A stretch of 64,000 bases of DNA from a virus. The position numbers and the translations under genes were made by a program. Position 1 is the first letter of the stretch; each line of letters starts with the position of its first letter. Below the pieces are notes generated by a model. It was given only the letters and a program-made list of their open reading frames with translations. It had not been told where the DNA came from and did no database searches. This document shows, piece by piece, positions 1 to 64,000 of this stretch. The stretch lies in IMG/VR virus record IMGVR_UViG_3300030202_002737, positions 1 to 64,000 of that record. One strand, written 5' to 3'.

Positions 1-1
1 T

Positions 2-781
2 GAATATGATGAAAATGGCAACGTTGTGGAAACAGATATGTCAGGAGGTAATGTTGTACAAAAAGCTATCGAAGATGCAAATGCACATATGCAAAATACT
101 TTTAATTTAATTCCTCCGCAAAAAATAAAATTAGGCCCTGTTGAAAATTTTCAAGATTATCAAGATGCATTGTTTAAAGAATTAGATCAATTAAAAAATA
201 GATACAAATTAAAAGATACTGACAAAGTAACCGAGTATCATATTGCATGGTGGAGAGAAGTTATAAAATCAAAAGCCTTAAAAGATAATTATAACATTCC
301 AGAAGACGTTTTAGAATTATTAGTAAATAGATGGGCATTTTATAACAAAAGTACATCTATTACAAAAATTAAAAAAATGATCGATAATGAAGAATTCTTA
401 GAATGGGTAATTTCATTTGACAAAAAAGACTTTAAAAAATATCAAAAACAAAATATGGAACCATTTGAATCTATATTTTTAAAACTAGGCGCAGAAGTGC
501 TAAAAAATGCTTCTAACTTTTTAGCAGCAAACCCAGCTAAATCAGTTCAGGATATTAGAAAGAATTTGGCAGCAGTGCTACGAGATGTGAAATCATCAAA
601 TAATATTGCAACATTAGATAAATTAAAGCTTGAATTAGATCGAATAAAAAGACTAGGCGGATTTGAAAAAATTGTGCCGCTAGAAGGCATTGTATTTACA
701 TATGGAGGCGAAACATATAAGTTAACAGGCGCATTCGCACCTATAAATCAAATATTAGGTACATTAAAGTATTCTAGATAA
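2..781 (+). CDS. Unrecognised phage protein, 5' end outside window
   Basis: The frame is open to the left edge of the window, so the gene is partial at its 5' end; the first in-window GTG at 26 is probably not the true start. About 260 residues are visible. They are helical and charged, with a Trp pair near the sequence HIAWWREV and a run of amphipathic segments. The C-terminus carries EGIVFTYGG followed by KLTGAFAPINQILG, which looks like a conserved folded unit. EGIVF loosely recalls motif IV of nucleotidyltransferases, but no lysine nucleotidylation motif is visible here. It lies four genes upstream of the terminase. I do not recognise a function. Confidence 0.75.
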   Translation, partial: EYDENGNVVETDMSGGNVVQKAIEDANAHMQNTFNLIPPQKIKLGPVENFQDYQDALFKELDQLKNRYKLKDTDKVTEYHIAWWREVIKSKALKDNYNIPEDVLELLVNRWAFYNKSTSITKIKKMIDNEEFLEWVISFDKKDFKKYQKQNMEPFESIFLKLGAEVLKNASNFLAANPAKSVQDIRKNLAAVLRDVKSSNNIATLDKLKLELDRIKRLGGFEKIVPLEGIVFTYGGETYKLTGAFAPINQILGTLKYSR

Positions 782-789
782 TATTTATA
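781..789 (+). promoter_or_regulatory. Class A promoter-like box ATATTTATA
   Basis: The box starts on the last base of the preceding stop codon and ends 21 bases before the ATG at 811. It matches the class A motif repeated in front of many virion genes here. It is a candidate late promoter element; this is inferred from recurrence only. Confidence 0.55.
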
Positions 790-810
790 TAAAATTAAGG
801 CAAGAAAATT

Positions 811-1602
811 ATGGCTAAGAAAAAACATAAAACACCAACAAATACGAAACATAAATCGAGAAAAGATCTTAAAGATTATACATTAGATAAAGATATCGAT
901 AATATGGTACCTGGTTCAACAGGAGAATTACAACCTGGTGATAGAAAGGATGACAAAGAAGTTATTGATGATATAGAAAATATGGTTCCTAAAACAAAAG
1001 ACTCAGATACAATATATCCAATTAAAGATATGGAAGATGGTGATCCAAAAATGTCAGCCAATGCAATGAAAACATTTAAAAAAAATATAGAAGATGATGC
1101 ACAAGATCTTATTGATACATTATCTAAGAAAGATGGTGGATATATGACTCAAATAGAAAAATTAACTAAAGAACAAAAAGAAAAATTAGTTAGAGAAATT
1201 GTTAAAAGAAAAGTAGCTAAATTTATAGTAGAGCAAGAAGAAAAAGAAGAGGAGCCATTAGCCGACACTCCAGAGCCAGAAGCAGCTCCAGAAGCTCCTG
1301 CTATTCCTGCCGATGCAGCACCAGAAGCAGAAGTTCCCGTAGAAGAACCAGCTCCAGAACCAGAAGCAGAAGAACCAGCTCCAGAAGCAGAAGCACCTGA
1401 AGCTGAGGCAGAAGCACCTGAAGGTGACACAAGAGTTCAAAATTTTGTAACAGCATTACAACAGAAACAAAATTTTATACAACAAGTAGAAATGGTAATG
1501 AAAGTTGTAAATCAATTATTAGCTGCAGATGATACCCCACGTAAAAAAGGAAAACTTACATTCCTAAATCGTGTAATAAAAAGAGCAATTGAAAAACAAT
1601 AA
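811..1602 (+). CDS. Acidic Pro/Glu/Ala-rich protein of unknown function
   Basis: A 263-residue protein with a basic start (MAKKKHKTP), an acidic middle, and a low-complexity Pro-Glu-Ala tract from about residue 145 to 205 that is likely unstructured. The C-terminal 60 residues are helical and end basic. A class A box stands about 21 bases before the start, which suggests late expression with the virion genes. The charge pattern would suit a head core or internal protein, but there is no recognisable domain. The function is unknown. Confidence 0.8.
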   Translation: MAKKKHKTPTNTKHKSRKDLKDYTLDKDIDNMVPGSTGELQPGDRKDDKEVIDDIENMVPKTKDSDTIYPIKDMEDGDPKMSANAMKTFKKNIEDDAQDLIDTLSKKDGGYMTQIEKLTKEQKEKLVREIVKRKVAKFIVEQEEKEEEPLADTPEPEAAPEAPAIPADAAPEAEVPVEEPAPEPEAEEPAPEAEAPEAEAEAPEGDTRVQNFVTALQQKQNFIQQVEMVMKVVNQLLAADDTPRKKGKLTFLNRVIKRAIEKQ

Positions 1603-1619
1603 TAAATAATTAAATTTTT

Positions 1620-2267
1620 ATGGCAAAATCAAATAAGTTACAAAACGTTAAAGCTATCAAGCAAATGCTTGAAGGCACTCATAAATTTCAAACAAGAAAA
1701 ACACACGGATATTCAGATAGTAAATCTACTGCAGACCGTAATAAAAAACGTGCAGTAGGAGATGTTTGGGAAGAAAAAATTGGAACTACTCTGTATCGAA
1801 TAGAACAATTTGAAGGATTTCGAACTAAACGACCAGCTGGATCACAAACTGCAGAAATACGAGAATATCTTAATTCATATCCAAATTGTCAAAAAGATTG
1901 TTGCAAAACAACTTTTAATCATATGGATGCAAAAATGAAAAAAGCACATGGTATGTGTTATGATTGTGTAATTGACATGGAACATAAACTCCGGGTAGAA
2001 GGAAAATTTGAAGAATATGAAAAAGAGCGAATCCATGCAAGTGCCTTATCTTGGCTAAAAGATGCAGAACAAGATGTAGACGCATTAAAAAAAGCTTTCA
2101 CACAAGCTTCAGAGTTTGTTACAAATGCAGATGGGTTAACAGAATCATGGGCTGCTCAAATGACAACAGAAGAATTTGAAGAAAAAGTTGAAAAACAATT
2201 TGAAAAATTTAAAGCGGAATTTTTAGCAAATATAAATAAAGATAAAGAAGAAGATGAAATTGATTAA
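1620..2267 (+). CDS. Cysteine-cluster protein, possible zinc binder
   Basis: A 215-residue protein. A compact Cys/His cluster lies at about residues 90-117, reading NCQKDCC, then FNH, then MCYDC, spacing typical of a structural zinc site. The C-terminal half is strongly helical and acidic and ends EEDEID. It sits close upstream of the large terminase, where T4 carries the small terminase gene 16, but the sequence gives no positive support for that role. The last 14 bases overlap the start of the next gene. The function is unknown; a DNA-packaging or nucleic-acid-binding role is possible. Confidence 0.8.
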   Translation: MAKSNKLQNVKAIKQMLEGTHKFQTRKTHGYSDSKSTADRNKKRAVGDVWEEKIGTTLYRIEQFEGFRTKRPAGSQTAEIREYLNSYPNCQKDCCKTTFNHMDAKMKKAHGMCYDCVIDMEHKLRVEGKFEEYEKERIHASALSWLKDAEQDVDALKKAFTQASEFVTNADGLTESWAAQMTTEEFEEKVEKQFEKFKAEFLANINKDKEEDEID

Positions 2268-2595
2268 AAAATATTGGAAATTAATAATAGGTATATTAGC
2301 TGGTATATTCGGTGCGATATTTATTTTTTCTAAAAAAAGTACAAATAAAAAATTACAAAAAAATAAACAAAAAATTGATTCAAATAACAAATCAATACAG
2401 AAAATTGACGGAAAGCTTAAATACGTTACGGATGAAAAAGCAGAAATCAAAAAAACAGTTAAAAAACAAAAAGAAAAAATAGCAACTATTAAAAAACAAA
2501 AAACTACTATTCCTAAAAAAGAAAAAGTAGTTAAATCTAAAAAAGAAGCAGTTAAATTAGCAAAAGCAAATATATTAAAAAGATCTAGGAAATGA
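2254..2595 (+). CDS. Membrane-anchored lysine-rich coiled-coil protein
   Basis: A 113-residue protein. One transmembrane segment spans about residues 9-26 (KLIIGILAGIFGAIFIF) just after a basic N-terminus, so it is probably N-in with the rest outside the cytoplasm. The remainder is almost entirely Lys/Ile/Gln-rich with a coiled-coil pattern. It overlaps the gene before it by 14 bases and the next gene by 4 bases (ATGA). An N-anchored helical protein translationally coupled to an exported partner resembles an inner-membrane spanin with an outer partner. That is inference from architecture only. Confidence 0.75.
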   Translation: MKLIKKYWKLIIGILAGIFGAIFIFSKKSTNKKLQKNKQKIDSNNKSIQKIDGKLKYVTDEKAEIKKTVKKQKEKIATIKKQKTTIPKKEKVVKSKKEAVKLAKANILKRSRK

Positions 2596-2972
2596 AACAT
2601 TTTTTTATTATATTATATTTAAGTCCAGCATTAATTTTTGGCCAAATGGCTGATACATGTTTTACTAGTAATCAAATAATAGAAATATCAAATACATTAG
2701 ATTCATTACATTATTTAGATTCTATTAATAATAAAATTATTTTGGAACAAGAAGTTTTAATTACTGATTTAGAAAAAATTATAAAATTAGATAGTTTAGA
2801 AAATTTATATCTAGAACAAAAAACTATTTTTCTAAATGATAATATAAATTTATATATTGAACGTGAAAAACTTCTAAAACCAAAATGGTATGATAATAAA
2901 ATAATCTGGTTTAGTACAGGTATATTAACTACACTATTAACTGGAAAAATGATCGTAGAAGTTGTTCAATAA
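2592..2972 (+). CDS. Exported protein with C-terminal membrane segment
   Basis: A 126-residue protein. Residues 1-17 form a signal peptide (MKHFFIILYLSPALIFG) with likely cleavage before Gln18, a G-Q cleavage style frequent in Bacteroidota proteins. The middle is a helical, leucine-rich coiled-coil-like stretch. A second hydrophobic segment at about 104-123 follows the sequence KPKWYDNK. The start overlaps the preceding membrane protein (ATGA), and its stop overlaps the terminase start (TAATG). Together with the preceding gene it is a candidate lysis (spanin-like) pair placed before the terminase. The role is inferred, not shown by homology. Confidence 0.75.
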   Translation: MKHFFIILYLSPALIFGQMADTCFTSNQIIEISNTLDSLHYLDSINNKIILEQEVLITDLEKIIKLDSLENLYLEQKTIFLNDNINLYIEREKLLKPKWYDNKIIWFSTGILTTLLTGKMIVEVVQ

Positions 2973-4549
2973 TGGCAGAAAAAAATATAAAACAAATTGT
3001 TAAAGAGCAATATATAAAGTGTGCAAATGATCCTGTATACTTTATGCGACAATTTTGCTATATTCAACATCCCATAAAAGGAAAAATAAAATTTAATTTA
3101 TTTCCATTCCAAGAAGAATCATTATCTACATTACAAGCAAATCGATACAATGTAATTCTTAAATCTAGACAGTTAGGTATATCAACTCTTTCTGCAGGAT
3201 ATGCATTATGGTCAATGTTATTCAACGAAGACTTCAACGTTTTAGTTATAGCAACAACCCAAGACGTAGCAAAAAACTTAGTAAGTAAAGTTCAGATAAT
3301 GAATGAAAATTTACCAAGTTGGCTAAAAACTCAAATTGTTACTAATAATAAATTATCATTAAAATTTGCAAATGGATCAGAAATTAAAGCAATCTCAAGT
3401 TCATCTACAGGCGCACGATCTGAAGCATTATCATTATTAATAGTGGATGAAGCCGCATTTATTAGAAATATTGAAGAAATATGGGTAGCATCCCAAGCTA
3501 CACTATCTACAGGTGGAGGAGCTATAGTATTATCAACACCAAATGGTATTGGTAATTGGTTTCATCAAACATGGGTAGACGCAGAAAATGGCGTTAATGG
3601 TTTTGAAACAATTAAACTACAATGGAATCTACACCCAGAACGAGATCAATTATGGAGAGATGATCAAACTAAATTATTAGGAGAACGAGGTGCCGCTCAA
3701 GAATGTGATTGTGACTTTATATCATCTGGACATACTGTAGTAGATGGTTTAATTCTCCAAGAATTTGAATCAAAATGTCAAGATCCGGTTGAAAAACGTG
3801 GATTTGATAATGGGTATTGGATATGGGAATATCCAGATTATACAAAAAATTATATTGTTGTAGCTGATGTTGCACGTGGCGACGGTGCAGATTGGTCAAC
3901 GTTTCATGTAATTGATGTAGAAACTATAACGCAAGTAGCTGAATATAAAGGTAAATTACCTCCAAAGGACTTTGGTAACATGCTAGTAACTGTTGCAACA
4001 GAATGGAACAATGCATTATTAGCAATTGAAAATGCCAATATTGGATGGGCTGCTGTACAGCCGGCATTAGATAGAAATTATGAAAATTTATTTTATACAT
4101 ATAAAGACGATGGTTATGTCGATCTAGAAGTTCAACTTTTAAAAGGGTATGACATGAAAGATAAGACTAAAATGGTACCTGGGGTTTCAACTACATCGAG
4201 AACTAGACCATTAATGATATCAGCACTAGAAATGTATATGCGTGAAGGAACACCAATAATAAAATCAAAAAGATTAATTCAAGAATTATTTGTATTTGTA
4301 TGGCTTAATGGAAAAGCTCAAGCTCAAGTTGGATATAATGATGATTTAGTAATGGCTTATGCAATAGGATTATGGTTAAGAGATACTAGTTTAAAATTAA
4401 GACAACATGGAATTGATTTAAATAAGCGAGCTTTATCTAAACTTCAAAAGACAGATACAACAATATATACTAACAAACAAGATCGACCAAGTGATAGTTG
4501 GAAGTGGAATAATGGCCATGACGACGAAAATTTAACCTGGCTTCTGTAG
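2972..4549 (+). CDS. Terminase large subunit (gp17-like)
   Basis: The ATP-driven DNA packaging motor and headful nuclease, 525 residues. The ATPase domain shows the Walker A variant SRQLGIST at 65-72, Walker B LLIVDEA at 155-161 and the coupling motif LSTPNG near 187-192. The RNase H-like nuclease domain begins near 290, with ADVARGDGADWS at 298-309 supplying the first acidic residue. Later acidic positions include AIENANIG near 354 and YNDDLVMAYA near 455. Length is somewhat shorter than T4 gp17 (610). The start overlaps the stop of the exported protein (TAATG). The portal follows, as in T4-like phages. Confidence 0.95.
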   Translation: MAEKNIKQIVKEQYIKCANDPVYFMRQFCYIQHPIKGKIKFNLFPFQEESLSTLQANRYNVILKSRQLGISTLSAGYALWSMLFNEDFNVLVIATTQDVAKNLVSKVQIMNENLPSWLKTQIVTNNKLSLKFANGSEIKAISSSSTGARSEALSLLIVDEAAFIRNIEEIWVASQATLSTGGGAIVLSTPNGIGNWFHQTWVDAENGVNGFETIKLQWNLHPERDQLWRDDQTKLLGERGAAQECDCDFISSGHTVVDGLILQEFESKCQDPVEKRGFDNGYWIWEYPDYTKNYIVVADVARGDGADWSTFHVIDVETITQVAEYKGKLPPKDFGNMLVTVATEWNNALLAIENANIGWAAVQPALDRNYENLFYTYKDDGYVDLEVQLLKGYDMKDKTKMVPGVSTTSRTRPLMISALEMYMREGTPIIKSKRLIQELFVFVWLNGKAQAQVGYNDDLVMAYAIGLWLRDTSLKLRQHGIDLNKRALSKLQKTDTTIYTNKQDRPSDSWKWNNGHDDENLTWLL

Positions 4550-4555
4550 TTAGTT

Positions 4556-4564
4556 ATATTTATA
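4556..4564 (+). promoter_or_regulatory. Class A promoter-like box ATATTTATA
   Basis: Between terminase and portal, ending 19 bases before the portal ATG. Same motif as other virion genes; candidate late promoter element. Confidence 0.6.
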
Positions 4565-4583
4565 ATAAATAAAAAGATAAATC

Positions 4584-6389
4584 ATGGCCTCATTAAGAAA
4601 ACGTTTAAGTAACTTATTTGCTACAAATGTAGTAGTTCGTAAATTTGGAAAAGACCGATTAAAGGTAATCGATACAAACAGGCTACAATCTACAGGTAAC
4701 ATATCCCAATCAAAATTGTATGATCGATATACAAGATTACATGGCTCGAATAGACATAGTATGGGAGGTCATGGCGGATATGATTCAAATTATTACATGC
4801 AACAAAATCGTATGCAGTTATACACTGATTACGAAATGATGGATAAAGATCCTATTATATCATCAGCATTAGATATTTATGCTGACGAATCTACATTAGC
4901 AGATCAATTTGGTGATATACTTACTATTAAAACAAATAAAACCCATATTCAAAAAATATTATATAATTTATATTATGATGTATTGAATATAGAATTTAAT
5001 ATGTGGCCTTGGATCCGAAATATGTGTAAATATGGCGATTTCTTTTTAAAATTAGATATAGCCGAAGACATAGGCGTATTAAATGCCAGACCACTTTCTT
5101 CATATGAAGTTGAACGTTTAGAAGATTATGATGAAGCAACAGGCGAATATGATATTAAATTTAGACACGTGTCATCAGAAAATTTAAAATTTGATGTTTT
5201 CGAAGTAGCTCATTTTAGATTGTTATCTGATTCTAACTTTTTACCATATGGTAGATCTATGTTAGAAGGAGCTAGAAATGAATTTCAAAAACTAACAATG
5301 TTAGAAGATGCAATGCTTATTCATAGAATAATGCGTGCTCCAGAAAAACGGGTATTTAAAATTGATATTGGTAATATTCCACCAAATGAAGTTGATTCAT
5401 TCATGGAACAAATTATTAATAAAATGAAAAAAGTTCCATATGTAGATAAAAATAATGGAAATTATAATCTTAAATTTAATTTAAATAATATGTTAGAAGA
5501 TTATTATTTACCTGTCAGAGGCGGAAATAGCCAAACACAAATTGATACACTCCCAGGAATGACATTTACTGGAATAGAAGATATTGATTATGTAAAACAT
5601 AAAATGATGGCAGCTTTGAAAATTCCAAAACCATTTTTAGGGTATGACGAAGGAGTTGAAGGAAAATCTACATTAGCTTCAATGGATATAAGATTTGCTA
5701 GAACAATTGAAAGACTACAAAAAATTGTTGTTTCAGAATTAATTAAAATTGGAATTATACATTTATATTCACAAGGATATGAAGGAGAAGATTTAATAGG
5801 ATTTGAATTAGAACTAACTGCCCCATCTATTATTTATGATCAACAAAAAGTTGCCTTGATGAATGAAAAAATACAATTGGCAACTGCTATGAAAGATTCA
5901 AAATTAGTTTCTGATAAATATATTTACGAGTACATATTTAATATGTCTGAAGATGAATGGTTAGAAGAAAGAAATAATGTAGTAGAAGACCTAAAATTAA
6001 GATTTAGACAAAATCAAATAGAGCAAGAAGGAAATGATCCTACTTTAACAGGAGCTTCATATGGTACTCCGCATGATATGGCTTCATTGCATATGAGTTC
6101 AGACGACGAAAAAAACAAAGATAAAGGCGGAAGACCTCCTGAAGGAATCAAGTATGGGCAACATAAAAATCATATGGGTTGGGATCCAACTGGTGGGAAA
6201 ACAGTTAAACAAGCTATGAATACGACATTTCAACCAGACCCTCGATTTAGAAAACAAAGATCTGCAGTAGCCACTGAAAATGCTGATATTCTTAAAAAAA
6301 TTAATCGTAAAAGCTCAAAAGTTATCAATGAAACAGATGATGACAATAAAAAAAATAGGTCAATGTTAGATGAAAATAATATTTTATAA
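4584..6389 (+). CDS. Portal vertex protein (gp20-like)
   Basis: The dodecameric DNA entry ring of the head, 601 residues. The conserved gp20 signature DKDPIISSALDIYADE is at 88-103. The wing/clip region GIEDIDYVKHKMMAALKIPKPFLGYDEG near 330-357 is followed by GKSTLASMDIRFARTIERLQ. T4 gp20 is 524 residues; the extra length is a hydrophilic C-terminal tail from about 495 that is Gly/Lys/Asp-rich and likely disordered. It lies directly after the terminase and upstream of the protease, scaffold and capsid genes, the standard T4 order. Confidence 0.95.
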   Translation: MASLRKRLSNLFATNVVVRKFGKDRLKVIDTNRLQSTGNISQSKLYDRYTRLHGSNRHSMGGHGGYDSNYYMQQNRMQLYTDYEMMDKDPIISSALDIYADESTLADQFGDILTIKTNKTHIQKILYNLYYDVLNIEFNMWPWIRNMCKYGDFFLKLDIAEDIGVLNARPLSSYEVERLEDYDEATGEYDIKFRHVSSENLKFDVFEVAHFRLLSDSNFLPYGRSMLEGARNEFQKLTMLEDAMLIHRIMRAPEKRVFKIDIGNIPPNEVDSFMEQIINKMKKVPYVDKNNGNYNLKFNLNNMLEDYYLPVRGGNSQTQIDTLPGMTFTGIEDIDYVKHKMMAALKIPKPFLGYDEGVEGKSTLASMDIRFARTIERLQKIVVSELIKIGIIHLYSQGYEGEDLIGFELELTAPSIIYDQQKVALMNEKIQLATAMKDSKLVSDKYIYEYIFNMSEDEWLEERNNVVEDLKLRFRQNQIEQEGNDPTLTGASYGTPHDMASLHMSSDDEKNKDKGGRPPEGIKYGQHKNHMGWDPTGGKTVKQAMNTTFQPDPRFRKQRSAVATENADILKKINRKSSKVINETDDDNKKNRSMLDENNIL

Positions 6390-6398
6390 TTTAAACGA

Positions 6399-6407
6399 TA
6401 TTTATAT
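6399..6407 (+). promoter_or_regulatory. Class A promoter-like box ATATTTATA
   Basis: Lies in the 38-base gap after the portal gene, 20 bases before the ATG at 6428. Candidate late promoter element. Confidence 0.55.
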
Positions 6408-6427
6408 GAAAAGGACCATGTATTGCC

Positions 6428-7279
6428 ATGAAAAAATTAAAACATTCTAAATATAAAAATACTGCGATACTTTTTGAAATCCTAGTTAGAAAATTAACCT
6501 CGGAATCAATGACGTCTGATAAGTCAGTTACCATTGATATAATTAAAAAATATTTTGGTAAAAATACTGAACTATCAAAAGAATTACAATTATATAATTC
6601 ATTAGTTAAGGAACAATTTGTATCAGAAGCAAAAGCATTGGATTATATTAGAACATGTAAAGATGTACACGTTAAACTTAATAAATCATTATTAAAACGA
6701 CAACGTTATAATTTAGTTAAAGAAATATCTAATAATTTTGTATTTGAAAAAATTTCAAAAATACGTATAAATAACTATAAAGCATTAGCGTCTATATATA
6801 TGTTATTTGAATATGAAGACAAAGATAATCCTAAACAATTATTAGAATGTAAAAGTAATATTGTAGATCATTGCATGTTAACATCAAAAGTAAATTCTAA
6901 CAAAGATAAAGTTATTGAAACATTTAAGAGTCAAAATAAAGATTTAAGGTTATTAGCATATAAAATGTTAGTAGATAAATTTAATGAAAAATATTCTGGA
7001 TTAAATGAAGAACAAAAAGAATTATTAAGTCAATATATTACTCACGTCAACGATTCAGAATCATTAAAATTATATTTTGAAAAAGTAATACCGTCTATTA
7101 AAACTCAATTAAAAACAGAGTCTAAAAAAATTACTGATAAAGTAACAAAAATAAAAGTAAATAAATTATCTGAAATGTTATGTAATGTAGAGACAATTAA
7201 TTTAGTTAAAGAATCTCATGTTTTATCATTATTGCGTTATTATGACTTAATAACAGAATTAAAAAAGGCAAACAAATGA
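6428..7279 (+). CDS. Conserved-looking head-region protein, unknown function
   Basis: A 283-residue, lysine-rich, all-helical-looking protein starting MKKLKHSKYKNTAILFEILVR. There is no catalytic motif, signal or membrane segment. It sits between portal and prohead protease with its own class A box, and it overlaps the next gene by 4 bases (ATGA). Position suggests a late head-assembly factor or minor virion protein. I do not recognise a T4 counterpart. Confidence 0.8.
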   Translation: MKKLKHSKYKNTAILFEILVRKLTSESMTSDKSVTIDIIKKYFGKNTELSKELQLYNSLVKEQFVSEAKALDYIRTCKDVHVKLNKSLLKRQRYNLVKEISNNFVFEKISKIRINNYKALASIYMLFEYEDKDNPKQLLECKSNIVDHCMLTSKVNSNKDKVIETFKSQNKDLRLLAYKMLVDKFNEKYSGLNEEQKELLSQYITHVNDSESLKLYFEKVIPSIKTQLKTESKKITDKVTKIKVNKLSEMLCNVETINLVKESHVLSLLRYYDLITELKKANK

Positions 7280-7968
7280 AATCATTTTTAAAAGAAATTG
7301 AATCTAAATTTAAAGAAATCAATGAACGTGATTGGGATGAAGACGGCGAACAAGAATCTCCTAGAGATGAATATATGGGCGTTAAAGATAAAGCTATTAA
7401 AAAAGCAATGAAAAAAGAAGATGCTAAACCTGATTTCTTAGATCTTGATGATGACGGTGATACAGAAGAAGATATGAAAGATGCAGCAAATGAAGTTATA
7501 AAAACTGATGATGAACAAAAAGCATTGGAGTTACAAAAGCAAGATCCTGAAGCTGATATTGAATTAACAGAAGACGAAATTGACGAAATGAGTACAACAG
7601 GAGGCGTACCTGGATATCAAACCCCAAATGCATTTTCAACTAGAGCACAAGCTAAAAAGAAAAAGAAAATGAAATATGAATCAGTTCAAAAAGCAATGGA
7701 TGCAAAATATGCTGCACTTATTGAATCATATTCAAAATTTGCATCTGGCAATCCAAAATCGACTCCAACACAAACAGTTAATGGTACTATAAAAGAAGTA
7801 GCAAAAAAATTACAAGAGATAGAAAAATTGGTTAGATATACATCTAGATTAAAAAATGAATCTGGTATAGCCGGGTCAACATATGGCAAATCTACTCATA
7901 ATGCATTAAATAAAATATCAGAAAGATTATTAAAAATATCAGAACGTATCAGGAGTTTAGGAGAATAA
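7276..7968 (+). CDS. Acidic helical protein, possible prohead core component
   Basis: A 230-residue protein. The N-terminal half is strongly acidic and contains PDFLDLDDDGDTEEDM near residues 52-67, which looks like a calcium-loop-type Asp cluster. The C-terminal half is basic and helical. An LKE motif right after the start (FLKE, residues 4-7) resembles a gp21 cleavage site. It starts inside the stop of the previous gene and ends one base before the protease start, so it is tightly coupled with head assembly genes. A role in the prohead core is inferred from position and composition. Confidence 0.75.
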   Translation: MKSFLKEIESKFKEINERDWDEDGEQESPRDEYMGVKDKAIKKAMKKEDAKPDFLDLDDDGDTEEDMKDAANEVIKTDDEQKALELQKQDPEADIELTEDEIDEMSTTGGVPGYQTPNAFSTRAQAKKKKKMKYESVQKAMDAKYAALIESYSKFASGNPKSTPTQTVNGTIKEVAKKLQEIEKLVRYTSRLKNESGIAGSTYGKSTHNALNKISERLLKISERIRSLGE

Positions 7969-7969
7969 T

Positions 7970-8593
7970 ATGTCAAAAGCTTTATTAGTAGAATATATGC
8001 CATTTAGCCCAATTGGTTCATTAACAGAATCAAATGGAGCCAAATTTGGAGTTCCTGGCGGAATGGTTGTCCAAGGCGTATTACAGAGAGCAGGAGCTAA
8101 AAATCAAAATGGTAGGATATATCCAAAACATATATTAGCTCGAGAATGCCAAAGGTACCAAAAAGAATATATTGACCAACATAGAGCTTTAGGAGAATTA
8201 GACCATCCAGAATCATCAGTAGTTAATTTAAATAATGTATCTCATAATGTATTAAAAATTTGGTGGAATAATGATGATTTAATGGGAGCAGTTCAAGTAC
8301 TAGATACTCCGTCTGGAAATATATTAAAATCATTATTTAAGTCTGGTATTACATTAGGAATATCAAGTAGAGGGTTAGGTAGTGTTAAAGAATTATATAA
8401 AGAATCAGCAGTAGAAGTTCAAGAAGATTTTGAATTGATATGTTGGGACTTTGTTTCAAATCCATCAACTAATGGCGCATTTATGAAACCAATGAATGAA
8501 TCTATTAATAAAAATAATAATTTAAACAAATATAATAAAGTAAATAGTGTTATCACATCAATACTGTGTGATGATGGAAAATGTAGGATATAA
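7970..8593 (+). CDS. Prohead core protease (gp21-like)
   Basis: The serine protease that matures the prohead by cleaving scaffold, capsid and internal proteins, 207 residues (T4 gp21 is 212). The catalytic His is H79 in GELDHP. The nucleophile is the Ser in GISSRG near 132-133, and an acidic residue follows in ICWDFVSNPS near 150. The motif order and spacing fit the herpes/T4 prohead protease fold (peptidase family S77/U9 type). It sits just upstream of scaffold and major capsid genes, as in T4. Confidence 0.9.
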   Translation: MSKALLVEYMPFSPIGSLTESNGAKFGVPGGMVVQGVLQRAGAKNQNGRIYPKHILARECQRYQKEYIDQHRALGELDHPESSVVNLNNVSHNVLKIWWNNDDLMGAVQVLDTPSGNILKSLFKSGITLGISSRGLGSVKELYKESAVEVQEDFELICWDFVSNPSTNGAFMKPMNESINKNNNLNKYNKVNSVITSILCDDGKCRI

Positions 8594-8595
8594 AT

Positions 8596-8961
8596 ATGAA
8601 TATTAGAGCATTAATGGAAGCATTGGATAATGAGCCTCCAAAAATAACAAAAGAAGAAAAACAAGCCTTTTTAGAAGCAGTTAGAGGATTTTCACAATTA
8701 GGTGAAGGTGTATATGGAAAAACAAATCTTAGAGAATTATGTGAAAAAGTAAAGCATATGGTTGAAATGGCTAATCATGTAACTCTCTCAGAAGGAGATT
8801 GGTTTGATGGTATAACTGTTAATAGAAACATGAAAGAAATTTCAAATTCATATAAAGTATTTGAAAAGACTGCCCAAGAAATGTCGCAACTAAGAGAAAG
8901 ACTAGAAGCTGCGTTTGAAGATATAGGCCAAGGTTTAGGTAGATATTTTGAAATAGATTAA
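8596..8961 (+). CDS. Small helical head-region protein, unknown function
   Basis: A 121-residue, fully helical protein. It contains FSQLGEGVYGKTNLRELCEKVKHMV and a C-terminal coiled-coil stretch ending GRYFEID. An LME-A sequence at residues 6-9 resembles a gp21 cleavage site. It follows the protease by two bases and is probably co-transcribed with it. The class B promoter-like pair at 8963 begins right after its stop, so it seems to close the protease unit. I cannot assign a function. Confidence 0.8.
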   Translation: MNIRALMEALDNEPPKITKEEKQAFLEAVRGFSQLGEGVYGKTNLRELCEKVKHMVEMANHVTLSEGDWFDGITVNRNMKEISNSYKVFEKTAQEMSQLRERLEAAFEDIGQGLGRYFEID

Positions 8962-8962
8962 T

Positions 8963-8992
8963 TAGGATTATTGAAAAAAATTAATTATAATA
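8963..8992 (+). promoter_or_regulatory. Class B promoter-like pair TAGGAT-17-TATAATA
   Basis: TAGGAT at 8963-8968 and TATAATA at 8986-8992 are separated by 17 bases, sigma-70-like geometry. It ends 10 bases before the ATG at 9003. With the terminator at 9698 it would define a separate unit of two genes inside the late head cluster. Confidence 0.6.
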
Positions 8993-9002
8993 AAGGTAAG
9001 TA

Positions 9003-9422
9003 ATGTCAAATTTAAATGATATGTATAGAAAATTTTTCGGTATAACTACAGTAACCGAATCATCAGAATTAGAAGAAGCAGATTTATTAAATAAAATATC
9101 TGACTATCGTGGAGGTGTATTATATAAATTAATAGACCCGGCAACAGCTTTAGATGTTAAACAAGATATTACACAATTTGCTGCAAAAAAGAAAATGCAT
9201 ATTATAAAAACAAAATTTGATGATGCTGCAGGAAAAGGATTTTTTTATTTTAGACTCGGAGAAGATCCAGGCAAAGAATCACAAAGAATTCAAGGCTTTA
9301 TAAGTCAATTACCAGAAGTTGAAAAATTTAAATTTACCACACTTAAACAACCTAGTCCTACAGAAGCTCCTGTAGAAGCCCCTAGGCCAGTACAAAAAAA
9401 CCCAAATATACAAACACCATAA
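9003..9422 (+). CDS. Unrecognised 139-residue protein
   Basis: A mixed alpha/beta protein starting MSNLNDMYRKFFGI. An acidic stretch follows at about 18-26 (ESSELEEAD), then a compact domain with KISDYRGGVLYKLIDPATALDV and a Pro-rich tail of about 25 residues (PSPTEAPVEAPRP). It is the first gene after a class B promoter-like pair and is followed by the S21-like gene after 10 bases, so the two are probably co-expressed. The function is unknown. Confidence 0.75.
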   Translation: MSNLNDMYRKFFGITTVTESSELEEADLLNKISDYRGGVLYKLIDPATALDVKQDITQFAAKKKMHIIKTKFDDAAGKGFFYFRLGEDPGKESQRIQGFISQLPEVEKFKFTTLKQPSPTEAPVEAPRPVQKNPNIQTP

Positions 9423-9432
9423 TAAGTTATAC

Positions 9433-9672
9433 ATGAATAAAAAACAAAAACACCACCAATCAGTTATTCCAGGACATGCAACAGGAGCAAAAGTAGTTAA
9501 CCGTGATATTAATTTTGCATTGCGAATTTGGAAACGAAAGCTAAAAACATCTGATATTTTAAATGATCTTAAAGAAAATCGAGAATATATAAAACCTAGT
9601 GTAAGTAAACGACAACAAAAAATAAAAGCAATTTACATACAACAGATAAGATCGATGGAAGAACAATATTAA
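9433..9672 (+). CDS. Ribosomal protein bS21-like
   Basis: A 79-residue basic protein. Residues 20-70 fit the bacterial S21 pattern: DINFALRIWKRKLK at 25-38, ILNDLKENREYIKPS at 42-56, then KRQQKIKA. This corresponds to the S21 order of an ALRxFKR helix, a relREyyeKPS turn and a basic KRxxK helix. bS21 sits on the 30S platform near the anti-Shine-Dalgarno end of 16S rRNA and affects initiation; phage-encoded S21 homologues are known. It has an extra 20-residue N-terminus. No strong Shine-Dalgarno sequence precedes it. It shares a class B unit with the previous gene and is closed by the terminator at 9698. Confidence 0.7.
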   Translation: MNKKQKHHQSVIPGHATGAKVVNRDINFALRIWKRKLKTSDILNDLKENREYIKPSVSKRQQKIKAIYIQQIRSMEEQY

Positions 9673-9697
9673 ATAGCACATATTTAAATTATATAAG

Positions 9698-9725
9698 GCC
9701 CTAGCAGAAATGTTAGGGCTTTTTT
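9698..9725 (+). terminator. Rho-independent terminator
   Basis: A 9-base-pair stem, GCCCTAGCA paired with TGTTAGGGC (one G-T wobble), closes on a GAAA tetraloop and runs into six T residues. It ends the S21-like unit. Confidence 0.9.
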
Positions 9726-9745
9726 ACTGTTTTTGTAATTGGTCT

Positions 9746-9754
9746 ATATTTATT
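9746..9754 (+). promoter_or_regulatory. Class A promoter-like box ATATTTATT
   Basis: Lies after the 9698 terminator and an ACTGTTT at 9726-9732, about 100 bases before the scaffold ATG, farther than usual. The 183-base gap around it holds no gene that I can support. It would drive scaffold and capsid. Confidence 0.5.
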
Positions 9755-9840
9755 GTAAATACGTTATCGATCTTATATAACGTCACTACAATTAATTATT
9801 CTATTAAGATTCATAATAATCTTATTTCCAAAATAAATTT

Positions 9841-9846
9841 AAGGAG
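9841..9846 (+). promoter_or_regulatory. Strong Shine-Dalgarno sequence AAGGAG
   Basis: Eight bases before the scaffold ATG. Most genes in this window have only weak purine runs, so this stands out and fits a need for abundant scaffold protein. Confidence 0.7.
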
Positions 9847-9854
9847 AAACAAAA

Positions 9855-10913
9855 ATGGCAAAATCAGATTTGCTTAAAGAAGCAATCGCGGATGCTAAAG
9901 CTGTTAAAGAAACTGCATTAGCCAACGCAAAGATTGCATTAGAAGAAGCTTTTGCTCCTAGAATACAAAGTATGTTATCTGCAAAATTAGCTGAAGAAGA
10001 AATGGAAGCCGAAGAAGAAATGATGGCTCCAGAAGCTCCAGTTGAAGAACATGAAGTAATGTATCAAGATGATGAAACAGGCGCAGAAATGCCGTCTGAC
10101 GATGATTTAGATATGAGCGGAATGGGTGATGATATGGATATGGATGCCGGCGGAATGGATGCCGAAGCAGAAATAGAAGTACCATCAGAAGCAGAACCAG
10201 AAATGGAACCAGAGATGGATCCAATGGCATTAGCCGCTGGCGAAGACGACATGTACAATGAAGATCTAGAGTTAGAAGAAATTATTCGTGAATTAGAAGA
10301 AGACTTGAATGAAGAAGATGAAATGGATGCTGAAGCAGAACAAGATTTGACTACCGAAGGGGAAGAAGATCAAGACGAAATCAACATCGATGAAATCATT
10401 GAATCAATTCTTTCAGAAGATGACGATGAAAAAGAAATGCCAACTGAAGGTAGAGGAATGGTAAAAGATGAGGATGAAGATCCTAGTGATGAACATTCAA
10501 ATCCTAAAGAAGGTAGAGGGTCAAAAGAAGAAGAAAAACTTGAAGAAGAACTTACAGAAGCTTATGACACCATCGAATCTTTAAGAGACACAATTAACGA
10601 AGTTAATCTTTTAAATGCAAAATTATTATATACTAATAAATTATTTAGAAGCTTTGAATTAGACGAAAATCAAAAAATGAAAGTAATTGAAAATTTTGAT
10701 AGAGCTGGTAATACAAGAGAAGTAAAATTAGTATTTAGTACATTAGCAGAAAGTTTTCATGTACCGGTCAAAAAGCGCAAGAAAATTGTAAGAGAAGGAA
10801 TCGCTTCTAAACCAGCTGGGACAACTGCTCCTAGTGCGACAACTAAAAAAATAATTAACGAAGGCAATGAATTAGCTAATAGATGGAAAAAATTAGCTGG
10901 ATTGCTTGATTAA
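9855..10913 (+). CDS. Prohead core scaffold protein (gp22-like)
   Basis: The internal scaffold on which the prohead assembles, 352 residues. The N-terminal 45 residues are helical (LLKEAIADAKAVKETALANA) and include LLKE-A, a candidate gp21 site. Residues about 46-225 are a very acidic Glu/Asp/Met/Ala-rich tract. The C-terminal 120 residues are coiled-coil: EVNLLNAKLLYTNKLFRSF, then FDRAGNTREVKLVFSTL, a signature seen in T4-like scaffold proteins. It has the best Shine-Dalgarno sequence in the region and sits immediately before the major capsid gene. Confidence 0.85.
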   Translation: MAKSDLLKEAIADAKAVKETALANAKIALEEAFAPRIQSMLSAKLAEEEMEAEEEMMAPEAPVEEHEVMYQDDETGAEMPSDDDLDMSGMGDDMDMDAGGMDAEAEIEVPSEAEPEMEPEMDPMALAAGEDDMYNEDLELEEIIRELEEDLNEEDEMDAEAEQDLTTEGEEDQDEINIDEIIESILSEDDDEKEMPTEGRGMVKDEDEDPSDEHSNPKEGRGSKEEEKLEEELTEAYDTIESLRDTINEVNLLNAKLLYTNKLFRSFELDENQKMKVIENFDRAGNTREVKLVFSTLAESFHVPVKKRKKIVREGIASKPAGTTAPSATTKKIINEGNELANRWKKLAGLLD

Positions 10914-10930
10914 AAAAGGAAAAAGAAATT

Positions 10931-12619
10931 ATGGAAATTTCATCATTATTAAATGATCCAAATCCATCCCAAAGAAATGCTGCCAAAGGGTTAGTATCAA
11001 AATGGGAAAGGACAGGATTATTAGAAGGCCTCAAAAGTGAGACCGAAAGATCAGGAATGGCTCAACTTCTTGAAAACCAAGCTAGACAATTGGTTAAAGA
11101 AGCATCTGCAACAGGTACTGCAGCTAATTCTGAAGAATGGTCTGGTGTAGCTCTTCCATTGGTAAGAAGAATCTTTGCTGAATTTGCAGCAAAAGAATTT
11201 GTTTCTGTACAACCAATGAATCTACCATCAGGACTAGTATTTTATTTAGATTTTAAATATGGTACAGCACAACCAGGATTTTCAAATACTGGCGGTACAT
11301 CTAACCCAATACCTTATGGGTCTCCAGATGCTAATAACTCAATGTTTGGTGTTACATCAGACGCTGCAGATGCATCAGGCGGTCTTTATGGCGCTGGTAG
11401 ATTTGCTTACTCAATTAACGAAGCAACAGCTTCAACTGCAAATGGCGCATGTACAATCTCAGCTGCTACATCAGCATCTGTTAATTTTGATACTTTATTT
11501 ACTGCCGGAAGAGCATCAGTTAACAATGGTGACTTAGCACAATTTAAAGTATTAGCTGTACCAACTGCATCAATCGCAGGATTTGATGACACTGCAGTTA
11601 GATCATTTGTATTATCATCAGGATCCTTCCACGTAGCAGGACAAACAACATTCACACAATATCCAGCATTTACAAAATTAAGTGGTGGTAATCTTGAATT
11701 TGTAATTACAGGATCAGGCGCAGCATTAGGCGTAACAGGACCATATGCAGTAGCATATAGCAAACAACCTACTGATGTTACTAGAGGTGATTTTGAAGAC
11801 ACGAATCCATTTGCTGGATCTGGCGTAAATACTGGTATCGATAATGGTACTGATATTGACATTCCAGAAGTAAATCTTGAAATGCAATCAGATGCAATTG
11901 TAGCTAAGACTAGAAAGTTAAAGGCTGTATGGACACCTGAATTTGCGCAAGATTTAAATGCATACCACTCAATTGACGCTGAAGCTGAATTAACTTCAAT
12001 GTTAAGTGAATATGTATCAATGGAAATTGATCTTGAAATATTAGATATGTTAATTAACGCTGCTCCAACTACTGAGTATTGGTCAGCAATATCTAATCAA
12101 TTCATTAATGCGTCAAAAACAGCATTTGTTGGTAAAGACGTATCTGGTGGAGGGTATTACAATACTCAAGGAGAATGGTTCCAGACACTTGGTACTAAAC
12201 TTCAAAAAGTATCTAATGCAATTCATCAAAAAACCCTAAGGGGTGGAGCGAATTTCTTAGTTACATCTCCACAAGTAGCAACTATCTTAGAATCTATTCC
12301 AGGATTTGCTGCAGACACAGATGGTAACAAAATGGAATTTGCCGCTGGTGTTCAAAAAATTGGTGCTATTAATAATAGATACACAGTTTATAAGAACCCA
12401 TACATGAAAGAAAACGTAATCCTTATGGGATATAGAGGAGCGCAGTTCCTTGAAACAGGAGCAGTTTATTCTCCATACGTGCCACTTATCATGACTCCAT
12501 TAGTGTACGATCCTGTTAACTTTACTCCTAGAAAAGGCGTTATGACTCGTTATGCGAAGAAAGTTGTAAGACCGGAATTCTACGGAAAAGTATATGTATC
12601 AGGTGTAGATCAAATTTAA
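10931..12619 (+). CDS. Major capsid protein (gp23-like)
   Basis: The hexamer-forming head shell protein with HK97-type fold, 562 residues (T4 gp23 is 521). Landmark stretches are SEEWSGVALPLVRRIFAEF near 67-86, QPMNLPSGLVFYLDFKYG near 95-113, and RKLKAVWTPEFAQDLNAYHSIDAEAEL near 330. LVKE-A at 54-58 is a good candidate for gp21 maturation cleavage, close to the E65-A66 site of T4. A Gly/Ser/Ala-rich insertion lies around 120-300. A terminator follows the gene. Confidence 0.95.
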   Translation: MEISSLLNDPNPSQRNAAKGLVSKWERTGLLEGLKSETERSGMAQLLENQARQLVKEASATGTAANSEEWSGVALPLVRRIFAEFAAKEFVSVQPMNLPSGLVFYLDFKYGTAQPGFSNTGGTSNPIPYGSPDANNSMFGVTSDAADASGGLYGAGRFAYSINEATASTANGACTISAATSASVNFDTLFTAGRASVNNGDLAQFKVLAVPTASIAGFDDTAVRSFVLSSGSFHVAGQTTFTQYPAFTKLSGGNLEFVITGSGAALGVTGPYAVAYSKQPTDVTRGDFEDTNPFAGSGVNTGIDNGTDIDIPEVNLEMQSDAIVAKTRKLKAVWTPEFAQDLNAYHSIDAEAELTSMLSEYVSMEIDLEILDMLINAAPTTEYWSAISNQFINASKTAFVGKDVSGGGYYNTQGEWFQTLGTKLQKVSNAIHQKTLRGGANFLVTSPQVATILESIPGFAADTDGNKMEFAAGVQKIGAINNRYTVYKNPYMKENVILMGYRGAQFLETGAVYSPYVPLIMTPLVYDPVNFTPRKGVMTRYAKKVVRPEFYGKVYVSGVDQI

Positions 12620-12671
12620 TAATTAACTAAATTTAAAATTTATTAATTAACAAATTAACGATTGAGTTTGG

Positions 12672-12698
12672 AAGGGATGATTTTTTCATCCCTTTCTT
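12672..12698 (+). terminator. Rho-independent terminator after the capsid gene
   Basis: AAGGGATGA and TCATCCCTT form a 9-base-pair stem over a five-T loop, followed by a short T-rich tail. It is followed by ACTGTTT (12699-12705) and a class A box. Confidence 0.8.
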
Positions 12699-12707
12699 AC
12701 TGTTTTG

Positions 12708-12716
12708 ATATTTATA
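12708..12716 (+). promoter_or_regulatory. Class A promoter-like box ATATTTATA
   Basis: Two bases after the ACTGTTT that follows the capsid terminator and 18 bases before the ATG at 12735. Candidate late promoter element for the neck genes. Confidence 0.6.
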
Positions 12717-12734
12717 TAAAAAGAAATAGTAATC

Positions 12735-13010
12735 ATGGCAGTCCCAAGAGTAAAATATTCAATGCAGATGAGAATTCGTTATAAAGGCAATCTTGTTGAT
12801 TGTTTAGATCGTATACGAGCAATACGAATGGTTTTAATGGTTCATATAGAACAAGACTTAGGAAAGGGAGCAGAATTAATAACAGTTAAAATTATGACCC
12901 CATATCCTGCAAAAAAATCATTTCATGCAATTAGAAAGATGTGCGTTGGTAAAATTGAAACATTAGAACAAATGCAATTGCTAGAAACTACTTTAACAAA
13001 ACTTAATTAA
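12735..13010 (+). CDS. Small basic protein, unknown function
   Basis: A 91-residue protein with an alpha/beta look: MRIRYKGNLVDCLDRIRAIRMVLMVHIEQDLG, then a beta-rich stretch and a C-terminal helix. It resembles a small ferredoxin-like fold by secondary-structure pattern only. It stands alone between the capsid terminator and a second class A box that serves the neck gene, so it may be a late assembly factor. I do not recognise a family. Confidence 0.75.
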   Translation: MAVPRVKYSMQMRIRYKGNLVDCLDRIRAIRMVLMVHIEQDLGKGAELITVKIMTPYPAKKSFHAIRKMCVGKIETLEQMQLLETTLTKLN

Positions 13011-13018
13011 TATTTATA
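13010..13018 (+). promoter_or_regulatory. Class A promoter-like box ATATTTATA
   Basis: Overlaps the stop of the preceding gene and ends 18 bases before the ATG at 13037. Candidate late promoter element. Confidence 0.55.
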
Positions 13019-13036
13019 AAAAAAGGCAATTACAAC

Positions 13037-14260
13037 ATGGATTATAGTGAAAATAAACCCATATGGCCCGGAAGTTCGTCATTTAGTGTAGGAAAAACTC
13101 CATTTGGATTTTTTGATAATGACGTAATGTTTCAGCAACAAGCAGATAGTTTTGCAAACCATGCAGCTCAAAATGTTGGATATCCAATAATGGATGTTGA
13201 ATTATTAGACATAAATTTTTATAATGCATTCGAATCAGCAGTAATTGAATATTCTAATCAAGTTAATCAAGTTAATATTACAAATAATTTATTAAATACA
13301 TTAGGCATTAATACCGGCTCTAGTTTCTTAAATGATTCCGGATTTTCAGATACATTAATAGGAAGCTCATTATCTTATATAACAAAACTTTCAAAAGCAT
13401 ATGGAACTGAAGCAGATTCTGGAGGAAATGTAAAATGGTATTCTGCTTCTATAGATATTAAGCCAGGCCAGCAATCATATAGTATACGTACTGCAGTATC
13501 TAAATCATTGGGAATTGAATTAACAAATAGTAGTTCAATAGAAATTAAAAGAGTATTACATCACGTTCCTCCAGCAATTGTTAGATATTTTGATCCTTTT
13601 GTTGGTACAGGTTTAGGTTCACAACAATTATTGGATTCATTTGACTTTGGTGGCTTTTCACCATCTGTTAATTTCATGATGATGCCAATACATCAAGATC
13701 TATTAAGAATACAATCAATTGAATTCAATGATCAAATTAGAAAATCACATTTTTCTTTTGAACTACACGGAGATGATATAAAATTATTTCCAGTACCAGG
13801 CACTCAAGGAACTGCAGCAACACCATATTTTAAAACAGTTTGGTTTGAATTTTTATTCGAAGAAGATAAAGTTAAAGATGCGTTGTTATTCGGAAATACT
13901 GCAGTTATGAATAGTGTAGTAAGTGATGCGTCAAATATTCCGTATAAATATCAAAAATATTCTAAAATTAATGATATGGGCAGAGCTTGGATATATCGTT
14001 ACGGAGCTTCGTTAGTAAAAGAAATGTTAGGATATGTAAGAGGAAAATATTCTTCAATACCAATTCCAAATTCAGAAGTAACATTAAACGGATCAGATTT
14101 AGTATCACAAGGGCAAACAGAAAAAGAAACATTGATTACTCAATTACGAGAATTTTTAGAAAAAATGACTAAAGAAAGTATGATGACAAGACAACAAGCA
14201 GAAAACGATGCAATGAATGAAATTTTGTCAAAGGTACCAACAAAAATTTATATAGGATAA
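13037..14260 (+). CDS. Putative neck protein (gp13-like)
   Basis: A 407-residue protein, longer than T4 gp13 (309). The segment FGFFDNDVMFQQQ followed by VGYPIMDVELLDINFYNAFESAVIEYSNQ at about 47-76 resembles the gp13-type pattern of a hydrophobic strand and helix near the N-terminus. The C-terminus has RAWIYRYGASLVKEMLGYVRGKYSSIP, common to head-completion proteins, then a charged helix. Placement right after the capsid gene and before the gp14- and gp15-like genes supports the call. Assigned mainly by position and pattern. Confidence 0.55.
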   Translation: MDYSENKPIWPGSSSFSVGKTPFGFFDNDVMFQQQADSFANHAAQNVGYPIMDVELLDINFYNAFESAVIEYSNQVNQVNITNNLLNTLGINTGSSFLNDSGFSDTLIGSSLSYITKLSKAYGTEADSGGNVKWYSASIDIKPGQQSYSIRTAVSKSLGIELTNSSSIEIKRVLHHVPPAIVRYFDPFVGTGLGSQQLLDSFDFGGFSPSVNFMMMPIHQDLLRIQSIEFNDQIRKSHFSFELHGDDIKLFPVPGTQGTAATPYFKTVWFEFLFEEDKVKDALLFGNTAVMNSVVSDASNIPYKYQKYSKINDMGRAWIYRYGASLVKEMLGYVRGKYSSIPIPNSEVTLNGSDLVSQGQTEKETLITQLREFLEKMTKESMMTRQQAENDAMNEILSKVPTKIYIG

Positions 14261-14261
14261 T

Positions 14262-14786
14262 ATGGCTTTATTTGGAACTCAAAGAGACGCAAAATTTCTA
14301 GCATCTATTAATGCAGAATTATTAAATGCAATAGTAGATACAGAAATAGAATTTTTTAAATTGGTTGTTGAACAATCCAATTCAAATATATATGGCGAAT
14401 CTACATCTAAATCATATTTTAATTCAATACTAATACCAGCGTTAATTACAAAAGAAGGAAAAACTTCTAATATGGATGATTATGGACATTCATATACACG
14501 TACGGCTCAATTTGGAATATCTAGAGATATATTAGTAAAAGCAGATTTCTATCCAGAATCTGGAGATATTGTAAAATGGGATAATGAATTTTATGAATTA
14601 GATAATGTAGATGCAAATGAATATTTTGCAGGAAAGAATCCAGAAACTTGGCCAAATGGCGATAAATTTGGATATAGTGTATCTGTTTTATGTGATGCTC
14701 ATGTAACAAGACAAACCCCTACTAATATTAGAAAAATGAGATTTGGATCTCCAAATGATGATAATTCATATAAAGGATTTGGTTAA
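14262..14786 (+). CDS. Putative neck protein (gp14-like)
   Basis: A 174-residue protein (T4 gp14 is 256). It contains NIYGESTSKSYFNSI, then FGISRDIL and ESGDIVKWDNEFYELDNV. This is the arrangement seen in T4-type gp14, where a GE..K segment, an RD/RR segment and a GDl.y....fEi strand follow in order. It begins one base after the gp13-like stop and its stop overlaps the next start (TAATG), so the three neck genes are translationally coupled. It probably joins the head to the tail. Confidence 0.55.
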   Translation: MALFGTQRDAKFLASINAELLNAIVDTEIEFFKLVVEQSNSNIYGESTSKSYFNSILIPALITKEGKTSNMDDYGHSYTRTAQFGISRDILVKADFYPESGDIVKWDNEFYELDNVDANEYFAGKNPETWPNGDKFGYSVSVLCDAHVTRQTPTNIRKMRFGSPNDDNSYKGFG

Positions 14787-16033
14787 TGCCTAGATACCGT
14801 ATACAAAATATCGATAGAAAAACAAATAAGCCAGAGTTAAAAAATTCAGAATCTACACGCCCTGACCCAATTTTAAATCGTGCTAATCAAGTTCGAAGAG
14901 ATGATGATGTTGTACGAACGCCAAAACGTACCGTATATGATATTGATTATGCAATAAAATGGTTTTTAGATAATGAAATACAGCCACAAGTTGAAGCAAA
15001 TGGAGAATTAATAAATGTTCCTGTAATTTTTGCAAATGGTGAAAAATGGGATAATGTAAGAAGACTAGGATATTTACGTGATGAAAAGGGAATGTTGCAG
15101 TCGCCTATCATAGTTATAAAAAGAAATTCATTAGCAGAAAGAGACCAGTTAAGAAAACTAGATATTAATAGAGCAGCGGCCGGAAATGTATTATTTTATA
15201 AAAAGAAATACAATAAACGAAATAGATATGAAGACGATGTCAACCCAGTATTTAATACCCAACCAAAAGAGAGCGATGAAATTTATACAATTAACGTGCC
15301 AGAATATGTTGATTTAGAATATGAATTATTAATATGGACTGATTTCACTACACAAATGAATACAATTGTAGAACAAATTATGCCATTTGGAACATTTGCA
15401 TGGGGCAATGAATTTAACAAATATAAAACATATATACGAACTTTGAGTTTCGAAACAGTTAATACGGTTGGCGACGATCGAATTGTTAGATGTACGGTAC
15501 CATTAACAGTTAATGGGACATTATTGTCGGAACAAGAATTTAAAATGTCTACATTACAAAAAAGATTTTCTACAAAGATATTATCTTGGGATACTATTAT
15601 AGATTTAGATACAAGTATATTATTTGGTAGTACAACTATACCGCAACAATTATTAGAACAAAAACAAAATATTATTTCTGGAAATGCTGTATTAGTATCA
15701 AATGACGGCGGTAGTGCTGGTGGCGGTGGCGGAACTATCGATGCAGCAACAATGCTATACATAACTGAACTATCTGATATATCAGGATCTTTTTCAGACG
15801 CAGACACTATTGCAGTTACAGGTTCAGCAGCATTAAATCCAATAACATCGGCAGCTGCTACTAAAAATGAATTTGATGTATATATAAACGGACAGTATAT
15901 CGATAAATATTTATATGAATGGACACCTTCAGTATCGGCTGTACAGACATTAGACTTTAATACCGGTTCGTTAGGATATGAAATTGCATCATCTGATACA
16001 GTTGTAATTAATGGTAGATGGAGTACTAGTTAA
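14786..16033 (+). CDS. Tail completion and sheath stabiliser (gp15-like) with C-terminal extension
   Basis: A 415-residue protein. The core matches the gp15 pattern: INVPVIFANGEKWDNVRRLGYLRD, then LEYELLIWTDFTTQMNTIVEQIMPFGTF near 178-205, corresponding to the T4 stretch in which the tail terminator reads yEl.ift.yeddm.qIvEqIlPyf. Gp15 caps the tail and connects it to the neck. After about 290 there is a Gly-rich linker (GGSAGGGGG) and a beta-rich extension of the type found in neighbouring fibre proteins, absent from T4 gp15. The extension may anchor a collar fibre. Confidence 0.65.
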   Translation: MPRYRIQNIDRKTNKPELKNSESTRPDPILNRANQVRRDDDVVRTPKRTVYDIDYAIKWFLDNEIQPQVEANGELINVPVIFANGEKWDNVRRLGYLRDEKGMLQSPIIVIKRNSLAERDQLRKLDINRAAAGNVLFYKKKYNKRNRYEDDVNPVFNTQPKESDEIYTINVPEYVDLEYELLIWTDFTTQMNTIVEQIMPFGTFAWGNEFNKYKTYIRTLSFETVNTVGDDRIVRCTVPLTVNGTLLSEQEFKMSTLQKRFSTKILSWDTIIDLDTSILFGSTTIPQQLLEQKQNIISGNAVLVSNDGGSAGGGGGTIDAATMLYITELSDISGSFSDADTIAVTGSAALNPITSAAATKNEFDVYINGQYIDKYLYEWTPSVSAVQTLDFNTGSLGYEIASSDTVVINGRWSTS

Positions 16034-18864
16034 TGGGAAGATTATTTAATAGCAAACAATTTAGAAATGATTTATCATTATCTGGATCATTCTCTGGATC
16101 TTTTCAGGGCGATGGATCATTATTATCAAATATTGGAGGCGGGATACCTGCAATATCAGCTTCATATGCAATAACAGCTTCATATGCAATATCAGCATCA
16201 CATGAAATAATAAAAGAAATTTCATCATCTCACGCTAACACTGCAGACACTGCATCATATATAAGTCCGTTACAACAAGATGTTGATTTAACTGGTTCAT
16301 TATATGTATCTGGATCAATTACAACATTTGATATTAATATGTCAACATGGACTTTAGGAGCAGACGGCGGTAGTAACTATTACTACTTTACCGGACCTGG
16401 AGATTTAAATGGCACAGAACAAAACCCAGATATACAGTTAACTAGAGGACAAAAATATAGATTTTATAATCCTATGAATGCTCACCCGTTCCAAATTCAA
16501 GATTTAGGAGGTAGTGCATTTAATACAGGGATTATAAATAACGGAGTACAATTAGGATTTTTATCATTTGATGTGCCAATGGACGGACCAACCCATCTAA
16601 AATATCAATGTACAGCACATGCTCCGATGGCAGGAAATATATATATTGCAGATGCGAGAGTAGCTTCGGGTTCTTTTTCTGGATCTTTTCAAGGTAATGG
16701 TTCCGGCCTTACTAATATACCAGCATCTGGTATAACTGGATTAAATTTATCTAGAATTGCGTCCGGATCAGCTACTGCATCAATTGCTCCCGATAAAGGA
16801 TTTATTGTTAATACAAATGCTAAGATAACAGGATCATTAACAATATCCGGATCACATAATTCAGATATTCTTTTACCAAATGCTCCTACAAATGCTATTA
16901 GAATATCAGGCAGCAACGATCGTACGAGATTACATATATATGATTCGGTCGAAAATAGCACGCCTGTATATACAGAAGGAGCTGGAATTGTATTAACAGG
17001 TGGAGATGATGGGTCTCAAGCAACATTAGAATTATCTGCAGTTGGATCTGGCAACGGCGGCGGAAATAATGAACAATCATATATTCATTCTAACCAAATG
17101 ATTACACTTACCGGTGCTGACAATGATGCTGGATATCATGTTAAATTAGCAGGGGCTTTTGGAGGAATGTTTTTAACTGCTAATACTAGTAATACTATAG
17201 GACATTTTTATAGTAACGGTGGTGGCACACCAGCTGGTATTCGTCTAGGACAAGTCAATTGGGCACATATTAAAAGTACTGGTAACGCAGCGTATGTTAA
17301 AATAGGAAAGAATGATACAGAGGATTGGCAAGATATAAATAATACTAGAACAATATTTTCTGGAAATATATCAGGCTCTACAACATCAACATCATCCTTT
17401 GGAACTTATTTAGGTGATGGTTCGCAATTAACAGGAATAATTTCATCATCATACGCAGTATCTGCATCTTATGCAATAAGTTCATCCCATGAAATAATAA
17501 AAGAAGTATCTTCCAGCTATGCTGATACTGCTTCATTTGCTCAAAGCGGAAATGGTGTTTTTAGTGGAAGCTTTAGTGGTAGCTATGTAGGTAATGGTTC
17601 TGGCATTACTAATATACCAGCATCAGGGATAACTGGATTAAACTTATCTAGAATTGCAAGTGGTAGCGTTACCGCATCAATTGCTCCTGATAAAGGATTA
17701 CAAATCAACACTGATACTCAAATAACTGGTTCATTAACAATATCAGGATCTTTTATTCCGCAAAAAGGTGATAATATTATTATAGGTAAAGGTGCTGCAG
17801 GATCATTAGAAGCTGGAGGAGAACGAAACATTATAATGGGTGAAAGCTCATCGCGAGGATTAACTACTGGAGATGATAATATTACAATTGGATATCATGC
17901 TGGTAGAAGAGACACTAACACAGAATCAAAAAATATATTTTTAGGTTCTTATACTGGCGAGTTTGGAGATCAAAATAGTAGTATCTTGATTGGTGCTTAT
18001 AATGGGCGATATGGTAATGGTAGTGCTAATGTTTATATTGGTAATCAAACTGGTACCGGACATAGTGGTGATAGCAGCACATCAAACTACAATGTATTTT
18101 TAGGAGCAGGTATTGCTAGCTATTGGGGGCTAACATCAGCAACTAATAACGTGGCAGTAGGATATCAAGCTGGCAGATATTTTACCGATAATGATGGTAA
18201 TACATTAATTGGATATCAAGCAGGACACGATCTTCGTTATGGTGATTATAATATTTTAATAGGTCACGAAAATGTGGGTGTTAATAGTACCAACTTTAAT
18301 AACCAGCTTAGAATTGGAAACGGAATTATTCATGCAATTTCTGGATCATTAACAACAGGAGATTTAATATTTGCTAGTACAGCATCAGCAGCATACTTTG
18401 TAGGGGATGGTTCACAATTAACAGGAATAACTTCTGGAATATTCCATCAAACGGGGTCATATTATGCGACAACAAACGATCTACAGATAACTGGTTCATT
18501 ATTAGTAACAGGATCTATTACTGGCGTACAAGGCGTAACAAATAGCCTAACGGCATCATATTCGATCACATCGTCTCATGCGGTAACTGCATCATATGTT
18601 GATATCGAATCATTACCATTAATTAATCCAATAGTTAAATATTATAACGTTACCGAAATAACATCATCAGGAGCGACAGTACCATTGCCAGATAGTTTAA
18701 CATTTGTTTCATCATCTGTATATGAATACCTAGAAGTATTTATTAATGGATTAAGACTTCGTTATGATATGGATTTTCTTCCTACATCAAACACAACAAT
18801 AAAATATTTAGTAACAATCCCATCAGGATCAGAAATAACATATAAATCATTAAAAAGGCCGTAA
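16033..18864 (+). CDS. Repeat-rich fibre protein with cupredoxin-like and YadA-head-like parts
   Basis: A 943-residue structural protein. It is built from short Gly/Ser repeats (SGSFSGSFQGDGS, GSLTISGS, ASYAISASH). Residues about 101-211 look like a cupredoxin: a first ligand H151 in AHPFQI, then C193, H196 and M199 in YQCTAHAPM. Residues about 575-760 are YadA-head-like turns (NITIGYHAGRRD, NIFLGSYTGEFG, NVAVGYQAGRYF). A 45-residue unit is duplicated. Such proteins trimerise as fibres. The start overlaps the gp15-like stop (TAATG), so it may be a neck or collar fibre. Confidence 0.8.
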   Translation: MGRLFNSKQFRNDLSLSGSFSGSFQGDGSLLSNIGGGIPAISASYAITASYAISASHEIIKEISSSHANTADTASYISPLQQDVDLTGSLYVSGSITTFDINMSTWTLGADGGSNYYYFTGPGDLNGTEQNPDIQLTRGQKYRFYNPMNAHPFQIQDLGGSAFNTGIINNGVQLGFLSFDVPMDGPTHLKYQCTAHAPMAGNIYIADARVASGSFSGSFQGNGSGLTNIPASGITGLNLSRIASGSATASIAPDKGFIVNTNAKITGSLTISGSHNSDILLPNAPTNAIRISGSNDRTRLHIYDSVENSTPVYTEGAGIVLTGGDDGSQATLELSAVGSGNGGGNNEQSYIHSNQMITLTGADNDAGYHVKLAGAFGGMFLTANTSNTIGHFYSNGGGTPAGIRLGQVNWAHIKSTGNAAYVKIGKNDTEDWQDINNTRTIFSGNISGSTTSTSSFGTYLGDGSQLTGIISSSYAVSASYAISSSHEIIKEVSSSYADTASFAQSGNGVFSGSFSGSYVGNGSGITNIPASGITGLNLSRIASGSVTASIAPDKGLQINTDTQITGSLTISGSFIPQKGDNIIIGKGAAGSLEAGGERNIIMGESSSRGLTTGDDNITIGYHAGRRDTNTESKNIFLGSYTGEFGDQNSSILIGAYNGRYGNGSANVYIGNQTGTGHSGDSSTSNYNVFLGAGIASYWGLTSATNNVAVGYQAGRYFTDNDGNTLIGYQAGHDLRYGDYNILIGHENVGVNSTNFNNQLRIGNGIIHAISGSLTTGDLIFASTASAAYFVGDGSQLTGITSGIFHQTGSYYATTNDLQITGSLLVTGSITGVQGVTNSLTASYSITSSHAVTASYVDIESLPLINPIVKYYNVTEITSSGATVPLPDSLTFVSSSVYEYLEVFINGLRLRYDMDFLPTSNTTIKYLVTIPSGSEITYKSLKRP
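16670..16800 (+). repeat. First copy of internal fibre repeat
   Basis: Encodes GSFSGSFQGNGSGLTNIPAS and ITGLNLSRIASGS, then TASIAPDKG. A second copy lies at 17563-17698 with nearly the same protein but many synonymous base differences. Confidence 0.8.
17563..17698 (+). repeat. Second copy of internal fibre repeat
   Basis: Protein-level duplicate of 16670-16800. Base divergence is mostly at third positions, so the copies are old and under protein-level selection or were recruited from a diverged source. Confidence 0.8.
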
Positions 18865-18867
18865 GTT

Positions 18868-19149
18868 ATGCAATCAATCGAAGCACTAGAAACTATAATG
18901 ACTCCAGAAGTAACATTACTATATGCACTTAGTACTGATACTACAATTGAGATCAATCAAGAATCACATACAATTTCATTAACACATAATTATAATAAAG
19001 ACGATATTATAACGTTATTACAGTCTATACAAACGTCAATTGATAATTACAAAAAAGCAGAAATGGACAATATAGCTTATATTAAAGACTTTATTAAATG
19101 GTTAGAATTAGTAAAAGAATCAATTCAAAATTTTAATGAAACGTTATAA
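18868..19149 (+). CDS. Small helical protein between fibre genes
   Basis: A 93-residue protein. A short acidic N-terminus and beta-like segment (TTIEINQESHTISLTHN) is followed by two helices rich in Lys/Ile/Leu. It is flanked by the 943-residue fibre gene (3-base gap) and the 2008-residue gene, whose ATG overlaps its stop. Size and place suit a fibre-assembly chaperone or connector. There is no recognisable family. Confidence 0.7.
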   Translation: MQSIEALETIMTPEVTLLYALSTDTTIEINQESHTISLTHNYNKDDIITLLQSIQTSIDNYKKAEMDNIAYIKDFIKWLELVKESIQNFNETL

Positions 19150-22100
19150 TGGCAATAATACAATCAATATATAATCCAACTACCCAATGTTGGAATCCGT
19201 TAGACCCTAAAAACTGGGAAGGTGGAGTAGTACCTGGTAAGGAAGATGTAGCAAGATTTAAACGAATGGCATCCGTTTATACCTCCTATGAAAATAACAT
19301 CTATTTAGGCGCCACAAGCAAAAACAATAGTAATGCATATGACGGAGAACTGATACTACCAATTCATTTTAATCACCCTAATTATTCATATTCTTCTAGT
19401 AAATGGAATATAATACAAAGACAATTCCCAGGAATTGTTAATGATATACCTGGTGGTACCTATGCTCAAAGTGCATATGCATATGGTGCAAGTGGAACTG
19501 AATCATATTTTAGAGGAGCATACAATAATGTAAATGGTAATAGTACATATGGTACAACACATAGTTACAATGCAACCTCAGAAAATCAATGGAACTGGTT
19601 ATATCGTGACACATTCAATGTAAATAACGCTGACCGATTGCCTAATAGATACTTCATGTATGCTTCAACATATTATTTGTATTATGATGGTGTCAATGAT
19701 ACATCATTTACTATTGATGGGGTAACAATTGCAGAACCATTAGGATTAGTCGGAGAAACATATTACACAAGAAGTAGAGCATTTGGTGTTAGCAAAGAAG
19801 ATTGGCTAGCAGCTAATGAAGGCTATCCAATGACTGATAGAATGGTTGATTTATTTACTGGATCTGCATTACATGTTTCAAATGGAGGAAGATGGGAAAT
19901 CCGTGGTCCTCATAACGCTCGGGGACTAACAAATAACAATAACGCATACCTAAATAATTTAAACTGTTTCACTGTATTTACAACTACTGGTAGCGAATAT
20001 CGAAACTCGAATCATACTAGTGGACCGTCATTTGGATATGTTAATGCTGCTAGTTATAATATGACTAGAACTGACACTAGTGGTTACCTCCGCGCGGCAC
20101 ATGCATATGGCTTTGTAACAGGTGGGTTTAGTGGAAGCGGAGACACATTAAGAAATATGGAATATCCTATATGGTTTCCAGAAGGAACTGCTAGTATTAA
20201 ATACGGAACCCCATATACTTCTTCAAATAGTGGTTATTACTCAAAATTCATAACTGGCTCAGGCCATATATATGCATATACTGCTAATATGTTTTACCAA
20301 GGCCTTGGACCTGGTAATCATCAAATAGTAAAAATTAATCTTCAAGATCCACAAACAAGCTATATGCGTGGAATAAATATTGATACAAATTACTCTTTAT
20401 ATACTACAGAATCTGTGATACATGTTCCATTGTATGCTCCATTAACTGGATCGAATACTTATAAAGTCAACGGTGCAATGTGGAGAACTAGCAATACTTT
20501 TTATAGTGATACTTTAATGCAACAATGGGAATTAACAGGTAGTCAGCATTGGGAGGTAGGACGTATTGAAATGGGCGGCTTTACCCATTTTCATGTAAAA
20601 GATCAATCAAAAATTACAATACATGATCTAGAAGATAGTACATATTATCCTAGTATTGATATGTACGATTATGCAGTTCGATCAACATTATTAGTAACAG
20701 ATCAAGCAACAATACATTTAAGTTCTAGTAGAACATCATTAGTTCCTAATTATGAATCAGGAATATATCAAAGACAAAATTATACATCAGTAATAATTTC
20801 AGGATCAGCAAATTATTCATCGTCTATACTAACAGAAGCAGCTAGCGCCGGCGACACAACAATACGAATTACCGATGCACAAAATACTTTTGGAGTAGGT
20901 GATTATATATCTTTAGAATCGACTGGATCAATTAAAATACATGCTAAAAATACTGATTTTGGTTTAGACTATATTGATGAAAATGATCCAAATACATGGT
21001 GGTCAGCTAGTTCAGATCAATTTGCAAATAGACACGCCAGTCCACAATTCAGCGTTTACAATCGTCCAAGGACAGATGCAGTTGGCGGATATACAAGTAC
21101 TGACGGTAAATATTATATAGAAAGATCATATGATCATGCATTTGAAACAGATGAAATTGTACAAATAATGTCAATGAGCGGCGATTATATTACAGTAGGT
21201 AAAATGTATGGAAAAGAGGGAGAGATACAATCAAATATGGGATTGTATACACATAATGATTTTACAGAAACATTTAAAGAAGCTCCAGATTCTAATTATA
21301 TTGGATCTAAGCGTGTTGTATTAGTAGATAGTACACATTTAAATTTCCAAACAGGTGATAAATTAGTTATAAGTGGTAGTGCATATAATGTATTACATGC
21401 TACTACATATTTATCGCAATCACATTTTTATGAATTTACATCATCAAATCAACCAGCATTAAATCAAGTATTTGATCTATTAGAAAATGATTATTCTGCA
21501 TCTTCCATCTGGCCAACTAATTCTAGCACATATGGTATAACACAACCTAGTACATATTTCACTGAACTGTTCATGAAAGATAGACTATTAATAACAGGAT
21601 CATATAGAGGAAGTAGACATTTTCCTGACTCTGCATCTTTTAATAGTAATGCATATAATGCTTTAAATTATGCACAAAAATCAGGATCGAATCAAGGATA
21701 CCGATCATTACAATTGGATCCGACTCAAGCATATACTTGGTATAATGTACATCCATCATATAGAATGGATAGAACAAATGGAAGCGTCAATCAGACATAT
21801 AGATACCATTCTATATATACCACTAATTACATATCAGGAGAATACCAATTAAAAGATACCTCAAATTTTCAAAGGGGAGAAATAATAGTTTCTGGAAGTT
21901 TGCTAAGAAATGGATTATATGATCCTACATCGAGTCAAGCAATGTACACATCAACATTTTTTGGCGTAGTAAATGGATGTATTCCATTCTCACCACCTAG
22001 TCGAAAAGATAGTTATGGAAGTACTTATGGAGATCTAGATTATGCATATCAAACTCCTTGGCCATATATGGATCGAACAACCATATCAGGAAACTATGGT

Positions 22101-25100
22101 GGCCGAGTAGTGCAATCTGCAGGAACAGTTTACTCCCAAGGATTTAACTTTGGAAACTTTCCTTGTTCTGCTTCTAATATATCAGGCTCAATAAATCTTT
22201 ATTCTCAATATAATAATCCAGCAACGCCATTTAGATATCAATATCGACAAAATGCTATAAATTACAACGATGTAACTAGCACTAATTTTGATATGCGGCC
22301 TGTTGTAAATAATTTAACTGCTAGCTGGCATTCAGTAACTGCATCATTAGAATCACAAAGAGGTAGTAAAACAGGCGGTAGTGCTCATTTAAGAATAGTT
22401 TTTGATGATAATCTTAAAACAACATATTTAGGAGATCCAAAAGGTAGAGAAATTTTAATAGACAAAAAAGAGACTGAAATGCCTAGGGGAAGGCTTGGTC
22501 TAACTCTAGGACAATATGGATCGATTCATAGCGTTAATATTAAAACAAAATGGCAAATGTTAATATTAGATACACAAGATTCATTTACATATCGTGACAA
22601 AATAAAAGAAGGCGGATTGTTATATAATCAATATGCAAATAAACGCAGTAAATTTATTGCAACAGAAGTAGTTGACGCAAAAGGATTTAAAAATTTATTA
22701 TGGGACTATGAGTATAAAAAAGGCGACACATCTATTTTACCATACATGTATGCAACATGTTATACTGGTACAACCGCTGGTGGCACTAGTTTACCTAGTG
22801 TTAATGCATATCGATATTCATCTGACAGATATAATAAAGGAGCAACATTAGTTCCACGTGGATCGAATAATCCTAGCTATTGGAGTTATGGTCAATCAAA
22901 TGATAATTTTTATATTATATATGATTTTAGAACCCAAGTAGAATTTGATACAATTGGAATGGTATTTTCTAAAGATGCATATGGGTTTGAAAGAGATACT
23001 AGTAACCAAATGAATGATATTACATTTCAAGTTTGCGATGATATTGGCGTAGCTACTCCAGCTTGGCAAACAGTAGTTGGACTTTTAGATGATACAAGAA
23101 GATCTACATATAGAGGCGCAATACGTTATTATACTTTCCCTTCCGGATCCGTAAATAAACGTTATGTAAAATATAAGTCACGTGGCGGAACATCTAATGC
23201 TTTATATTATAGGCACGCTTTCTTTGGAGCATATAATTTTTCTGGATCATTAGATAATGCTCCTCCATCTGCTAGTTGTGTTGATGCCTATGGCGGCCCA
23301 ACTTCTTCTTTATGTCAAGTAGAATTAGCTAATGTAAAAAACTTTGCAATTGGAGATCAAATATTCTTTTGGAGTAAACAAATGAATTCCACCGGTCATA
23401 TCGCAACTGCTACAGATAACTCAACTTGGCAAAATTATACAAACGTACACAATATGACCGGGTATTATGATAAATCAACTCCGGATGAGCAAGCTTTAGG
23501 AGGAGTTAATCGTTATTATGATATAATAGCTATTAATAATAATATAGTAACATTAGACAGACCAATAACACATGAACATATTGGTGTTGGTACAATGGCA
23601 TACAAATATAACAGAGGACAAGTAACATTAATTGGAGATAGAGCAGCCCCATTCTTTATATATACATATTCAAGTGATAATGTAACTCAACAATTATGTA
23701 ATGTAACATTTAAAAATGGAGCAATATATAATTATAATGGTAATGAATATGAAGGTATACGAACTTATGAAGATATAGGAATGTTCTTAAATCAAGAAAG
23801 TTATGTTTCTCATATGAAACCTGGGTTGTATCGTAATATTTTAACTCATAATACATTACAAGCTATCCCAACAGCAAATCCATCTGCTCCATCCCAATTA
23901 TTAGCATTCAATGTTTTTATGACATATGGAAGCACTACTTATTTAGGATTTATGTATCCAAGAAAACAAAAAAATGTAATTAATTTTTGCGTAGCACAAC
24001 ATCGTATAACCGGCGGTGTTAATGTACCTATAGATCAATATGGATTAGGTACCTCGCAAGCTACTGGAAAAGTATATTTACAAAATACATTTATGATTGG
24101 AGGTTATCAACGTAATCATGCTTTAACAGGCGGAATTCGTGTTGATAGAGGATATAATGCAATATCAGATTTATCAAATGTTATACATACTAGTAATAAT
24201 ATTTTTCCTGAAGAATACAATTGGAACTGGAGAGATAATTATCTTGAAAGCGCCGTTAATGGCCCTTTAATAGATTATGAAATGAATACAAGAAATAATT
24301 TTAAAAATAACACAAATAATGTATTTTATTATCCATCTGCAGCAAATCCTAGAATGCGCAGCTCTCAATTGGGGTACGTAGATACCTATACCGGCCGAGG
24401 CCAATCGACATTAGGAACATATCCAGGTCAAGGCACAAATCCAATCTTCTTCAAAGGCTCAGACTCTAGGAGATTTGGAAATAGAGATTATGTATTAATT
24501 AAAGCTAGTAATACAGCTCAAGTTCAAATTGTTAAAACTGATACCTTTAAAACCGATGGATTATATGAATTATATTGGAGAGGAGATACATTACCAAATC
24601 CAGATTCTGGCGGAACAACAGAAACAGCTAGACATATAGCTTGTCATTTTGAAGTATTAGAAGATAATACCCCAGTACGTATAGATTTTAATTTTATATA
24701 TAAAACAACATTACAAGCTATGTTCGGCGACTCAGCATATTCTAGTTACGCCCAACCACAATATAATGCTTATGCTCAATCCCAACATGAATGGATATTT
24801 GAAAATCAAACAACTAATACTATTTTAGATGTTATTCGATTAAATCAATTAGACTTAACTACAATAGCTACCAATAAGCAATATACATTAAATAAAGGTA
24901 CATATACATTTTCATTTTATGTTAAAGGACAATATTATATGCCCATAGGATTGATTTGTTCATTTAAAGATTTAAATTTTAAAATTGTAACTCCAGATGT
25001 ATCAAAAATACATATACAATACAGCAATATGGATTTCTTAAAATTATTTGATAATCAAAAACATTATATAACATCACAGAACACTCCATTTACAAACTCC

Positions 25101-25175
25101 GCAGGAAGAAATAGAGTATTGCAACAAACATCTGATTTAACACAAATTTATAAGTTCAATAAAATTAAATTATGA
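19149..25175 (+). CDS. Giant 2008-residue virion adhesin or fibre protein
   Basis: The largest gene here. The N-terminus has WNPLDPKNWEGGVVPGKED, which resembles the opening of a G8-type beta domain (W..G.vP..gD.v). Repeated gD.i segments (VGDYISLE, TGDKLVIS, IGDQIFFW) support several similar beta-sandwich or beta-helix modules. Residues about 1250-1370 look like a discoidin (F5/8 type C) sugar-binding domain. A parallel-beta-helix-like region follows near 1500-1750. Very Tyr/Asn/Ser-rich. It is most likely a receptor-binding or surface-degrading tail protein; no catalytic residues can be assigned with confidence. Domain names are by eye. Confidence 0.75.
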   Translation: MAIIQSIYNPTTQCWNPLDPKNWEGGVVPGKEDVARFKRMASVYTSYENNIYLGATSKNNSNAYDGELILPIHFNHPNYSYSSSKWNIIQRQFPGIVNDIPGGTYAQSAYAYGASGTESYFRGAYNNVNGNSTYGTTHSYNATSENQWNWLYRDTFNVNNADRLPNRYFMYASTYYLYYDGVNDTSFTIDGVTIAEPLGLVGETYYTRSRAFGVSKEDWLAANEGYPMTDRMVDLFTGSALHVSNGGRWEIRGPHNARGLTNNNNAYLNNLNCFTVFTTTGSEYRNSNHTSGPSFGYVNAASYNMTRTDTSGYLRAAHAYGFVTGGFSGSGDTLRNMEYPIWFPEGTASIKYGTPYTSSNSGYYSKFITGSGHIYAYTANMFYQGLGPGNHQIVKINLQDPQTSYMRGINIDTNYSLYTTESVIHVPLYAPLTGSNTYKVNGAMWRTSNTFYSDTLMQQWELTGSQHWEVGRIEMGGFTHFHVKDQSKITIHDLEDSTYYPSIDMYDYAVRSTLLVTDQATIHLSSSRTSLVPNYESGIYQRQNYTSVIISGSANYSSSILTEAASAGDTTIRITDAQNTFGVGDYISLESTGSIKIHAKNTDFGLDYIDENDPNTWWSASSDQFANRHASPQFSVYNRPRTDAVGGYTSTDGKYYIERSYDHAFETDEIVQIMSMSGDYITVGKMYGKEGEIQSNMGLYTHNDFTETFKEAPDSNYIGSKRVVLVDSTHLNFQTGDKLVISGSAYNVLHATTYLSQSHFYEFTSSNQPALNQVFDLLENDYSASSIWPTNSSTYGITQPSTYFTELFMKDRLLITGSYRGSRHFPDSASFNSNAYNALNYAQKSGSNQGYRSLQLDPTQAYTWYNVHPSYRMDRTNGSVNQTYRYHSIYTTNYISGEYQLKDTSNFQRGEIIVSGSLLRNGLYDPTSSQAMYTSTFFGVVNGCIPFSPPSRKDSYGSTYGDLDYAYQTPWPYMDRTTISGNYGGRVVQSAGTVYSQGFNFGNFPCSASNISGSINLYSQYNNPATPFRYQYRQNAINYNDVTSTNFDMRPVVNNLTASWHSVTASLESQRGSKTGGSAHLRIVFDDNLKTTYLGDPKGREILIDKKETEMPRGRLGLTLGQYGSIHSVNIKTKWQMLILDTQDSFTYRDKIKEGGLLYNQYANKRSKFIATEVVDAKGFKNLLWDYEYKKGDTSILPYMYATCYTGTTAGGTSLPSVNAYRYSSDRYNKGATLVPRGSNNPSYWSYGQSNDNFYIIYDFRTQVEFDTIGMVFSKDAYGFERDTSNQMNDITFQVCDDIGVATPAWQTVVGLLDDTRRSTYRGAIRYYTFPSGSVNKRYVKYKSRGGTSNALYYRHAFFGAYNFSGSLDNAPPSASCVDAYGGPTSSLCQVELANVKNFAIGDQIFFWSKQMNSTGHIATATDNSTWQNYTNVHNMTGYYDKSTPDEQALGGVNRYYDIIAINNNIVTLDRPITHEHIGVGTMAYKYNRGQVTLIGDRAAPFFIYTYSSDNVTQQLCNVTFKNGAIYNYNGNEYEGIRTYEDIGMFLNQESYVSHMKPGLYRNILTHNTLQAIPTANPSAPSQLLAFNVFMTYGSTTYLGFMYPRKQKNVINFCVAQHRITGGVNVPIDQYGLGTSQATGKVYLQNTFMIGGYQRNHALTGGIRVDRGYNAISDLSNVIHTSNNIFPEEYNWNWRDNYLESAVNGPLIDYEMNTRNNFKNNTNNVFYYPSAANPRMRSSQLGYVDTYTGRGQSTLGTYPGQGTNPIFFKGSDSRRFGNRDYVLIKASNTAQVQIVKTDTFKTDGLYELYWRGDTLPNPDSGGTTETARHIACHFEVLEDNTPVRIDFNFIYKTTLQAMFGDSAYSSYAQPQYNAYAQSQHEWIFENQTTNTILDVIRLNQLDLTTIATNKQYTLNKGTYTFSFYVKGQYYMPIGLICSFKDLNFKIVTPDVSKIHIQYSNMDFLKLFDNQKHYITSQNTPFTNSAGRNRVLQQTSDLTQIYKFNKIKL

Positions 25176-25183
25176 TATTTATT
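25175..25183 (+). promoter_or_regulatory. Class A-like box ATATTTATT
   Basis: Only five bases before the ATG at 25189, closer than other members, so as a promoter it would give an almost leaderless mRNA or a later start. Less certain than the others. Confidence 0.3.
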
Positions 25184-25188
25184 AATAT

Positions 25189-27795
25189 ATGAAATACCAG
25201 ATACTAAATAACGAAAAAATACAATTTTTTAATACAATTGGACACCTAATGGGTGAAATATTTGTTTCTGGATCTGGAGATTTAGTTATATTACCAAAAT
25301 CTGGATCTAATAATGATATTATATTAGGAGATCAAAGTACTGCAGGTGATGTTGAAATTGGACTGCCGGCTGCAGAATCAACATTAAAATTGATGGGTGG
25401 TGGTAAAATATCTGCTAATGGCAATATATTAACGATTGGAGATTCTTCATTAGGCGATACTGTTATATTCGACGCAAGTCAATTCTCCGGATCTTTTTCT
25501 GGTTCATTCCAAGGAGACGGATCTGCATTAACTGGTATTAGTGGCGGTGGCGGAACAACAGTAGTTGCAAATCCAGGTGGATCACCAGGTACTGCTTTAA
25601 CTACTATTACAATTGCTGGAGCTGATTTTTCAGTAGGAGGCGGATCTGCAGCTGCAGGAACTGTATCTAGCTCTGCTCAAATAACTGCATTTGGATTCGT
25701 AACAAGTTCGGCAACTGCTTCATTTGTAACTAATTCACAAACTTCATCGATGACCGTTTTAAGTTCAAGCTTTGCAACAACAGCATCTCTTTTATTAGGA
25801 ACAGTAGTATCTGCGAGTTTCGCAGCTACAGCTTCATTTTTAATTGGAGGAGGAAGTACACCATCAGGAACAATATCTAGTTCGGCACAAATAACAGCCT
25901 TTGGATTTATTAGTAGCTCAGCAACAGCATCTTTTGTAACCAATTCACAAACAAGCTCATTTGTTGTGAACTCACAGACATCTTCATTTGTTGTAAACTC
26001 ACAAACATCATCGTTTTTAACAAATTCATCTACAGCTAGTTTTGACAACTTAACTATAACAAATTTGTCAGGTAGCGTAGTACCTGGTAATGGATCAACA
26101 TCATCAATTGCAGTAACAGTAGTCGATCCAGGAGGAGGTAATAAGTATTATCTAGATGGAACTATAACATCGTCTATAAGTCTAACTGCAGGAAATTCAT
26201 ATAAATTTGACCAATCAGACGCATCAAACGGAAGTGGAGGAAGCCATCCGCTAAGATTTTCAACCGACACCGGTGGATCATCTAATTATTCAACCGGAGT
26301 TACTATTGCAGGAAGTCCTGGATCTGCAGGAGCATATACGCAGATATCTGTAACTAATTCTACTCCTACTCTATATTACTATTGCACTAACCATGCAAAT
26401 ATGGGATTGGGAGGAACACTATCTATTATCACAGGGTCTGTAATACAAAATGGATTCTTAACAGTATCTGGTAGTGTAAATATTAGCGGATCATTAAATA
26501 TAGTAGCAGGAAACGTATTAGCAACTGGCACAGTATTAGGTTCAAATTTATCAGGAACCAATACAGGTGATCAAGATCTATCATCATATGCACAAACAGC
26601 AAATGTAGTAGCAAATAGTGCAACCGCTTCGTTTGTAGTAAACTCGCAGACATCATCGTTTGTAACCAATTCACAAACTTCATCATTTGTAACCAATTCA
26701 CAGACATCTTCGATGTCGGTATTGACATCAAGTTTTGCAGTTACTGCATCTCATGCTCTAAATATAATAACTATACCAGCTGGTACAGTATCTGGATCAA
26801 CCCAAATTAGTGCATTAGGATTTGTTACTAGTTCAGCAACTTCATCATTTGTAACCAATTCTCAGACGTCTTCATTTGTAACCAATTCACAAACTTCATC
26901 ATATGCAATTACAGGATCAAATACATTTAATGGAAATCAAGTAATATCAGGTAGTTTATATATATCAGGCTCCGGAACAATTACAGGTTCATTAAATGTA
27001 TTTGGAGGAATTAGACAAACATCAGGAGTAGGAGCAAATGTTGTTTTAATAGGTAATTCAGCTACTTTAGGAACAACTGCAAATGCAGAAGGCGCAGTTG
27101 CTATAGGAGATGGAGCTTTTGCTGATATGAAAGGTATTGGTATTGGCGAAGTTGCAAGAGCTGGATTAGATTCAATTACAATAGGAGCTGGTGCAGGAAG
27201 TGGTACTAGTACAGGTAGAGGTAGTATTGCAATAGGAATAAATGCTCAACCTACTGCTACTGCTATAAGTTCTATTACTTTAGTAGCTAATGATCAAAAT
27301 GAAGGCACAACAACAGTAACAGAACGTAGAACATTTGGGGTTTATCTAGAAAATTCAAATAATGACTCTCCCAATCTTAAATTTATAGTTGGACCTACAA
27401 GTCAATCATATTGGAATGGTGGAGGTAATTTTGGACTTAATAAAACAAATCCTAGATCCACTTTAGACGTAAATGGAAATACAATATTATCGGGTAGTTT
27501 ATATATATCAGGCTCCGGAACACAAGGAGTTACTATATTAGGTACAGTTTCTGCATCTTTATTTTCTGGAAGCTTTATAGGGAATGGATCTGGTTTAACA
27601 AATTTACCAAGCGCTGGCGGAGGAAGTATATTCCACGAAACTGGATCATATTTTGCAACTACTAACAATTTACAAATAACAGGATCATTAACAGTATCAA
27701 GCACCGCATCAGCTGCATTCTTTTCAGGGTCTGGTAAACATCTATCAATCCCAGATCAAACTAAAATATTTGTATGGTATCAAGGAATGACGTAA
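25189..27795 (+). CDS. Repeat-rich fibre protein with second cupredoxin-like domain
   Basis: An 868-residue protein. Glycine/serine fibre repeats (SGSFSGSFQGDGS) are followed by arrays of SSATASFVTNSQTSSF. Residues about 305-415 form a cupredoxin-like domain with H353 in SHPLRF and C399, H402, M405 in YYYCTNHANMG. Residues about 625-690 are YadA-head-like (GAVAIGDGAFADMKG, SITIGAGAGSG). The repeat style matches the 943-residue fibre, so the two probably share an ancestor. No Shine-Dalgarno sequence is visible before the ATG. Its stop overlaps the start of the next gene. Confidence 0.8.
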   Translation: MKYQILNNEKIQFFNTIGHLMGEIFVSGSGDLVILPKSGSNNDIILGDQSTAGDVEIGLPAAESTLKLMGGGKISANGNILTIGDSSLGDTVIFDASQFSGSFSGSFQGDGSALTGISGGGGTTVVANPGGSPGTALTTITIAGADFSVGGGSAAAGTVSSSAQITAFGFVTSSATASFVTNSQTSSMTVLSSSFATTASLLLGTVVSASFAATASFLIGGGSTPSGTISSSAQITAFGFISSSATASFVTNSQTSSFVVNSQTSSFVVNSQTSSFLTNSSTASFDNLTITNLSGSVVPGNGSTSSIAVTVVDPGGGNKYYLDGTITSSISLTAGNSYKFDQSDASNGSGGSHPLRFSTDTGGSSNYSTGVTIAGSPGSAGAYTQISVTNSTPTLYYYCTNHANMGLGGTLSIITGSVIQNGFLTVSGSVNISGSLNIVAGNVLATGTVLGSNLSGTNTGDQDLSSYAQTANVVANSATASFVVNSQTSSFVTNSQTSSFVTNSQTSSMSVLTSSFAVTASHALNIITIPAGTVSGSTQISALGFVTSSATSSFVTNSQTSSFVTNSQTSSYAITGSNTFNGNQVISGSLYISGSGTITGSLNVFGGIRQTSGVGANVVLIGNSATLGTTANAEGAVAIGDGAFADMKGIGIGEVARAGLDSITIGAGAGSGTSTGRGSIAIGINAQPTATAISSITLVANDQNEGTTTVTERRTFGVYLENSNNDSPNLKFIVGPTSQSYWNGGGNFGLNKTNPRSTLDVNGNTILSGSLYISGSGTQGVTILGTVSASLFSGSFIGNGSGLTNLPSAGGGSIFHETGSYFATTNNLQITGSLTVSSTASAAFFSGSGKHLSIPDQTKIFVWYQGMT
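25706..26043 (+). repeat. Tandem ASFVTNSQTSSF-type repeat array, first block
   Basis: Repeated 8-16-residue units (SATASFVTNSQTSSF, VVNSQTSSF) with variable third bases. Likely a coiled or beta-triangular fibre shaft; also a substrate for slippage or recombination. Confidence 0.7.
26611..26910 (+). repeat. Tandem ASFVTNSQTSSF-type repeat array, second block
   Basis: Same unit as at 25706-26043, with NSATASFVVNSQTSSF and VTNSQTSSF repeated. Separated from the first block by the cupredoxin-like domain. Confidence 0.7.
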
Positions 27796-28613
27796 TGGGA
27801 ATCAGTGCAAGAAAAGGCAATGGCGGATTAATAGGCTATGATGCTAGATCTAATGTAACTAGTTCTCTTGCTACAACTAGCTCTATAGGCATACTTTCAA
27901 ATAGAAAAATTAGATTAGAAAGATTAGGAGGAGATTTACAGCCGATCTTTCCAACTGAATTTTTATTTGAAGATACATTTGCAACTGGTGATTTGTCAAA
28001 ATGGACAAACTTAGAAGAATCAACAAGTAAAAGATGGATATGTGGACAAAACACAAAAGGCAACGATGGAGCTGTAAAAACAATACCATCAAGCTCAACT
28101 CATGCTGCATATGTTTCAAGTGACTCTAGTAATAACACATATGTAGCAAACACAGAATGTCATATGTATTTTGATTTTGATATACCAGCTGGAACTACAA
28201 GCTTGACTCTCACATTCGAATGGATGTGTTATGGAGAGAATGGTAGTGGAGTAAGTAGTTTTGATTTTGGTTACGTAGGATTTGCTGACACCACATTCAC
28301 ACCAGTTGCTGGTACTGGATATGGCCTCACTAATGGCTCAAATTATGAAAGACTAGTAGGCACTAACGTAGCAGCTAATACTAATAATGGAAAATTTAAT
28401 AGTGAAGACTCTAACTCTAGAGCCGGCACTAGTGCAGCAAGAAATGCATTTTATGGAGAAAGTATAACTATAGATGGAAGTGAAATAACTAATGGTAGCT
28501 TATGGACTGTAGGTACCACTCGAAGAATTATATTTAGTTTCGAAGCTGACAGTAGTGTTCAGTACCAACCAGCTTGGACTATTGCAAATGTAAGATTAAA
28601 GGCAAATTCATAA
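27795..28613 (+). CDS. Beta-rich lectin-like fibre protein
   Basis: A 272-residue protein using the ATG at 27795 (MGISARKGNGG), whose first base is the last base of the preceding stop; the in-frame ATG at 27774 lies inside the previous gene and is less likely. From about 45 on it reads like a jelly-roll or concanavalin-like domain: FEDTFATGDLSKWTNLEE at the N-edge, CHMYFDFDIPAGTTSLTLTFEWMCYG mid-way and a closing strand TRRIIFSFEADSS. A short Gly/Arg-rich N-terminus is shared in style with the next gene. It is probably a glycan-binding accessory of the tail fibres. Confidence 0.7.
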   Translation: MGISARKGNGGLIGYDARSNVTSSLATTSSIGILSNRKIRLERLGGDLQPIFPTEFLFEDTFATGDLSKWTNLEESTSKRWICGQNTKGNDGAVKTIPSSSTHAAYVSSDSSNNTYVANTECHMYFDFDIPAGTTSLTLTFEWMCYGENGSGVSSFDFGYVGFADTTFTPVAGTGYGLTNGSNYERLVGTNVAANTNNGKFNSEDSNSRAGTSAARNAFYGESITIDGSEITNGSLWTVGTTRRIIFSFEADSSVQYQPAWTIANVRLKANS

Positions 28614-29446
28614 TGGGGAGAAGAGGCAATAGCGGATATACAAATCCAGATTTTAGATTTGGCGGAATAGAGACAGGTTATAGTGGCTCACTTGGACTTA
28701 CACAACATTATCTTACACGAAAAGATGGAAATCTATCAGCAGGCCTTCAACCAGCGCCTGGATATTCGGTTTGGTCTAAATCAACATTTGGTGTAACAAA
28801 AGATGGATCTAACAATGTATCTCAATGGGATGATCAAAGTGGTAACGACAATCATTTTAAACAAGGAACATCTGGAGATTATCCACAATATGAAGCATCT
28901 AACCCAGTACTAAACAACTTACCAAGTATTAATGCAGCAAACGGCGACTCCATGGAAACAGATGATGATTCGAGTTTAGATGCTAGCGGAGGATTTTGTT
29001 TATATGTTGTAGCTAAAAGAAATTCATATCCGTCAACATTTTCATTCTTTGTCAGTAGAACAAACGGAACAACATGGAGCACTGGTTGGGGCATATATTA
29101 CTATGCCGGCGTATTGAGGTTCTTTATAGACTATTGGAATACGGCATCAAAACGAATAGAGCTAGATAGTCCTGGAACATCAGATGTAAATATATACAAA
29201 TTTCAATATGATGGATCTACAATAGCAGCAGCAATTATAGGAACAGATGCTGATTCTGATTCAAAATCACTTTCTACAACAGATCTAAACGCATCAGGAG
29301 AAGGAATAAGTTTAAATAGAGGTGGTTCAGATGCATATGATGGTGATTGGGACTATGGAGAAGTTCTTTGGTATCCGGCAACTTTAAGTGCAGCAGGCCA
29401 AGAGATAACAGAAAATTATTTAAAAGATAGATATAATATATCTTAG
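28613..29446 (+). CDS. LamG/concanavalin-like fibre protein
   Basis: A 277-residue protein from the TAATG-coupled ATG at 28613 (MGRRGNSGYTNP); an upstream in-frame ATG at 28574 would overlap the previous gene. The pattern VSQWDDQSGNDNHFKQ, then NNLPSINAANGDSM and LYVVAKR is typical of LamG-type domains. The end has YDGDWDYGEVLWYPATLSAAGQEITENYL, also usual there. LamG domains bind glycans or other surface ligands. It probably contributes to host recognition with the neighbouring fibre genes. Confidence 0.75.
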   Translation: MGRRGNSGYTNPDFRFGGIETGYSGSLGLTQHYLTRKDGNLSAGLQPAPGYSVWSKSTFGVTKDGSNNVSQWDDQSGNDNHFKQGTSGDYPQYEASNPVLNNLPSINAANGDSMETDDDSSLDASGGFCLYVVAKRNSYPSTFSFFVSRTNGTTWSTGWGIYYYAGVLRFFIDYWNTASKRIELDSPGTSDVNIYKFQYDGSTIAAAIIGTDADSDSKSLSTTDLNASGEGISLNRGGSDAYDGDWDYGEVLWYPATLSAAGQEITENYLKDRYNIS

Positions 29447-29458
29447 TAAAGGAATAAC

Positions 29459-30070
29459 ATGGGATATTTAAAAATAGGAAAATATTATGGAGCTAATCCA
29501 TCAGCACCAATATACCAATTTAAAGAAACACTCGATACTGATTATTTAGACATTTCTTGTGTTGAATATTGGTTTAAAATTGGAGAAGAAGCTGGAAAAG
29601 ATTATATATACCAACGTACGGGTTCAATGGGGTATATAACTAATAATGGAGGATTTGATGCGTTAACTGAATATGATAAGCCTTATGCAGCCCAAAACTT
29701 CTGTGTTGATAAAACAGATAGAGATAAATTATATACAGATTCTGAACAAGAGTCTTATTGGGCAACTTATATTGTAAATTCACAAACAGCTAGACAACAA
29801 CGTTGGAACAAGGTAAAATCTTATATATCCTATCGATTATCAAAAGATCAATCAAATGAAATTGCAAATGATACTATAATATTGAATGAGAAATATATTT
29901 ATTATGGTATAGAATCAAAAGCATTAGATAATATTGATGGTTTATTTGATTATGTAGAAGGAACAGCTGCATATAGCAGTACTGGATTTCCTTCGAAGTC
30001 ATATTATACAGTAGAATTAAAAAATCAAGTTATGAATTTGCTAACAGGAACATATAATACTGATAGCTAA
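29459..30070 (+). CDS. Unrecognised virion-region protein
   Basis: A 203-residue, Tyr-rich, mixed alpha/beta protein (MGYLKIGKYYGANPS). It has no signal peptide, membrane segment or known motif. A short purine run AAAGGA precedes the start. It lies inside the fibre block and is followed by small beta-rich genes, so a structural or fibre-attachment role is likely but not shown. Confidence 0.7.
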   Translation: MGYLKIGKYYGANPSAPIYQFKETLDTDYLDISCVEYWFKIGEEAGKDYIYQRTGSMGYITNNGGFDALTEYDKPYAAQNFCVDKTDRDKLYTDSEQESYWATYIVNSQTARQQRWNKVKSYISYRLSKDQSNEIANDTIILNEKYIYYGIESKALDNIDGLFDYVEGTAAYSSTGFPSKSYYTVELKNQVMNLLTGTYNTDS

Positions 30071-30090
30071 ATAAAAGAAATGGAGAAAAA

Positions 30091-30426
30091 ATGGAATATT
30101 TAATTACAGGATCGTATATAACATCAGCTTCAGCTGCAACATTAGTAACTGCAGGAGCATCAAAAAAATTATTACTTAAAACTATACATATAACTAATAT
30201 TACTAGTTCAAATGCACAAGTTACTTTAAAGTGGAAAGATACTAGTGCAAGTAATAAAGAATATTTCATAGCTAAAGACGTTGTTGTACCGCAAGCATCA
30301 TCATTTCAAGCCATTGATGGCACAATGGTATTAGACAATAATGATTTATTAACAGCACAATCTGATTTAAGCGGTAGTCTACAAGCTACGGTCTCATATA
30401 TGGAAATTGATAATTCTGAAGGATAA
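30091..30426 (+). CDS. Small beta-rich virion-type protein
   Basis: A 111-residue protein. Alternating beta strands (KLLLKTIHITNITSSNAQVTLKW, then AIDGTMVLDNNDLLTAQ and LQATVSYMEID) read like a single beta-sandwich of the kind found in small decoration or fibre-tip proteins. A GGAG run lies just before the start. It is Ala/Ser/Thr-rich and Cys-free. The function is inferred as structural from fold pattern and neighbours. Confidence 0.7.
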   Translation: MEYLITGSYITSASAATLVTAGASKKLLLKTIHITNITSSNAQVTLKWKDTSASNKEYFIAKDVVVPQASSFQAIDGTMVLDNNDLLTAQSDLSGSLQATVSYMEIDNSEG

Positions 30427-30438
30427 TATTTTCTATAT

Positions 30439-30447
30439 ATATTTATA
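30439..30447 (+). promoter_or_regulatory. Class A promoter-like box ATATTTATA
   Basis: Ends 14 bases before the ATG at 30462. The GGAGAAG between them is a good Shine-Dalgarno sequence. Candidate late promoter element. Confidence 0.5.
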
Positions 30448-30461
30448 ATAGGAGAAGATTT

Positions 30462-30722
30462 ATGAATTATTCAAATAGAACATATGCATATGCAAATACA
30501 TCGACAATTGGCAATGTAGATTTTACACAAGTTATGGAAAAGTCTGCAGATACTGTTAGAAAATCAATCGATAAAACACAATTTATTTTAAAATGGTATA
30601 CTGAAAAAGAGCCTACATTTATCACAAATAATAGCGTAACCTTAACTTGGCGCGGGTCTCATTCAGATAGTTCAACAAAATTAACTAGCTCATTTTGGAC
30701 TGACACTGGTTCAATGCCGTAA
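30462..30722 (+). CDS. Small protein of unknown function
   Basis: An 86-residue protein (MNYSNRTYAYANTSTIGNVDF). Its C-terminal half looks like two or three beta strands with FILKWYTEKEPTFI and VTLTWRGSH. It has its own class A box and a good Shine-Dalgarno sequence, and sits among small fibre-region genes. Probably a minor virion protein. Confidence 0.65.
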   Translation: MNYSNRTYAYANTSTIGNVDFTQVMEKSADTVRKSIDKTQFILKWYTEKEPTFITNNSVTLTWRGSHSDSSTKLTSSFWTDTGSMP

Positions 30723-30739
30723 TTTTACAAAAAATACTT

Positions 30740-30748
30740 ATATTTATT
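30740..30748 (+). promoter_or_regulatory. Class A promoter-like box ATATTTATT
   Basis: Ends 20 bases before the ATG at 30769. Candidate late promoter element. Confidence 0.5.
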
Positions 30749-30768
30749 AATAAAGAAAAGAAATAATA

Positions 30769-31248
30769 ATGGCAAATAAATTATCAAAAACCGGAATGTC
30801 TGACGGCAGTTTAATTACTGCAGCACAATTAACACAATCAATCGATGCATTAACTGCAGAGCATGCATATAATATATACATTTCGGGATCTACATTCCAT
30901 ACAGGATCATTTGACGTAAAAGGAACATCATCAGCTGATTATTTTTCTAGTACACAAGGAAATATAAGTCCATTAACATCATCATATTCAATATCATCTT
31001 CATATTCAATATCATCTTCACATGCAACGACTGCAGTAACATCAACAACATCAAGTCATGCATTATCCGGAACTGGTAGTTTTGCTGGTAATCTGTCAGG
31101 AACGTTAACTAGTAACTCAGGATATATAACATTGACCCATGTTTCAAAAAGTTTACATTATGATACTGACACAGCAGCTGGTTCCGGAGGAGTACCGTTA
31201 GGTGGATTATATAGATCAGGAAGTTTAATAAAAATTAGAATGTCATAG
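30769..31248 (+). CDS. Short repeat-type fibre protein
   Basis: A 159-residue protein. After a helical N-terminus (MSDGSLITAAQLTQSIDALT) it carries the same Ser/Gly fibre units as the large fibre genes: YISGSTFHTGSFDVKG, SYSISSSYSISSSHA and GTGSFAGNLSGTL. The C-terminus ends in a beta-like cap, GGLYRSGSLIKIRMS. It looks like a miniature version of the 16033 and 25189 proteins, with shaft repeats but no head or cupredoxin part. Probably a virion fibre or whisker. Confidence 0.7.
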   Translation: MANKLSKTGMSDGSLITAAQLTQSIDALTAEHAYNIYISGSTFHTGSFDVKGTSSADYFSSTQGNISPLTSSYSISSSYSISSSHATTAVTSTTSSHALSGTGSFAGNLSGTLTSNSGYITLTHVSKSLHYDTDTAAGSGGVPLGGLYRSGSLIKIRMS

Positions 31249-31275
31249 GATAATAAATTTTTTTTTATTATATTA
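31246..31275 (+). promoter_or_regulatory. Class B promoter-like pair TAGGAT-17-TATATTA
   Basis: TAGGAT at 31246-31251 overlaps the stop of the preceding gene; TATATTA is at 31269-31275 after exactly 17 bases. It ends 18 bases before the ATG at 31294. Confidence 0.6.
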
Positions 31276-31293
31276 AAAATAAAGGTTATAATT

Positions 31294-31578
31294 ATGGAAA
31301 CACAGAAATTAGAACAAGAACATTTAGAAAAAATAAACACATTCAGAGAACAATACACAGAATTAAATTCAAAAATAGGAGCAGTAGCTACTGATGAATT
31401 TATTGTATCTGAACAATTGAAAGAAATTGAAAAAGCAAAAGATGAATTTTTTGACGAATTAAAGAATTTAAAACAAAATGAAGAAGAATTCATTAACGAA
31501 CTACGAGAAAAATATGGTGATGGGCAAATTAATATACAAGATGGTACATTTACTTCAGTCCCAGTACCTGTTTCATAG
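31294..31578 (+). CDS. Small coiled-coil protein
   Basis: A 94-residue, Glu/Lys-rich protein forming two long helices with heptad spacing (EHLEKINTFREQYTELNSKIG, then EIEKAKDEFFDELKNLKQNEEEF), ending in a short beta-like tail DGTFTSVPVPVS. It is preceded by a class B pair, not a class A box, although the sheath gene follows. So it may be expressed earlier than its neighbours. Unknown function. Confidence 0.7.
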   Translation: METQKLEQEHLEKINTFREQYTELNSKIGAVATDEFIVSEQLKEIEKAKDEFFDELKNLKQNEEEFINELREKYGDGQINIQDGTFTSVPVPVS

Positions 31579-31587
31579 TTTAAAGAC

Positions 31588-31596
31588 ATATTTATA
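31588..31596 (+). promoter_or_regulatory. Class A promoter-like box ATATTTATA
   Basis: Ends 28 bases before the sheath ATG, with AGGAG between. Candidate late promoter for sheath. Confidence 0.6.
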
Positions 31597-31624
31597 AATA
31601 AATAAATTATATAGGAGTATTTTA

Positions 31625-34165
31625 ATGGCCGAGAGAATCGTATCGCCTGGTGTTTTTACCAAAGAAAAAGACCAATCATTTTTATCACAAGGAGTTAGGG
31701 AAATAGGACCTGCTATTGTTGGACCGACACTAAAAGGGCCGGCTTTACTGCCAACTGTTGTTAATCAAACAGAATTTGCTGCCAAATTCGGAGGATATAC
31801 AGAAGACTCATATCTACCTATTGCTGCAGACGAATATTTTAGAAATGCACAAGGTGGTGTTATGACTGTAACAAGATTACTTCATAAAGGTGGATATCGT
31901 TTAAAAAATGGTGTTTTATGTATTATCGCAAGTAGTGGATCAATTGAGTATGTAACGCATGTATTACACCCAGGCCAATCAGTAAGCTATACAGCCGCTA
32001 CTGCAGAAACAGATGACTTATTTGAGAAATCAAAATTAGTTTCTGGCGAATCAGGAAGTTTTAGATTATTAATATCTGGATCTTATGCAATTGACCCTTC
32101 AACGCCTGGATATTCAGGATATGATATTCCAGTTGACGGCACAGGTGCTGGCTATATTAGTATGTCAATACAAACTAATGATTATACAGATGCACTAGGT
32201 AACATAGTTCCTCCAATTGGAGATGTAATCGATGACAATTATAAAACAACATCTAAGCCAGTATATATACAATATGCAAATCCTAATGCATATGGTTTAA
32301 TAGCGCATAAAAATATGATTACTATGTCATTAGGAATCATACCAGATTATCAAAATTTAACAGATTATAGTGAAGCTTCAACCCCATGGATCACATCACA
32401 AAAAAGTAGTGGTGTAGTATCTAATTTAATGAAATTCCATACACTATCACATGGAACAGCTGAAAATTATGACGTTAAAGTTGCAATATCAAATATATTA
32501 TTAGGAACTGAAAATGGAGACCCAGACGGATATGCTTCATTTGCAGTAACTGTTAGAAAAGTCAATCAAGTACATATTCCAGATTCACCATTTATAAATG
32601 AAGATCGAGCAACGGTTGACACCGATATAGAACAAGTAATATTAGAATCATATTCAAATTGTAATTTAAATCCTAATTCGATAAATTATATAGCTAAAAA
32701 AATAGGTACACAATATAGGACAATTGATAATGCAGGTAAAATTACAGATCATGGCGATTATCCAAATAATTCTGAATATATAAGAGTAGAAGTACCTCAA
32801 AGTGTTGAAAAAGGAACTATTAATTCATCAAAAATACCATTTGGATATGCAAATTTAGTATCACCAGTTCAGCAATCAGGTTCGGCAGCAGAAGGAAAAA
32901 ATTTAGAAAAACCAATATATAAATCAAATCAATTAGATGCTTTATCCCAGTATAATCCAGCTTTCTTATATGGATTTGATTATACAGATGTACATAATTT
33001 AAATTATTTAGCTCCATTACCAAGTTCAGGATCAGCAGTTGGCTCAGGTTCAGCAGCATTCTACCTAGGAGACATGAAACAAGACTCAGGAGCAGATTTT
33101 GGTACAGGTGCTGGAGGCGGAACTTATTCTGGAAGTATTGGAGATTCATTGACAGGCGGAACGTTTGCAACAAATATTAAATTGTCAACTAGGCAATTTA
33201 TTGTTCCATTCCAAGGAGGATTTGATGGAGCAAGACCAAATCTTCAAAAATTATCTGGAGGCGATATAAAATCTACTAATACATTTGGATTTGATTGTAG
33301 TACAGCAGATACATCAGGTACCGCTGTTTATAAACAAGCATTTAATGCATTAAGCAATACAGACTTTTTTGATATTAACATGTTATTAACTCCTGGTATA
33401 TTACATTCACAACATCCTGGGGTAACATCGTTAGCTCGAAATATGGCATTAAGACGACAAGATACATTTTATGTAATGGATTCAAATAAATTAGATGAGA
33501 ATATATTAACTACAACTAATTTAGTTAAACAAGTTAATTCTAATTATACTGCAACATATTATCCATGGTTGAAACGATTTGATGGAAGTAATAAAGATAT
33601 TTTCTTACCACCATCAGTATTAGTAATTGGAGCATTAGCTAAAAATGACAGATTAAAAGCTCCATGGTATGCACCAGCCGGATTAAATAGAGGTGGTTTA
33701 GATACCGTAATAAAAGCATATGATAATTTATCACAAGCAGATAGAGATGAATTATATATTGCAAGAGTTAATCCAATCGCAACATTCCCTAATCAAGGAG
33801 TATGTGTTTGGGGTCAAAAAACATTGCAAGATAGACCAAGTGCATTAGATAGAGTAAATGTTAGAAGATTATTAATTACCGTTAAGAAATTTATATCATC
33901 TGCAACTAGATTTTTAGTATTTGAACAAAATACGGCAGCAACAAGAAATAGATTTTTAAGTATTGTTAATCCATATTTAGATAAAGTAAAACAAGAACAA
34001 GGGTTAACAGCATTTAGAGTTGTAATGGATGGAACAAATAATACTCCAGATATAATTGATCAGAATAAATTATATGGTCAGATATTTTTACAACCAACAA
34101 GAACTGCAGAATTTATTGTATTAGACTTTAATATTATGCCAACGGGAGCAGCATTCCCAGAATAA
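31625..34165 (+). CDS. Contractile tail sheath protein (gp18-like)
   Basis: The contractile sheath subunit, 846 residues (T4 gp18 is 659). The N-terminus RIVSPGVFTKEKDQSF is the conserved sheath start. Near 40-80 it reads PTLKGPALLPTVVNQTEFAAKFGGY. The C-terminal core from about 640 contains WYAPAGLNRGGL, RVNPIATFPNQGVCVWGQKTL and DRVNVRRLLITVKKFI, all typical of sheath domain IV. The extra length is mostly beta-rich insertion in the middle, probably surface-exposed. The tube gene follows. Confidence 0.95.
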   Translation: MAERIVSPGVFTKEKDQSFLSQGVREIGPAIVGPTLKGPALLPTVVNQTEFAAKFGGYTEDSYLPIAADEYFRNAQGGVMTVTRLLHKGGYRLKNGVLCIIASSGSIEYVTHVLHPGQSVSYTAATAETDDLFEKSKLVSGESGSFRLLISGSYAIDPSTPGYSGYDIPVDGTGAGYISMSIQTNDYTDALGNIVPPIGDVIDDNYKTTSKPVYIQYANPNAYGLIAHKNMITMSLGIIPDYQNLTDYSEASTPWITSQKSSGVVSNLMKFHTLSHGTAENYDVKVAISNILLGTENGDPDGYASFAVTVRKVNQVHIPDSPFINEDRATVDTDIEQVILESYSNCNLNPNSINYIAKKIGTQYRTIDNAGKITDHGDYPNNSEYIRVEVPQSVEKGTINSSKIPFGYANLVSPVQQSGSAAEGKNLEKPIYKSNQLDALSQYNPAFLYGFDYTDVHNLNYLAPLPSSGSAVGSGSAAFYLGDMKQDSGADFGTGAGGGTYSGSIGDSLTGGTFATNIKLSTRQFIVPFQGGFDGARPNLQKLSGGDIKSTNTFGFDCSTADTSGTAVYKQAFNALSNTDFFDINMLLTPGILHSQHPGVTSLARNMALRRQDTFYVMDSNKLDENILTTTNLVKQVNSNYTATYYPWLKRFDGSNKDIFLPPSVLVIGALAKNDRLKAPWYAPAGLNRGGLDTVIKAYDNLSQADRDELYIARVNPIATFPNQGVCVWGQKTLQDRPSALDRVNVRRLLITVKKFISSATRFLVFEQNTAATRNRFLSIVNPYLDKVKQEQGLTAFRVVMDGTNNTPDIIDQNKLYGQIFLQPTRTAEFIVLDFNIMPTGAAFPE

Positions 34166-34180
34166 AAATTAAAGTATACA

Positions 34181-34189
34181 ATATTTATA
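34181..34189 (+). promoter_or_regulatory. Class A promoter-like box ATATTTATA
   Basis: Between sheath and tube genes, ending 19 bases before the tube ATG. Candidate late promoter element. Confidence 0.6.
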
Positions 34190-34208
34190 TAAAAAGGAAT
34201 AAATAGAA

Positions 34209-34718
34209 ATGGCCATACAACAAAATTTACCAGGTGTAGATAATGATGAATTATTTAACCAAGCGTTTAATTGGGAACCTAAATACTCCAATCGATTTAT
34301 AATGTATATAGATGACATTCCATCATACCTTATTAAAGCAGCTGCAAGGCCATCGATGACAAATGGAGAAATTGTATTAGATCACATGAACATTGACAGA
34401 AAAGTTAAAGGAAAGTCTAGGTGGAATGATATATCAATTACATTATATGATCCAATTGTACCTTCCGGAGCACAAGCTGTAATGGATTGGGTAAGAAAAC
34501 ACCATGAATCATTAACTGGTAGAGATGGGTATTCATCTGATTATAAAAAACAAATAACATTTAATTCATTATCTCCAACGGGAGAGTTTATTGAAGAATG
34601 GACTTTAAATGGAGCATTTATTTTAGATACTAATTTTGGTCAAATGGATTGGTCAAATGAAGAAGCAGTCACAATTGAAATGACACTCAAATATGATTAT
34701 GCAGTATTACAATATTAA
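34209..34718 (+). CDS. Tail tube protein (gp19-like)
   Basis: The inner tube subunit, 169 residues (T4 gp19 is 163). FNWEPKYSNRFIMYIDDIPSYLIKAAARPS at the N-terminus is the usual tube opening. It is followed by SRWNDISITLYDPI and the C-terminal FNSLSPTGEFIEEWTLNGAF with TIEMTLKYDYAVL. It stacks as hexamers inside the sheath. A terminator lies directly after it, so sheath and tube form one late unit or two class A units. Confidence 0.95.
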   Translation: MAIQQNLPGVDNDELFNQAFNWEPKYSNRFIMYIDDIPSYLIKAAARPSMTNGEIVLDHMNIDRKVKGKSRWNDISITLYDPIVPSGAQAVMDWVRKHHESLTGRDGYSSDYKKQITFNSLSPTGEFIEEWTLNGAFILDTNFGQMDWSNEEAVTIEMTLKYDYAVLQY

Positions 34719-34736
34719 TATTTAATTATATTATAA

Positions 34737-34761
34737 TGGGAGTAGTTTTACTCCCATTTTT
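34737..34761 (+). terminator. Rho-independent terminator after tail tube gene
   Basis: TGGGAGTA and TACTCCCA form a perfect 8-base-pair stem over a GTTT loop, followed by five T residues. ACTGTTT follows at 34762-34768, then a class A box. Confidence 0.9.
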
Positions 34762-34772
34762 ACTGTTTAGTA

Positions 34773-34781
34773 ATATTTATA
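34773..34781 (+). promoter_or_regulatory. Class A promoter-like box ATATTTATA
   Basis: Four bases after the ACTGTTT behind the tube terminator and 21 bases before the ATG at 34803. Candidate late promoter element. Confidence 0.6.
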
Positions 34782-34802
34782 TTAAAGTTATAAAGGAATA
34801 CA

Positions 34803-35576
34803 ATGGCAAAACACACCGATCGTTATGATAATGATAATTTAATAAATCTAGCTAAACAAAAATATGAAACTTCACAAAGAAGTACATTACCAACAGAAAT
34901 TGTTTATTTACCAAGCAAAGGAAAGATATATCCAAAGAGCAGTCCTTTAAGCGAAGGAAAGTTAGAAATGCGATATATGACTGCATATGATGAAGATATA
35001 TTAACAAATACATCATATTTGGAAGACGGAATCACATTAGATAAATTATTAGAAGCATTAATTATTACAAATGTTAACGTTAATGATATTGCATTAGTAG
35101 ACAAAGATGCATTAATAATATCTGCAAGAATTGTTAGCTACGGAGCTAAATATCCAGTATCAATTATAGATCCAAATACAGGCACCACGTTAACTAGATC
35201 AGTAGATTTAAAAAAATTAAAATATAAAGACTTTGATGTTGATTCTGATGATGCTGGAGAAATAACATATAAATTACCATCTGGTACTATTATAAAATAT
35301 TCATATATATCAACTGCCGATAACAAAGACATAGACACAACTAAAAATATTTCTTCATTTTTAATGAAAGTGATTAAACAAGTAGATGACTCTAGAAAGC
35401 TTGGTGATATAGAAGATTTTATCAAATACAAATTTCTTATACAAGATTCGAAAAGCTTTCAAAACCATGTTTTTAAAAATTCTCCTGGTGTAAATTTTGA
35501 ATATGAGTTTGAAGGTGAAGACGGAGGCACCTTTACTGCCGGGTTTCCGCTTGGATCAGACCTTTTTTGGCCTTAG
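34803..35576 (+). CDS. Tail assembly or baseplate hub protein (gp26-like or tail chaperone)
   Basis: A 257-residue protein. LPSKGKIYPKSSPLSEGKLEMRYMTAYDED at the N-terminus, then LDKLLEALIITNVNVNDIALVDKDALIISARI, matches a recurrent T4-like pattern sometimes called gp26-like. It lies between tube and tape measure, the classical place of tail assembly chaperones. The last 80 bases overlap the next gene in the +1 frame, and a T6 run sits just before the stop. Baseplate hub versus chaperone cannot be decided from sequence alone. Confidence 0.6.
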   Translation: MAKHTDRYDNDNLINLAKQKYETSQRSTLPTEIVYLPSKGKIYPKSSPLSEGKLEMRYMTAYDEDILTNTSYLEDGITLDKLLEALIITNVNVNDIALVDKDALIISARIVSYGAKYPVSIIDPNTGTTLTRSVDLKKLKYKDFDVDSDDAGEITYKLPSGTIIKYSYISTADNKDIDTTKNISSFLMKVIKQVDDSRKLGDIEDFIKYKFLIQDSKSFQNHVFKNSPGVNFEYEFEGEDGGTFTAGFPLGSDLFWP

Positions 35577-35793
35577 TCCAAAAGATAGACCAAAACTACA
35601 TGATCTTATATTTGATTTAGTTTGGGTAGGAGAAGGTCGTTGGGATTGGAATACCATATATAATATGCCAGTTTTCTTGAGAAACTTTTATGTTAAAAAA
35701 CTTAATAAGATGTCTGCAGACAGAAAACAACAAGTAGAAGCCACAAAACAATCAAGTACTTCTAAAAAAACAATCACAAAACCTCCTTTCTAA
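35497..35793 (+). CDS. Overlapping tail gene, possible frameshift extension
   Basis: A 98-residue reading frame that overlaps the 257-residue gene by 80 bases. The convincing part starts at LLPGFRLDQTFFGLSPKDR and continues RPKLHDLIFDLVWVGEGRWDW, then MPVFLRNFYVKKLNKM, a compact globular-looking helical domain. It could start at the ATG at 35497 or be fused to the upstream gene by a +1 slip on TTT-T at 35563-35568. The pair then resembles the G/GT-type chaperone arrangement. Its coding status is well supported; the mode of translation is not. Confidence 0.65.
   Translation: MNMSLKVKTEAPLLPGFRLDQTFFGLSPKDRPKLHDLIFDLVWVGEGRWDWNTIYNMPVFLRNFYVKKLNKMSADRKQQVEATKQSSTSKKTITKPPF
35563..35568 (+). 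promoter_or_regulatory. Possible slippery T6 run
   Basis: CTT-TTT-TGG in the upstream frame lets the P-site codon TTT (35565-35567) re-pair as TTT (35566-35568) in the +1 frame, eight bases before the upstream TAG. The shift needed is +1 (or -2), not the common -1. Confidence 0.3.
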
Positions 35794-35802
35794 ATATTTA
35801 TA
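35794..35802 (+). promoter_or_regulatory. Class A promoter-like box ATATTTATA
   Basis: Just after the preceding stop, 18 bases before the ATG at 35821. Candidate late promoter element. Confidence 0.6.
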
Positions 35803-35820
35803 TAAAATAAAGGACGGTTA

Positions 35821-37557
35821 ATGAACTATGTTTACAATCACATATTAATACAAGATTTAAAAAACTTACCTAAACACGGCCAATCTGAAGCTGAGAATTT
35901 AAATGAACAATATAAAGAAGCATTCGAAGCATATATAGATGAACGATCTTTAAACAAACAAATATCAATATTAGAAGTTCTACAATCAAGAACAGAAGAC
36001 CTGATAAAATCAGTTACTGTTCTAGAAGCTCGAGCTTTAGGATTGCAAAAAGCATTTAATTTAACAACGGATACATCCCGAAAACAAGCAATTGAATTAG
36101 ATAAAGTTGCAATTGCTTTAAAGGTAAACGCAAGATTATCAAAACAATATACTTCAGACATGGCAAAGTTTATGCCAGGTCAAATTAAAAATATAACGGC
36201 TAATAAAGAATACAACAAAGAATTACAATTAACAAATGATTTCTTAAGAAATCGTTTAGGCTTAGATGCTCAACAAGCATTTAGTATTAGAAAACTAGCT
36301 AATCTACAAGGCAAATCAGTAACAGAAGTAATAAGAGATGCAGAACAAATAAATAAGGAATTAATTGATGAAGAAGGATATGCCGGCGGAATAGTTGATA
36401 TACTATCAGAGATGGCCAACTTAAATAGTGATATAGCTATACAATACGGCCGAGGCATACCTGGACAGTTAGAAAAATCTGTAATAGCTGCAAAGAAATT
36501 TGGGTTAACATTAGGTGATTTAAATAAAACCGCCGGAGCCATGTTAGATATAGAAAGTGCAACCACCTCAGCTGTTGAATATCAAATATTTACCGGAAAA
36601 AAATTAGAAGGACAAAAATATAAAAATGTAGCAGCTGCATATAACCAAGCTACCATCGAAGGTGATTCTGAAAAGCAAATGGATATAATGGTAGATCTTA
36701 TAAAAACACAAGGTCATGAATTAAAAAATAACTTTAAAGCAAGAGAAGCCACTGCAAAATATCTTGGAATTGAAACCAGACAAATAACAGATATGTTATC
36801 AATGATGGAAGAATACAACAAGCTTGGTCAAATGAATGTAGAGCAACGCGAAGGTGAATCGGATGAAGACTTCGAAAAACGAAAAGCAGAGAGGAAAGGC
36901 ACTGGAGCTGGTGTAGGCGGAGTATTAGACGGTACCGGCGGTAAGACAATTGAACAATATATAAAAGAGCTATCAGATCTGAGGAGTACTCAAACTACCA
37001 TTGAACGAGTTGACGATGCACAAGAAAACAGAAAAGCTGTTATGTCTGTATCGGCTAGTAACAACGCATTTTCTTCAGCTGAAGTAGTTGACACCGCTAA
37101 CAACCTAATGGATAAATTGGCTGCAGGTCTATCAGCTGAAGACGGAATAGTAGAATTTGCAATTGGAACTGCAACTATAGTTGCCGATGTATTAAACTTA
37201 GCCGATACAGGTAACGCTCTAGTAACCGCTTTAAAAGAGAAAGATACCGGATTTGATACAGAAAGTCCCGATACTACTGCTGCAGTTGATACGAAAAATG
37301 ATGCATTCATACGAGTTAATGATACTATATTATTTGATCCAAATGATAAAATTAATATAATGGCATCAACAAGCCAAGGTTCATTAGATAAAACAACTGC
37401 AAACATGGCCGGAGGTTCATCAAATGACACATCTAATATAGGTCAACAAGTAGCTACTGCAATAGCTGGTATGTCATTTGTTGTTAATAATAGTTTTAAT
37501 GGAGAAGAAATAATAACTGCAATGGAAATAATCCAGGGAAATAAAATGAACGCTTAA
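35821..37557 (+). CDS. Putative tail tape measure protein (gp29 analogue)
   Basis: A 578-residue, long-helical protein close in length to T4 gp29 (590), which sets tail length. Helical repeats run from residue 30 to about 370. The segment KKFGLTLGDLNKTAGAMLDIESATTSAVEYQIFTGKKL near 225-262 is the kind of sequence seen in tape measures of T4-like phages. The C-terminal 200 residues are Ala/Gly/Asp-rich and less ordered. Location after the chaperone-like pair and before baseplate genes fits. Identity rests on length, helicity and position. Confidence 0.6.
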   Translation: MNYVYNHILIQDLKNLPKHGQSEAENLNEQYKEAFEAYIDERSLNKQISILEVLQSRTEDLIKSVTVLEARALGLQKAFNLTTDTSRKQAIELDKVAIALKVNARLSKQYTSDMAKFMPGQIKNITANKEYNKELQLTNDFLRNRLGLDAQQAFSIRKLANLQGKSVTEVIRDAEQINKELIDEEGYAGGIVDILSEMANLNSDIAIQYGRGIPGQLEKSVIAAKKFGLTLGDLNKTAGAMLDIESATTSAVEYQIFTGKKLEGQKYKNVAAAYNQATIEGDSEKQMDIMVDLIKTQGHELKNNFKAREATAKYLGIETRQITDMLSMMEEYNKLGQMNVEQREGESDEDFEKRKAERKGTGAGVGGVLDGTGGKTIEQYIKELSDLRSTQTTIERVDDAQENRKAVMSVSASNNAFSSAEVVDTANNLMDKLAAGLSAEDGIVEFAIGTATIVADVLNLADTGNALVTALKEKDTGFDTESPDTTAAVDTKNDAFIRVNDTILFDPNDKINIMASTSQGSLDKTTANMAGGSSNDTSNIGQQVATAIAGMSFVVNNSFNGEEIITAMEIIQGNKMNA

Positions 37558-37565
37558 GGAAATAT

Positions 37566-39572
37566 ATGCCAATATTATATACAAATACAAACCCATATCA
37601 ACCTAACGGATATACACCAATTCAATATGGCACAGGCAATGGAGTTCAAGGAAATGAGTTCCAGACCAATTGGCGATATCAACCTAACGGCATCTTCACC
37701 AACGTCGGCTTAGGTAATGGACCAGATAACCCATTCTTCAATACTTTCCCATACCAAGATAACGGATATGCACCAATCCAAGTAGGCACAGGTGCAGGCC
37801 CAATTCACAATCAATATTTCAATATTTTTCATTATCAACATAATGGACCTTTTCCAATTCAATATGGTCAAGGAATTGGACCAGATAACCCATTCTTCAA
37901 TACTAATCCATACCAACTTCCTGTTTCTGATCCATTAAAAGATGGTCGAGGAATTGGTCCAGATAACCCATTCTTCAATACTTTTCATTATGAAGATAAT
38001 GTAGGTACGCAAATACTAAAACCAGGAATTGGTCCAGATAACCCATTTTATAATACTAATCCATATGGGCCAGAAGGAAAACCAGACCCAGAAGTAGGCA
38101 CCGCTGATTATGCAGACCATTACGCAGAATTGCCAGTACCAGAGACAGTATTTAAACAACCAAACACATTTAACTTGATTGGCACATATCCTAATGCCGG
38201 CACTAATCCGGATATTTCTTCGAAGATTGGCATCTCGGAAATGGGCGGTGATATCAATGGCGAAGATATTCTTAGATCATCTGGAATTAGTTTAGCTAGT
38301 GGATTAACTTCAAACACAGCTATTACTGGATTGATTGGGGGCGGAGGAAAACAACGTACATCATATAAATTATTATCAAAAGATAAAATAAAAACTATAC
38401 AAGATTCATTTCTACCATACTATGATTTTAGAAGAGAAATTGGAACATTAGGAAAAGACACAAGAGTCGACGGCGCCGCAGCATTATTACGAGGATCTGC
38501 ACTAGCCGGAGCATATTCAGCAGCTTCATTAGCACCAGGCGGAGCATATAGCGTTTTTAATTTAGAATCAACATATGGCTTTGGTAGTTATACTGGGTTT
38601 AATCCGCAATCAAAAAAAGATTTTACATTAAGAAGTAATGTAGCAACTAGATGGCAACCTTCAGGCGACAACCGCAAAGGCGGATTTATACAAACTATTA
38701 ATCCTATAGAAATAGCTACTCAATTTAGAGGAGATAAAGTCAATGTAATAGATTTTGGACAAAAGTCTCATGGCCAAATTTACAAATGGAGGCCTCCATT
38801 AACTTTAAATGAAACATCATTTGGAGCTGCATTAGACGCACTAGGATCTGGAACTACCAGAGACCTTGTTAAATTTTATTTTACAGGTCCTAAATTAACA
38901 GCTAATCCTACAGAAGGAACAAAAGATGATGTATTAGTTTTTAGAGCTATGATAAGTTCATTAACAGACACATTTAATGCATCATGGAATCCAGTAAAAT
39001 ATATTGGAAGGGCAGATCCTAATTACACATACCAAGGGTACGGCAGACAATTTGACGTTAACTTCACAGTATATGCATCCGATCGAGACGAAATGAAACC
39101 AATGTATCGTAAATTAAATTATTTAGCTTCATATACTGCTCCTACATATTCTGACGATACTTTAACAATGGAAGCACCATGGCTAAGAATAACAATCGGA
39201 GATTTATTAATACATCAACCTGTTGTACTAACTAGTGTATATTATACATTTGTAGATTCTGATACAACATGGGAAACAAATTTAGTAAAAGATCCCATGA
39301 TGATGCAAGCTCCATTTAAAGTGGAAGTGTCAGTACAATTCAATGTGATAACAGATTATTTACCACAAAAAGGCGGAAGAATGTATTCATTAGCTTCTAG
39401 ATTTGATAAAAATAGTGTTCCGAAAGCTGGTGGCCACAATTGGTTAAGTGATGCTGAAGGATCTTTATTGTCAGAGAATTTATCAAATAAAGACAAGTTT
39501 ATAGAAGGGGTTAAAGCAGCTGCTGAACCATTTACAGATGCGTTTAAAAAAATAACAGGAGTCGGAGACTAA
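37566..39572 (+). CDS. Baseplate or tail-tube-junction protein with N-terminal repeats
   Basis: A 668-residue protein. The first 170 residues are repeats of GPDNPFFNT..Y and YQPNGYTPIQYGTG with unusual codon use. The C-terminal half reads like gp48/gp54-type tube-junction proteins: VFRAMISSLTDTFNASWNPVKYIGR, then RQFDVNFTVYASDRDEMKPMYRKLNYLASY and APWLRITIGDLL. That part probably has the tube fold and joins baseplate to tube. The repeat region may be an external whisker or spacer. The start follows the tape measure by eight bases. Confidence 0.6.
   Translation: MPILYTNTNPYQPNGYTPIQYGTGNGVQGNEFQTNWRYQPNGIFTNVGLGNGPDNPFFNTFPYQDNGYAPIQVGTGAGPIHNQYFNIFHYQHNGPFPIQYGQGIGPDNPFFNTNPYQLPVSDPLKDGRGIGPDNPFFNTFHYEDNVGTQILKPGIGPDNPFYNTNPYGPEGKPDPEVGTADYADHYAELPVPETVFKQPNTFNLIGTYPNAGTNPDISSKIGISEMGGDINGEDILRSSGISLASGLTSNTAITGLIGGGGKQRTSYKLLSKDKIKTIQDSFLPYYDFRREIGTLGKDTRVDGAAALLRGSALAGAYSAASLAPGGAYSVFNLESTYGFGSYTGFNPQSKKDFTLRSNVATRWQPSGDNRKGGFIQTINPIEIATQFRGDKVNVIDFGQKSHGQIYKWRPPLTLNETSFGAALDALGSGTTRDLVKFYFTGPKLTANPTEGTKDDVLVFRAMISSLTDTFNASWNPVKYIGRADPNYTYQGYGRQFDVNFTVYASDRDEMKPMYRKLNYLASYTAPTYSDDTLTMEAPWLRITIGDLLIHQPVVLTSVYYTFVDSDTTWETNLVKDPMMMQAPFKVEVSVQFNVITDYLPQKGGRMYSLASRFDKNSVPKAGGHNWLSDAEGSLLSENLSNKDKFIEGVKAAAEPFTDAFKKITGVGD
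37719..38057 (+). repeat. Four imperfect repeats encoding GPDNPFFNT
   Basis: 27-base units at 37719-37745, 37878-37904, 37956-37982 and 38031-38057 share CCAGATAACCCATT. The first three are nearly identical in bases, so they are recent or homogenised, unlike the diverged fibre repeats. Confidence 0.85.
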
Positions 39573-39573
39573 T

Positions 39574-39876
39574 ATGTCAAGTAGATATGCAAATTCAAAA
39601 ACGATAAAAGATAAAAATGGTAAACGTAAACTATCAACCGTAATATTACCAGTTGTTCCAACAACTAATCTAGATACATATATAATAACTAGTGGAATAG
39701 AACGGTTAGATAAATTAGCATACGATTTTTATGATGATGCCACATTATGGTGGATCATTGCAGAATCAAATAGTTTACCAAAAGGTACCCTAATTATTCC
39801 AGCAAATACTAGATTACGAATTCCACCTAAAGGAAATATACAAGATTTAATAAGTGACGAAAACAATCAAAGATGA
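39574..39876 (+). CDS. Baseplate wedge protein (gp53-like)
   Basis: A 100-residue protein, shorter than T4 gp53 (196). It contains GIERLDKLAYDFYDDATLWWIIAESNSLPKGT followed by IIPANTRLRIPP, the LysM-like block that gp53 carries (RLDsLAyefYgD.slWWiIA..N....g...ip.g..lriP). Gp53 joins baseplate wedges around the hub. The stop overlaps the next start by four bases (ATGA), indicating coupled translation with the following baseplate gene. Confidence 0.7.
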   Translation: MSSRYANSKTIKDKNGKRKLSTVILPVVPTTNLDTYIITSGIERLDKLAYDFYDDATLWWIIAESNSLPKGTLIIPANTRLRIPPKGNIQDLISDENNQR

Positions 39877-42038
39877 GCGATATATTTTATTCCCAAGTTA
39901 ATCGAAAGTTAGCAAATGAACTTGAATTAAGAGGCCAGGCAGGAAAAACTGGTCGTAGTACCAAACAATTAAATTATATGTTGGGTAAAATTGCAAATGT
40001 AGAATTAACAGCATATCAAGCAAAAGACAATCCAACAGAAGAATCTAAAACGATATCAACTGAAGATGTCCCTTTATATACTCTAGGAGGTAAAAAGTTA
40101 AGATCAGGCCTGTTTATGCCATCTGGAGAAGATGGATATTTAAATCGACATTCCAAAAGGCCAGAACCAGTTATAACCGGTGTTACAGTTAATATTGCAG
40201 ATAATGCACAATTTGCAATAAATACTTCTACTGTAACAATATTAATTCAAGATCCAATTGATTTAGATGTAATAGAAAGAATTTTTTTTAAGCCAGGTCG
40301 TGTAGTTAAATTAACAGTACAACATCCAGAATCTGCTATATTGAGTGAAGACGAACCTGGTCTTCCAGGAAATGCCCTATCTAAATCAGAATTAGTAACG
40401 TCAACAAGGATTTTACAAAATGAATTTCCTGCAGAAATGATTGATGAATTTTTAAAAATGGATAGGCTAGTATTTACTGGATTGGTAAGCTCGTTTAATA
40501 TAAAATATAATGATGACGTATCAATAACAGCTACATTAAGTTTACGAGCAACTGCCGGCACCTACCCAGACGCATCATTTTTTATAACCAATCCAGATAT
40601 AGAATTATTAACTAGAGACGAAACAGTTGATCAAGAAATCGGATCAGCTGATACTTCTCAAAATTTTCATGAATTTATTCAGAAAAAAGTAAATACTGAA
40701 TTAAAAGATTCCAATGACGGATACACAAATCCTATAGAAATTCCAATTTCAAAAAAAATTACTATAAACGAAGAAGATATAGCCCTGAATGATCGTTCTA
40801 TATTATATGGTTCATTAAAAAAGCAAAAAAAGGATAATGCCGATGCAGTTAAATCAAAGAAGCCTGAAGATACCTTTATAACATTAGGATTGTTAATTGA
40901 CTATCTAGATGACTATATAGGTGCCGTAATTAAAAATAATTCTACTACTATAGGAAACCAAGATTTATTATTTTGCAATGATCAATTATGTTTTAGTAAT
41001 TATTATGAACATTTAGTTTCTGCAGATCCAACTAGAGTATTATTATGGCCTGGAACCAATGATTTTAATACAAATGTATATAGACAATTTCCTGAATCGC
41101 GATCTGGTATAACAGCTTATAGCCAAACCTCTCCAAAGACACCTGGTTTTTTTGAAAATAGAGAATTTCAAAAATTTGATACTGCGGGAGAAGACGCCGG
41201 TATGACAGAATCAAAAACATATGGTCATCCGTCAAGGATTTATATTAATTTAAAAGTAATAAAAGAAATAGTAGAAACATTAACAGCTGAATCAACTGCG
41301 GAAAAGCCAACTACAATAAAACAATTTTTAAATAAAATTAAAGAAGAAATAGGACAGCAGACTTCATATGCTATAAGAATGGCATTAATACAACATCCTG
41401 ATATTCCAGATGCACTGTTATATTATGATACTAATTATCTAGGAAAAGATAAACAAGCCGTACCAGAATTTGAAATTCCTGTTTTTTCAGGTAAAGGCTC
41501 AGGCACGGTTGTGAGAGAATTTAAATTAGGATTTGACTTACCTGATGCATATAAAACAACATTGATCGGATTTGCTGGAACGCAACCTTCTGCAACTTCA
41601 TTAACGGCATTTAATCCATATATTTTTAGCGATTCTGAAGAAGCAAAAGCTATACGTAAAGATGAATTTGAAAAAAATTATATTGCTAGTTTAATGGCTA
41701 TTAAAAATGCAAAAGAAGCATATGGTAATGATCAAAGTGAGTCTAATATAGCATCATTGCAAAAGGCAATATCTGGTCATATTGCCTATCCCGATGTATC
41801 TCCAGAAAGTGCGTGTAATATAAATGCTCCAATTTGGCCAATGAATTTAGAATTTACAATAGATGGTATAAATGGATTCATATACGGCGATGTTTTATTT
41901 TTTAGAGGATTACCATCTAGATATAATCAACAATTTGTTTTTAATATTAGTAAAATAAAGCATACGATATCAGACTCGGGTGAATGGACTACAAGTATTA
42001 CCTGTTTTGCAAGATCACGTATATTAGAGATAACATAA
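39873..42038 (+). CDS. Large baseplate or hub protein, not firmly identified
   Basis: A 721-residue protein. Near 100-165 a beta-rich domain contains ITGVTVNIADNAQFAINTSTVTILIQDPIDL and KPGRVVKLTVQHPE, which reads like the first tube-fold domain of baseplate hub proteins (gp27/gpD type). The extreme C-terminus FNISKIKHTISDSGEWTTSITCFARSRI is typical of phage hub or late-control proteins, where it precedes the spike gene. Helical insertions lie between. I place it in the baseplate hub by these features and position. Confidence 0.5.
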   Translation: MSDIFYSQVNRKLANELELRGQAGKTGRSTKQLNYMLGKIANVELTAYQAKDNPTEESKTISTEDVPLYTLGGKKLRSGLFMPSGEDGYLNRHSKRPEPVITGVTVNIADNAQFAINTSTVTILIQDPIDLDVIERIFFKPGRVVKLTVQHPESAILSEDEPGLPGNALSKSELVTSTRILQNEFPAEMIDEFLKMDRLVFTGLVSSFNIKYNDDVSITATLSLRATAGTYPDASFFITNPDIELLTRDETVDQEIGSADTSQNFHEFIQKKVNTELKDSNDGYTNPIEIPISKKITINEEDIALNDRSILYGSLKKQKKDNADAVKSKKPEDTFITLGLLIDYLDDYIGAVIKNNSTTIGNQDLLFCNDQLCFSNYYEHLVSADPTRVLLWPGTNDFNTNVYRQFPESRSGITAYSQTSPKTPGFFENREFQKFDTAGEDAGMTESKTYGHPSRIYINLKVIKEIVETLTAESTAEKPTTIKQFLNKIKEEIGQQTSYAIRMALIQHPDIPDALLYYDTNYLGKDKQAVPEFEIPVFSGKGSGTVVREFKLGFDLPDAYKTTLIGFAGTQPSATSLTAFNPYIFSDSEEAKAIRKDEFEKNYIASLMAIKNAKEAYGNDQSESNIASLQKAISGHIAYPDVSPESACNINAPIWPMNLEFTIDGINGFIYGDVLFFRGLPSRYNQQFVFNISKIKHTISDSGEWTTSITCFARSRILEIT

Positions 42039-42667
42039 TGAGAAACAAAATATATTATTTAAATGATGAAATAAATAACGGATTATTTACTACCGGTAGT
42101 GAATGGATGTTAGAAGATTTAACAGAATACAAAGGATCTTACCATTCTTATATTACAGGCGAAGTATATACCGAAGCCGCATGGAATCCAATAACATCGA
42201 AGCCATTATTAAAATTTAAATTAAATGAAACAAATACTGTAGAATATAATACATTAAAACCTAATATTAAAACTTCATATGATTCAGTAACCCAAAGCCA
42301 ACCAACTATAAACAATGAAGATATAAAAAAGCAATCGATAACAAGATATTTTTTACAAAATGTATCATCACGAATTATATATGAAGTTGATAAAGAACAA
42401 TATGAATCCCATTCAACGCAAAAAATAGATGCTAATTTGTATACTGCAGTTAAATTAACATGGTTTATCGCAGGACTTAAAAATTCAAACCACCACAGAA
42501 ATCAACTTACTAGTATCAAACAAAAAGCAGTATACGAAAAAAATGCAGAGCAAATTGAAATTGCTGCAGCCATAATGCCAAATATACGAAATTATCTAAC
42601 TAATTTAGAAGAATTTTATTTTGATACCTCATATATATCTCCACCAGATATAAATGGATTAGAATAA
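42038..42667 (+). CDS. Conserved-looking virion-region protein, unknown function
   Basis: A 209-residue protein from the ATG at 42038 that shares its A with the previous stop; an in-frame ATG at 41984 lies inside the previous gene. The N-terminus IYYLNDEINNGLFTTGSEWMLED is followed by EYKGSYHSYITGEVYTEAAW, a pattern seen next to T4-like baseplate genes. The C-terminus is helical. It is the last gene before the class B region of the PolA-like gene, so probably the last structural gene of this block. Confidence 0.7.
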   Translation: MRNKIYYLNDEINNGLFTTGSEWMLEDLTEYKGSYHSYITGEVYTEAAWNPITSKPLLKFKLNETNTVEYNTLKPNIKTSYDSVTQSQPTINNEDIKKQSITRYFLQNVSSRIIYEVDKEQYESHSTQKIDANLYTAVKLTWFIAGLKNSNHHRNQLTSIKQKAVYEKNAEQIEIAAAIMPNIRNYLTNLEEFYFDTSYISPPDINGLE

Positions 42668-42669
42668 AT

Positions 42670-42699
42670 TTGGATTTTTATAAATAATTTATTATTATA
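42670..42699 (+). promoter_or_regulatory. Class B promoter-like pair TTGGAT-17-TATTATA
   Basis: TTGGAT at 42670-42675 and TATTATA at 42693-42699, 17 bases apart, ending 7 bases before the ATG at 42707. It starts the PolA-like operon. Confidence 0.6.
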
Positions 42700-42706
42700 T
42701 TAATGT

Positions 42707-44062
42707 ATGATAATAATAGACGATTCCGCAGAACTAGATTCGTTATTACAAGAAATTAAAAAAGAAGAAGTTGTATTAGTTGTTCCAATATTAACAGACC
42801 ACCAACTTCACCCCTCAATCAATAAAATATCTTGTATATACGTATATTCAAGCAATGAAATTGAATTCATTGTTCCTATACATCATACTGAACAAATAAC
42901 CGGGTTTAAAGAACATCTAAATAAATTACTCGAGCTAGAATCTATATTTGTTCATGACAAAAAGTTATGGTTACAAATGGGCGGAAATAATACAGTTTTT
43001 GATGTAAAAAGTTTGTGGTGGTATACATATAACGAAGCATATGATGATAATCATTATTATACCTCTGCCCATAATTTTTATTGGAGAAGGCACACTAATT
43101 TACAACATGTTAATACAATTGTCCCATTAATGAAACACGTAGAAATGTGTCAAAAAATACGAAAGTATGCATGGCCGATGATTGTTAATCAAAAATTATC
43201 AGAAATTAGATCAACAGAAAGTGGATATGCTTCATATATTCGATTTAATATGATTTATCCAAGAATATTTGCTGAAATTGAATCTAACGGAATACAAGTT
43301 AATGATTCTTTTAAAATGAAAGAGTTAATTACTGACGGACGAGTTTATTCAAATTATCATTATCATACAACTACAGGTCGTCCTTCAAATGCATTCCGTG
43401 GATTCAATTTTGCAGCAATGAATAAACAAGACGGCACTAGAGATGCATTGTGTAGTAGATTTGAAAACGGAGCATTAGTTGAATTTGATTTTGATGCATA
43501 TCATGTAAGACTAATTGCAAGACTAATTGGATATGAATTGCCACCAGGATCTATACATACATATTTTGGTAAATTTTATTTTGGTACTGAAACGTTAACA
43601 TCAGAACAATATGAACAAAGTAAACAAATAACATTTAGATTGTTATATGGCCATATAGAAAAAGAATTTTTAAAGATTCCATTTTTTCAAGAAATAAATG
43701 ACTTTGTGTATTCATTATGGAGTGAATGGAAAAAAGATGGATATATAGAAACACCATTATTAAAAAGGAGATTGTATAAAGATAGTTTGTCTAATATGAA
43801 TCAAAACAAATTATTTAATTATTTTCTTCAAGCATTCGAAACAGAATTTACTGCAAATCGATTAAATCAATTATCATACTTGTTAAAGGGGTATAAAACA
43901 TGTATTATATTATATACATATGATTCTGTGTTATTTGATGTCCCAATTCATAATGCTAAAGAAATATTACCAAAAATAAAATCATGTTTAGAAGGAGATG
44001 ATTTTCCTGTTAAATGTAAAGTAGGCAATATTTATAGTAAAATGAGTGATATCAAGTTATGA
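42707..44062 (+). CDS. Divergent family-A (PolI-type) DNA polymerase
   Basis: A 451-residue protein with a recognisable PolA palm/fingers. TGRPSN is at 223-228 (TGRLSS region). Motif A is EFDFDAYHVRLIARL with D261, but His266 stands where PolA has its steric-gate Glu. Motif B is YEQSKQITFRLLYG at 302-315 (K306, F310, Y314-G315), lacking the first Arg. DGYIETPLLKRRL at 344-356 matches GYVETxxGRRR, and motif C is TYDSV at 404-408 (D406). The first 150 residues resemble a 3'-5' exonuclease without its acidic residues (VVPILTD where DIET is expected). The window also encodes a PolB, so this is a second polymerase. Confidence 0.8.
   Translation: MIIIDDSAELDSLLQEIKKEEVVLVVPILTDHQLHPSINKISCIYVYSSNEIEFIVPIHHTEQITGFKEHLNKLLELESIFVHDKKLWLQMGGNNTVFDVKSLWWYTYNEAYDDNHYYTSAHNFYWRRHTNLQHVNTIVPLMKHVEMCQKIRKYAWPMIVNQKLSEIRSTESGYASYIRFNMIYPRIFAEIESNGIQVNDSFKMKELITDGRVYSNYHYHTTTGRPSNAFRGFNFAAMNKQDGTRDALCSRFENGALVEFDFDAYHVRLIARLIGYELPPGSIHTYFGKFYFGTETLTSEQYEQSKQITFRLLYGHIEKEFLKIPFFQEINDFVYSLWSEWKKDGYIETPLLKRRLYKDSLSNMNQNKLFNYFLQAFETEFTANRLNQLSYLLKGYKTCIILYTYDSVLFDVPIHNAKEILPKIKSCLEGDDFPVKCKVGNIYSKMSDIKL
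44028..44036 (+). promoter_or_regulatory. Class A-like box inside polymerase 3' end
   Basis: ATATTTATA, 22 bases before the ATG at 44059, at the usual class A distance, but inside coding sequence (Asn-Ile-Tyr), so it may be chance. Confidence 0.25.
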
Positions 44063-45393
44063 TAGATAAAATTATAAATGAATGGACATACCAATTGGAA
44101 GTTGGGTATCCAACAAAAGAATCAGATTACGAAGTACTTCGTTCTGTGTTACAAGAAACCAATATGCTTTCTGAACAAGAAATTCATAACACAGTATTGC
44201 AAGCACAAGGTATATTCGAGTCAAAAGAAAATACCGATCGTATTAAAAATGATATACAATCATTACAAGGCGCAGGACCAAATCCAATATATGTTTCCAC
44301 AGATAGTCAAATCATTATTAATAATTTTAATAAACGATCTAAAGAATTCAAATTAGGCGTAGCAGATTATTTGAGAGATAATAATATAGAAAGTGATATC
44401 GATAACGGATTTCTAGATTTAACTATAGACACGTCTACATCAAAATTTGCAAAGGATTTAAAATTTAACGTTCCTAAAGCTAGCGCGGATCAATATATGG
44501 ATTTTAGTAATCCAGAAATGTTCCAAAATTTTATATATGATGAATATGGAGCAGACGGACAAGAATTCAACGGATTACCAGAATTATATAAAGCAGTTAA
44601 AGAAAGTCCTAATTCAAACGAATTAATGAATCTAATAACAGATTTAAATAAAAAACCACTTAAATCTGGAGACTATGTAATAAAAGGTATAGACGCTGAA
44701 TTATATAATTTAATTAATAGAACGGTAAGAATACCAAACGGACATTATTCAGAGTTATGGTTTGCAATTAAATTTAATGGTGAAGTTAAAGGCGGTGTTG
44801 CTGGAGAAAGTATAGTATCAGACATAGATGTAGGCGCTGACGGAGTATCTTTAAAAGATTATGAAAAAATTTCTACCGTTGATTTTGGTAATTTAACAGC
44901 TGATACTGCTATATTATTAAAAACAGCTGTTAATTCATTTGAAATGTTAACAGGTATGCAAATTAATAAGTCGATGACGAGAGATTCTATCAATGCAATA
45001 CTAGATAATTTAGATTCTGAAGAGTTAAAAAATGACATAAGATCATTAATGCAAATATCAAAAGATACTGAGATAAAAGTTATACGAAGATTTGTTGATA
45101 AATTACAAAGATTTATGCCAGACGGTAATCCAGAAAGAATTGTAGAAAATTTTTGTGCGCAATTAGATAACACAATTAAAGCAAAATTATCAGATGGAAA
45201 TGTAAGATGGTGGGGTATTATTAACAAAGGTGTATTATATTTAGAAACTAGTGATGAGGTATATAGCGCACTTAAATGTAAAAATAATAGAATATCACCT
45301 GCAGTTGGAAATTTTAAAGGATTTCATTTATTTGTAAATGGAAATAGAATTAACGCAGCTATTAAAGATATGAGATTAGCACAAGAGGGGTAA
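44059..45393 (+). CDS. Polymerase-operon protein of unknown function, possible nuclease
   Basis: A 444-residue protein overlapping the PolA-like gene by four bases (ATGA). The middle contains HYSELWFAIKFNGEVKGG, then ESIVSDIDVGADGVSLKDY near 227-272. The order of acidic residues followed by V-S-L-K recalls PD-(D/E)xK nucleases, but the match is weak. The N-terminal 150 residues and the C-terminus (FKGFHLFVNGNRINAAIKDM) have no motif. Tight coupling suggests it works with the polymerase. I do not recognise a family. Confidence 0.75.
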   Translation: MIDKIINEWTYQLEVGYPTKESDYEVLRSVLQETNMLSEQEIHNTVLQAQGIFESKENTDRIKNDIQSLQGAGPNPIYVSTDSQIIINNFNKRSKEFKLGVADYLRDNNIESDIDNGFLDLTIDTSTSKFAKDLKFNVPKASADQYMDFSNPEMFQNFIYDEYGADGQEFNGLPELYKAVKESPNSNELMNLITDLNKKPLKSGDYVIKGIDAELYNLINRTVRIPNGHYSELWFAIKFNGEVKGGVAGESIVSDIDVGADGVSLKDYEKISTVDFGNLTADTAILLKTAVNSFEMLTGMQINKSMTRDSINAILDNLDSEELKNDIRSLMQISKDTEIKVIRRFVDKLQRFMPDGNPERIVENFCAQLDNTIKAKLSDGNVRWWGIINKGVLYLETSDEVYSALKCKNNRISPAVGNFKGFHLFVNGNRINAAIKDMRLAQEG

Positions 45394-45395
45394 AT

Positions 45396-45779
45396 GTGAG
45401 AACGCAACTATTGTGCACATTTGCACATAAAACTAATTTAGAGATTGTTACTGAATATATTAAACAAAACTTCGAAATCCCAGAAAATAGAATTTTTATT
45501 TTTGCAAATTATGCAAAGCGTAATGAATTATATTGCACATTTAACGCAGAAGACAATGGATACAGAGGTAAAAATACAATTTCAATACACAGAAAAAAAG
45601 AAACAAATACATTATACACAGTTAATGCATTAAATGAAGTTATTAAAGATCTAAATAATGGGATATTAGATAAAACAATGATTATTCCATGGGATGCATT
45701 TGAAAATTCGTTTATATTATTAGACGATCCTGGGTATAAAAGAATAGACTTAGTATTTGTACGAAGAATTAATTTTTAG
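45396..45779 (+). CDS. Small protein of the PolA operon, GTG start
   Basis: A 127-residue alpha/beta protein. The start is GTG at 45396, because the nearby ATG at 45394 runs at once into TGA. The N-terminus RTQLLCTFAHKTNLEIVTEYIKQNFEIPENRIFIFAN looks like a beta-alpha-beta fold; the end is VFVRRINF. It follows the 444-residue gene after two bases and is followed by a class A box, so it closes the class B operon. Unknown function. Confidence 0.7.
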   Translation: MRTQLLCTFAHKTNLEIVTEYIKQNFEIPENRIFIFANYAKRNELYCTFNAEDNGYRGKNTISIHRKKETNTLYTVNALNEVIKDLNNGILDKTMIIPWDAFENSFILLDDPGYKRIDLVFVRRINF

Positions 45780-45781
45780 AT

Positions 45782-45790
45782 ATATTTATA
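45782..45790 (+). promoter_or_regulatory. Class A promoter-like box ATATTTATA
   Basis: Ends 16 bases before the ATG at 45807, with a weak AAGGAA between. Candidate late promoter element. Confidence 0.55.
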
Positions 45791-45806
45791 TATAAGGAAT
45801 AATATC

Positions 45807-46451
45807 ATGATTAAACTAAAAAAATTATTAAAAGAATCATATGCTTGGCAAAGGCGTAATGAAAATGGTTCTTTGCCGACATTAGAAGAGGTGCAAGCAG
45901 AATATAATCGATCTAAAACTAATGAAGACTATAAAGATAATAAAAACTATCAACCAAGTATTGAAGTAGTAAATAGAAAAAGAGATGGAAATGGATATCC
46001 TATTATAACAGTTAAAATTGATGGAGGCAAACCATTTGATATTGAATTTGATGATCATGAAGAGGTTGATGACCATGGATATACAAAAGCAATTTGGTTA
46101 ATGGGAGTAGACGAAGGCGGTGGCGAATGGGGCATGGAAGGATCTATGGCCTTCCATGGAGAAATAGAAGATTATGATATTGACACATTAGAAAAAGAAG
46201 TTACTGGACCTAGATCGATGTTTCGAGAAAATGAGGAAGACGACTTACATCGGGTAGACATAGATAATATAAAAAATACGTCAATAAAATTTGAAGACAT
46301 TGATCCAAAACAATATCCAAAATTTACAGATGCATTTATTTCATATGCTGAATTTGAAAATGGAGATCCATTAAACGATGATCAAATGGAATGGCTTATG
46401 ATGAATGAGCATGATTGGGTATATCAACGACTACAAGATTATCTATATTAG
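45807..46451 (+). CDS. Acidic protein, candidate capsid-internal protein
   Basis: A 214-residue, very acidic protein. The N-terminus MIKLKKLLKESYAWQRR is basic and amphipathic and includes LLKE-S, close to the gp21 cleavage consensus (L/I-x-E). It is followed by an Asp/Glu-rich domain (FDIEFDDHEEVDDHGY). A class A box and a short basic N-terminal peptide with a protease site are what T4 internal (capsid-targeted) proteins show. The function is unknown; the internal-protein idea is inference. Confidence 0.7.
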   Translation: MIKLKKLLKESYAWQRRNENGSLPTLEEVQAEYNRSKTNEDYKDNKNYQPSIEVVNRKRDGNGYPIITVKIDGGKPFDIEFDDHEEVDDHGYTKAIWLMGVDEGGGEWGMEGSMAFHGEIEDYDIDTLEKEVTGPRSMFRENEEDDLHRVDIDNIKNTSIKFEDIDPKQYPKFTDAFISYAEFENGDPLNDDQMEWLMMNEHDWVYQRLQDYLY

Positions 46452-46463
46452 GAACATGGTATT

Positions 46464-46958
46464 ATGAATAAATTAAAAGAAAATATGCGAAGGTTTGGTA
46501 CCAAGAATTTAAATGAACAAGATCTAGATTCTAATAATAATGGCTATCCTGACGAATTTGAATCTACTAGCGAAAATAATAAGTTTGAAGAATGGCTCAA
46601 CTCTTTATCAAGTGCTAATTCTCCTAGTAAATATCAAGATTCATTTCCTGTACGTGGTGGTACAACCTGGGGAAAATTAAAACAAGAAATGATCAATGCA
46701 TTTAATGCAACAGGGAATGCCGATTCAGTTTTCAAAAGATATGGAATGTACAGAGGAACAAATAACACGTATATGATTGGAGGATATGTCGGTGATAAGG
46801 TAACTCTAATATCCACTCTAGGCGAATTTATACAAGCTTCTACAGGAATGGGAACTACTTCTCCTAAATGGGATTATTCTAAAAACAGCGGAACAGCTGG
46901 AACAACCTATAAGAATTTTTCAAATCAGGTTTATCCACCTGGTAGCCGAATGGATTAA
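46464..46958 (+). CDS. Candidate capsid-internal protein
   Basis: A 164-residue protein. The N-terminus MNKLKENMRRFGTKNLNEQD is basic with NLNE-Q, another L-x-E site, and is followed by an Asp/Asn turn DLDSNNNGYPDEFE that resembles a calcium loop. The rest has Gly/Thr-rich turns (AGTTYKNFSNQ). It comes 12 bases after the previous gene, probably in the same class A unit. The shared N-terminal style is the main reason to suggest packaging in the head. Unknown function. Confidence 0.65.
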   Translation: MNKLKENMRRFGTKNLNEQDLDSNNNGYPDEFESTSENNKFEEWLNSLSSANSPSKYQDSFPVRGGTTWGKLKQEMINAFNATGNADSVFKRYGMYRGTNNTYMIGGYVGDKVTLISTLGEFIQASTGMGTTSPKWDYSKNSGTAGTTYKNFSNQVYPPGSRMD

Positions 46959-46984
46959 TAAAATAAAAAATTAAACAATTAACT

Positions 46985-47013
46985 TTGAATTAACGAATTA
47001 ATTACTTATAATA
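46985..47013 (+). promoter_or_regulatory. Class B promoter-like pair TTGAAT-16-TATAATA
   Basis: TTGAAT at 46985-46990 and TATAATA at 47007-47013, a slightly off-consensus member with 16-base spacing. It lies about 52 bases before the SSB start, in the 106-base gap that separates late from replication genes. Confidence 0.45.
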
Positions 47014-47064
47014 TAATTAATAAATAAAACAAATAATAACAATTAAACACTTAAAGGAAAAACA

Positions 47065-47841
47065 ATGAGTTTAGATTTAGACGCCATTAGAGCGAAACTT
47101 AACCAATTAAACACGACTAACGACAGAAAAAATAATTATTTCAGACCAGAACCTGGTAAGCAAAGAGTAAGAATAGTCCCTTACGTTCACCGCAAAGAAA
47201 ACCCTTTTTTAGAAATGTATTTTCATTATGATATTGCAAAGCGTAGTATGCTTTCGCCTATCACATTTGGTAATGCAGATCCAGTAGTAGAGTTTGCTGA
47301 AAAATTAAAGAAAACTGGCGATAAAGACGATTGGTTAATGGGTAGAAAAATTGAGCCTAAAATGAGAACATATGTTCCTGTTATCGTAAGAGGAAAAGAA
47401 TCAGAAGGCGTTAAATTTTGGGGATTCGGAAAAACAATTTATTCTGAATTATTATCTATTATAGCAGATCCTGATTATGGCGACATTACAGACTTAATGA
47501 ATGGTAGAGACATTGATATTGAATTTACCCCATCAGAAGGACCTGGACAATATCCAAAGACTGCTATTAGAGTTAAACCTAATACATCTGCAGCTACTGA
47601 AGATAAAGCAATTGCAAAATCAATATTAGATCAACCTAAAATAACAGATCTATTTCCAGAGCCGACATATGAAGAATTACAGCAAGCATTAAATGATTGG
47701 ATGAATCCAGAAAGTGCTGACTCTGATACAAGTGCTGCTCCAGCAGCTTCAACTGAAACAAAATCGAAAGACACTGCAACAAAAACACCAGAAACAAAGA
47801 CTGATGTAGCAGACGCATTTAACGATTTATTCAATAATTAG
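47065..47841 (+). CDS. Single-stranded DNA-binding protein (gp32-like)
   Basis: A 258-residue protein with gp32 architecture. The basic N-terminal cooperativity segment is at 1-20 (LDAIRAKLNQL). An OB-fold core contains YFRPEPGKQRVRIVPYVHRKENPFLEMYFHY near 25-55 and YVPVIVRGKESEGVKFWGFGKTIYSELL near 107-134. The C-terminus is low-complexity and ends with DAFNDLFNN, the acidic-aromatic tip used for protein contacts. It lacks the Cys/His zinc site of T4 gp32. It is followed by UvsX in a replication operon. Confidence 0.85.
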   Translation: MSLDLDAIRAKLNQLNTTNDRKNNYFRPEPGKQRVRIVPYVHRKENPFLEMYFHYDIAKRSMLSPITFGNADPVVEFAEKLKKTGDKDDWLMGRKIEPKMRTYVPVIVRGKESEGVKFWGFGKTIYSELLSIIADPDYGDITDLMNGRDIDIEFTPSEGPGQYPKTAIRVKPNTSAATEDKAIAKSILDQPKITDLFPEPTYEELQQALNDWMNPESADSDTSAAPAASTETKSKDTATKTPETKTDVADAFNDLFNN

Positions 47842-47852
47842 GAAAGTTTATT

Positions 47853-49010
47853 ATGGCAAAGAAAAAGAGCGAACTGGAAGATTCATTAGCTTCAACTCTT
47901 GCAGATAGCATTAATAAACAATTTAAAGGGCAAAATTATAAATCGGCATTCTTCTTAGATGGAGATGCCGATGCTCCGACAAATGTTAATGAATGGATAT
48001 CTACCGGATGTTCAATGTTAGATTTAGCTATTTCAAATCGTCCAAATGGAGGTTTTCCTGTTGGTAGAATTACTGAAATAACAGGACTTGAGGCTTCGGG
48101 TAAATCCTTGTTAGCAGCTCATACCTTAGCAGAGACACAAAAGCGAGGCGGATTAGCAGTATATATCGATACAGAATCAGCAAGTAGCGCAGAATTTTTA
48201 ACGGCAATTGGTGTAGATTTAAAAACTATGCTATATGTTCCATTAGAAACAATCGAAGAAATATTTGAAACTATTGAGACTATTGTTGAAAATGTTAGAA
48301 AGTCTGACAAAGATAGATTAGTAACTATAGTAGTCGACTCAGTCATGGGTGCATCTACTAAAATTGAAATGGCTATGGAATATGATAAGGATGGATATGC
48401 AACTTCTAAATCTATTATATTAAGTAAAGCTATGAGAAAAGTTACCAATTGGATAGCTAGAGAAAGAATATGTTTAATATTCACTAATCAGTTAAGAACT
48501 AAATTAGGCGTATCGTTTGGAGACCCATGGACAACAGCAGGAGGAAAAGCTTTACCATTTCACTCATCAGTTAGACTTCGTTTGAAAAATACCGGAATGA
48601 TTAAAGCTAGAGTAAATGGAGCTGATCAGGTTGTTGGAAATAAAACCAATGTACATGTTGTAAAGAATAGAATGGGTCCTCCTAATAGAAAAATTGATTA
48701 TGAAATATATTATGATAGTGGAATTGACAACTATGGTGGTTGGTTAAATATCATGAAAAATTTTAAATTAGTTTCACAATCAGGAGCTTGGTATTCATTA
48801 GACGATGTTGATCCAGACACGGGAGAAGTTCTAAGTACAGTTAAATTTCAAAGTAAAGATTTTATAGAAAAAGTAATAGAAAACACAGAAATGAAAGACA
48901 GATTGTACAATCGAATTTGCGAAGCATATATTTTTAAATATCGTGCTGGTGTAGATGGCGGTATTGATGATGTAGTAGTTGATGAAGAAGTTATAAACGA
49001 AGAAGGATAA
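47853..49010 (+). CDS. RecA/UvsX-like recombinase
   Basis: A strand-exchange protein of 385 residues (T4 UvsX is 391). Walker A GLEASGKS is at 78-85, Walker B TIVVDSV at 158-164. The L2/DNA-binding region follows with IFTNQLRTKLGVSFGDPWTTAGG near 210-232. The N-terminal helix LEDSLASTLADSINKQF is typical of UvsX. It acts with the SSB in recombination-dependent replication and repair. Its stop overlaps the next start (TAATG), so the exonuclease is translationally coupled. Confidence 0.9.
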   Translation: MAKKKSELEDSLASTLADSINKQFKGQNYKSAFFLDGDADAPTNVNEWISTGCSMLDLAISNRPNGGFPVGRITEITGLEASGKSLLAAHTLAETQKRGGLAVYIDTESASSAEFLTAIGVDLKTMLYVPLETIEEIFETIETIVENVRKSDKDRLVTIVVDSVMGASTKIEMAMEYDKDGYATSKSIILSKAMRKVTNWIARERICLIFTNQLRTKLGVSFGDPWTTAGGKALPFHSSVRLRLKNTGMIKARVNGADQVVGNKTNVHVVKNRMGPPNRKIDYEIYYDSGIDNYGGWLNIMKNFKLVSQSGAWYSLDDVDPDTGEVLSTVKFQSKDFIEKVIENTEMKDRLYNRICEAYIFKYRAGVDGGIDDVVVDEEVINEEG

Positions 49011-50059
49011 TGAATAAATATCAAGAATTATTTAAGCAACTTCAAATTGAAAAAGAAAGTATTCCACAAGGGCCTGACGATCATTTAATGATTTTTGACG
49101 GCCTGAATACTTTTATTAGAAGTTTTTCTGCAACGCCATCTACCAATGAAGATGGAGAACATATAGGAGGCATTACTGGATTTTTATATAGCATTGGAAA
49201 ATGTGTTAGAGATTTTAAACCATCTAGGTGTATTATTGTTTTTGATGGTGTAGGTGGATCTAAGCGAAGAAAAAAGATTTACAAAGATTATAAAGGTAAT
49301 CGTGTTAATAAAACAAGGTTACGAAGACATGATCATCATATGCCTAGTATTGAGCATGAGCAAGAAGCTATGCGACATCAATTCAGCAGATTAGTTTCAT
49401 ATTTAGATGCATTACCAGTTACCTTTTTATCAATGGATGGAATTGAAGCAGATGATACTATTGCATATATTACTGAAATGTATGAAGCTAAAAGTAAAAA
49501 AATAACAATTGTATCAACTGACAGAGACTTTTATCAATTAATTAATGATAAAATTCAAATTTGGTCACCTATTAAAAAGAAATTGTATGATACAGAAAAA
49601 TTATTAGATGAATTTCAAGTACACCCTAAAAACTATGTATTATATAGAGCATTTACAGGAGATAAGTCAGATAATATTCCTGGTGTAATGGGTATAGGGC
49701 CAAAGACATTATTAAAACATGTTCCTAATTTGAATCAAGAACAAGAATATAAATTAGATAATCTTTGGGAAACATGTAACAAAAACATTGATGAATCTAA
49801 AACATATAAAAAGATATTAGATAATGAAAATATAATATCTGACAATTGGAAACTAATGAATCTAAAACTATTAGATATTCCAGCACAAACAAAAAGTAAT
49901 ATTAGAAAAATAATGGAATCGACTGTATCTGAATTAAATAAAGTAGAATTTAGAAAACTATTTATGGAAGATAAGATGTGGTCCGTTATGAAAAATATGC
50001 CTGATTGGTTAAACAATACATGGTTATCATTGAGTGCCTTCGCACAAAAAACAAAATAA
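49010..50059 (+). CDS. 5'-3' exonuclease (T4 RNase H/FEN family)
   Basis: A flap and RNA-primer exonuclease, 349 residues. Acidic metal ligands are in order: D30 (MIFDGLN), D79 (IVFDGVGGS), E146/D148/D149 (GIEADDT), D171 and D173 (STDRDF), D218 and D221 (GDKSDNIPGV). The helix-hairpin-helix GVMGIGPKTLL follows at 225-235. The KRRKKIYKDYKGNR arch-type helix is present near 85-98. It removes primers during lagging-strand synthesis. T4 RNase H is 305 residues. Confidence 0.85.
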   Translation: MNKYQELFKQLQIEKESIPQGPDDHLMIFDGLNTFIRSFSATPSTNEDGEHIGGITGFLYSIGKCVRDFKPSRCIIVFDGVGGSKRRKKIYKDYKGNRVNKTRLRRHDHHMPSIEHEQEAMRHQFSRLVSYLDALPVTFLSMDGIEADDTIAYITEMYEAKSKKITIVSTDRDFYQLINDKIQIWSPIKKKLYDTEKLLDEFQVHPKNYVLYRAFTGDKSDNIPGVMGIGPKTLLKHVPNLNQEQEYKLDNLWETCNKNIDESKTYKKILDNENIISDNWKLMNLKLLDIPAQTKSNIRKIMESTVSELNKVEFRKLFMEDKMWSVMKNMPDWLNNTWLSLSAFAQKTK

Positions 50060-50060
50060 A

Positions 50061-50090
50061 TTGGATTTAATATTTATTTTTTATATAATA
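50061..50090 (+). promoter_or_regulatory. Class B promoter-like pair TTGGAT-17-TATAATA
   Basis: TTGGAT at 50061-50066 and TATAATA at 50084-50090, exactly 17 apart, ending four bases before the helicase ATG. A class A-like box lies between its two halves, so the helicase may have both early and late control. Confidence 0.55.
50070..50078 (+). promoter_or_regulatory. Class A-like box ATATTTATT
   Basis: Lies within the spacer of the class B pair at 50061, 16 bases before the helicase ATG. It may be a coincidence of AT-rich sequence or a second control site. Confidence 0.35.
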
Positions 50091-50094
50091 GTTT

Positions 50095-51450
50095 ATGACA
50101 GATAAGTTAAGTGAGTATGGATGGTCTTTTCAGGTTAAAGTTTTGGCAGCTATGTTTGTGGATAGAACATTTCTTCAACAGATTGCTGATATTATTCAAT
50201 CAGATTATTTTGAATCTGATGCTAATAGTTGGTTATTAGATATATTAATAGAACATTTTCGAGAATATAAAACGCCCCCTTCAAAAGACGTTTTAAAAGT
50301 TAAAGTTACTGAAATAGACAATGATATTCTTAAAGCAGCAATTTTAGAACAATTAAAAGATGTATTTCGATATATGGAGTCAGATGATTTAGACTTTGTA
50401 AAAAATGAAATACTAAAATTTTGTAAGAATCAAGAAATTAAGCGAGCTATTATGGATTCAGTTGGACTACTAAAATTAGGTAGTTATGATGAAATAAAAA
50501 GCAAAATGGATTCTGCAATGAAAGCTGGAGCTGACACAGATATTGGCCATGAATATAAAAAAGATGTTGTAGCAAGATATACCGAATCAGCTAGGCATAC
50601 TATAAGCACTGGATGGGATGTAATTGACGATTTAATGGATGGCGGATTAGCTCCCGGCGAATTAGGCGTAGTAATGGCTCCTGCAGGAATTGGTAAATCA
50701 TGGATGCTTATTAATATTGGAGCTAATGCTGTAAAGCAAGGAAAAACAGTTATACATTATACGTTAGAATTAAACGATAATTATGTAGGTCAACGATATG
50801 ATAGTGTAGTAACTGGTATTGCAGCTCAAAACTTAAAACATCACACAGACGATATAGAAGAAAAATTAGAAACACTTCCAGGTGAGTTGATTATAAAATA
50901 TTATCCAACAAAATCTACAGGTGTAATGGGTATTAAAGCTCATATTGAAAAAACTATAATGCTAGGAAATACTCCAGATTTAATTGTAGTAGATTATGGC
51001 GATCTTTTAAAGGTTAATACTAAAAAAGATAAGCATGAAGCATTAGAAGAATTATATGAAGAAATGAGAGGCATGGCAGGCGAATATAATATTCCAGTTT
51101 GGACAGCATCTCAAGCAGGTAGGTCTGCATTGGAAGATGATATTATAGAAGCTGATAAAATTGCTTCTTCATATGGTAAAGTAATGGTAGCTGACTTTTT
51201 AATGTCATTGTCTAGAAAAGTAGAAGATAAGTTATCAGGAACAGGTAGAGGTCATGTTATTAAAAACAGATTTGGTCCAGATGGTATTACATTACCAAGT
51301 AAAATAAATACAAATAACGGTCAGTTTAATTTCTTTGAACCGCAGACTACTCAAGGTAGACAAACAACTCAAACAATGAAGACAGGCGAAACATTAGTTA
51401 AGAAAAATTTAGCACAAAAGTTTAAAGATCTAGGCGGAAGTTTAGGGTAG
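50095..51450 (+). CDS. Replicative DNA helicase (DnaB/gp41-like)
   Basis: A hexameric fork helicase, 451 residues (T4 gp41 is 475). Walker A APAGIGKS at 195-202 follows LAPGELGVVM. Walker B LIVVDYGDLL is near 296-305. A conserved Gln lies in WTASQAGRSA, followed by KNRFGPDGI near the C-terminus. The N-terminal 150 residues form the helical domain that in gp41 contacts primase. No primase gene is visible in this window. Confidence 0.9.
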   Translation: MTDKLSEYGWSFQVKVLAAMFVDRTFLQQIADIIQSDYFESDANSWLLDILIEHFREYKTPPSKDVLKVKVTEIDNDILKAAILEQLKDVFRYMESDDLDFVKNEILKFCKNQEIKRAIMDSVGLLKLGSYDEIKSKMDSAMKAGADTDIGHEYKKDVVARYTESARHTISTGWDVIDDLMDGGLAPGELGVVMAPAGIGKSWMLINIGANAVKQGKTVIHYTLELNDNYVGQRYDSVVTGIAAQNLKHHTDDIEEKLETLPGELIIKYYPTKSTGVMGIKAHIEKTIMLGNTPDLIVVDYGDLLKVNTKKDKHEALEELYEEMRGMAGEYNIPVWTASQAGRSALEDDIIEADKIASSYGKVMVADFLMSLSRKVEDKLSGTGRGHVIKNRFGPDGITLPSKINTNNGQFNFFEPQTTQGRQTTQTMKTGETLVKKNLAQKFKDLGGSLG

Positions 51451-51455
51451 TAATC

Positions 51456-51464
51456 ATATTTATA
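51456..51464 (+). promoter_or_regulatory. Class A promoter-like box ATATTTATA before a hairpin
   Basis: Follows the helicase stop. Only 11 bases later a terminator-like hairpin begins, so a transcript starting here would meet it at once. Confidence 0.45.
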
Positions 51465-51475
51465 ATAAATTAATA

Positions 51476-51504
51476 ATAGGCCTTTCAAATGGAGGCCTAT
51501 TTTT
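51476..51504 (+). terminator. Terminator or attenuator-like hairpin before nrdJ-like gene
   Basis: ATAGGCCT and AGGCCTAT form an 8-base-pair stem over a 9-base loop, followed by a short run of T residues. It either ends the helicase transcript or sits in the leader of the reductase mRNA. Confidence 0.65.
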
Positions 51505-51517
51505 GTCTAAAATAAAA

Positions 51518-51524
51518 AAAGGAG
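51518..51524 (+). promoter_or_regulatory. Shine-Dalgarno sequence AAAGGAG deciding the reductase start
   Basis: Eight bases before the ATG at 51533. The longer frame opens at a TTG at 51503 inside the hairpin T tail, so the ATG at 51533 is preferred. Confidence 0.75.
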
Positions 51525-51532
51525 TCATATAT

Positions 51533-53392
51533 ATGAACATTTCAAACAAAATTTTATCAGATATAACAGTGCATATGAAATATGCCAAATACATCCCAGA
51601 ATTTAATAGGAGAGAAACATGGGACGAGCTCGTTACACGAAACAAAAATATGCATATTAAAAGGTACCCAAACTTAAAAGATGAAATTGAAGATGTTTAT
51701 AAAATGGTTTATAATAAAAAAATATTGCCATCAATGAGATCATTACAATTTGGCGGCAAACCAATTGAAATATCACCTAATCGGGTGTATAATTGTGCTT
51801 ATTTACCATTAGATCATATTGACTCATTTAGTGAGATAATGTTCTTATTATTAGGCGGTACCGGAGTAGGTTATTCAGTACAAAAACATCATGTAGCTAA
51901 ATTACCACCTGTTAACAAACCTTACGCTAAAAGAAAACGTAGATTTTTAATAGGCGATTCAATTGAAGGTTGGGCAGACGCTATCAAAGTGTTAATGAAA
52001 TCATATTTAAATGGTAAAAGCTCACGAATAGAATTTGATTATTCTGACGTTAGACCCAAAGGAGCTCAATTAGTAACATCAGGAGGGAAAGCTCCAGGCC
52101 CACAACCATTAAAAGAATGCATTCTAAAAGTAACAGGTATATTAGATGCTAGAGAAGACGGCGATAAGCTATCAACGTTAGAAGTACATGATATAGTTTG
52201 TCATATTGCAGACGCAGTTTTAGCCGGAGGAATTAGGAGAGCAGCATTAATTAGTTTATTTAGTGCAGATGATGATCAAATGATTGGATGTAAAGCTGGT
52301 AACTGGTGGGAAACAGATCCCCAAAGAGGTAGATCAAATAACTCTGCAGTATTAATGAGACATAAAATTACTAAATCATTTTTTATGGATCTATGGAAAC
52401 GAGTTGAATTATCAGGAGCTGGAGAACCAGGTATATATTTTAATAATGATAAAGATTGGGGTACTAATCCTTGTTGCGAAATAGCATTAAGACCATATCA
52501 ATTTTGCAACTTATGTGAAGTAAATGCATCTGACTTAGAATCACAAGAAGATTTTAATGCTAGAGTAAAAGGAGCTGCATTTATAGGAACATTACAAGCA
52601 GGATATACCGACTTTCATTATTTAAGAGATGTATGGAGAGAAACTACAGAAAAAGATGCGTTAATTGGAGTATCAATGACCGGTATAGGATCAGGAACAG
52701 TATTAGGCTATGATATGAAAAAAGGAGCCGATGTTGTTAAGCGAGAAAATACAAGAGTAGCTAAATTAATTGGTATTAACCGAGCAGCACGTTGTACAAC
52801 CGTTAAACCAGCTGGAACTACATCTTTAGCATTGGGAACATCGTCTGGTATTCATGCATGGCATAATGATTTTTATATTAGAAGAGTTAGAGTTGGTAAA
52901 AATGAATCAATATATAAGTATTTAGTTGAAAACCACCCTGAATTAGTAGAAGATGAGTATTTTAGACCCCATGACACTGCAGTAATTAGTGTACCACAAA
53001 AAGCACCAGATGGAGCTATAATGAGAACAGAGTCTCCTTTTCAATTATTAGAAAGAATTAAAAAAGTAGCCATGGAATGGGTAGCCCCAGGTCATCGTAA
53101 TGGTAGTAACACTCACAACGTGTCTGCAACTGTCAGCTTGAAAGATACAGAATGGAAAGATGCTGGCGAATGGATGTGGGATAACAGAAAACATTATAAC
53201 GGGTTATCAGTATTAAATTATGATGGCGGTAGTTATACTCAAGCACCATTCGAAGATTGTTCAGAAGAAACATATAATAGATTAATGGAAACGTTAAAAG
53301 AAGTAGATGTTTCAAATATTATTGAACTAGATGATAATACCGATTTATCAGGAGAATTAGCTTGTGCTGGTGGAGCTTGTGAGATACAATAA
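51533..53392 (+). CDS. nrdJ: Adenosylcobalamin-dependent ribonucleotide reductase, class II (NrdJ-like)
   Basis: Makes deoxyribonucleotides for phage DNA; 619 residues, shorter than the Lactobacillus enzyme (739). Active-site elements align by spacing. C88 is the first redox Cys (NCAYLP). NPCCEI at 312-317 carries N312, radical-site C314 and E316. C325 lies eleven residues after C314, as C419 follows C408. The C-terminal pair CAGGAC keeps the C-x4-C relay. GGTGVGYSVQKHH near 113-125 is usual. One gene replaces the nrdA/nrdB pair of T4, and it needs B12 from the host or water. Confidence 0.88.
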   Translation: MNISNKILSDITVHMKYAKYIPEFNRRETWDELVTRNKNMHIKRYPNLKDEIEDVYKMVYNKKILPSMRSLQFGGKPIEISPNRVYNCAYLPLDHIDSFSEIMFLLLGGTGVGYSVQKHHVAKLPPVNKPYAKRKRRFLIGDSIEGWADAIKVLMKSYLNGKSSRIEFDYSDVRPKGAQLVTSGGKAPGPQPLKECILKVTGILDAREDGDKLSTLEVHDIVCHIADAVLAGGIRRAALISLFSADDDQMIGCKAGNWWETDPQRGRSNNSAVLMRHKITKSFFMDLWKRVELSGAGEPGIYFNNDKDWGTNPCCEIALRPYQFCNLCEVNASDLESQEDFNARVKGAAFIGTLQAGYTDFHYLRDVWRETTEKDALIGVSMTGIGSGTVLGYDMKKGADVVKRENTRVAKLIGINRAARCTTVKPAGTTSLALGTSSGIHAWHNDFYIRRVRVGKNESIYKYLVENHPELVEDEYFRPHDTAVISVPQKAPDGAIMRTESPFQLLERIKKVAMEWVAPGHRNGSNTHNVSATVSLKDTEWKDAGEWMWDNRKHYNGLSVLNYDGGSYTQAPFEDCSEETYNRLMETLKEVDVSNIIELDDNTDLSGELACAGGACEIQ

Positions 53393-53442
53393 TGAGAGCA
53401 GATGATTGGATAACAAGATTATATTATGGTTTGGATATTTAA
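53392..53442 (+). CDS. Possible 16-residue peptide after the reductase
   Basis: An ATG overlapping the reductase stop (TAATG) opens a 16-codon frame, [16 protein letters not shown]. Its last codons contain the TTGGAT of the groEL promoter-like pair. The stop-start overlap matches true gene pairs here, but the frame is very short and may be chance. Confidence 0.25.
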
Positions 53443-53460
53443 TAAAAATTTATTATAATA
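53431..53460 (+). promoter_or_regulatory. Class B promoter-like pair TTGGAT-17-TATAATA
   Basis: TTGGAT at 53431-53436 and TATAATA at 53454-53460 with exact 17-base spacing, ending 10 bases before the groEL ATG. Confidence 0.65.
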
Positions 53461-53461
53461 A

Positions 53462-55115
<1,654 letters not shown>

Positions 55116-55125
55116 AAATAAAAGA

Positions 55126-55440
55126 ATGAGTTTTAGTTTTTTAGATCCAAATAAAGTTGACCGAAATATGTTTTACAAATGTGTAAATACATTGTCAGAT
55201 AAAGATGGTATAGAGCTACATATGCTCAATGACGCTGTTTTACTCGATTATAATAAAAACCTAGATGAATTTTTATCATATTTAATCTCAGTAGGAGAAC
55301 ATCTTGAAGAATATGAAAAATGTAGTCAATTGATTATACAACAAAAAAAATATAAAAAATGGTTAACAATTAATTTAGAAACTGTTAAATCAGTATCCGA
55401 ATTATTAAGTAGCTTAAAATTAAAACATGATAGTAAATAA
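55126..55440 (+). CDS. Small helical protein at head of deazapurine operon
   Basis: A 104-residue protein, MSFSFLDPNKVDRNMFYKC, with three or four helices and a Lys-rich end. It has no motif, signal or membrane segment. It is the first gene behind a class B pair and is followed by FolE2 after one base. It could be expressed early with the nucleotide genes. Unknown function. Confidence 0.7.
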   Translation: MSFSFLDPNKVDRNMFYKCVNTLSDKDGIELHMLNDAVLLDYNKNLDEFLSYLISVGEHLEEYEKCSQLIIQQKKYKKWLTINLETVKSVSELLSSLKLKHDSK

Positions 55441-55441
55441 T

Positions 55442-56461
55442 ATGGCAGAAAAAAATAATACTAAATATGAGTGGTTCGATGATGTCGAATCTCATAAAAT
55501 AGCAGAAGAAAATAAACATTCAGTAAATTATCATGAACCTGAACGAGATTATGATTCAGACTATAAACCAACTAAAAATGATATAGAAACATTTCCAGAT
55601 TTACAAAATGGCCCTTCTTCTTTAATACAAGGAGCTCCTGTAGCTATTCAACAAGTTGGTATTCATAATTTTCGTCTTCCTTTAAAATATAAAAAGCGTG
55701 ATGGCGGTGATATTGAATTAGAAACTAAAGTAACTGGAAATGTTTCTTTAGCAGCACATAAAAAAGGTATTAACATGTCTCGTATTATGCGATCATTTTA
55801 TAAGTTTAAAGATGATTATGTCTTCGGAGAATTAGATACTATTTTATTAAAGTATAAAGATGATTTAGAATCATTTGATGCTAAGATTGGATTACATTTT
55901 TCATATCCAATATTACAACCATCATTAAGATCTGATAATGCTGGATATCAATATTATAATGTAACATTAGAAGGCAATATTGACGACAAAGGAACTTTTA
56001 AAAAGATACTTCACTTTGACTTTGTATATTCATCTGCATGTCCTTGTTCATATGAATTAGCAGAATATGCTAGAAAATATAGGAATAAAGCTACAGTATC
56101 ACATTCACAAAGATCTGTTGCAAGAATATCAGTAGAGTTTGATGAATTAGTATGGATTGAAGATCTACAAGAAATTTGTGAAAAAGCTTTACGTACTGAA
56201 ACTCAAGTTGTTGTTAAACGTGAAGATGAAATGGCATTTGCTGAATTAAATGGATCATATTTAAAATTTGTTGAAGATGCAGCTAGATTATTGTATGAAC
56301 AATTAATTGAGGATAAAAGAATTAAAGATTTTAGAGTTATTTGCTCACATCAAGAATCGCTACACTCACATGACGCAGTATCAGTAATATTAGCACCTAA
56401 TAGCAAATTTTCTAGTGATATTCCGCATGAATTATGGTCAAGCTTAATACATATATCATAA
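55442..56461 (+). CDS. folE2: GTP cyclohydrolase I type FolE2
   Basis: Converts GTP to 7,8-dihydroneopterin triphosphate, the first step toward folate and 7-deazaguanines. 339 residues from the ATG at 55442, one base after the previous stop; the in-frame ATG at 55427 overlaps that gene. The family marks are QQVGIHNFRLPL near 77-88, ACPCSYELA with C200 and C202, and SHSQRSVARISVEF near 220-233. The N-terminal 65 residues are a charged extension. QueD- and QueE-like genes follow closely, so the product probably feeds preQ0 rather than folate. Confidence 0.85.
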   Translation: MAEKNNTKYEWFDDVESHKIAEENKHSVNYHEPERDYDSDYKPTKNDIETFPDLQNGPSSLIQGAPVAIQQVGIHNFRLPLKYKKRDGGDIELETKVTGNVSLAAHKKGINMSRIMRSFYKFKDDYVFGELDTILLKYKDDLESFDAKIGLHFSYPILQPSLRSDNAGYQYYNVTLEGNIDDKGTFKKILHFDFVYSSACPCSYELAEYARKYRNKATVSHSQRSVARISVEFDELVWIEDLQEICEKALRTETQVVVKREDEMAFAELNGSYLKFVEDAARLLYEQLIEDKRIKDFRVICSHQESLHSHDAVSVILAPNSKFSSDIPHELWSSLIHIS

Positions 56462-56462
56462 C

Positions 56463-56618
56463 ATGAAGTATCCAGACGCAAAAAAGCACCAAATAGTAAG
56501 TTTTATTAAATCATTTGTTCGAATATTAGGATATTGTATGTTACCATTTGATATGGTAATAGCCGCAGTAACTTTAGTAATAAGCGAAGGAATAGGAATT
56601 TTAGAAGAATTAGTATAA
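56463..56618 (+). CDS. 51-residue membrane protein between folE2 and queD
   Basis: A small gene running from the ATG at 56463 to the stop at 56618, which overlaps the queD-like start (TAATG). The basic N-terminus (MKYPDAKKHQIVSFIKSFVR) precedes one or two hydrophobic stretches (ILGYCMLPFDMVIAAVTLVISEGIGI). It is probably a single- or hairpin-spanning inner-membrane protein. The coupling on both sides argues that it is real. The function is unknown. Confidence 0.65.
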   Translation: MKYPDAKKHQIVSFIKSFVRILGYCMLPFDMVIAAVTLVISEGIGILEELV

Positions 56619-57082
56619 TGGGAAAACATCAATCAAGTAAAGTTTTTGACGGATTTAGTACAGTGTTTCGTCAATGGAAAGCAGAAAATACACATTGTAG
56701 ATTTTTACATGGGTATGGAATATCATTTAAAGTATATTTTGAAGGTGAATTAGACCACAGAAATTGGGTTTGGGACTTTGGAGGAATGAAAAGAGCTAAA
56801 ACTCTTATAGATGGAATGCAACCTAAAGCTTGGATGGATTATATGTTTGACCATACTGTAGTAGCAGCAAAAGACGATCCTGCAGTTGATGTTTTAGAAG
56901 AAATGAATGAAAGAGGTATTATACAATTGAGATGGATCGAAGCAACAGGCGCCGAAAAGTTTGCTGAATATATTTATAACAAGTTAAATGACTTTGTTAA
57001 AACAGAAACAGATAACAGAGTAAGAGTTACAAAAGTTAAGTTCATGGAGCACGGTAAAAATGCAGCATATTATGGTGAATAA
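56618..57082 (+). CDS. queD: 6-carboxytetrahydropterin synthase-like (QueD family)
   Basis: Second step of preQ0 synthesis by family. 154 residues with the QueD layout: catalytic C27 in HCRFLHGYG, WVWDFGGMK near 50-58, MFDHTVVAA near 73-81, and a terminal EHGKNAAYYGE. Odd points: the canonical HGH zinc pair is H31-G-Y33, and the first zinc His expected near 16-17 is absent, though H26 is close. The zinc site must therefore differ or be lost. The gene overlaps the small membrane gene before it and the radical SAM gene after it. Confidence 0.8.
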   Translation: MGKHQSSKVFDGFSTVFRQWKAENTHCRFLHGYGISFKVYFEGELDHRNWVWDFGGMKRAKTLIDGMQPKAWMDYMFDHTVVAAKDDPAVDVLEEMNERGIIQLRWIEATGAEKFAEYIYNKLNDFVKTETDNRVRVTKVKFMEHGKNAAYYGE

Positions 57083-57857
57083 AAAATTAAAAAGACTTAA
57101 AGATTATAATAAAACAATTCCTGTATTAGAAATATATAGATGTGTTCAATCAGAAGGGTCAAGATTTGGAAGACCCACAATAGCAGTTAGAACAACAGGA
57201 TGTACACATAGATGCTACTTTGGAGAAGGTGGTTGGTGTGATAGTTGGTATACAAGTATTCATCCAGAAAAAGGTACATTTACATTTAATGATATTATTA
57301 AAATATATGATGAAAATCCTCATGTAAAAGAAATGATGTTAACTGGTGGATCACCAACAATGCATCCAGCATTAGTAAATGAAATTATGCACTTTGCAAA
57401 CGAAAGGGGAATATTAGTTACTATTGAAACAGAAGGAAGTCATTTTCTCGAAACTGATTATCCAATTGACTTAATATCTTTATCTCCTAAATTTTCTAAT
57501 TCAGTTCCTGTCTTAGGTGCAATAACTCCTAATGGATCAGTTACAGATGAACGAATGATTAAAGTTCATAATAGATTAAGAATGAATAAAGATGCAATGC
57601 GTAAGACATTAGATTATCATAAAGATTATCATTTTAAACCTGTATGGGATGGCACTGAAAAGAATCTAAAAGAAATAGAAGAATTTAGAATTGAAATGGA
57701 TATTCCTAAACATAAAACTTATGTAATGCCGGCTGGAGATACTAGAAAAACATTAATGGAGATGTATCCTATAGTATTTGAAATGGTAGCAGAACATGGC
57801 TATAATATGACAGGAAGAGATCATATTATAGCATATGACACTGAAAGAGGAGTATAA
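57072..57857 (+). CDS. queE: 7-carboxy-7-deazaguanine synthase-like radical SAM enzyme (QueE)
   Basis: Third step toward preQ0 by family: ring contraction to 7-carboxy-7-deazaguanine. 261 residues from the ATG at 57072 (the frame also opens at 57060; both overlap queD). It starts LEIYRCVQSEGSRFGRPTIAVRTTGC, the QueE opening. The iron-sulfur motif is C44-x3-C48-x7-C56, not the usual C-x3-C-x2-C, through a five-residue insertion (YFGEGGW). LTGGSPTMHP near 92-101 is the GGE/SAM motif region. No QueC is in the window. Its stop overlaps the next small gene. Confidence 0.8.
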   Translation: MVNKKLKRLKDYNKTIPVLEIYRCVQSEGSRFGRPTIAVRTTGCTHRCYFGEGGWCDSWYTSIHPEKGTFTFNDIIKIYDENPHVKEMMLTGGSPTMHPALVNEIMHFANERGILVTIETEGSHFLETDYPIDLISLSPKFSNSVPVLGAITPNGSVTDERMIKVHNRLRMNKDAMRKTLDYHKDYHFKPVWDGTEKNLKEIEEFRIEMDIPKHKTYVMPAGDTRKTLMEMYPIVFEMVAEHGYNMTGRDHIIAYDTERGV

Positions 57858-57988
57858 TGGATGAAGCATTAGAACTATTAAATGAGATAGAAGAAAATGT
57901 TAATATTTGTTGTGCAATAACAATGGATCCTGATGAAGTTCAGGAAATGATAGATAAATTACGAAATATATTAGAAAACACAAAATAA
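57857..57988 (+). CDS. 43-residue acidic helical protein
   Basis: A short gene whose ATG overlaps the queE-like stop (TAATG). The sequence MDEALELLNEIEENVNICC is followed by a second helix, DPDEVQEMIDKLRNILEN, so it is a probable helical hairpin. It ends nine bases before groES. The function is unknown; size and coupling suggest a regulatory or adapter peptide. Confidence 0.55.
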   Translation: MDEALELLNEIEENVNICCAITMDPDEVQEMIDKLRNILENTK

Positions 57989-57997
57989 GGAAAAGTT

Positions 57998-58297
57998 ATG
58001 AAAATGCAACCAATGGGAGATCAAGTATTGATCCGAGAACAAGAAAAATCTGATAAAACAGAATCTGGAATTATATTAGTAGATGCTGGGTATGACGAAG
58101 AATTTGTATATGCCGATGTAATCGCAGTTGGACCTGGATTATTTACACAAACAGGAAATAGAATACCAATGTCAGTCTCAAAAGATGACGTTGTATTAAT
58201 TAGTAAAAATAATTTAGGTACACAGAAAAAAGTAAAATTTGATAACATTGACTATATTCTAGTAAGAGAAATGGAAATATCAATGGTGTCAAACTAA
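57998..58297 (+). CDS. groES: Co-chaperonin GroES
   Basis: A 99-residue GroEL cap subunit. MQPMGDQVLIREQEKSDKTESGIILVD is the GroES beta-barrel start with the mobile loop at about 17-32. It is followed by YADVIAVGPGLFTQTG and a C-terminal FDNIDYILVREMEI. The roof hairpin is short. It is split from groEL by about 2.9 kb of deazapurine genes, unlike bacterial groESL operons. AAGGA precedes the ATG. Confidence 0.9.
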   Translation: MKMQPMGDQVLIREQEKSDKTESGIILVDAGYDEEFVYADVIAVGPGLFTQTGNRIPMSVSKDDVVLISKNNLGTQKKVKFDNIDYILVREMEISMVSN

Positions 58298-58308
58298 ATT
58301 TTGGTTAA

Positions 58309-58851
58309 ATGAAAAATTATATCATATTATTTCTAATACTTGTTGGATGTAAGAAAATCGATGAAAATGGGTTTAAAACATATACCATTAAGCAAGGAAA
58401 TCATAAATCAAACTATGGAATGAAATTTACTAGATCAAATTGTTTAAATTTTCAAGTAATATTTGATTCATCTGCTATATATACAACCACAGATCCTATA
58501 AATCAATTTGATATTAATAAATTATATGGCCTAAGCGATTGTGGCGATTTTCATACCGAGTCATCAATTCGAATTGGTTGGCGCTGGTTAAATGATAGTT
58601 TGGAACTACATTGGTTTAAACATGATGGTAATTTTGAATTTGATAAAATTAAATGTGTAGATTTAAATACCATAATTAATTGTAGTATACAATTCACAGA
58701 TGCAGAATATAAAATTGTAATAGACAACACTCAAATATTTATTAATAGACCATGTTCCAGATCTAACAATTCTAAATATTATACATGGCCGTATTTTGGC
58801 GGAACTGAAACAGCTCCCCATGATATAAAAATAAAAATAAAAAGTATATAA
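58309..58851 (+). CDS. Predicted lipoprotein of unknown function
   Basis: A 180-residue protein. Residues 1-13 are hydrophobic and end in the lipobox LVGC, with C14 the lipidated Cys followed by KK. The mature part is beta-rich and has three further Cys pairs in spirit (SNCLNF, SDCGDF, IKCVDL, INCSI), so a disulphide-bearing extracytoplasmic domain of jelly-roll type is likely. It sits between groES and phoH, and its stop is followed two bases later by phoH. A superinfection-exclusion or host-envelope role is possible but unproven. Confidence 0.75.
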   Translation: MKNYIILFLILVGCKKIDENGFKTYTIKQGNHKSNYGMKFTRSNCLNFQVIFDSSAIYTTTDPINQFDINKLYGLSDCGDFHTESSIRIGWRWLNDSLELHWFKHDGNFEFDKIKCVDLNTIINCSIQFTDAEYKIVIDNTQIFINRPCSRSNNSKYYTWPYFGGTETAPHDIKIKIKSI

Positions 58852-58852
58852 T

Positions 58853-59515
58853 ATGCCAGATAACAAAGATAAGACTCCACCGAAAGGTAATGTAAGATTT
58901 TCAATTTCATTATCGGAAGAACAAAAATTAGCAAAAGCTGAAATATTAATGCATCCATATAATTTTATTATAGGTAAAGCAGGAAGTGGCAAAACATTGT
59001 TAGCAGTTCAAGTTGCATTGGATATGTTTTTCAAAAGGAGTGTTAATCAAATCATTATTACCAGACCAACTGTATCAAATGAAGATAATGGGTATTTACC
59101 AGGCTCATTAACTGAAAAAATGGAGCCATGGTTAGTTCCAATTCGGTCTAATATGAGAAAGGTATATAATAAACCTCAAATATTAGAAAAAATGGAAAAT
59201 GATGAAAATATTGAATTAGTATCATTATCTCATTTTAGAGGAAGAACTTTTGAAAATTCGTGTGTAATCATCGATGAATTTCAAAATTTAACCAAACAAC
59301 AGTTAGGAATGGTATTAGGTAGATTAGGTAAAGGATCCACAATGATATTAACAGGAGACCCGCAACAAATTGATTTAAAATTTAGTAATGATTCGGCAAT
59401 ACATGATGTACCTAAAGTTAAAGGATCTAATTTTGTTCATGCTGTTACTTTAAAAGACAACCATAGACATTCTGCATTAAATGAAGTATTACGATTATTA
59501 CAATCTTACTCATAA
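58853..59515 (+). CDS. phoH: PhoH-like P-loop ATPase
   Basis: A 220-residue protein of the PhoH family. Walker A GKAGSGKT is at 41-48. IIITRPTVSNEDNGYLPG near 63-80 is the PhoH signature. Walker B CVIIDEFQN is near 138-146, and LTGDPQQIDL near 163-172 gives the sensor region. PhoH-like genes are common in marine phages; the biochemical role is unsettled, with RNA or phosphate-stress functions suggested. The following gene has its own class B pair. Confidence 0.9.
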   Translation: MPDNKDKTPPKGNVRFSISLSEEQKLAKAEILMHPYNFIIGKAGSGKTLLAVQVALDMFFKRSVNQIIITRPTVSNEDNGYLPGSLTEKMEPWLVPIRSNMRKVYNKPQILEKMENDENIELVSLSHFRGRTFENSCVIIDEFQNLTKQQLGMVLGRLGKGSTMILTGDPQQIDLKFSNDSAIHDVPKVKGSNFVHAVTLKDNHRHSALNEVLRLLQSYS

Positions 59516-59517
59516 AC

Positions 59518-59547
59518 TTGGATAATTTAAAATTATTTCTTATTATA
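59518..59547 (+). promoter_or_regulatory. Class B promoter-like pair TTGGAT-17-TATTATA
   Basis: TTGGAT at 59518-59523 and TATTATA at 59541-59547, spacing 17, ending nine bases before the UV endonuclease ATG. Confidence 0.6.
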
Positions 59548-59556
59548 TAATAAAAT

Positions 59557-60591
59557 ATGATTAGATATGGCTATGCGTGCGTTAACGCAACACTAACGAA
59601 TAGACCCAAGAAATTAGGCGGTAGAGTTACTACTTCCCGTACGGCTAGAAAAGCTTCTTGGTATCCTAATAATTTACAACTTATTAGTGACAAAGCATTA
59701 GACAATGCAAAAGATTTACTCACTTATCTCAAATGGAATGAAGAGCATGGTATTACGTTATTTCGTGTAGGCTCTGAATTATTTCCATGGCATGATCAAT
59801 ACGAATTACATGATCTTCCAGACTACGAAGAAATTGCTCAGCACTTATTCGCTGCAGGTGAATTTGCTAGGCAACATGGTCATAGATTAACTACACATCC
59901 TGGTCCGTTCCATGTATTAGGTTCCCCTAGACAAGATGTTGTAGAAAAAAGTATTATTGGCTTAGAACGACATTCTGAAATGTTTGATCTTATGGGGTAT
60001 GAGCCATCGTTTCATAACAAGATCAATATTCATGTAGCTGGTGCTTATGGTGATCGTGAAGCTACTGCTAAGCGGTGGATCAAGACTTGGCAACGACTAT
60101 CTGACTCCCTAAAAGCTAGATTAGTTTTAGAAAACGATGACAAGGCATCTATGTACAGCGTAAGGCATCTATACGACCTTATACACCAAGAAATTGGTAT
60201 TCCTATTACATTTGACTATTGGCATCATACCTTCTGTACAGGCGATTTAACAGAACGTCAAGCATTCTTTATGGCAAAGTCTACCTGGGATAAACATGGT
60301 GTTACTCAATGTACTCATTACTCTGAGTCTAGACGACAAGAGCAAAAGTTATTGATAGAAAAAATGTTGAATCATAATAATATACCATTATCAGAATTAC
60401 ACTTATGGCCGACCTTTGAAAAAGAATACAAAATATTTAGCAAGATCAAAGAGCCTGCTCATGCAGATTATATTGTGAATACTCCTAATACTTATAACGT
60501 TGAAAATCTAGACATCGTTGTAGAAGCTAAAGCAAAAGAGTTAGCTATTTTACCGGTATTGGAAAAACAAAAAAAATTACTTATAATATAA
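59557..60591 (+). CDS. uvsE: UV damage endonuclease (UVDE/Uve1 family)
   Basis: Nicks DNA beside UV photoproducts to start alternative excision repair; 344 residues. TIM-barrel family marks are MIRYGYACVNATL at 1-13, RVGSELFPWHDQ near 71-82, HRLTTHPGPFHVLGSP near 109-124, INIHVAGAYGDRE near 152-164, RLVLENDD near 182-189, and FDYWHHTFC near 214-222. The His/Glu/Asp residues in these supply the metal site. T4 uses the unrelated DenV glycosylase. It has its own class B pair. Confidence 0.9.
   Translation: MIRYGYACVNATLTNRPKKLGGRVTTSRTARKASWYPNNLQLISDKALDNAKDLLTYLKWNEEHGITLFRVGSELFPWHDQYELHDLPDYEEIAQHLFAAGEFARQHGHRLTTHPGPFHVLGSPRQDVVEKSIIGLERHSEMFDLMGYEPSFHNKINIHVAGAYGDREATAKRWIKTWQRLSDSLKARLVLENDDKASMYSVRHLYDLIHQEIGIPITFDYWHHTFCTGDLTERQAFFMAKSTWDKHGVTQCTHYSESRRQEQKLLIEKMLNHNNIPLSELHLWPTFEKEYKIFSKIKEPAHADYIVNTPNTYNVENLDIVVEAKAKELAILPVLEKQKKLLII
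60559..60588 (+). promoter_or_regulatory. Class B promoter-like pair TTGGAA-17-TATAATA
   Basis: TTGGAA at 60559-60564, inside the UV endonuclease 3' end, and TATAATA at 60582-60588 after 17 bases. It ends five bases before the ATG at 60594 and would drive the membrane gene and polymerase. Confidence 0.5.
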
Positions 60592-60593
60592 AT

Positions 60594-60821
60594 ATGATAG
60601 AATTTTTAGGATGGTTTAGTACAGCATTAGTACTATTAGGTTACATATGTAATGCTCGACAGTTAACATATATTGCAATGATTGCTTGGATTATAGGAGA
60701 TACTGGATGGATAGTATATGATTTCTTTATTGATAACTTTAGTCATTTAGTATTAAGTTTTGTCATTATATCGATTAATGTATATGGAATGTATAATATA
60801 AAAAAAGCGCAAAAGAAATAA
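60594..60821 (+). CDS. Small three-segment membrane protein
   Basis: A 75-residue protein with hydrophobic segments at about 5-20 (LGWFSTALVLLGYICN), 25-42 (YIAMIAWIIGDTGWIVYD) and 48-67 (FSHLVLSFVIISINVYGMYN), and a basic end. The order of W, G and D residues recalls short PnuC- or YgjV-like membrane modules, but this is weak. It is immediately followed by the DNA polymerase ATG, so the two are coupled. Unknown function. Confidence 0.7.
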   Translation: MIEFLGWFSTALVLLGYICNARQLTYIAMIAWIIGDTGWIVYDFFIDNFSHLVLSFVIISINVYGMYNIKKAQKK

Positions 60822-63341
60822 ATGTATCAGAATATAGCATATCATAAAAAAACAAGCACAATGCACGTATGGGATGACGAATTAGGTCATAAAACTTTTA
60901 AGTTTAAGCCATATGGGTATATTCCAGATCCGAGTGGAGAATATATATCATTAAATGGAACTAAGTTAGCAAAGACTCCAGGTAATCATAGAGATAATTC
61001 AGATGCATATGAATCTGACTTAAATGAAGAGGTTAGAACATTAATAGACTTATATTATGAATCTGATTTAGTCTCGACTGGCCATGCTGATTTCTTCTTT
61101 GATATTGAAACAGCAAAAGACGCAGATGGTTATTCTACTCCGCAAGATGTTAGAACCGAAATAACATCGATAGCATATTATGACAAAGTTGGTAAAGATA
61201 GAAGAGTATTAGTATTAGACAAAGAAAATAGATTATCTGATGATATTATATATGGTGATAACTATACTGTTGAGGTATTTGACAATGAAGCTAACTTATT
61301 AATTAAATTTATTAACTATTTTTCAGAAATACAACCTACTGTTATAACTGGTTGGAATACTGATGGATATGATATTCCTTATCTTATTAATAGGATTAAA
61401 AAAGTGTTAGGTCCTAAGTCTGCAAATAAATTATCACCAGCTGGGATTGTAGAATGGAATAAGCATCGCGAAAAATATAAAATATTTGGCGTATCGAGTT
61501 TAGATTATATTAAATTATATAAGAACTTTACATATTCAGAACTTCCTAATTATAGATTAGACACTGTAGGTAAAACAGAATTAGGCAAAGGTAAAATTGA
61601 ATATGATGGCGACTTAGACGATTTATTTGTTTCAGATATTAACAAGTTTATAGAATATAATATGACGGATGTTGATCTTGTATATGAGTTAGATGAAAAA
61701 TTACAATTAATTAACTTAGCAAGAACAATATGTCACAAAGGCCATGTTCCATATGAAGACGTTTATTATGCATCTAAATATCTAGACGGCGCCGCTATTG
61801 TAGATTTAAAAAGAAACGGGCTGGTAGCTCCAAATAAACAATTTAGATTTGTTGAAGACGAAGAGCAGAATAAATTAGCAGGCGCATATGTTATGCCTCC
61901 AATTCCAGGATTATATAAATGGATATATGATTTAGATTTAACTTCTCTGTATCCTTCAATTATTATGAGTCTTAATATATCTCCAGAAACAAAAATAGGC
62001 GTTATTCCAAATTGGAAACAAGAATCATTATTAAGTAAAGAAGCTGTTAGTGTACAATGTAATGGCCAAACTATACCAGATATTAAACAATGGTTAATTG
62101 ATAATAAATTTACTGTTGCAAGTAACGGAGTAGTATATGATACAAGAAGTAAAGGATTCTTACCAAAGATATTAGAGAAATGGTTTGACGAACGTGTTAA
62201 ATTTAAGAATGAGCGAGATAATCATGAAGTTGGTAGTGATAAGTATAAATTTTATGATGCAATGCAATTAACACAAAAAGTATTGTTAAATTCATTTTAT
62301 GGAGTATTAGGATTAAAGACATTTAGATTTCATGACTTAGACAATGCAGGAGCTATTACAGCAACTGGCCAAAGTGTTATTAAATTTTCAGCAAAAGTTA
62401 TTAATAAATATTATGAAAAGGAAGTTGGCAAAGATTATTTTATTAACGCTAATGGCAACAAAGCCGAATTTTCATTTTATACGGATACAGATTCAACATT
62501 TGTATCTAGTTTACCTCTTATAGAAAAAAGATATCCCGGATTTGATGAATCAGATGAAAAGTTTATGATTGAAAAAACAAATGACATTGCGTCTGAGATA
62601 CAAGCTCATGTTAACAAAATGTATGATCAATATGCAGTTCACTTTCATAATACATTTGATCATCGATGGCAAATTAAACAAGAATATGTTGCTAAATCTG
62701 GTCTATGGATAGCAAAAAAGAGATATGCTCAATGGGTAATCTTTAAAGAAGGAAAACCCACAGATAAAATGGATATTAAAGGTCTAGACGTAGTAAGATC
62801 ATCTTTCCCTACAGAGTTTAAAACTATAATGAAAGAAACATTATGGTATGTACTCAAAGAAAAGTCAAAAAATGACACAACTAATTTAATAATGGATTTT
62901 AAAGACAAAATACAAGATTCTCCAATATTAGATGTTATGAAGAATACAGGTGTTAAAAATGTCACAAAGTATACAAAAGGTAGAAAGCCATTATCTGGAT
63001 ATCTGTCTGGAACTCCGATTCATGTTAAATCTGCAATTAATTACAATGATATGTTAAAACATTTAGGTATTAATAGAAGAAGTAAAGTAATTCCTGAAAT
63101 TCAGAATGGAGATAAAATTAAATGGGCATATCTTAAAACAAACGCTATGGGGTTTGATTCTATTGCCCTTCGTGGTTATGATGATCCAAGAGAATTAACA
63201 GAATTTGTAGAAAAATATATTGATAGGAATAAGATATTTGATAGAGAGATTCGTGGCAAATTAGATGATTTTTATGCATCTATGAATTGGGATAAACTTC
63301 CTGAAAATAATAATATGAATAAATTCTTTTCATTTGGATAA
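60822..63341 (+). CDS. Family-B replicative DNA polymerase (gp43-like)
   Basis: An 839-residue replicase (T4 gp43 is 898). The proofreading Exo I motif FFFDIETAKD has D94 and E96. Exo II lies in ITGWNTDGYDIPYL near 175. Pol motif A DLDLTSLYPSIIM has D370. Motif B is KVLLNSFYGVLGL near 486. Motif C YTDTDS has D555 and D557. NISPETKIG follows motif A as in gp43. Both proofreading and polymerase centres look intact, so this is the main replicase; the PolA-type gene at 42707 must have another task. Confidence 0.95.
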   Translation: MYQNIAYHKKTSTMHVWDDELGHKTFKFKPYGYIPDPSGEYISLNGTKLAKTPGNHRDNSDAYESDLNEEVRTLIDLYYESDLVSTGHADFFFDIETAKDADGYSTPQDVRTEITSIAYYDKVGKDRRVLVLDKENRLSDDIIYGDNYTVEVFDNEANLLIKFINYFSEIQPTVITGWNTDGYDIPYLINRIKKVLGPKSANKLSPAGIVEWNKHREKYKIFGVSSLDYIKLYKNFTYSELPNYRLDTVGKTELGKGKIEYDGDLDDLFVSDINKFIEYNMTDVDLVYELDEKLQLINLARTICHKGHVPYEDVYYASKYLDGAAIVDLKRNGLVAPNKQFRFVEDEEQNKLAGAYVMPPIPGLYKWIYDLDLTSLYPSIIMSLNISPETKIGVIPNWKQESLLSKEAVSVQCNGQTIPDIKQWLIDNKFTVASNGVVYDTRSKGFLPKILEKWFDERVKFKNERDNHEVGSDKYKFYDAMQLTQKVLLNSFYGVLGLKTFRFHDLDNAGAITATGQSVIKFSAKVINKYYEKEVGKDYFINANGNKAEFSFYTDTDSTFVSSLPLIEKRYPGFDESDEKFMIEKTNDIASEIQAHVNKMYDQYAVHFHNTFDHRWQIKQEYVAKSGLWIAKKRYAQWVIFKEGKPTDKMDIKGLDVVRSSFPTEFKTIMKETLWYVLKEKSKNDTTNLIMDFKDKIQDSPILDVMKNTGVKNVTKYTKGRKPLSGYLSGTPIHVKSAINYNDMLKHLGINRRSKVIPEIQNGDKIKWAYLKTNAMGFDSIALRGYDDPRELTEFVEKYIDRNKIFDREIRGKLDDFYASMNWDKLPENNNMNKFFSFG

Positions 63342-63363
63342 TTCAATAAAATTAATTATAATA
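63334..63363 (+). promoter_or_regulatory. Class B promoter-like pair TTGGAT-17-TATAATA
   Basis: TTGGAT at 63334-63339 overlaps the polymerase stop; TATAATA at 63357-63363 after 17 bases; ATG 10 bases later. Confidence 0.65.
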
Positions 63364-63373
63364 TAGAAAAAAT

Positions 63374-63826
63374 ATGTACGGTAAACATCAATGGAAAGGG
63401 AGAGAAGTAGAAGGTCGATATTCAGATCTTATGACTTTCTTCGTAAGAGATTTAAATCATAATATGCGAAGCACTTATGGTTTAGAAGTAAAATCTATAA
63501 TATCATATCCTCATTATTATTTTACAATTGAATTTATGAAAAAGTCTATGAAGGACGAAAAATATCTAGAAACAATTAGAGGTATTTTAAATGAATCTAA
63601 AAGTGCTGTTACTATAGAAGCTACTAAAGACACATTAGATACAATTAAGCCGGATCTATTTAATAGATGTCATATTATTTATAGAATCAGTGATCCTTAT
63701 TTAGAAATGCTTAAAGACACTGACACATTATCAATTGACGCAGGCTGGTATAGAGTTCATCAAGTAACTAAATGCAATATGATGGAAATAAGTCCAGATA
63801 ACTATAAATTTGACGAAGAAATTTAA
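63374..63826 (+). CDS. Unrecognised protein after the DNA polymerase
   Basis: A 150-residue alpha/beta protein, MYGKHQWKGREVEGRYSDLMTFFVRD. It contains KSIISYPHYYFTIEFMKKS, an ESKSAVTIEA segment and a Tyr/Trp-rich end (SIDAGWYRVHQV). It has its own class B pair and overlaps the next gene by one base (TAATG). It is likely early and replication-linked by position. I do not recognise it. Confidence 0.7.
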   Translation: MYGKHQWKGREVEGRYSDLMTFFVRDLNHNMRSTYGLEVKSIISYPHYYFTIEFMKKSMKDEKYLETIRGILNESKSAVTIEATKDTLDTIKPDLFNRCHIIYRISDPYLEMLKDTDTLSIDAGWYRVHQVTKCNMMEISPDNYKFDEEI

Positions 63827-64000
63827 TGAGTAAATGCCCATATACAAACTTTAAAACTCGGGTGTTAGATTATATTAATATACTAAGAACTCCTAGGGAA
63901 GAATATGGTAATATGCCTCCTTGTCCATTTGTTGGAGGAGAACTAGATAAAAATAAATTATTAATAGAAAAATTTGATCCAATTCAAAATACATTAATAG
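63826..64000 (+). CDS. Unrecognised protein, cut by right window edge
   Basis: The first 58 residues of a gene whose ATG overlaps the preceding stop. CPYTNFKTRVLDYINILRTPREEYGN is followed by MPPCPFVGGELDKNK. The Cys-Pro pairs (KCPYT, PPCPF) might bind metal. The 3' end is outside the window, so length and function are unknown. Confidence 0.7.
   Translation, partial: MSKCPYTNFKTRVLDYINILRTPREEYGNMPPCPFVGGELDKNKLLIEKFDPIQNTLI

Follow-up and report, generated by a model that had tools for sequence, protein, structure and literature searches.

The window, that is, the whole stretch of 64,000 nucleotides analysed here (positions 1 to 64,000 of IMG/VR record IMGVR_UViG_3300030202_002737), contains a gene for a predicted small family-A DNA polymerase (small PolA) at the junction between a block of baseplate genes and a set of recombination and replication genes (Table 1). 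Its open reading frame runs through 451 codons without an internal stop. The same gene order, consisting of baseplate genes, a gene of ~220 aa, the small PolA, a gene of 127–150 aa, gp32, UvsX, FEN and DnaB, was common to all subfamilies. The flap nuclease is a separate gene in the window phage, unlike in E. coli Pol I, and the DNA ligase gene of this phage is located elsewhere in the genome.

Table 1 Features of the small polymerase gene and its surroundings in the window
Feature	Coordinates	Strand	Basis
Conserved gene just before the polymerase, closing the baseplate block; probably a structural gene	42038..42667	+	
Predicted small accessory family-A DNA polymerase ('His-gate' PolA), 451 aa	42707..44062	+	ORF, profiles, model
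Vestigial 3'-5' exonuclease-like N-terminal part, residues ~1-130	42707..43096	+	alignment, model
Putative reduced thumb, long helices 141-168 and 172-194	43127..43288	+	DSSP and pLDDT of model
Motif A DFDAYHVR, residues 261-268: catalytic D261, D263, His266 for the gate Glu	43487..43510	+	
O-helix motif Y302...K306...F310...Y314-G315	43610..43651	+	
Motif C Y405-D406-S407, Tyr for Pol I His881	43919..43927	+	
444-aa mosaic protein	44059..45393	+	start overlaps polymerase stop by 4 bases (ATGA)
Constant N-terminal segment, ~54 aa, EWxYxLxxGYPTxxxDY	44059..44220	+	
Exchangeable C-terminal domain, candidate PD-(D/E)XK nuclease-like, E232, D255, K266	44497..45390	+	
127-aa conserved partner, HRKKETNTLYTxNALN block nearly invariant	45396..45779	+	
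gp32-like single-strand DNA-binding protein	47065..47841	+	profile matches
UvsX/RecA-like recombinase	47853..49010	+	profile matches
Stand-alone 5'-3' exonuclease (FEN)	49010..50059	+	profile matches
DnaB-like replicative helicase	50095..51450	+	profile matches
UvdE-type UV-damage endonuclease, just before PolB	59557..60591	+	
PolB replicase, 839 aa, full length	60822..63341	+	profiles, motifs

Profile and fold comparisons both pointed to family A. The Pfam DNA_pol_A profile matched residues 205–438 with E=3.7e-8 and 33.1 bits, against a curated cut-off of 34.3, and it matched 68 of 101 relatives at E<=0.1, with several relatives exceeding the curated cut-off. PHROG_17 DNA polymerase matched the polymerase ORF with E=5e-14, and the profile of the 101 relatives found Klenow with E ~2e-6. 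In the AlphaFold model, for which the 101 sequences served as input (pLDDT 92.8, pTM 0.90), the order of the palm elements is present: a strand at 256–262 with D261, the O-helix at 299–314, and a hairpin at 399–404/407–412 that carries D406. The first-pass annotation, which had proposed a PolA-type enzyme and named structure prediction and profile comparison as its checks, is borne out by both, and the palm whose absence would have spoken against it is present. For the meeting of D261 and D406 in one active site, their alignment with D705 and D882 serves as a stand-in. Foldseek placed Klenow (1kfd) first among the PDB matches of the model, at E=2e-20, 16% identity and a query TM of 0.77; Pol theta and Pol nu came next. 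These two enzymes are likewise exonuclease-dead members of family A, but they are longer, contain inserts and show no special sequence kinship with the small PolA. Pol theta and Pol nu also retain the Glu gate. Taken at the level of the model, the phage enzyme is a predicted family-A polymerase with a Klenow-like fold, sharing with E. coli Pol I the motif order A, B, C and both catalytic Asp residues. This assignment is independent of the gate residue; the His gate described below marks a variant clade rather than a canonical Pol I.

The residues were mapped to Klenow through the family-profile alignment (101 relatives), which gave D261=D705, H266=E710, Y302=R754, K306=K758, F310=F762, Y314=Y766, N371=N845, Q375=Q849, Y405=H881 and D406=D882. 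Among 190 distinct full-length relatives, R225, D261, D263, H266, K306, F310, Y314, G315, Y372, Q375, T379 and D99 were invariant, as was D406 in all sequences reaching that position. The equivalents of Klenow K758, F762, Y766-G767, R668, N845 and Q849 are kept in the small PolA, those of Arg668 and Gln849 in the 190 relatives as well. The His that had been noticed in place of the steric-gate Glu is therefore not peculiar to this phage, being found in 190/190 relatives. When divergent subfamilies found through the neighbouring gene were added, R225, D261, H266, Q375 and D406 were still invariant (60/60) and K306 was present in 59 sequences, the remaining residue being ambiguous; D263 was replaced by Thr in 8 of this widened set of 60.

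The O-helix motif RxxxKxxxFxxxYG retains its K, F and YG in the small PolAs, and its first Arg is mostly Tyr. The earlier statement that this Arg is lost was correct for the window protein (Y302), and in the clade this loss is frequent without being universal: the Arg754 position is Tyr in 172/190 and Arg in 18/190, with further Arg cases in the widened set. The invariant gate His and the variable Arg754 position indicate that the His gate is a firm signature and the loss of Arg a tendency. In Klenow, the loss of Arg754 lowers nucleotide binding, and its loss in most members means that the enzyme activity might be weak. Of the other motifs listed in the first-pass annotation, K306, F310, Y314-G315 and D406 are kept across the 190 relatives, but the 'GYIET..RR' block is no family hallmark (position 346 is Tyr in 110/190, position 355 Arg in 95/190).

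To compare these positions with those of known enzymes, small PolAs were aligned with 13 canonical PolAs, including E. coli Pol I, T7, T5-like, N4-like, crAss-like, HMO-2011 and Thermus P23-45, and with 6 immuto-type replicases. The Glu gate, Arg754 and His881 were present in 19/19 comparators, and His, Tyr and Tyr were found in all small enzymes aligned there. The canonical phage replicases sampled (T7 gp5, T5-like, N4-like, crAss-like, HMO-2011, immuto gp199) belong to family A as well but keep these three residues, unlike the small PolA, which forms a separate clade. The exonuclease acids D355, E357, D424 and D501 were lost in every small PolA aligned and kept in the canonical comparators having an exonuclease domain, with T7 exo I unaligned and the Alsa_1 record a fragment in this comparison. 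No exonuclease-domain match was found in the 101 small-PolA members searched. The loss of acidic ligands from the exonuclease-like N-terminal part, first noted in the window, is accordingly shared by all relatives aligned. The enzyme is also shorter than Klenow (451 vs ~605 aa). Two long helices linked by a short turn of low confidence in the model may represent a shortened thumb, which would imply low processivity.

Relatives of the small PolA were searched for by tblastn and in IMG/VR. With tblastn, full-length relatives were recovered from Microcystis phage Mel-JY01 and from four records of Flavobacterium immuto phage, as well as from an uncultured phage of 484 kb. Three queries against IMG/VR gave 200, 312 and 109 relatives, of which the best 80 per query were retained, and the small PolA is carried by at least several hundred related viral contigs. 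Identities among the 190 distinct full-length sequences go down to ~22%, and the divergent subfamilies surfaced when the 127-aa neighbour gene, rather than the polymerase, was used for searching. The only cellular matches among ~85,000 prokaryote species genomes were two contigs in metagenome bins, which suggests that the family is essentially viral. In the maximum-likelihood tree the small enzymes formed a single clade with support 100/100 and a stem of 2 changes per site; owing to the long branches, the exact sister of this clade is uncertain. The dN/dS of the polymerase against close relatives was ~0.11–0.22.

The strongest evidence for an accessory function is the retention of the small PolA in lineages whose replicases belong to different families. 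The PolB of the window has intact motifs, namely exo I (DIE), KVLLNSFYG and DTDS, and PolB was also found in window-type and most Mel-type records, including Mel-JY01, with split matches in the jumbo phage. No PolB was found in the immuto-type records searched; these genomes encode a separate canonical PolA of ~780 aa (E ~1e-57), annotated as gp199 in NC_055915, so that both a canonical and a small PolA occur in one genome. The clade member of Flavobacterium phage vB_FspM_immuto is gp001, annotated 'DNA polymerase family A', which is 30% identical and has the same gene order, but this phage differs from the window phage in having a PolA rather than a PolB replicase and no 444-aa gene between polymerase and partner. 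Most long records thus have another replicase-type polymerase (PolB or canonical PolA), as do the jumbo phage, Mel-JY01, immuto and the window phage itself, and the records outside the immuto type that have no PolB are short or fragmentary. Judged by gene content, the small PolA is best described as an accessory enzyme, neither the sole nor the main polymerase of the genome. This agrees with the original proposal of a second, divergent PolA beside an intact PolB, with a role other than that of the replicase.

The 127-aa protein is an obligate companion of the small polymerase: in loci fetched via the 127-aa gene with >=3 kb of upstream sequence, the polymerase was present in 37/37, and the gene itself has at least 587 copies in viral contigs. 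PHROG searches with the 127-aa protein and with the protein of the upstream gene gave no usable family. Among 55 distinct upstream regions of the window type, 14 carry an exact copy of the AT-rich stretch at the polymerase start, TTATTATTATATTAATGTATG (~42687–42709), possibly a promoter or ribosome-binding element. An intrinsic terminator before the immuto-type gene appeared likely by eye, and the strict stem test was passed by 2/54.

The 444-aa protein showed a mosaic structure. Its coupling to the polymerase, proposed in the first-pass annotation, holds widely, as the 4-base overlap is kept in 90 of 92 related loci. In related phages the polymerase and the 127-aa partner are kept together; immuto has no 444-aa gene between them, and the C-terminal domain of the 444-aa protein is swapped between near relatives. 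The first 54 residues have ~72–89% identity among near relatives, while the remainder falls to 19–38% in several relatives whose polymerases are 83–91% identical and stays at 76–77% in others; the C-terminal parts formed four clusters unjoined by BLAST. D255 and K266 do not vary among the 41 members aligned, nor does E232 among the 17 closer ones, and the motif region is modelled in the order helix-strand-strand-strand-helix. Together with a weak Pfam RE_LlaMI match (E=0.009), these residues, which fit an E...D...(D/E/S)xK site, and the secondary-structure order suggest, as a lead, that the C-terminal domain may be a PD-(D/E)XK nuclease. A PDB fold search gave no match at E<=0.001, a PDB profile search with the family gave E>=0.3 throughout, and PADLOC gave scattered weak matches only. 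The swaps of the C-terminal part look like a rapid exchange of nuclease specificities.

Other ORFs were observed in the same slot. HNH-like or GIY-YIG-like ORFs, named by eye, are located right after the polymerase in some relatives (L365, L369, L380) and resemble homing endonucleases favouring polymerase genes. In divergent subfamilies (L409, L412, L416, L411, L428) large slot proteins of ~700–770 aa share related N-terminal segments (EWAYRTNDGQP, IKNGxLDLxNEDHVFVLQEYL), which may belong to one widespread phage N-terminal domain.

We give roughly an even chance to the reading that the small PolA is a non-proofreading, shortened accessory polymerase for gap filling and strand extension in recombination and repair. 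Its catalytic activity, distributive mode and DNA substrate, which we infer, would amount to templated synthesis without proofreading in short distributive patches, the substrates being gaps coated by gp32, UvsX-made D-loops and the gaps that the stand-alone 5'-3' exonuclease opens. That would be a 'split Pol I', with the small PolA as its polymerase half, working in recombination, repair and the filling of primer gaps. The fixed gene neighbourhood speaks for this reading, though it does not prove that the products act jointly. H266 would probably go on closing part of the sugar gate, with a changed or looser choice between dNTP and rNTP. In the window subfamily, a UvdE nick, removal by FEN, filling by the small PolA and a final ligation would together make up a complete excision repair, with UvdE as a possible upstream step for repair synthesis. 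UvdE was found in 5/5 window-type genomes and is missing from immuto-type and most Mel-type genomes, so that it was rejected as an obligate partner in general, and this chain cannot be what the enzyme does throughout the clade. With UvdE patchy and an ATP-type ligase found in 3/14 related records (3/4 genomes of the window subfamily), the clade as a whole is not explained by any one repair pathway.

Several alternatives were weighed against gap filling and strand extension. Pol nu and Pol theta of animals are family-A lesion-bypass enzymes, and their place right after Klenow among the fold matches raises the possibility of a translesion polymerase, in which a loose grip on the triphosphate, missing proofreading and a short thumb would allow bypass of UV-induced or other lesions at which PolB or the canonical PolA replicase stops. 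We regard this as unlikely, though worth serious consideration: the exonuclease ligands have gone from every member, Tyr mostly stands in for Arg754, and the UvdE of the same subfamily hints at UV pressure, but the small PolA is shorter than all matched targets, so that the inserts seen in Pol theta and Pol nu are missing, and some members retain Arg754. The Glu of E. coli Pol I blocks ribonucleotides (PMC9324360), and its exchange for His without exception might mean that rNTPs are admitted, giving patches or primers that contain RNA. However, His, unlike Ala, is no smaller than Glu, so the 2'-OH could remain blocked, all 190 sequences of the first set have Phe at the 762 position, and a separate primase is present in most of the records checked, all of which leaves ribonucleotide use rather improbable. 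A priming-like role, also raised in the first-pass annotation, seems unneeded, and the substitution of a primase unlikely, since Toprim/DnaG-type primases occur in 10/14 related records, although none was found in the 112-kb fragment of the window phage.

A more far-reaching version of the gate argument is speculative and in our judgement also rather improbable. In it the enzymes would form a distinct class whose obligatory His gate, with Tyr for Arg754 and His881, rewires the selection of sugar and triphosphate and gives a new substrate choice (mixed rNTP/dNTP or modified nucleotides); the enzyme, the invariant 127-aa partner and an exchangeable nuclease tethered by its N-terminus would make up a module of three parts. 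The replacement of H881 and usually R754, and a Pfam score slightly below the cut-off, would fit an inactive polymerase serving as a DNA-binding scaffold or loader for the adjoining recombination genes. But the metal, alpha-phosphate and primer residues are invariant across very divergent sequences, which is hard to explain without catalysis, and it is the catalytic residues themselves that are under purifying selection, which speaks against a dead enzyme; we consider this alternative very unlikely. A similarly slim chance is given to a late, virion-linked role in DNA completion or repair around packaging, as part of a baseplate-end operon. In nearly all loci the polymerase gene comes directly after the baseplate block, with virion genes upstream, and a late-type box, TATAAATA at 42679, ends 20 bases upstream of the polymerase in the window phage. 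However, the genes downstream are for recombination and replication, and TATAAATA is unenriched in the window (25 seen vs 21.8 expected) and precedes the polymerase in 1/53 distinct window-type upstream regions, so that it was rejected as a late promoter.

For most phages the use of a single DNA polymerase is assumed, and here a second family-A enzyme is kept by a large, mostly uncultured group of tailed phages. Its natural His alternative makes the textbook rule of the Glu gate testable and offers a new enzyme for nucleotide-analogue work, and the polymerase with its 127-aa partner can serve as a marker for a clade of T4-related aquatic phages, whose cultured members, Flavobacterium phage immuto and Microcystis phage Mel-JY01, allow direct tests. 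In the open-access papers searched, we found no description of the clade or of a family-A His gate, which does not prove that none exists. The text of a 2018 survey of virioplankton PolA does not mention motif A or position 710. A table in a 2025 jumbo-phage paper has 'DNA polymerase I' beside PolB without comment, and this label may refer to FEN.

FolE2 (55427–56461), a QueE-like radical SAM protein (57060–57857) and a TGT-like protein (genome positions ~66009–67274) together suggest a putative 7-deazaguanine DNA modification pathway in the window phage, and the immuto phage has annotated que genes and DpdA. The handling of modified nucleotides, another role once considered for the small PolA, has no steady correlate, and a link to TGT-like DNA modification was rejected as general, with a TGT-like gene in 3/18 records. 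The window phage also encodes a GroEL-type chaperonin (53471–55093).
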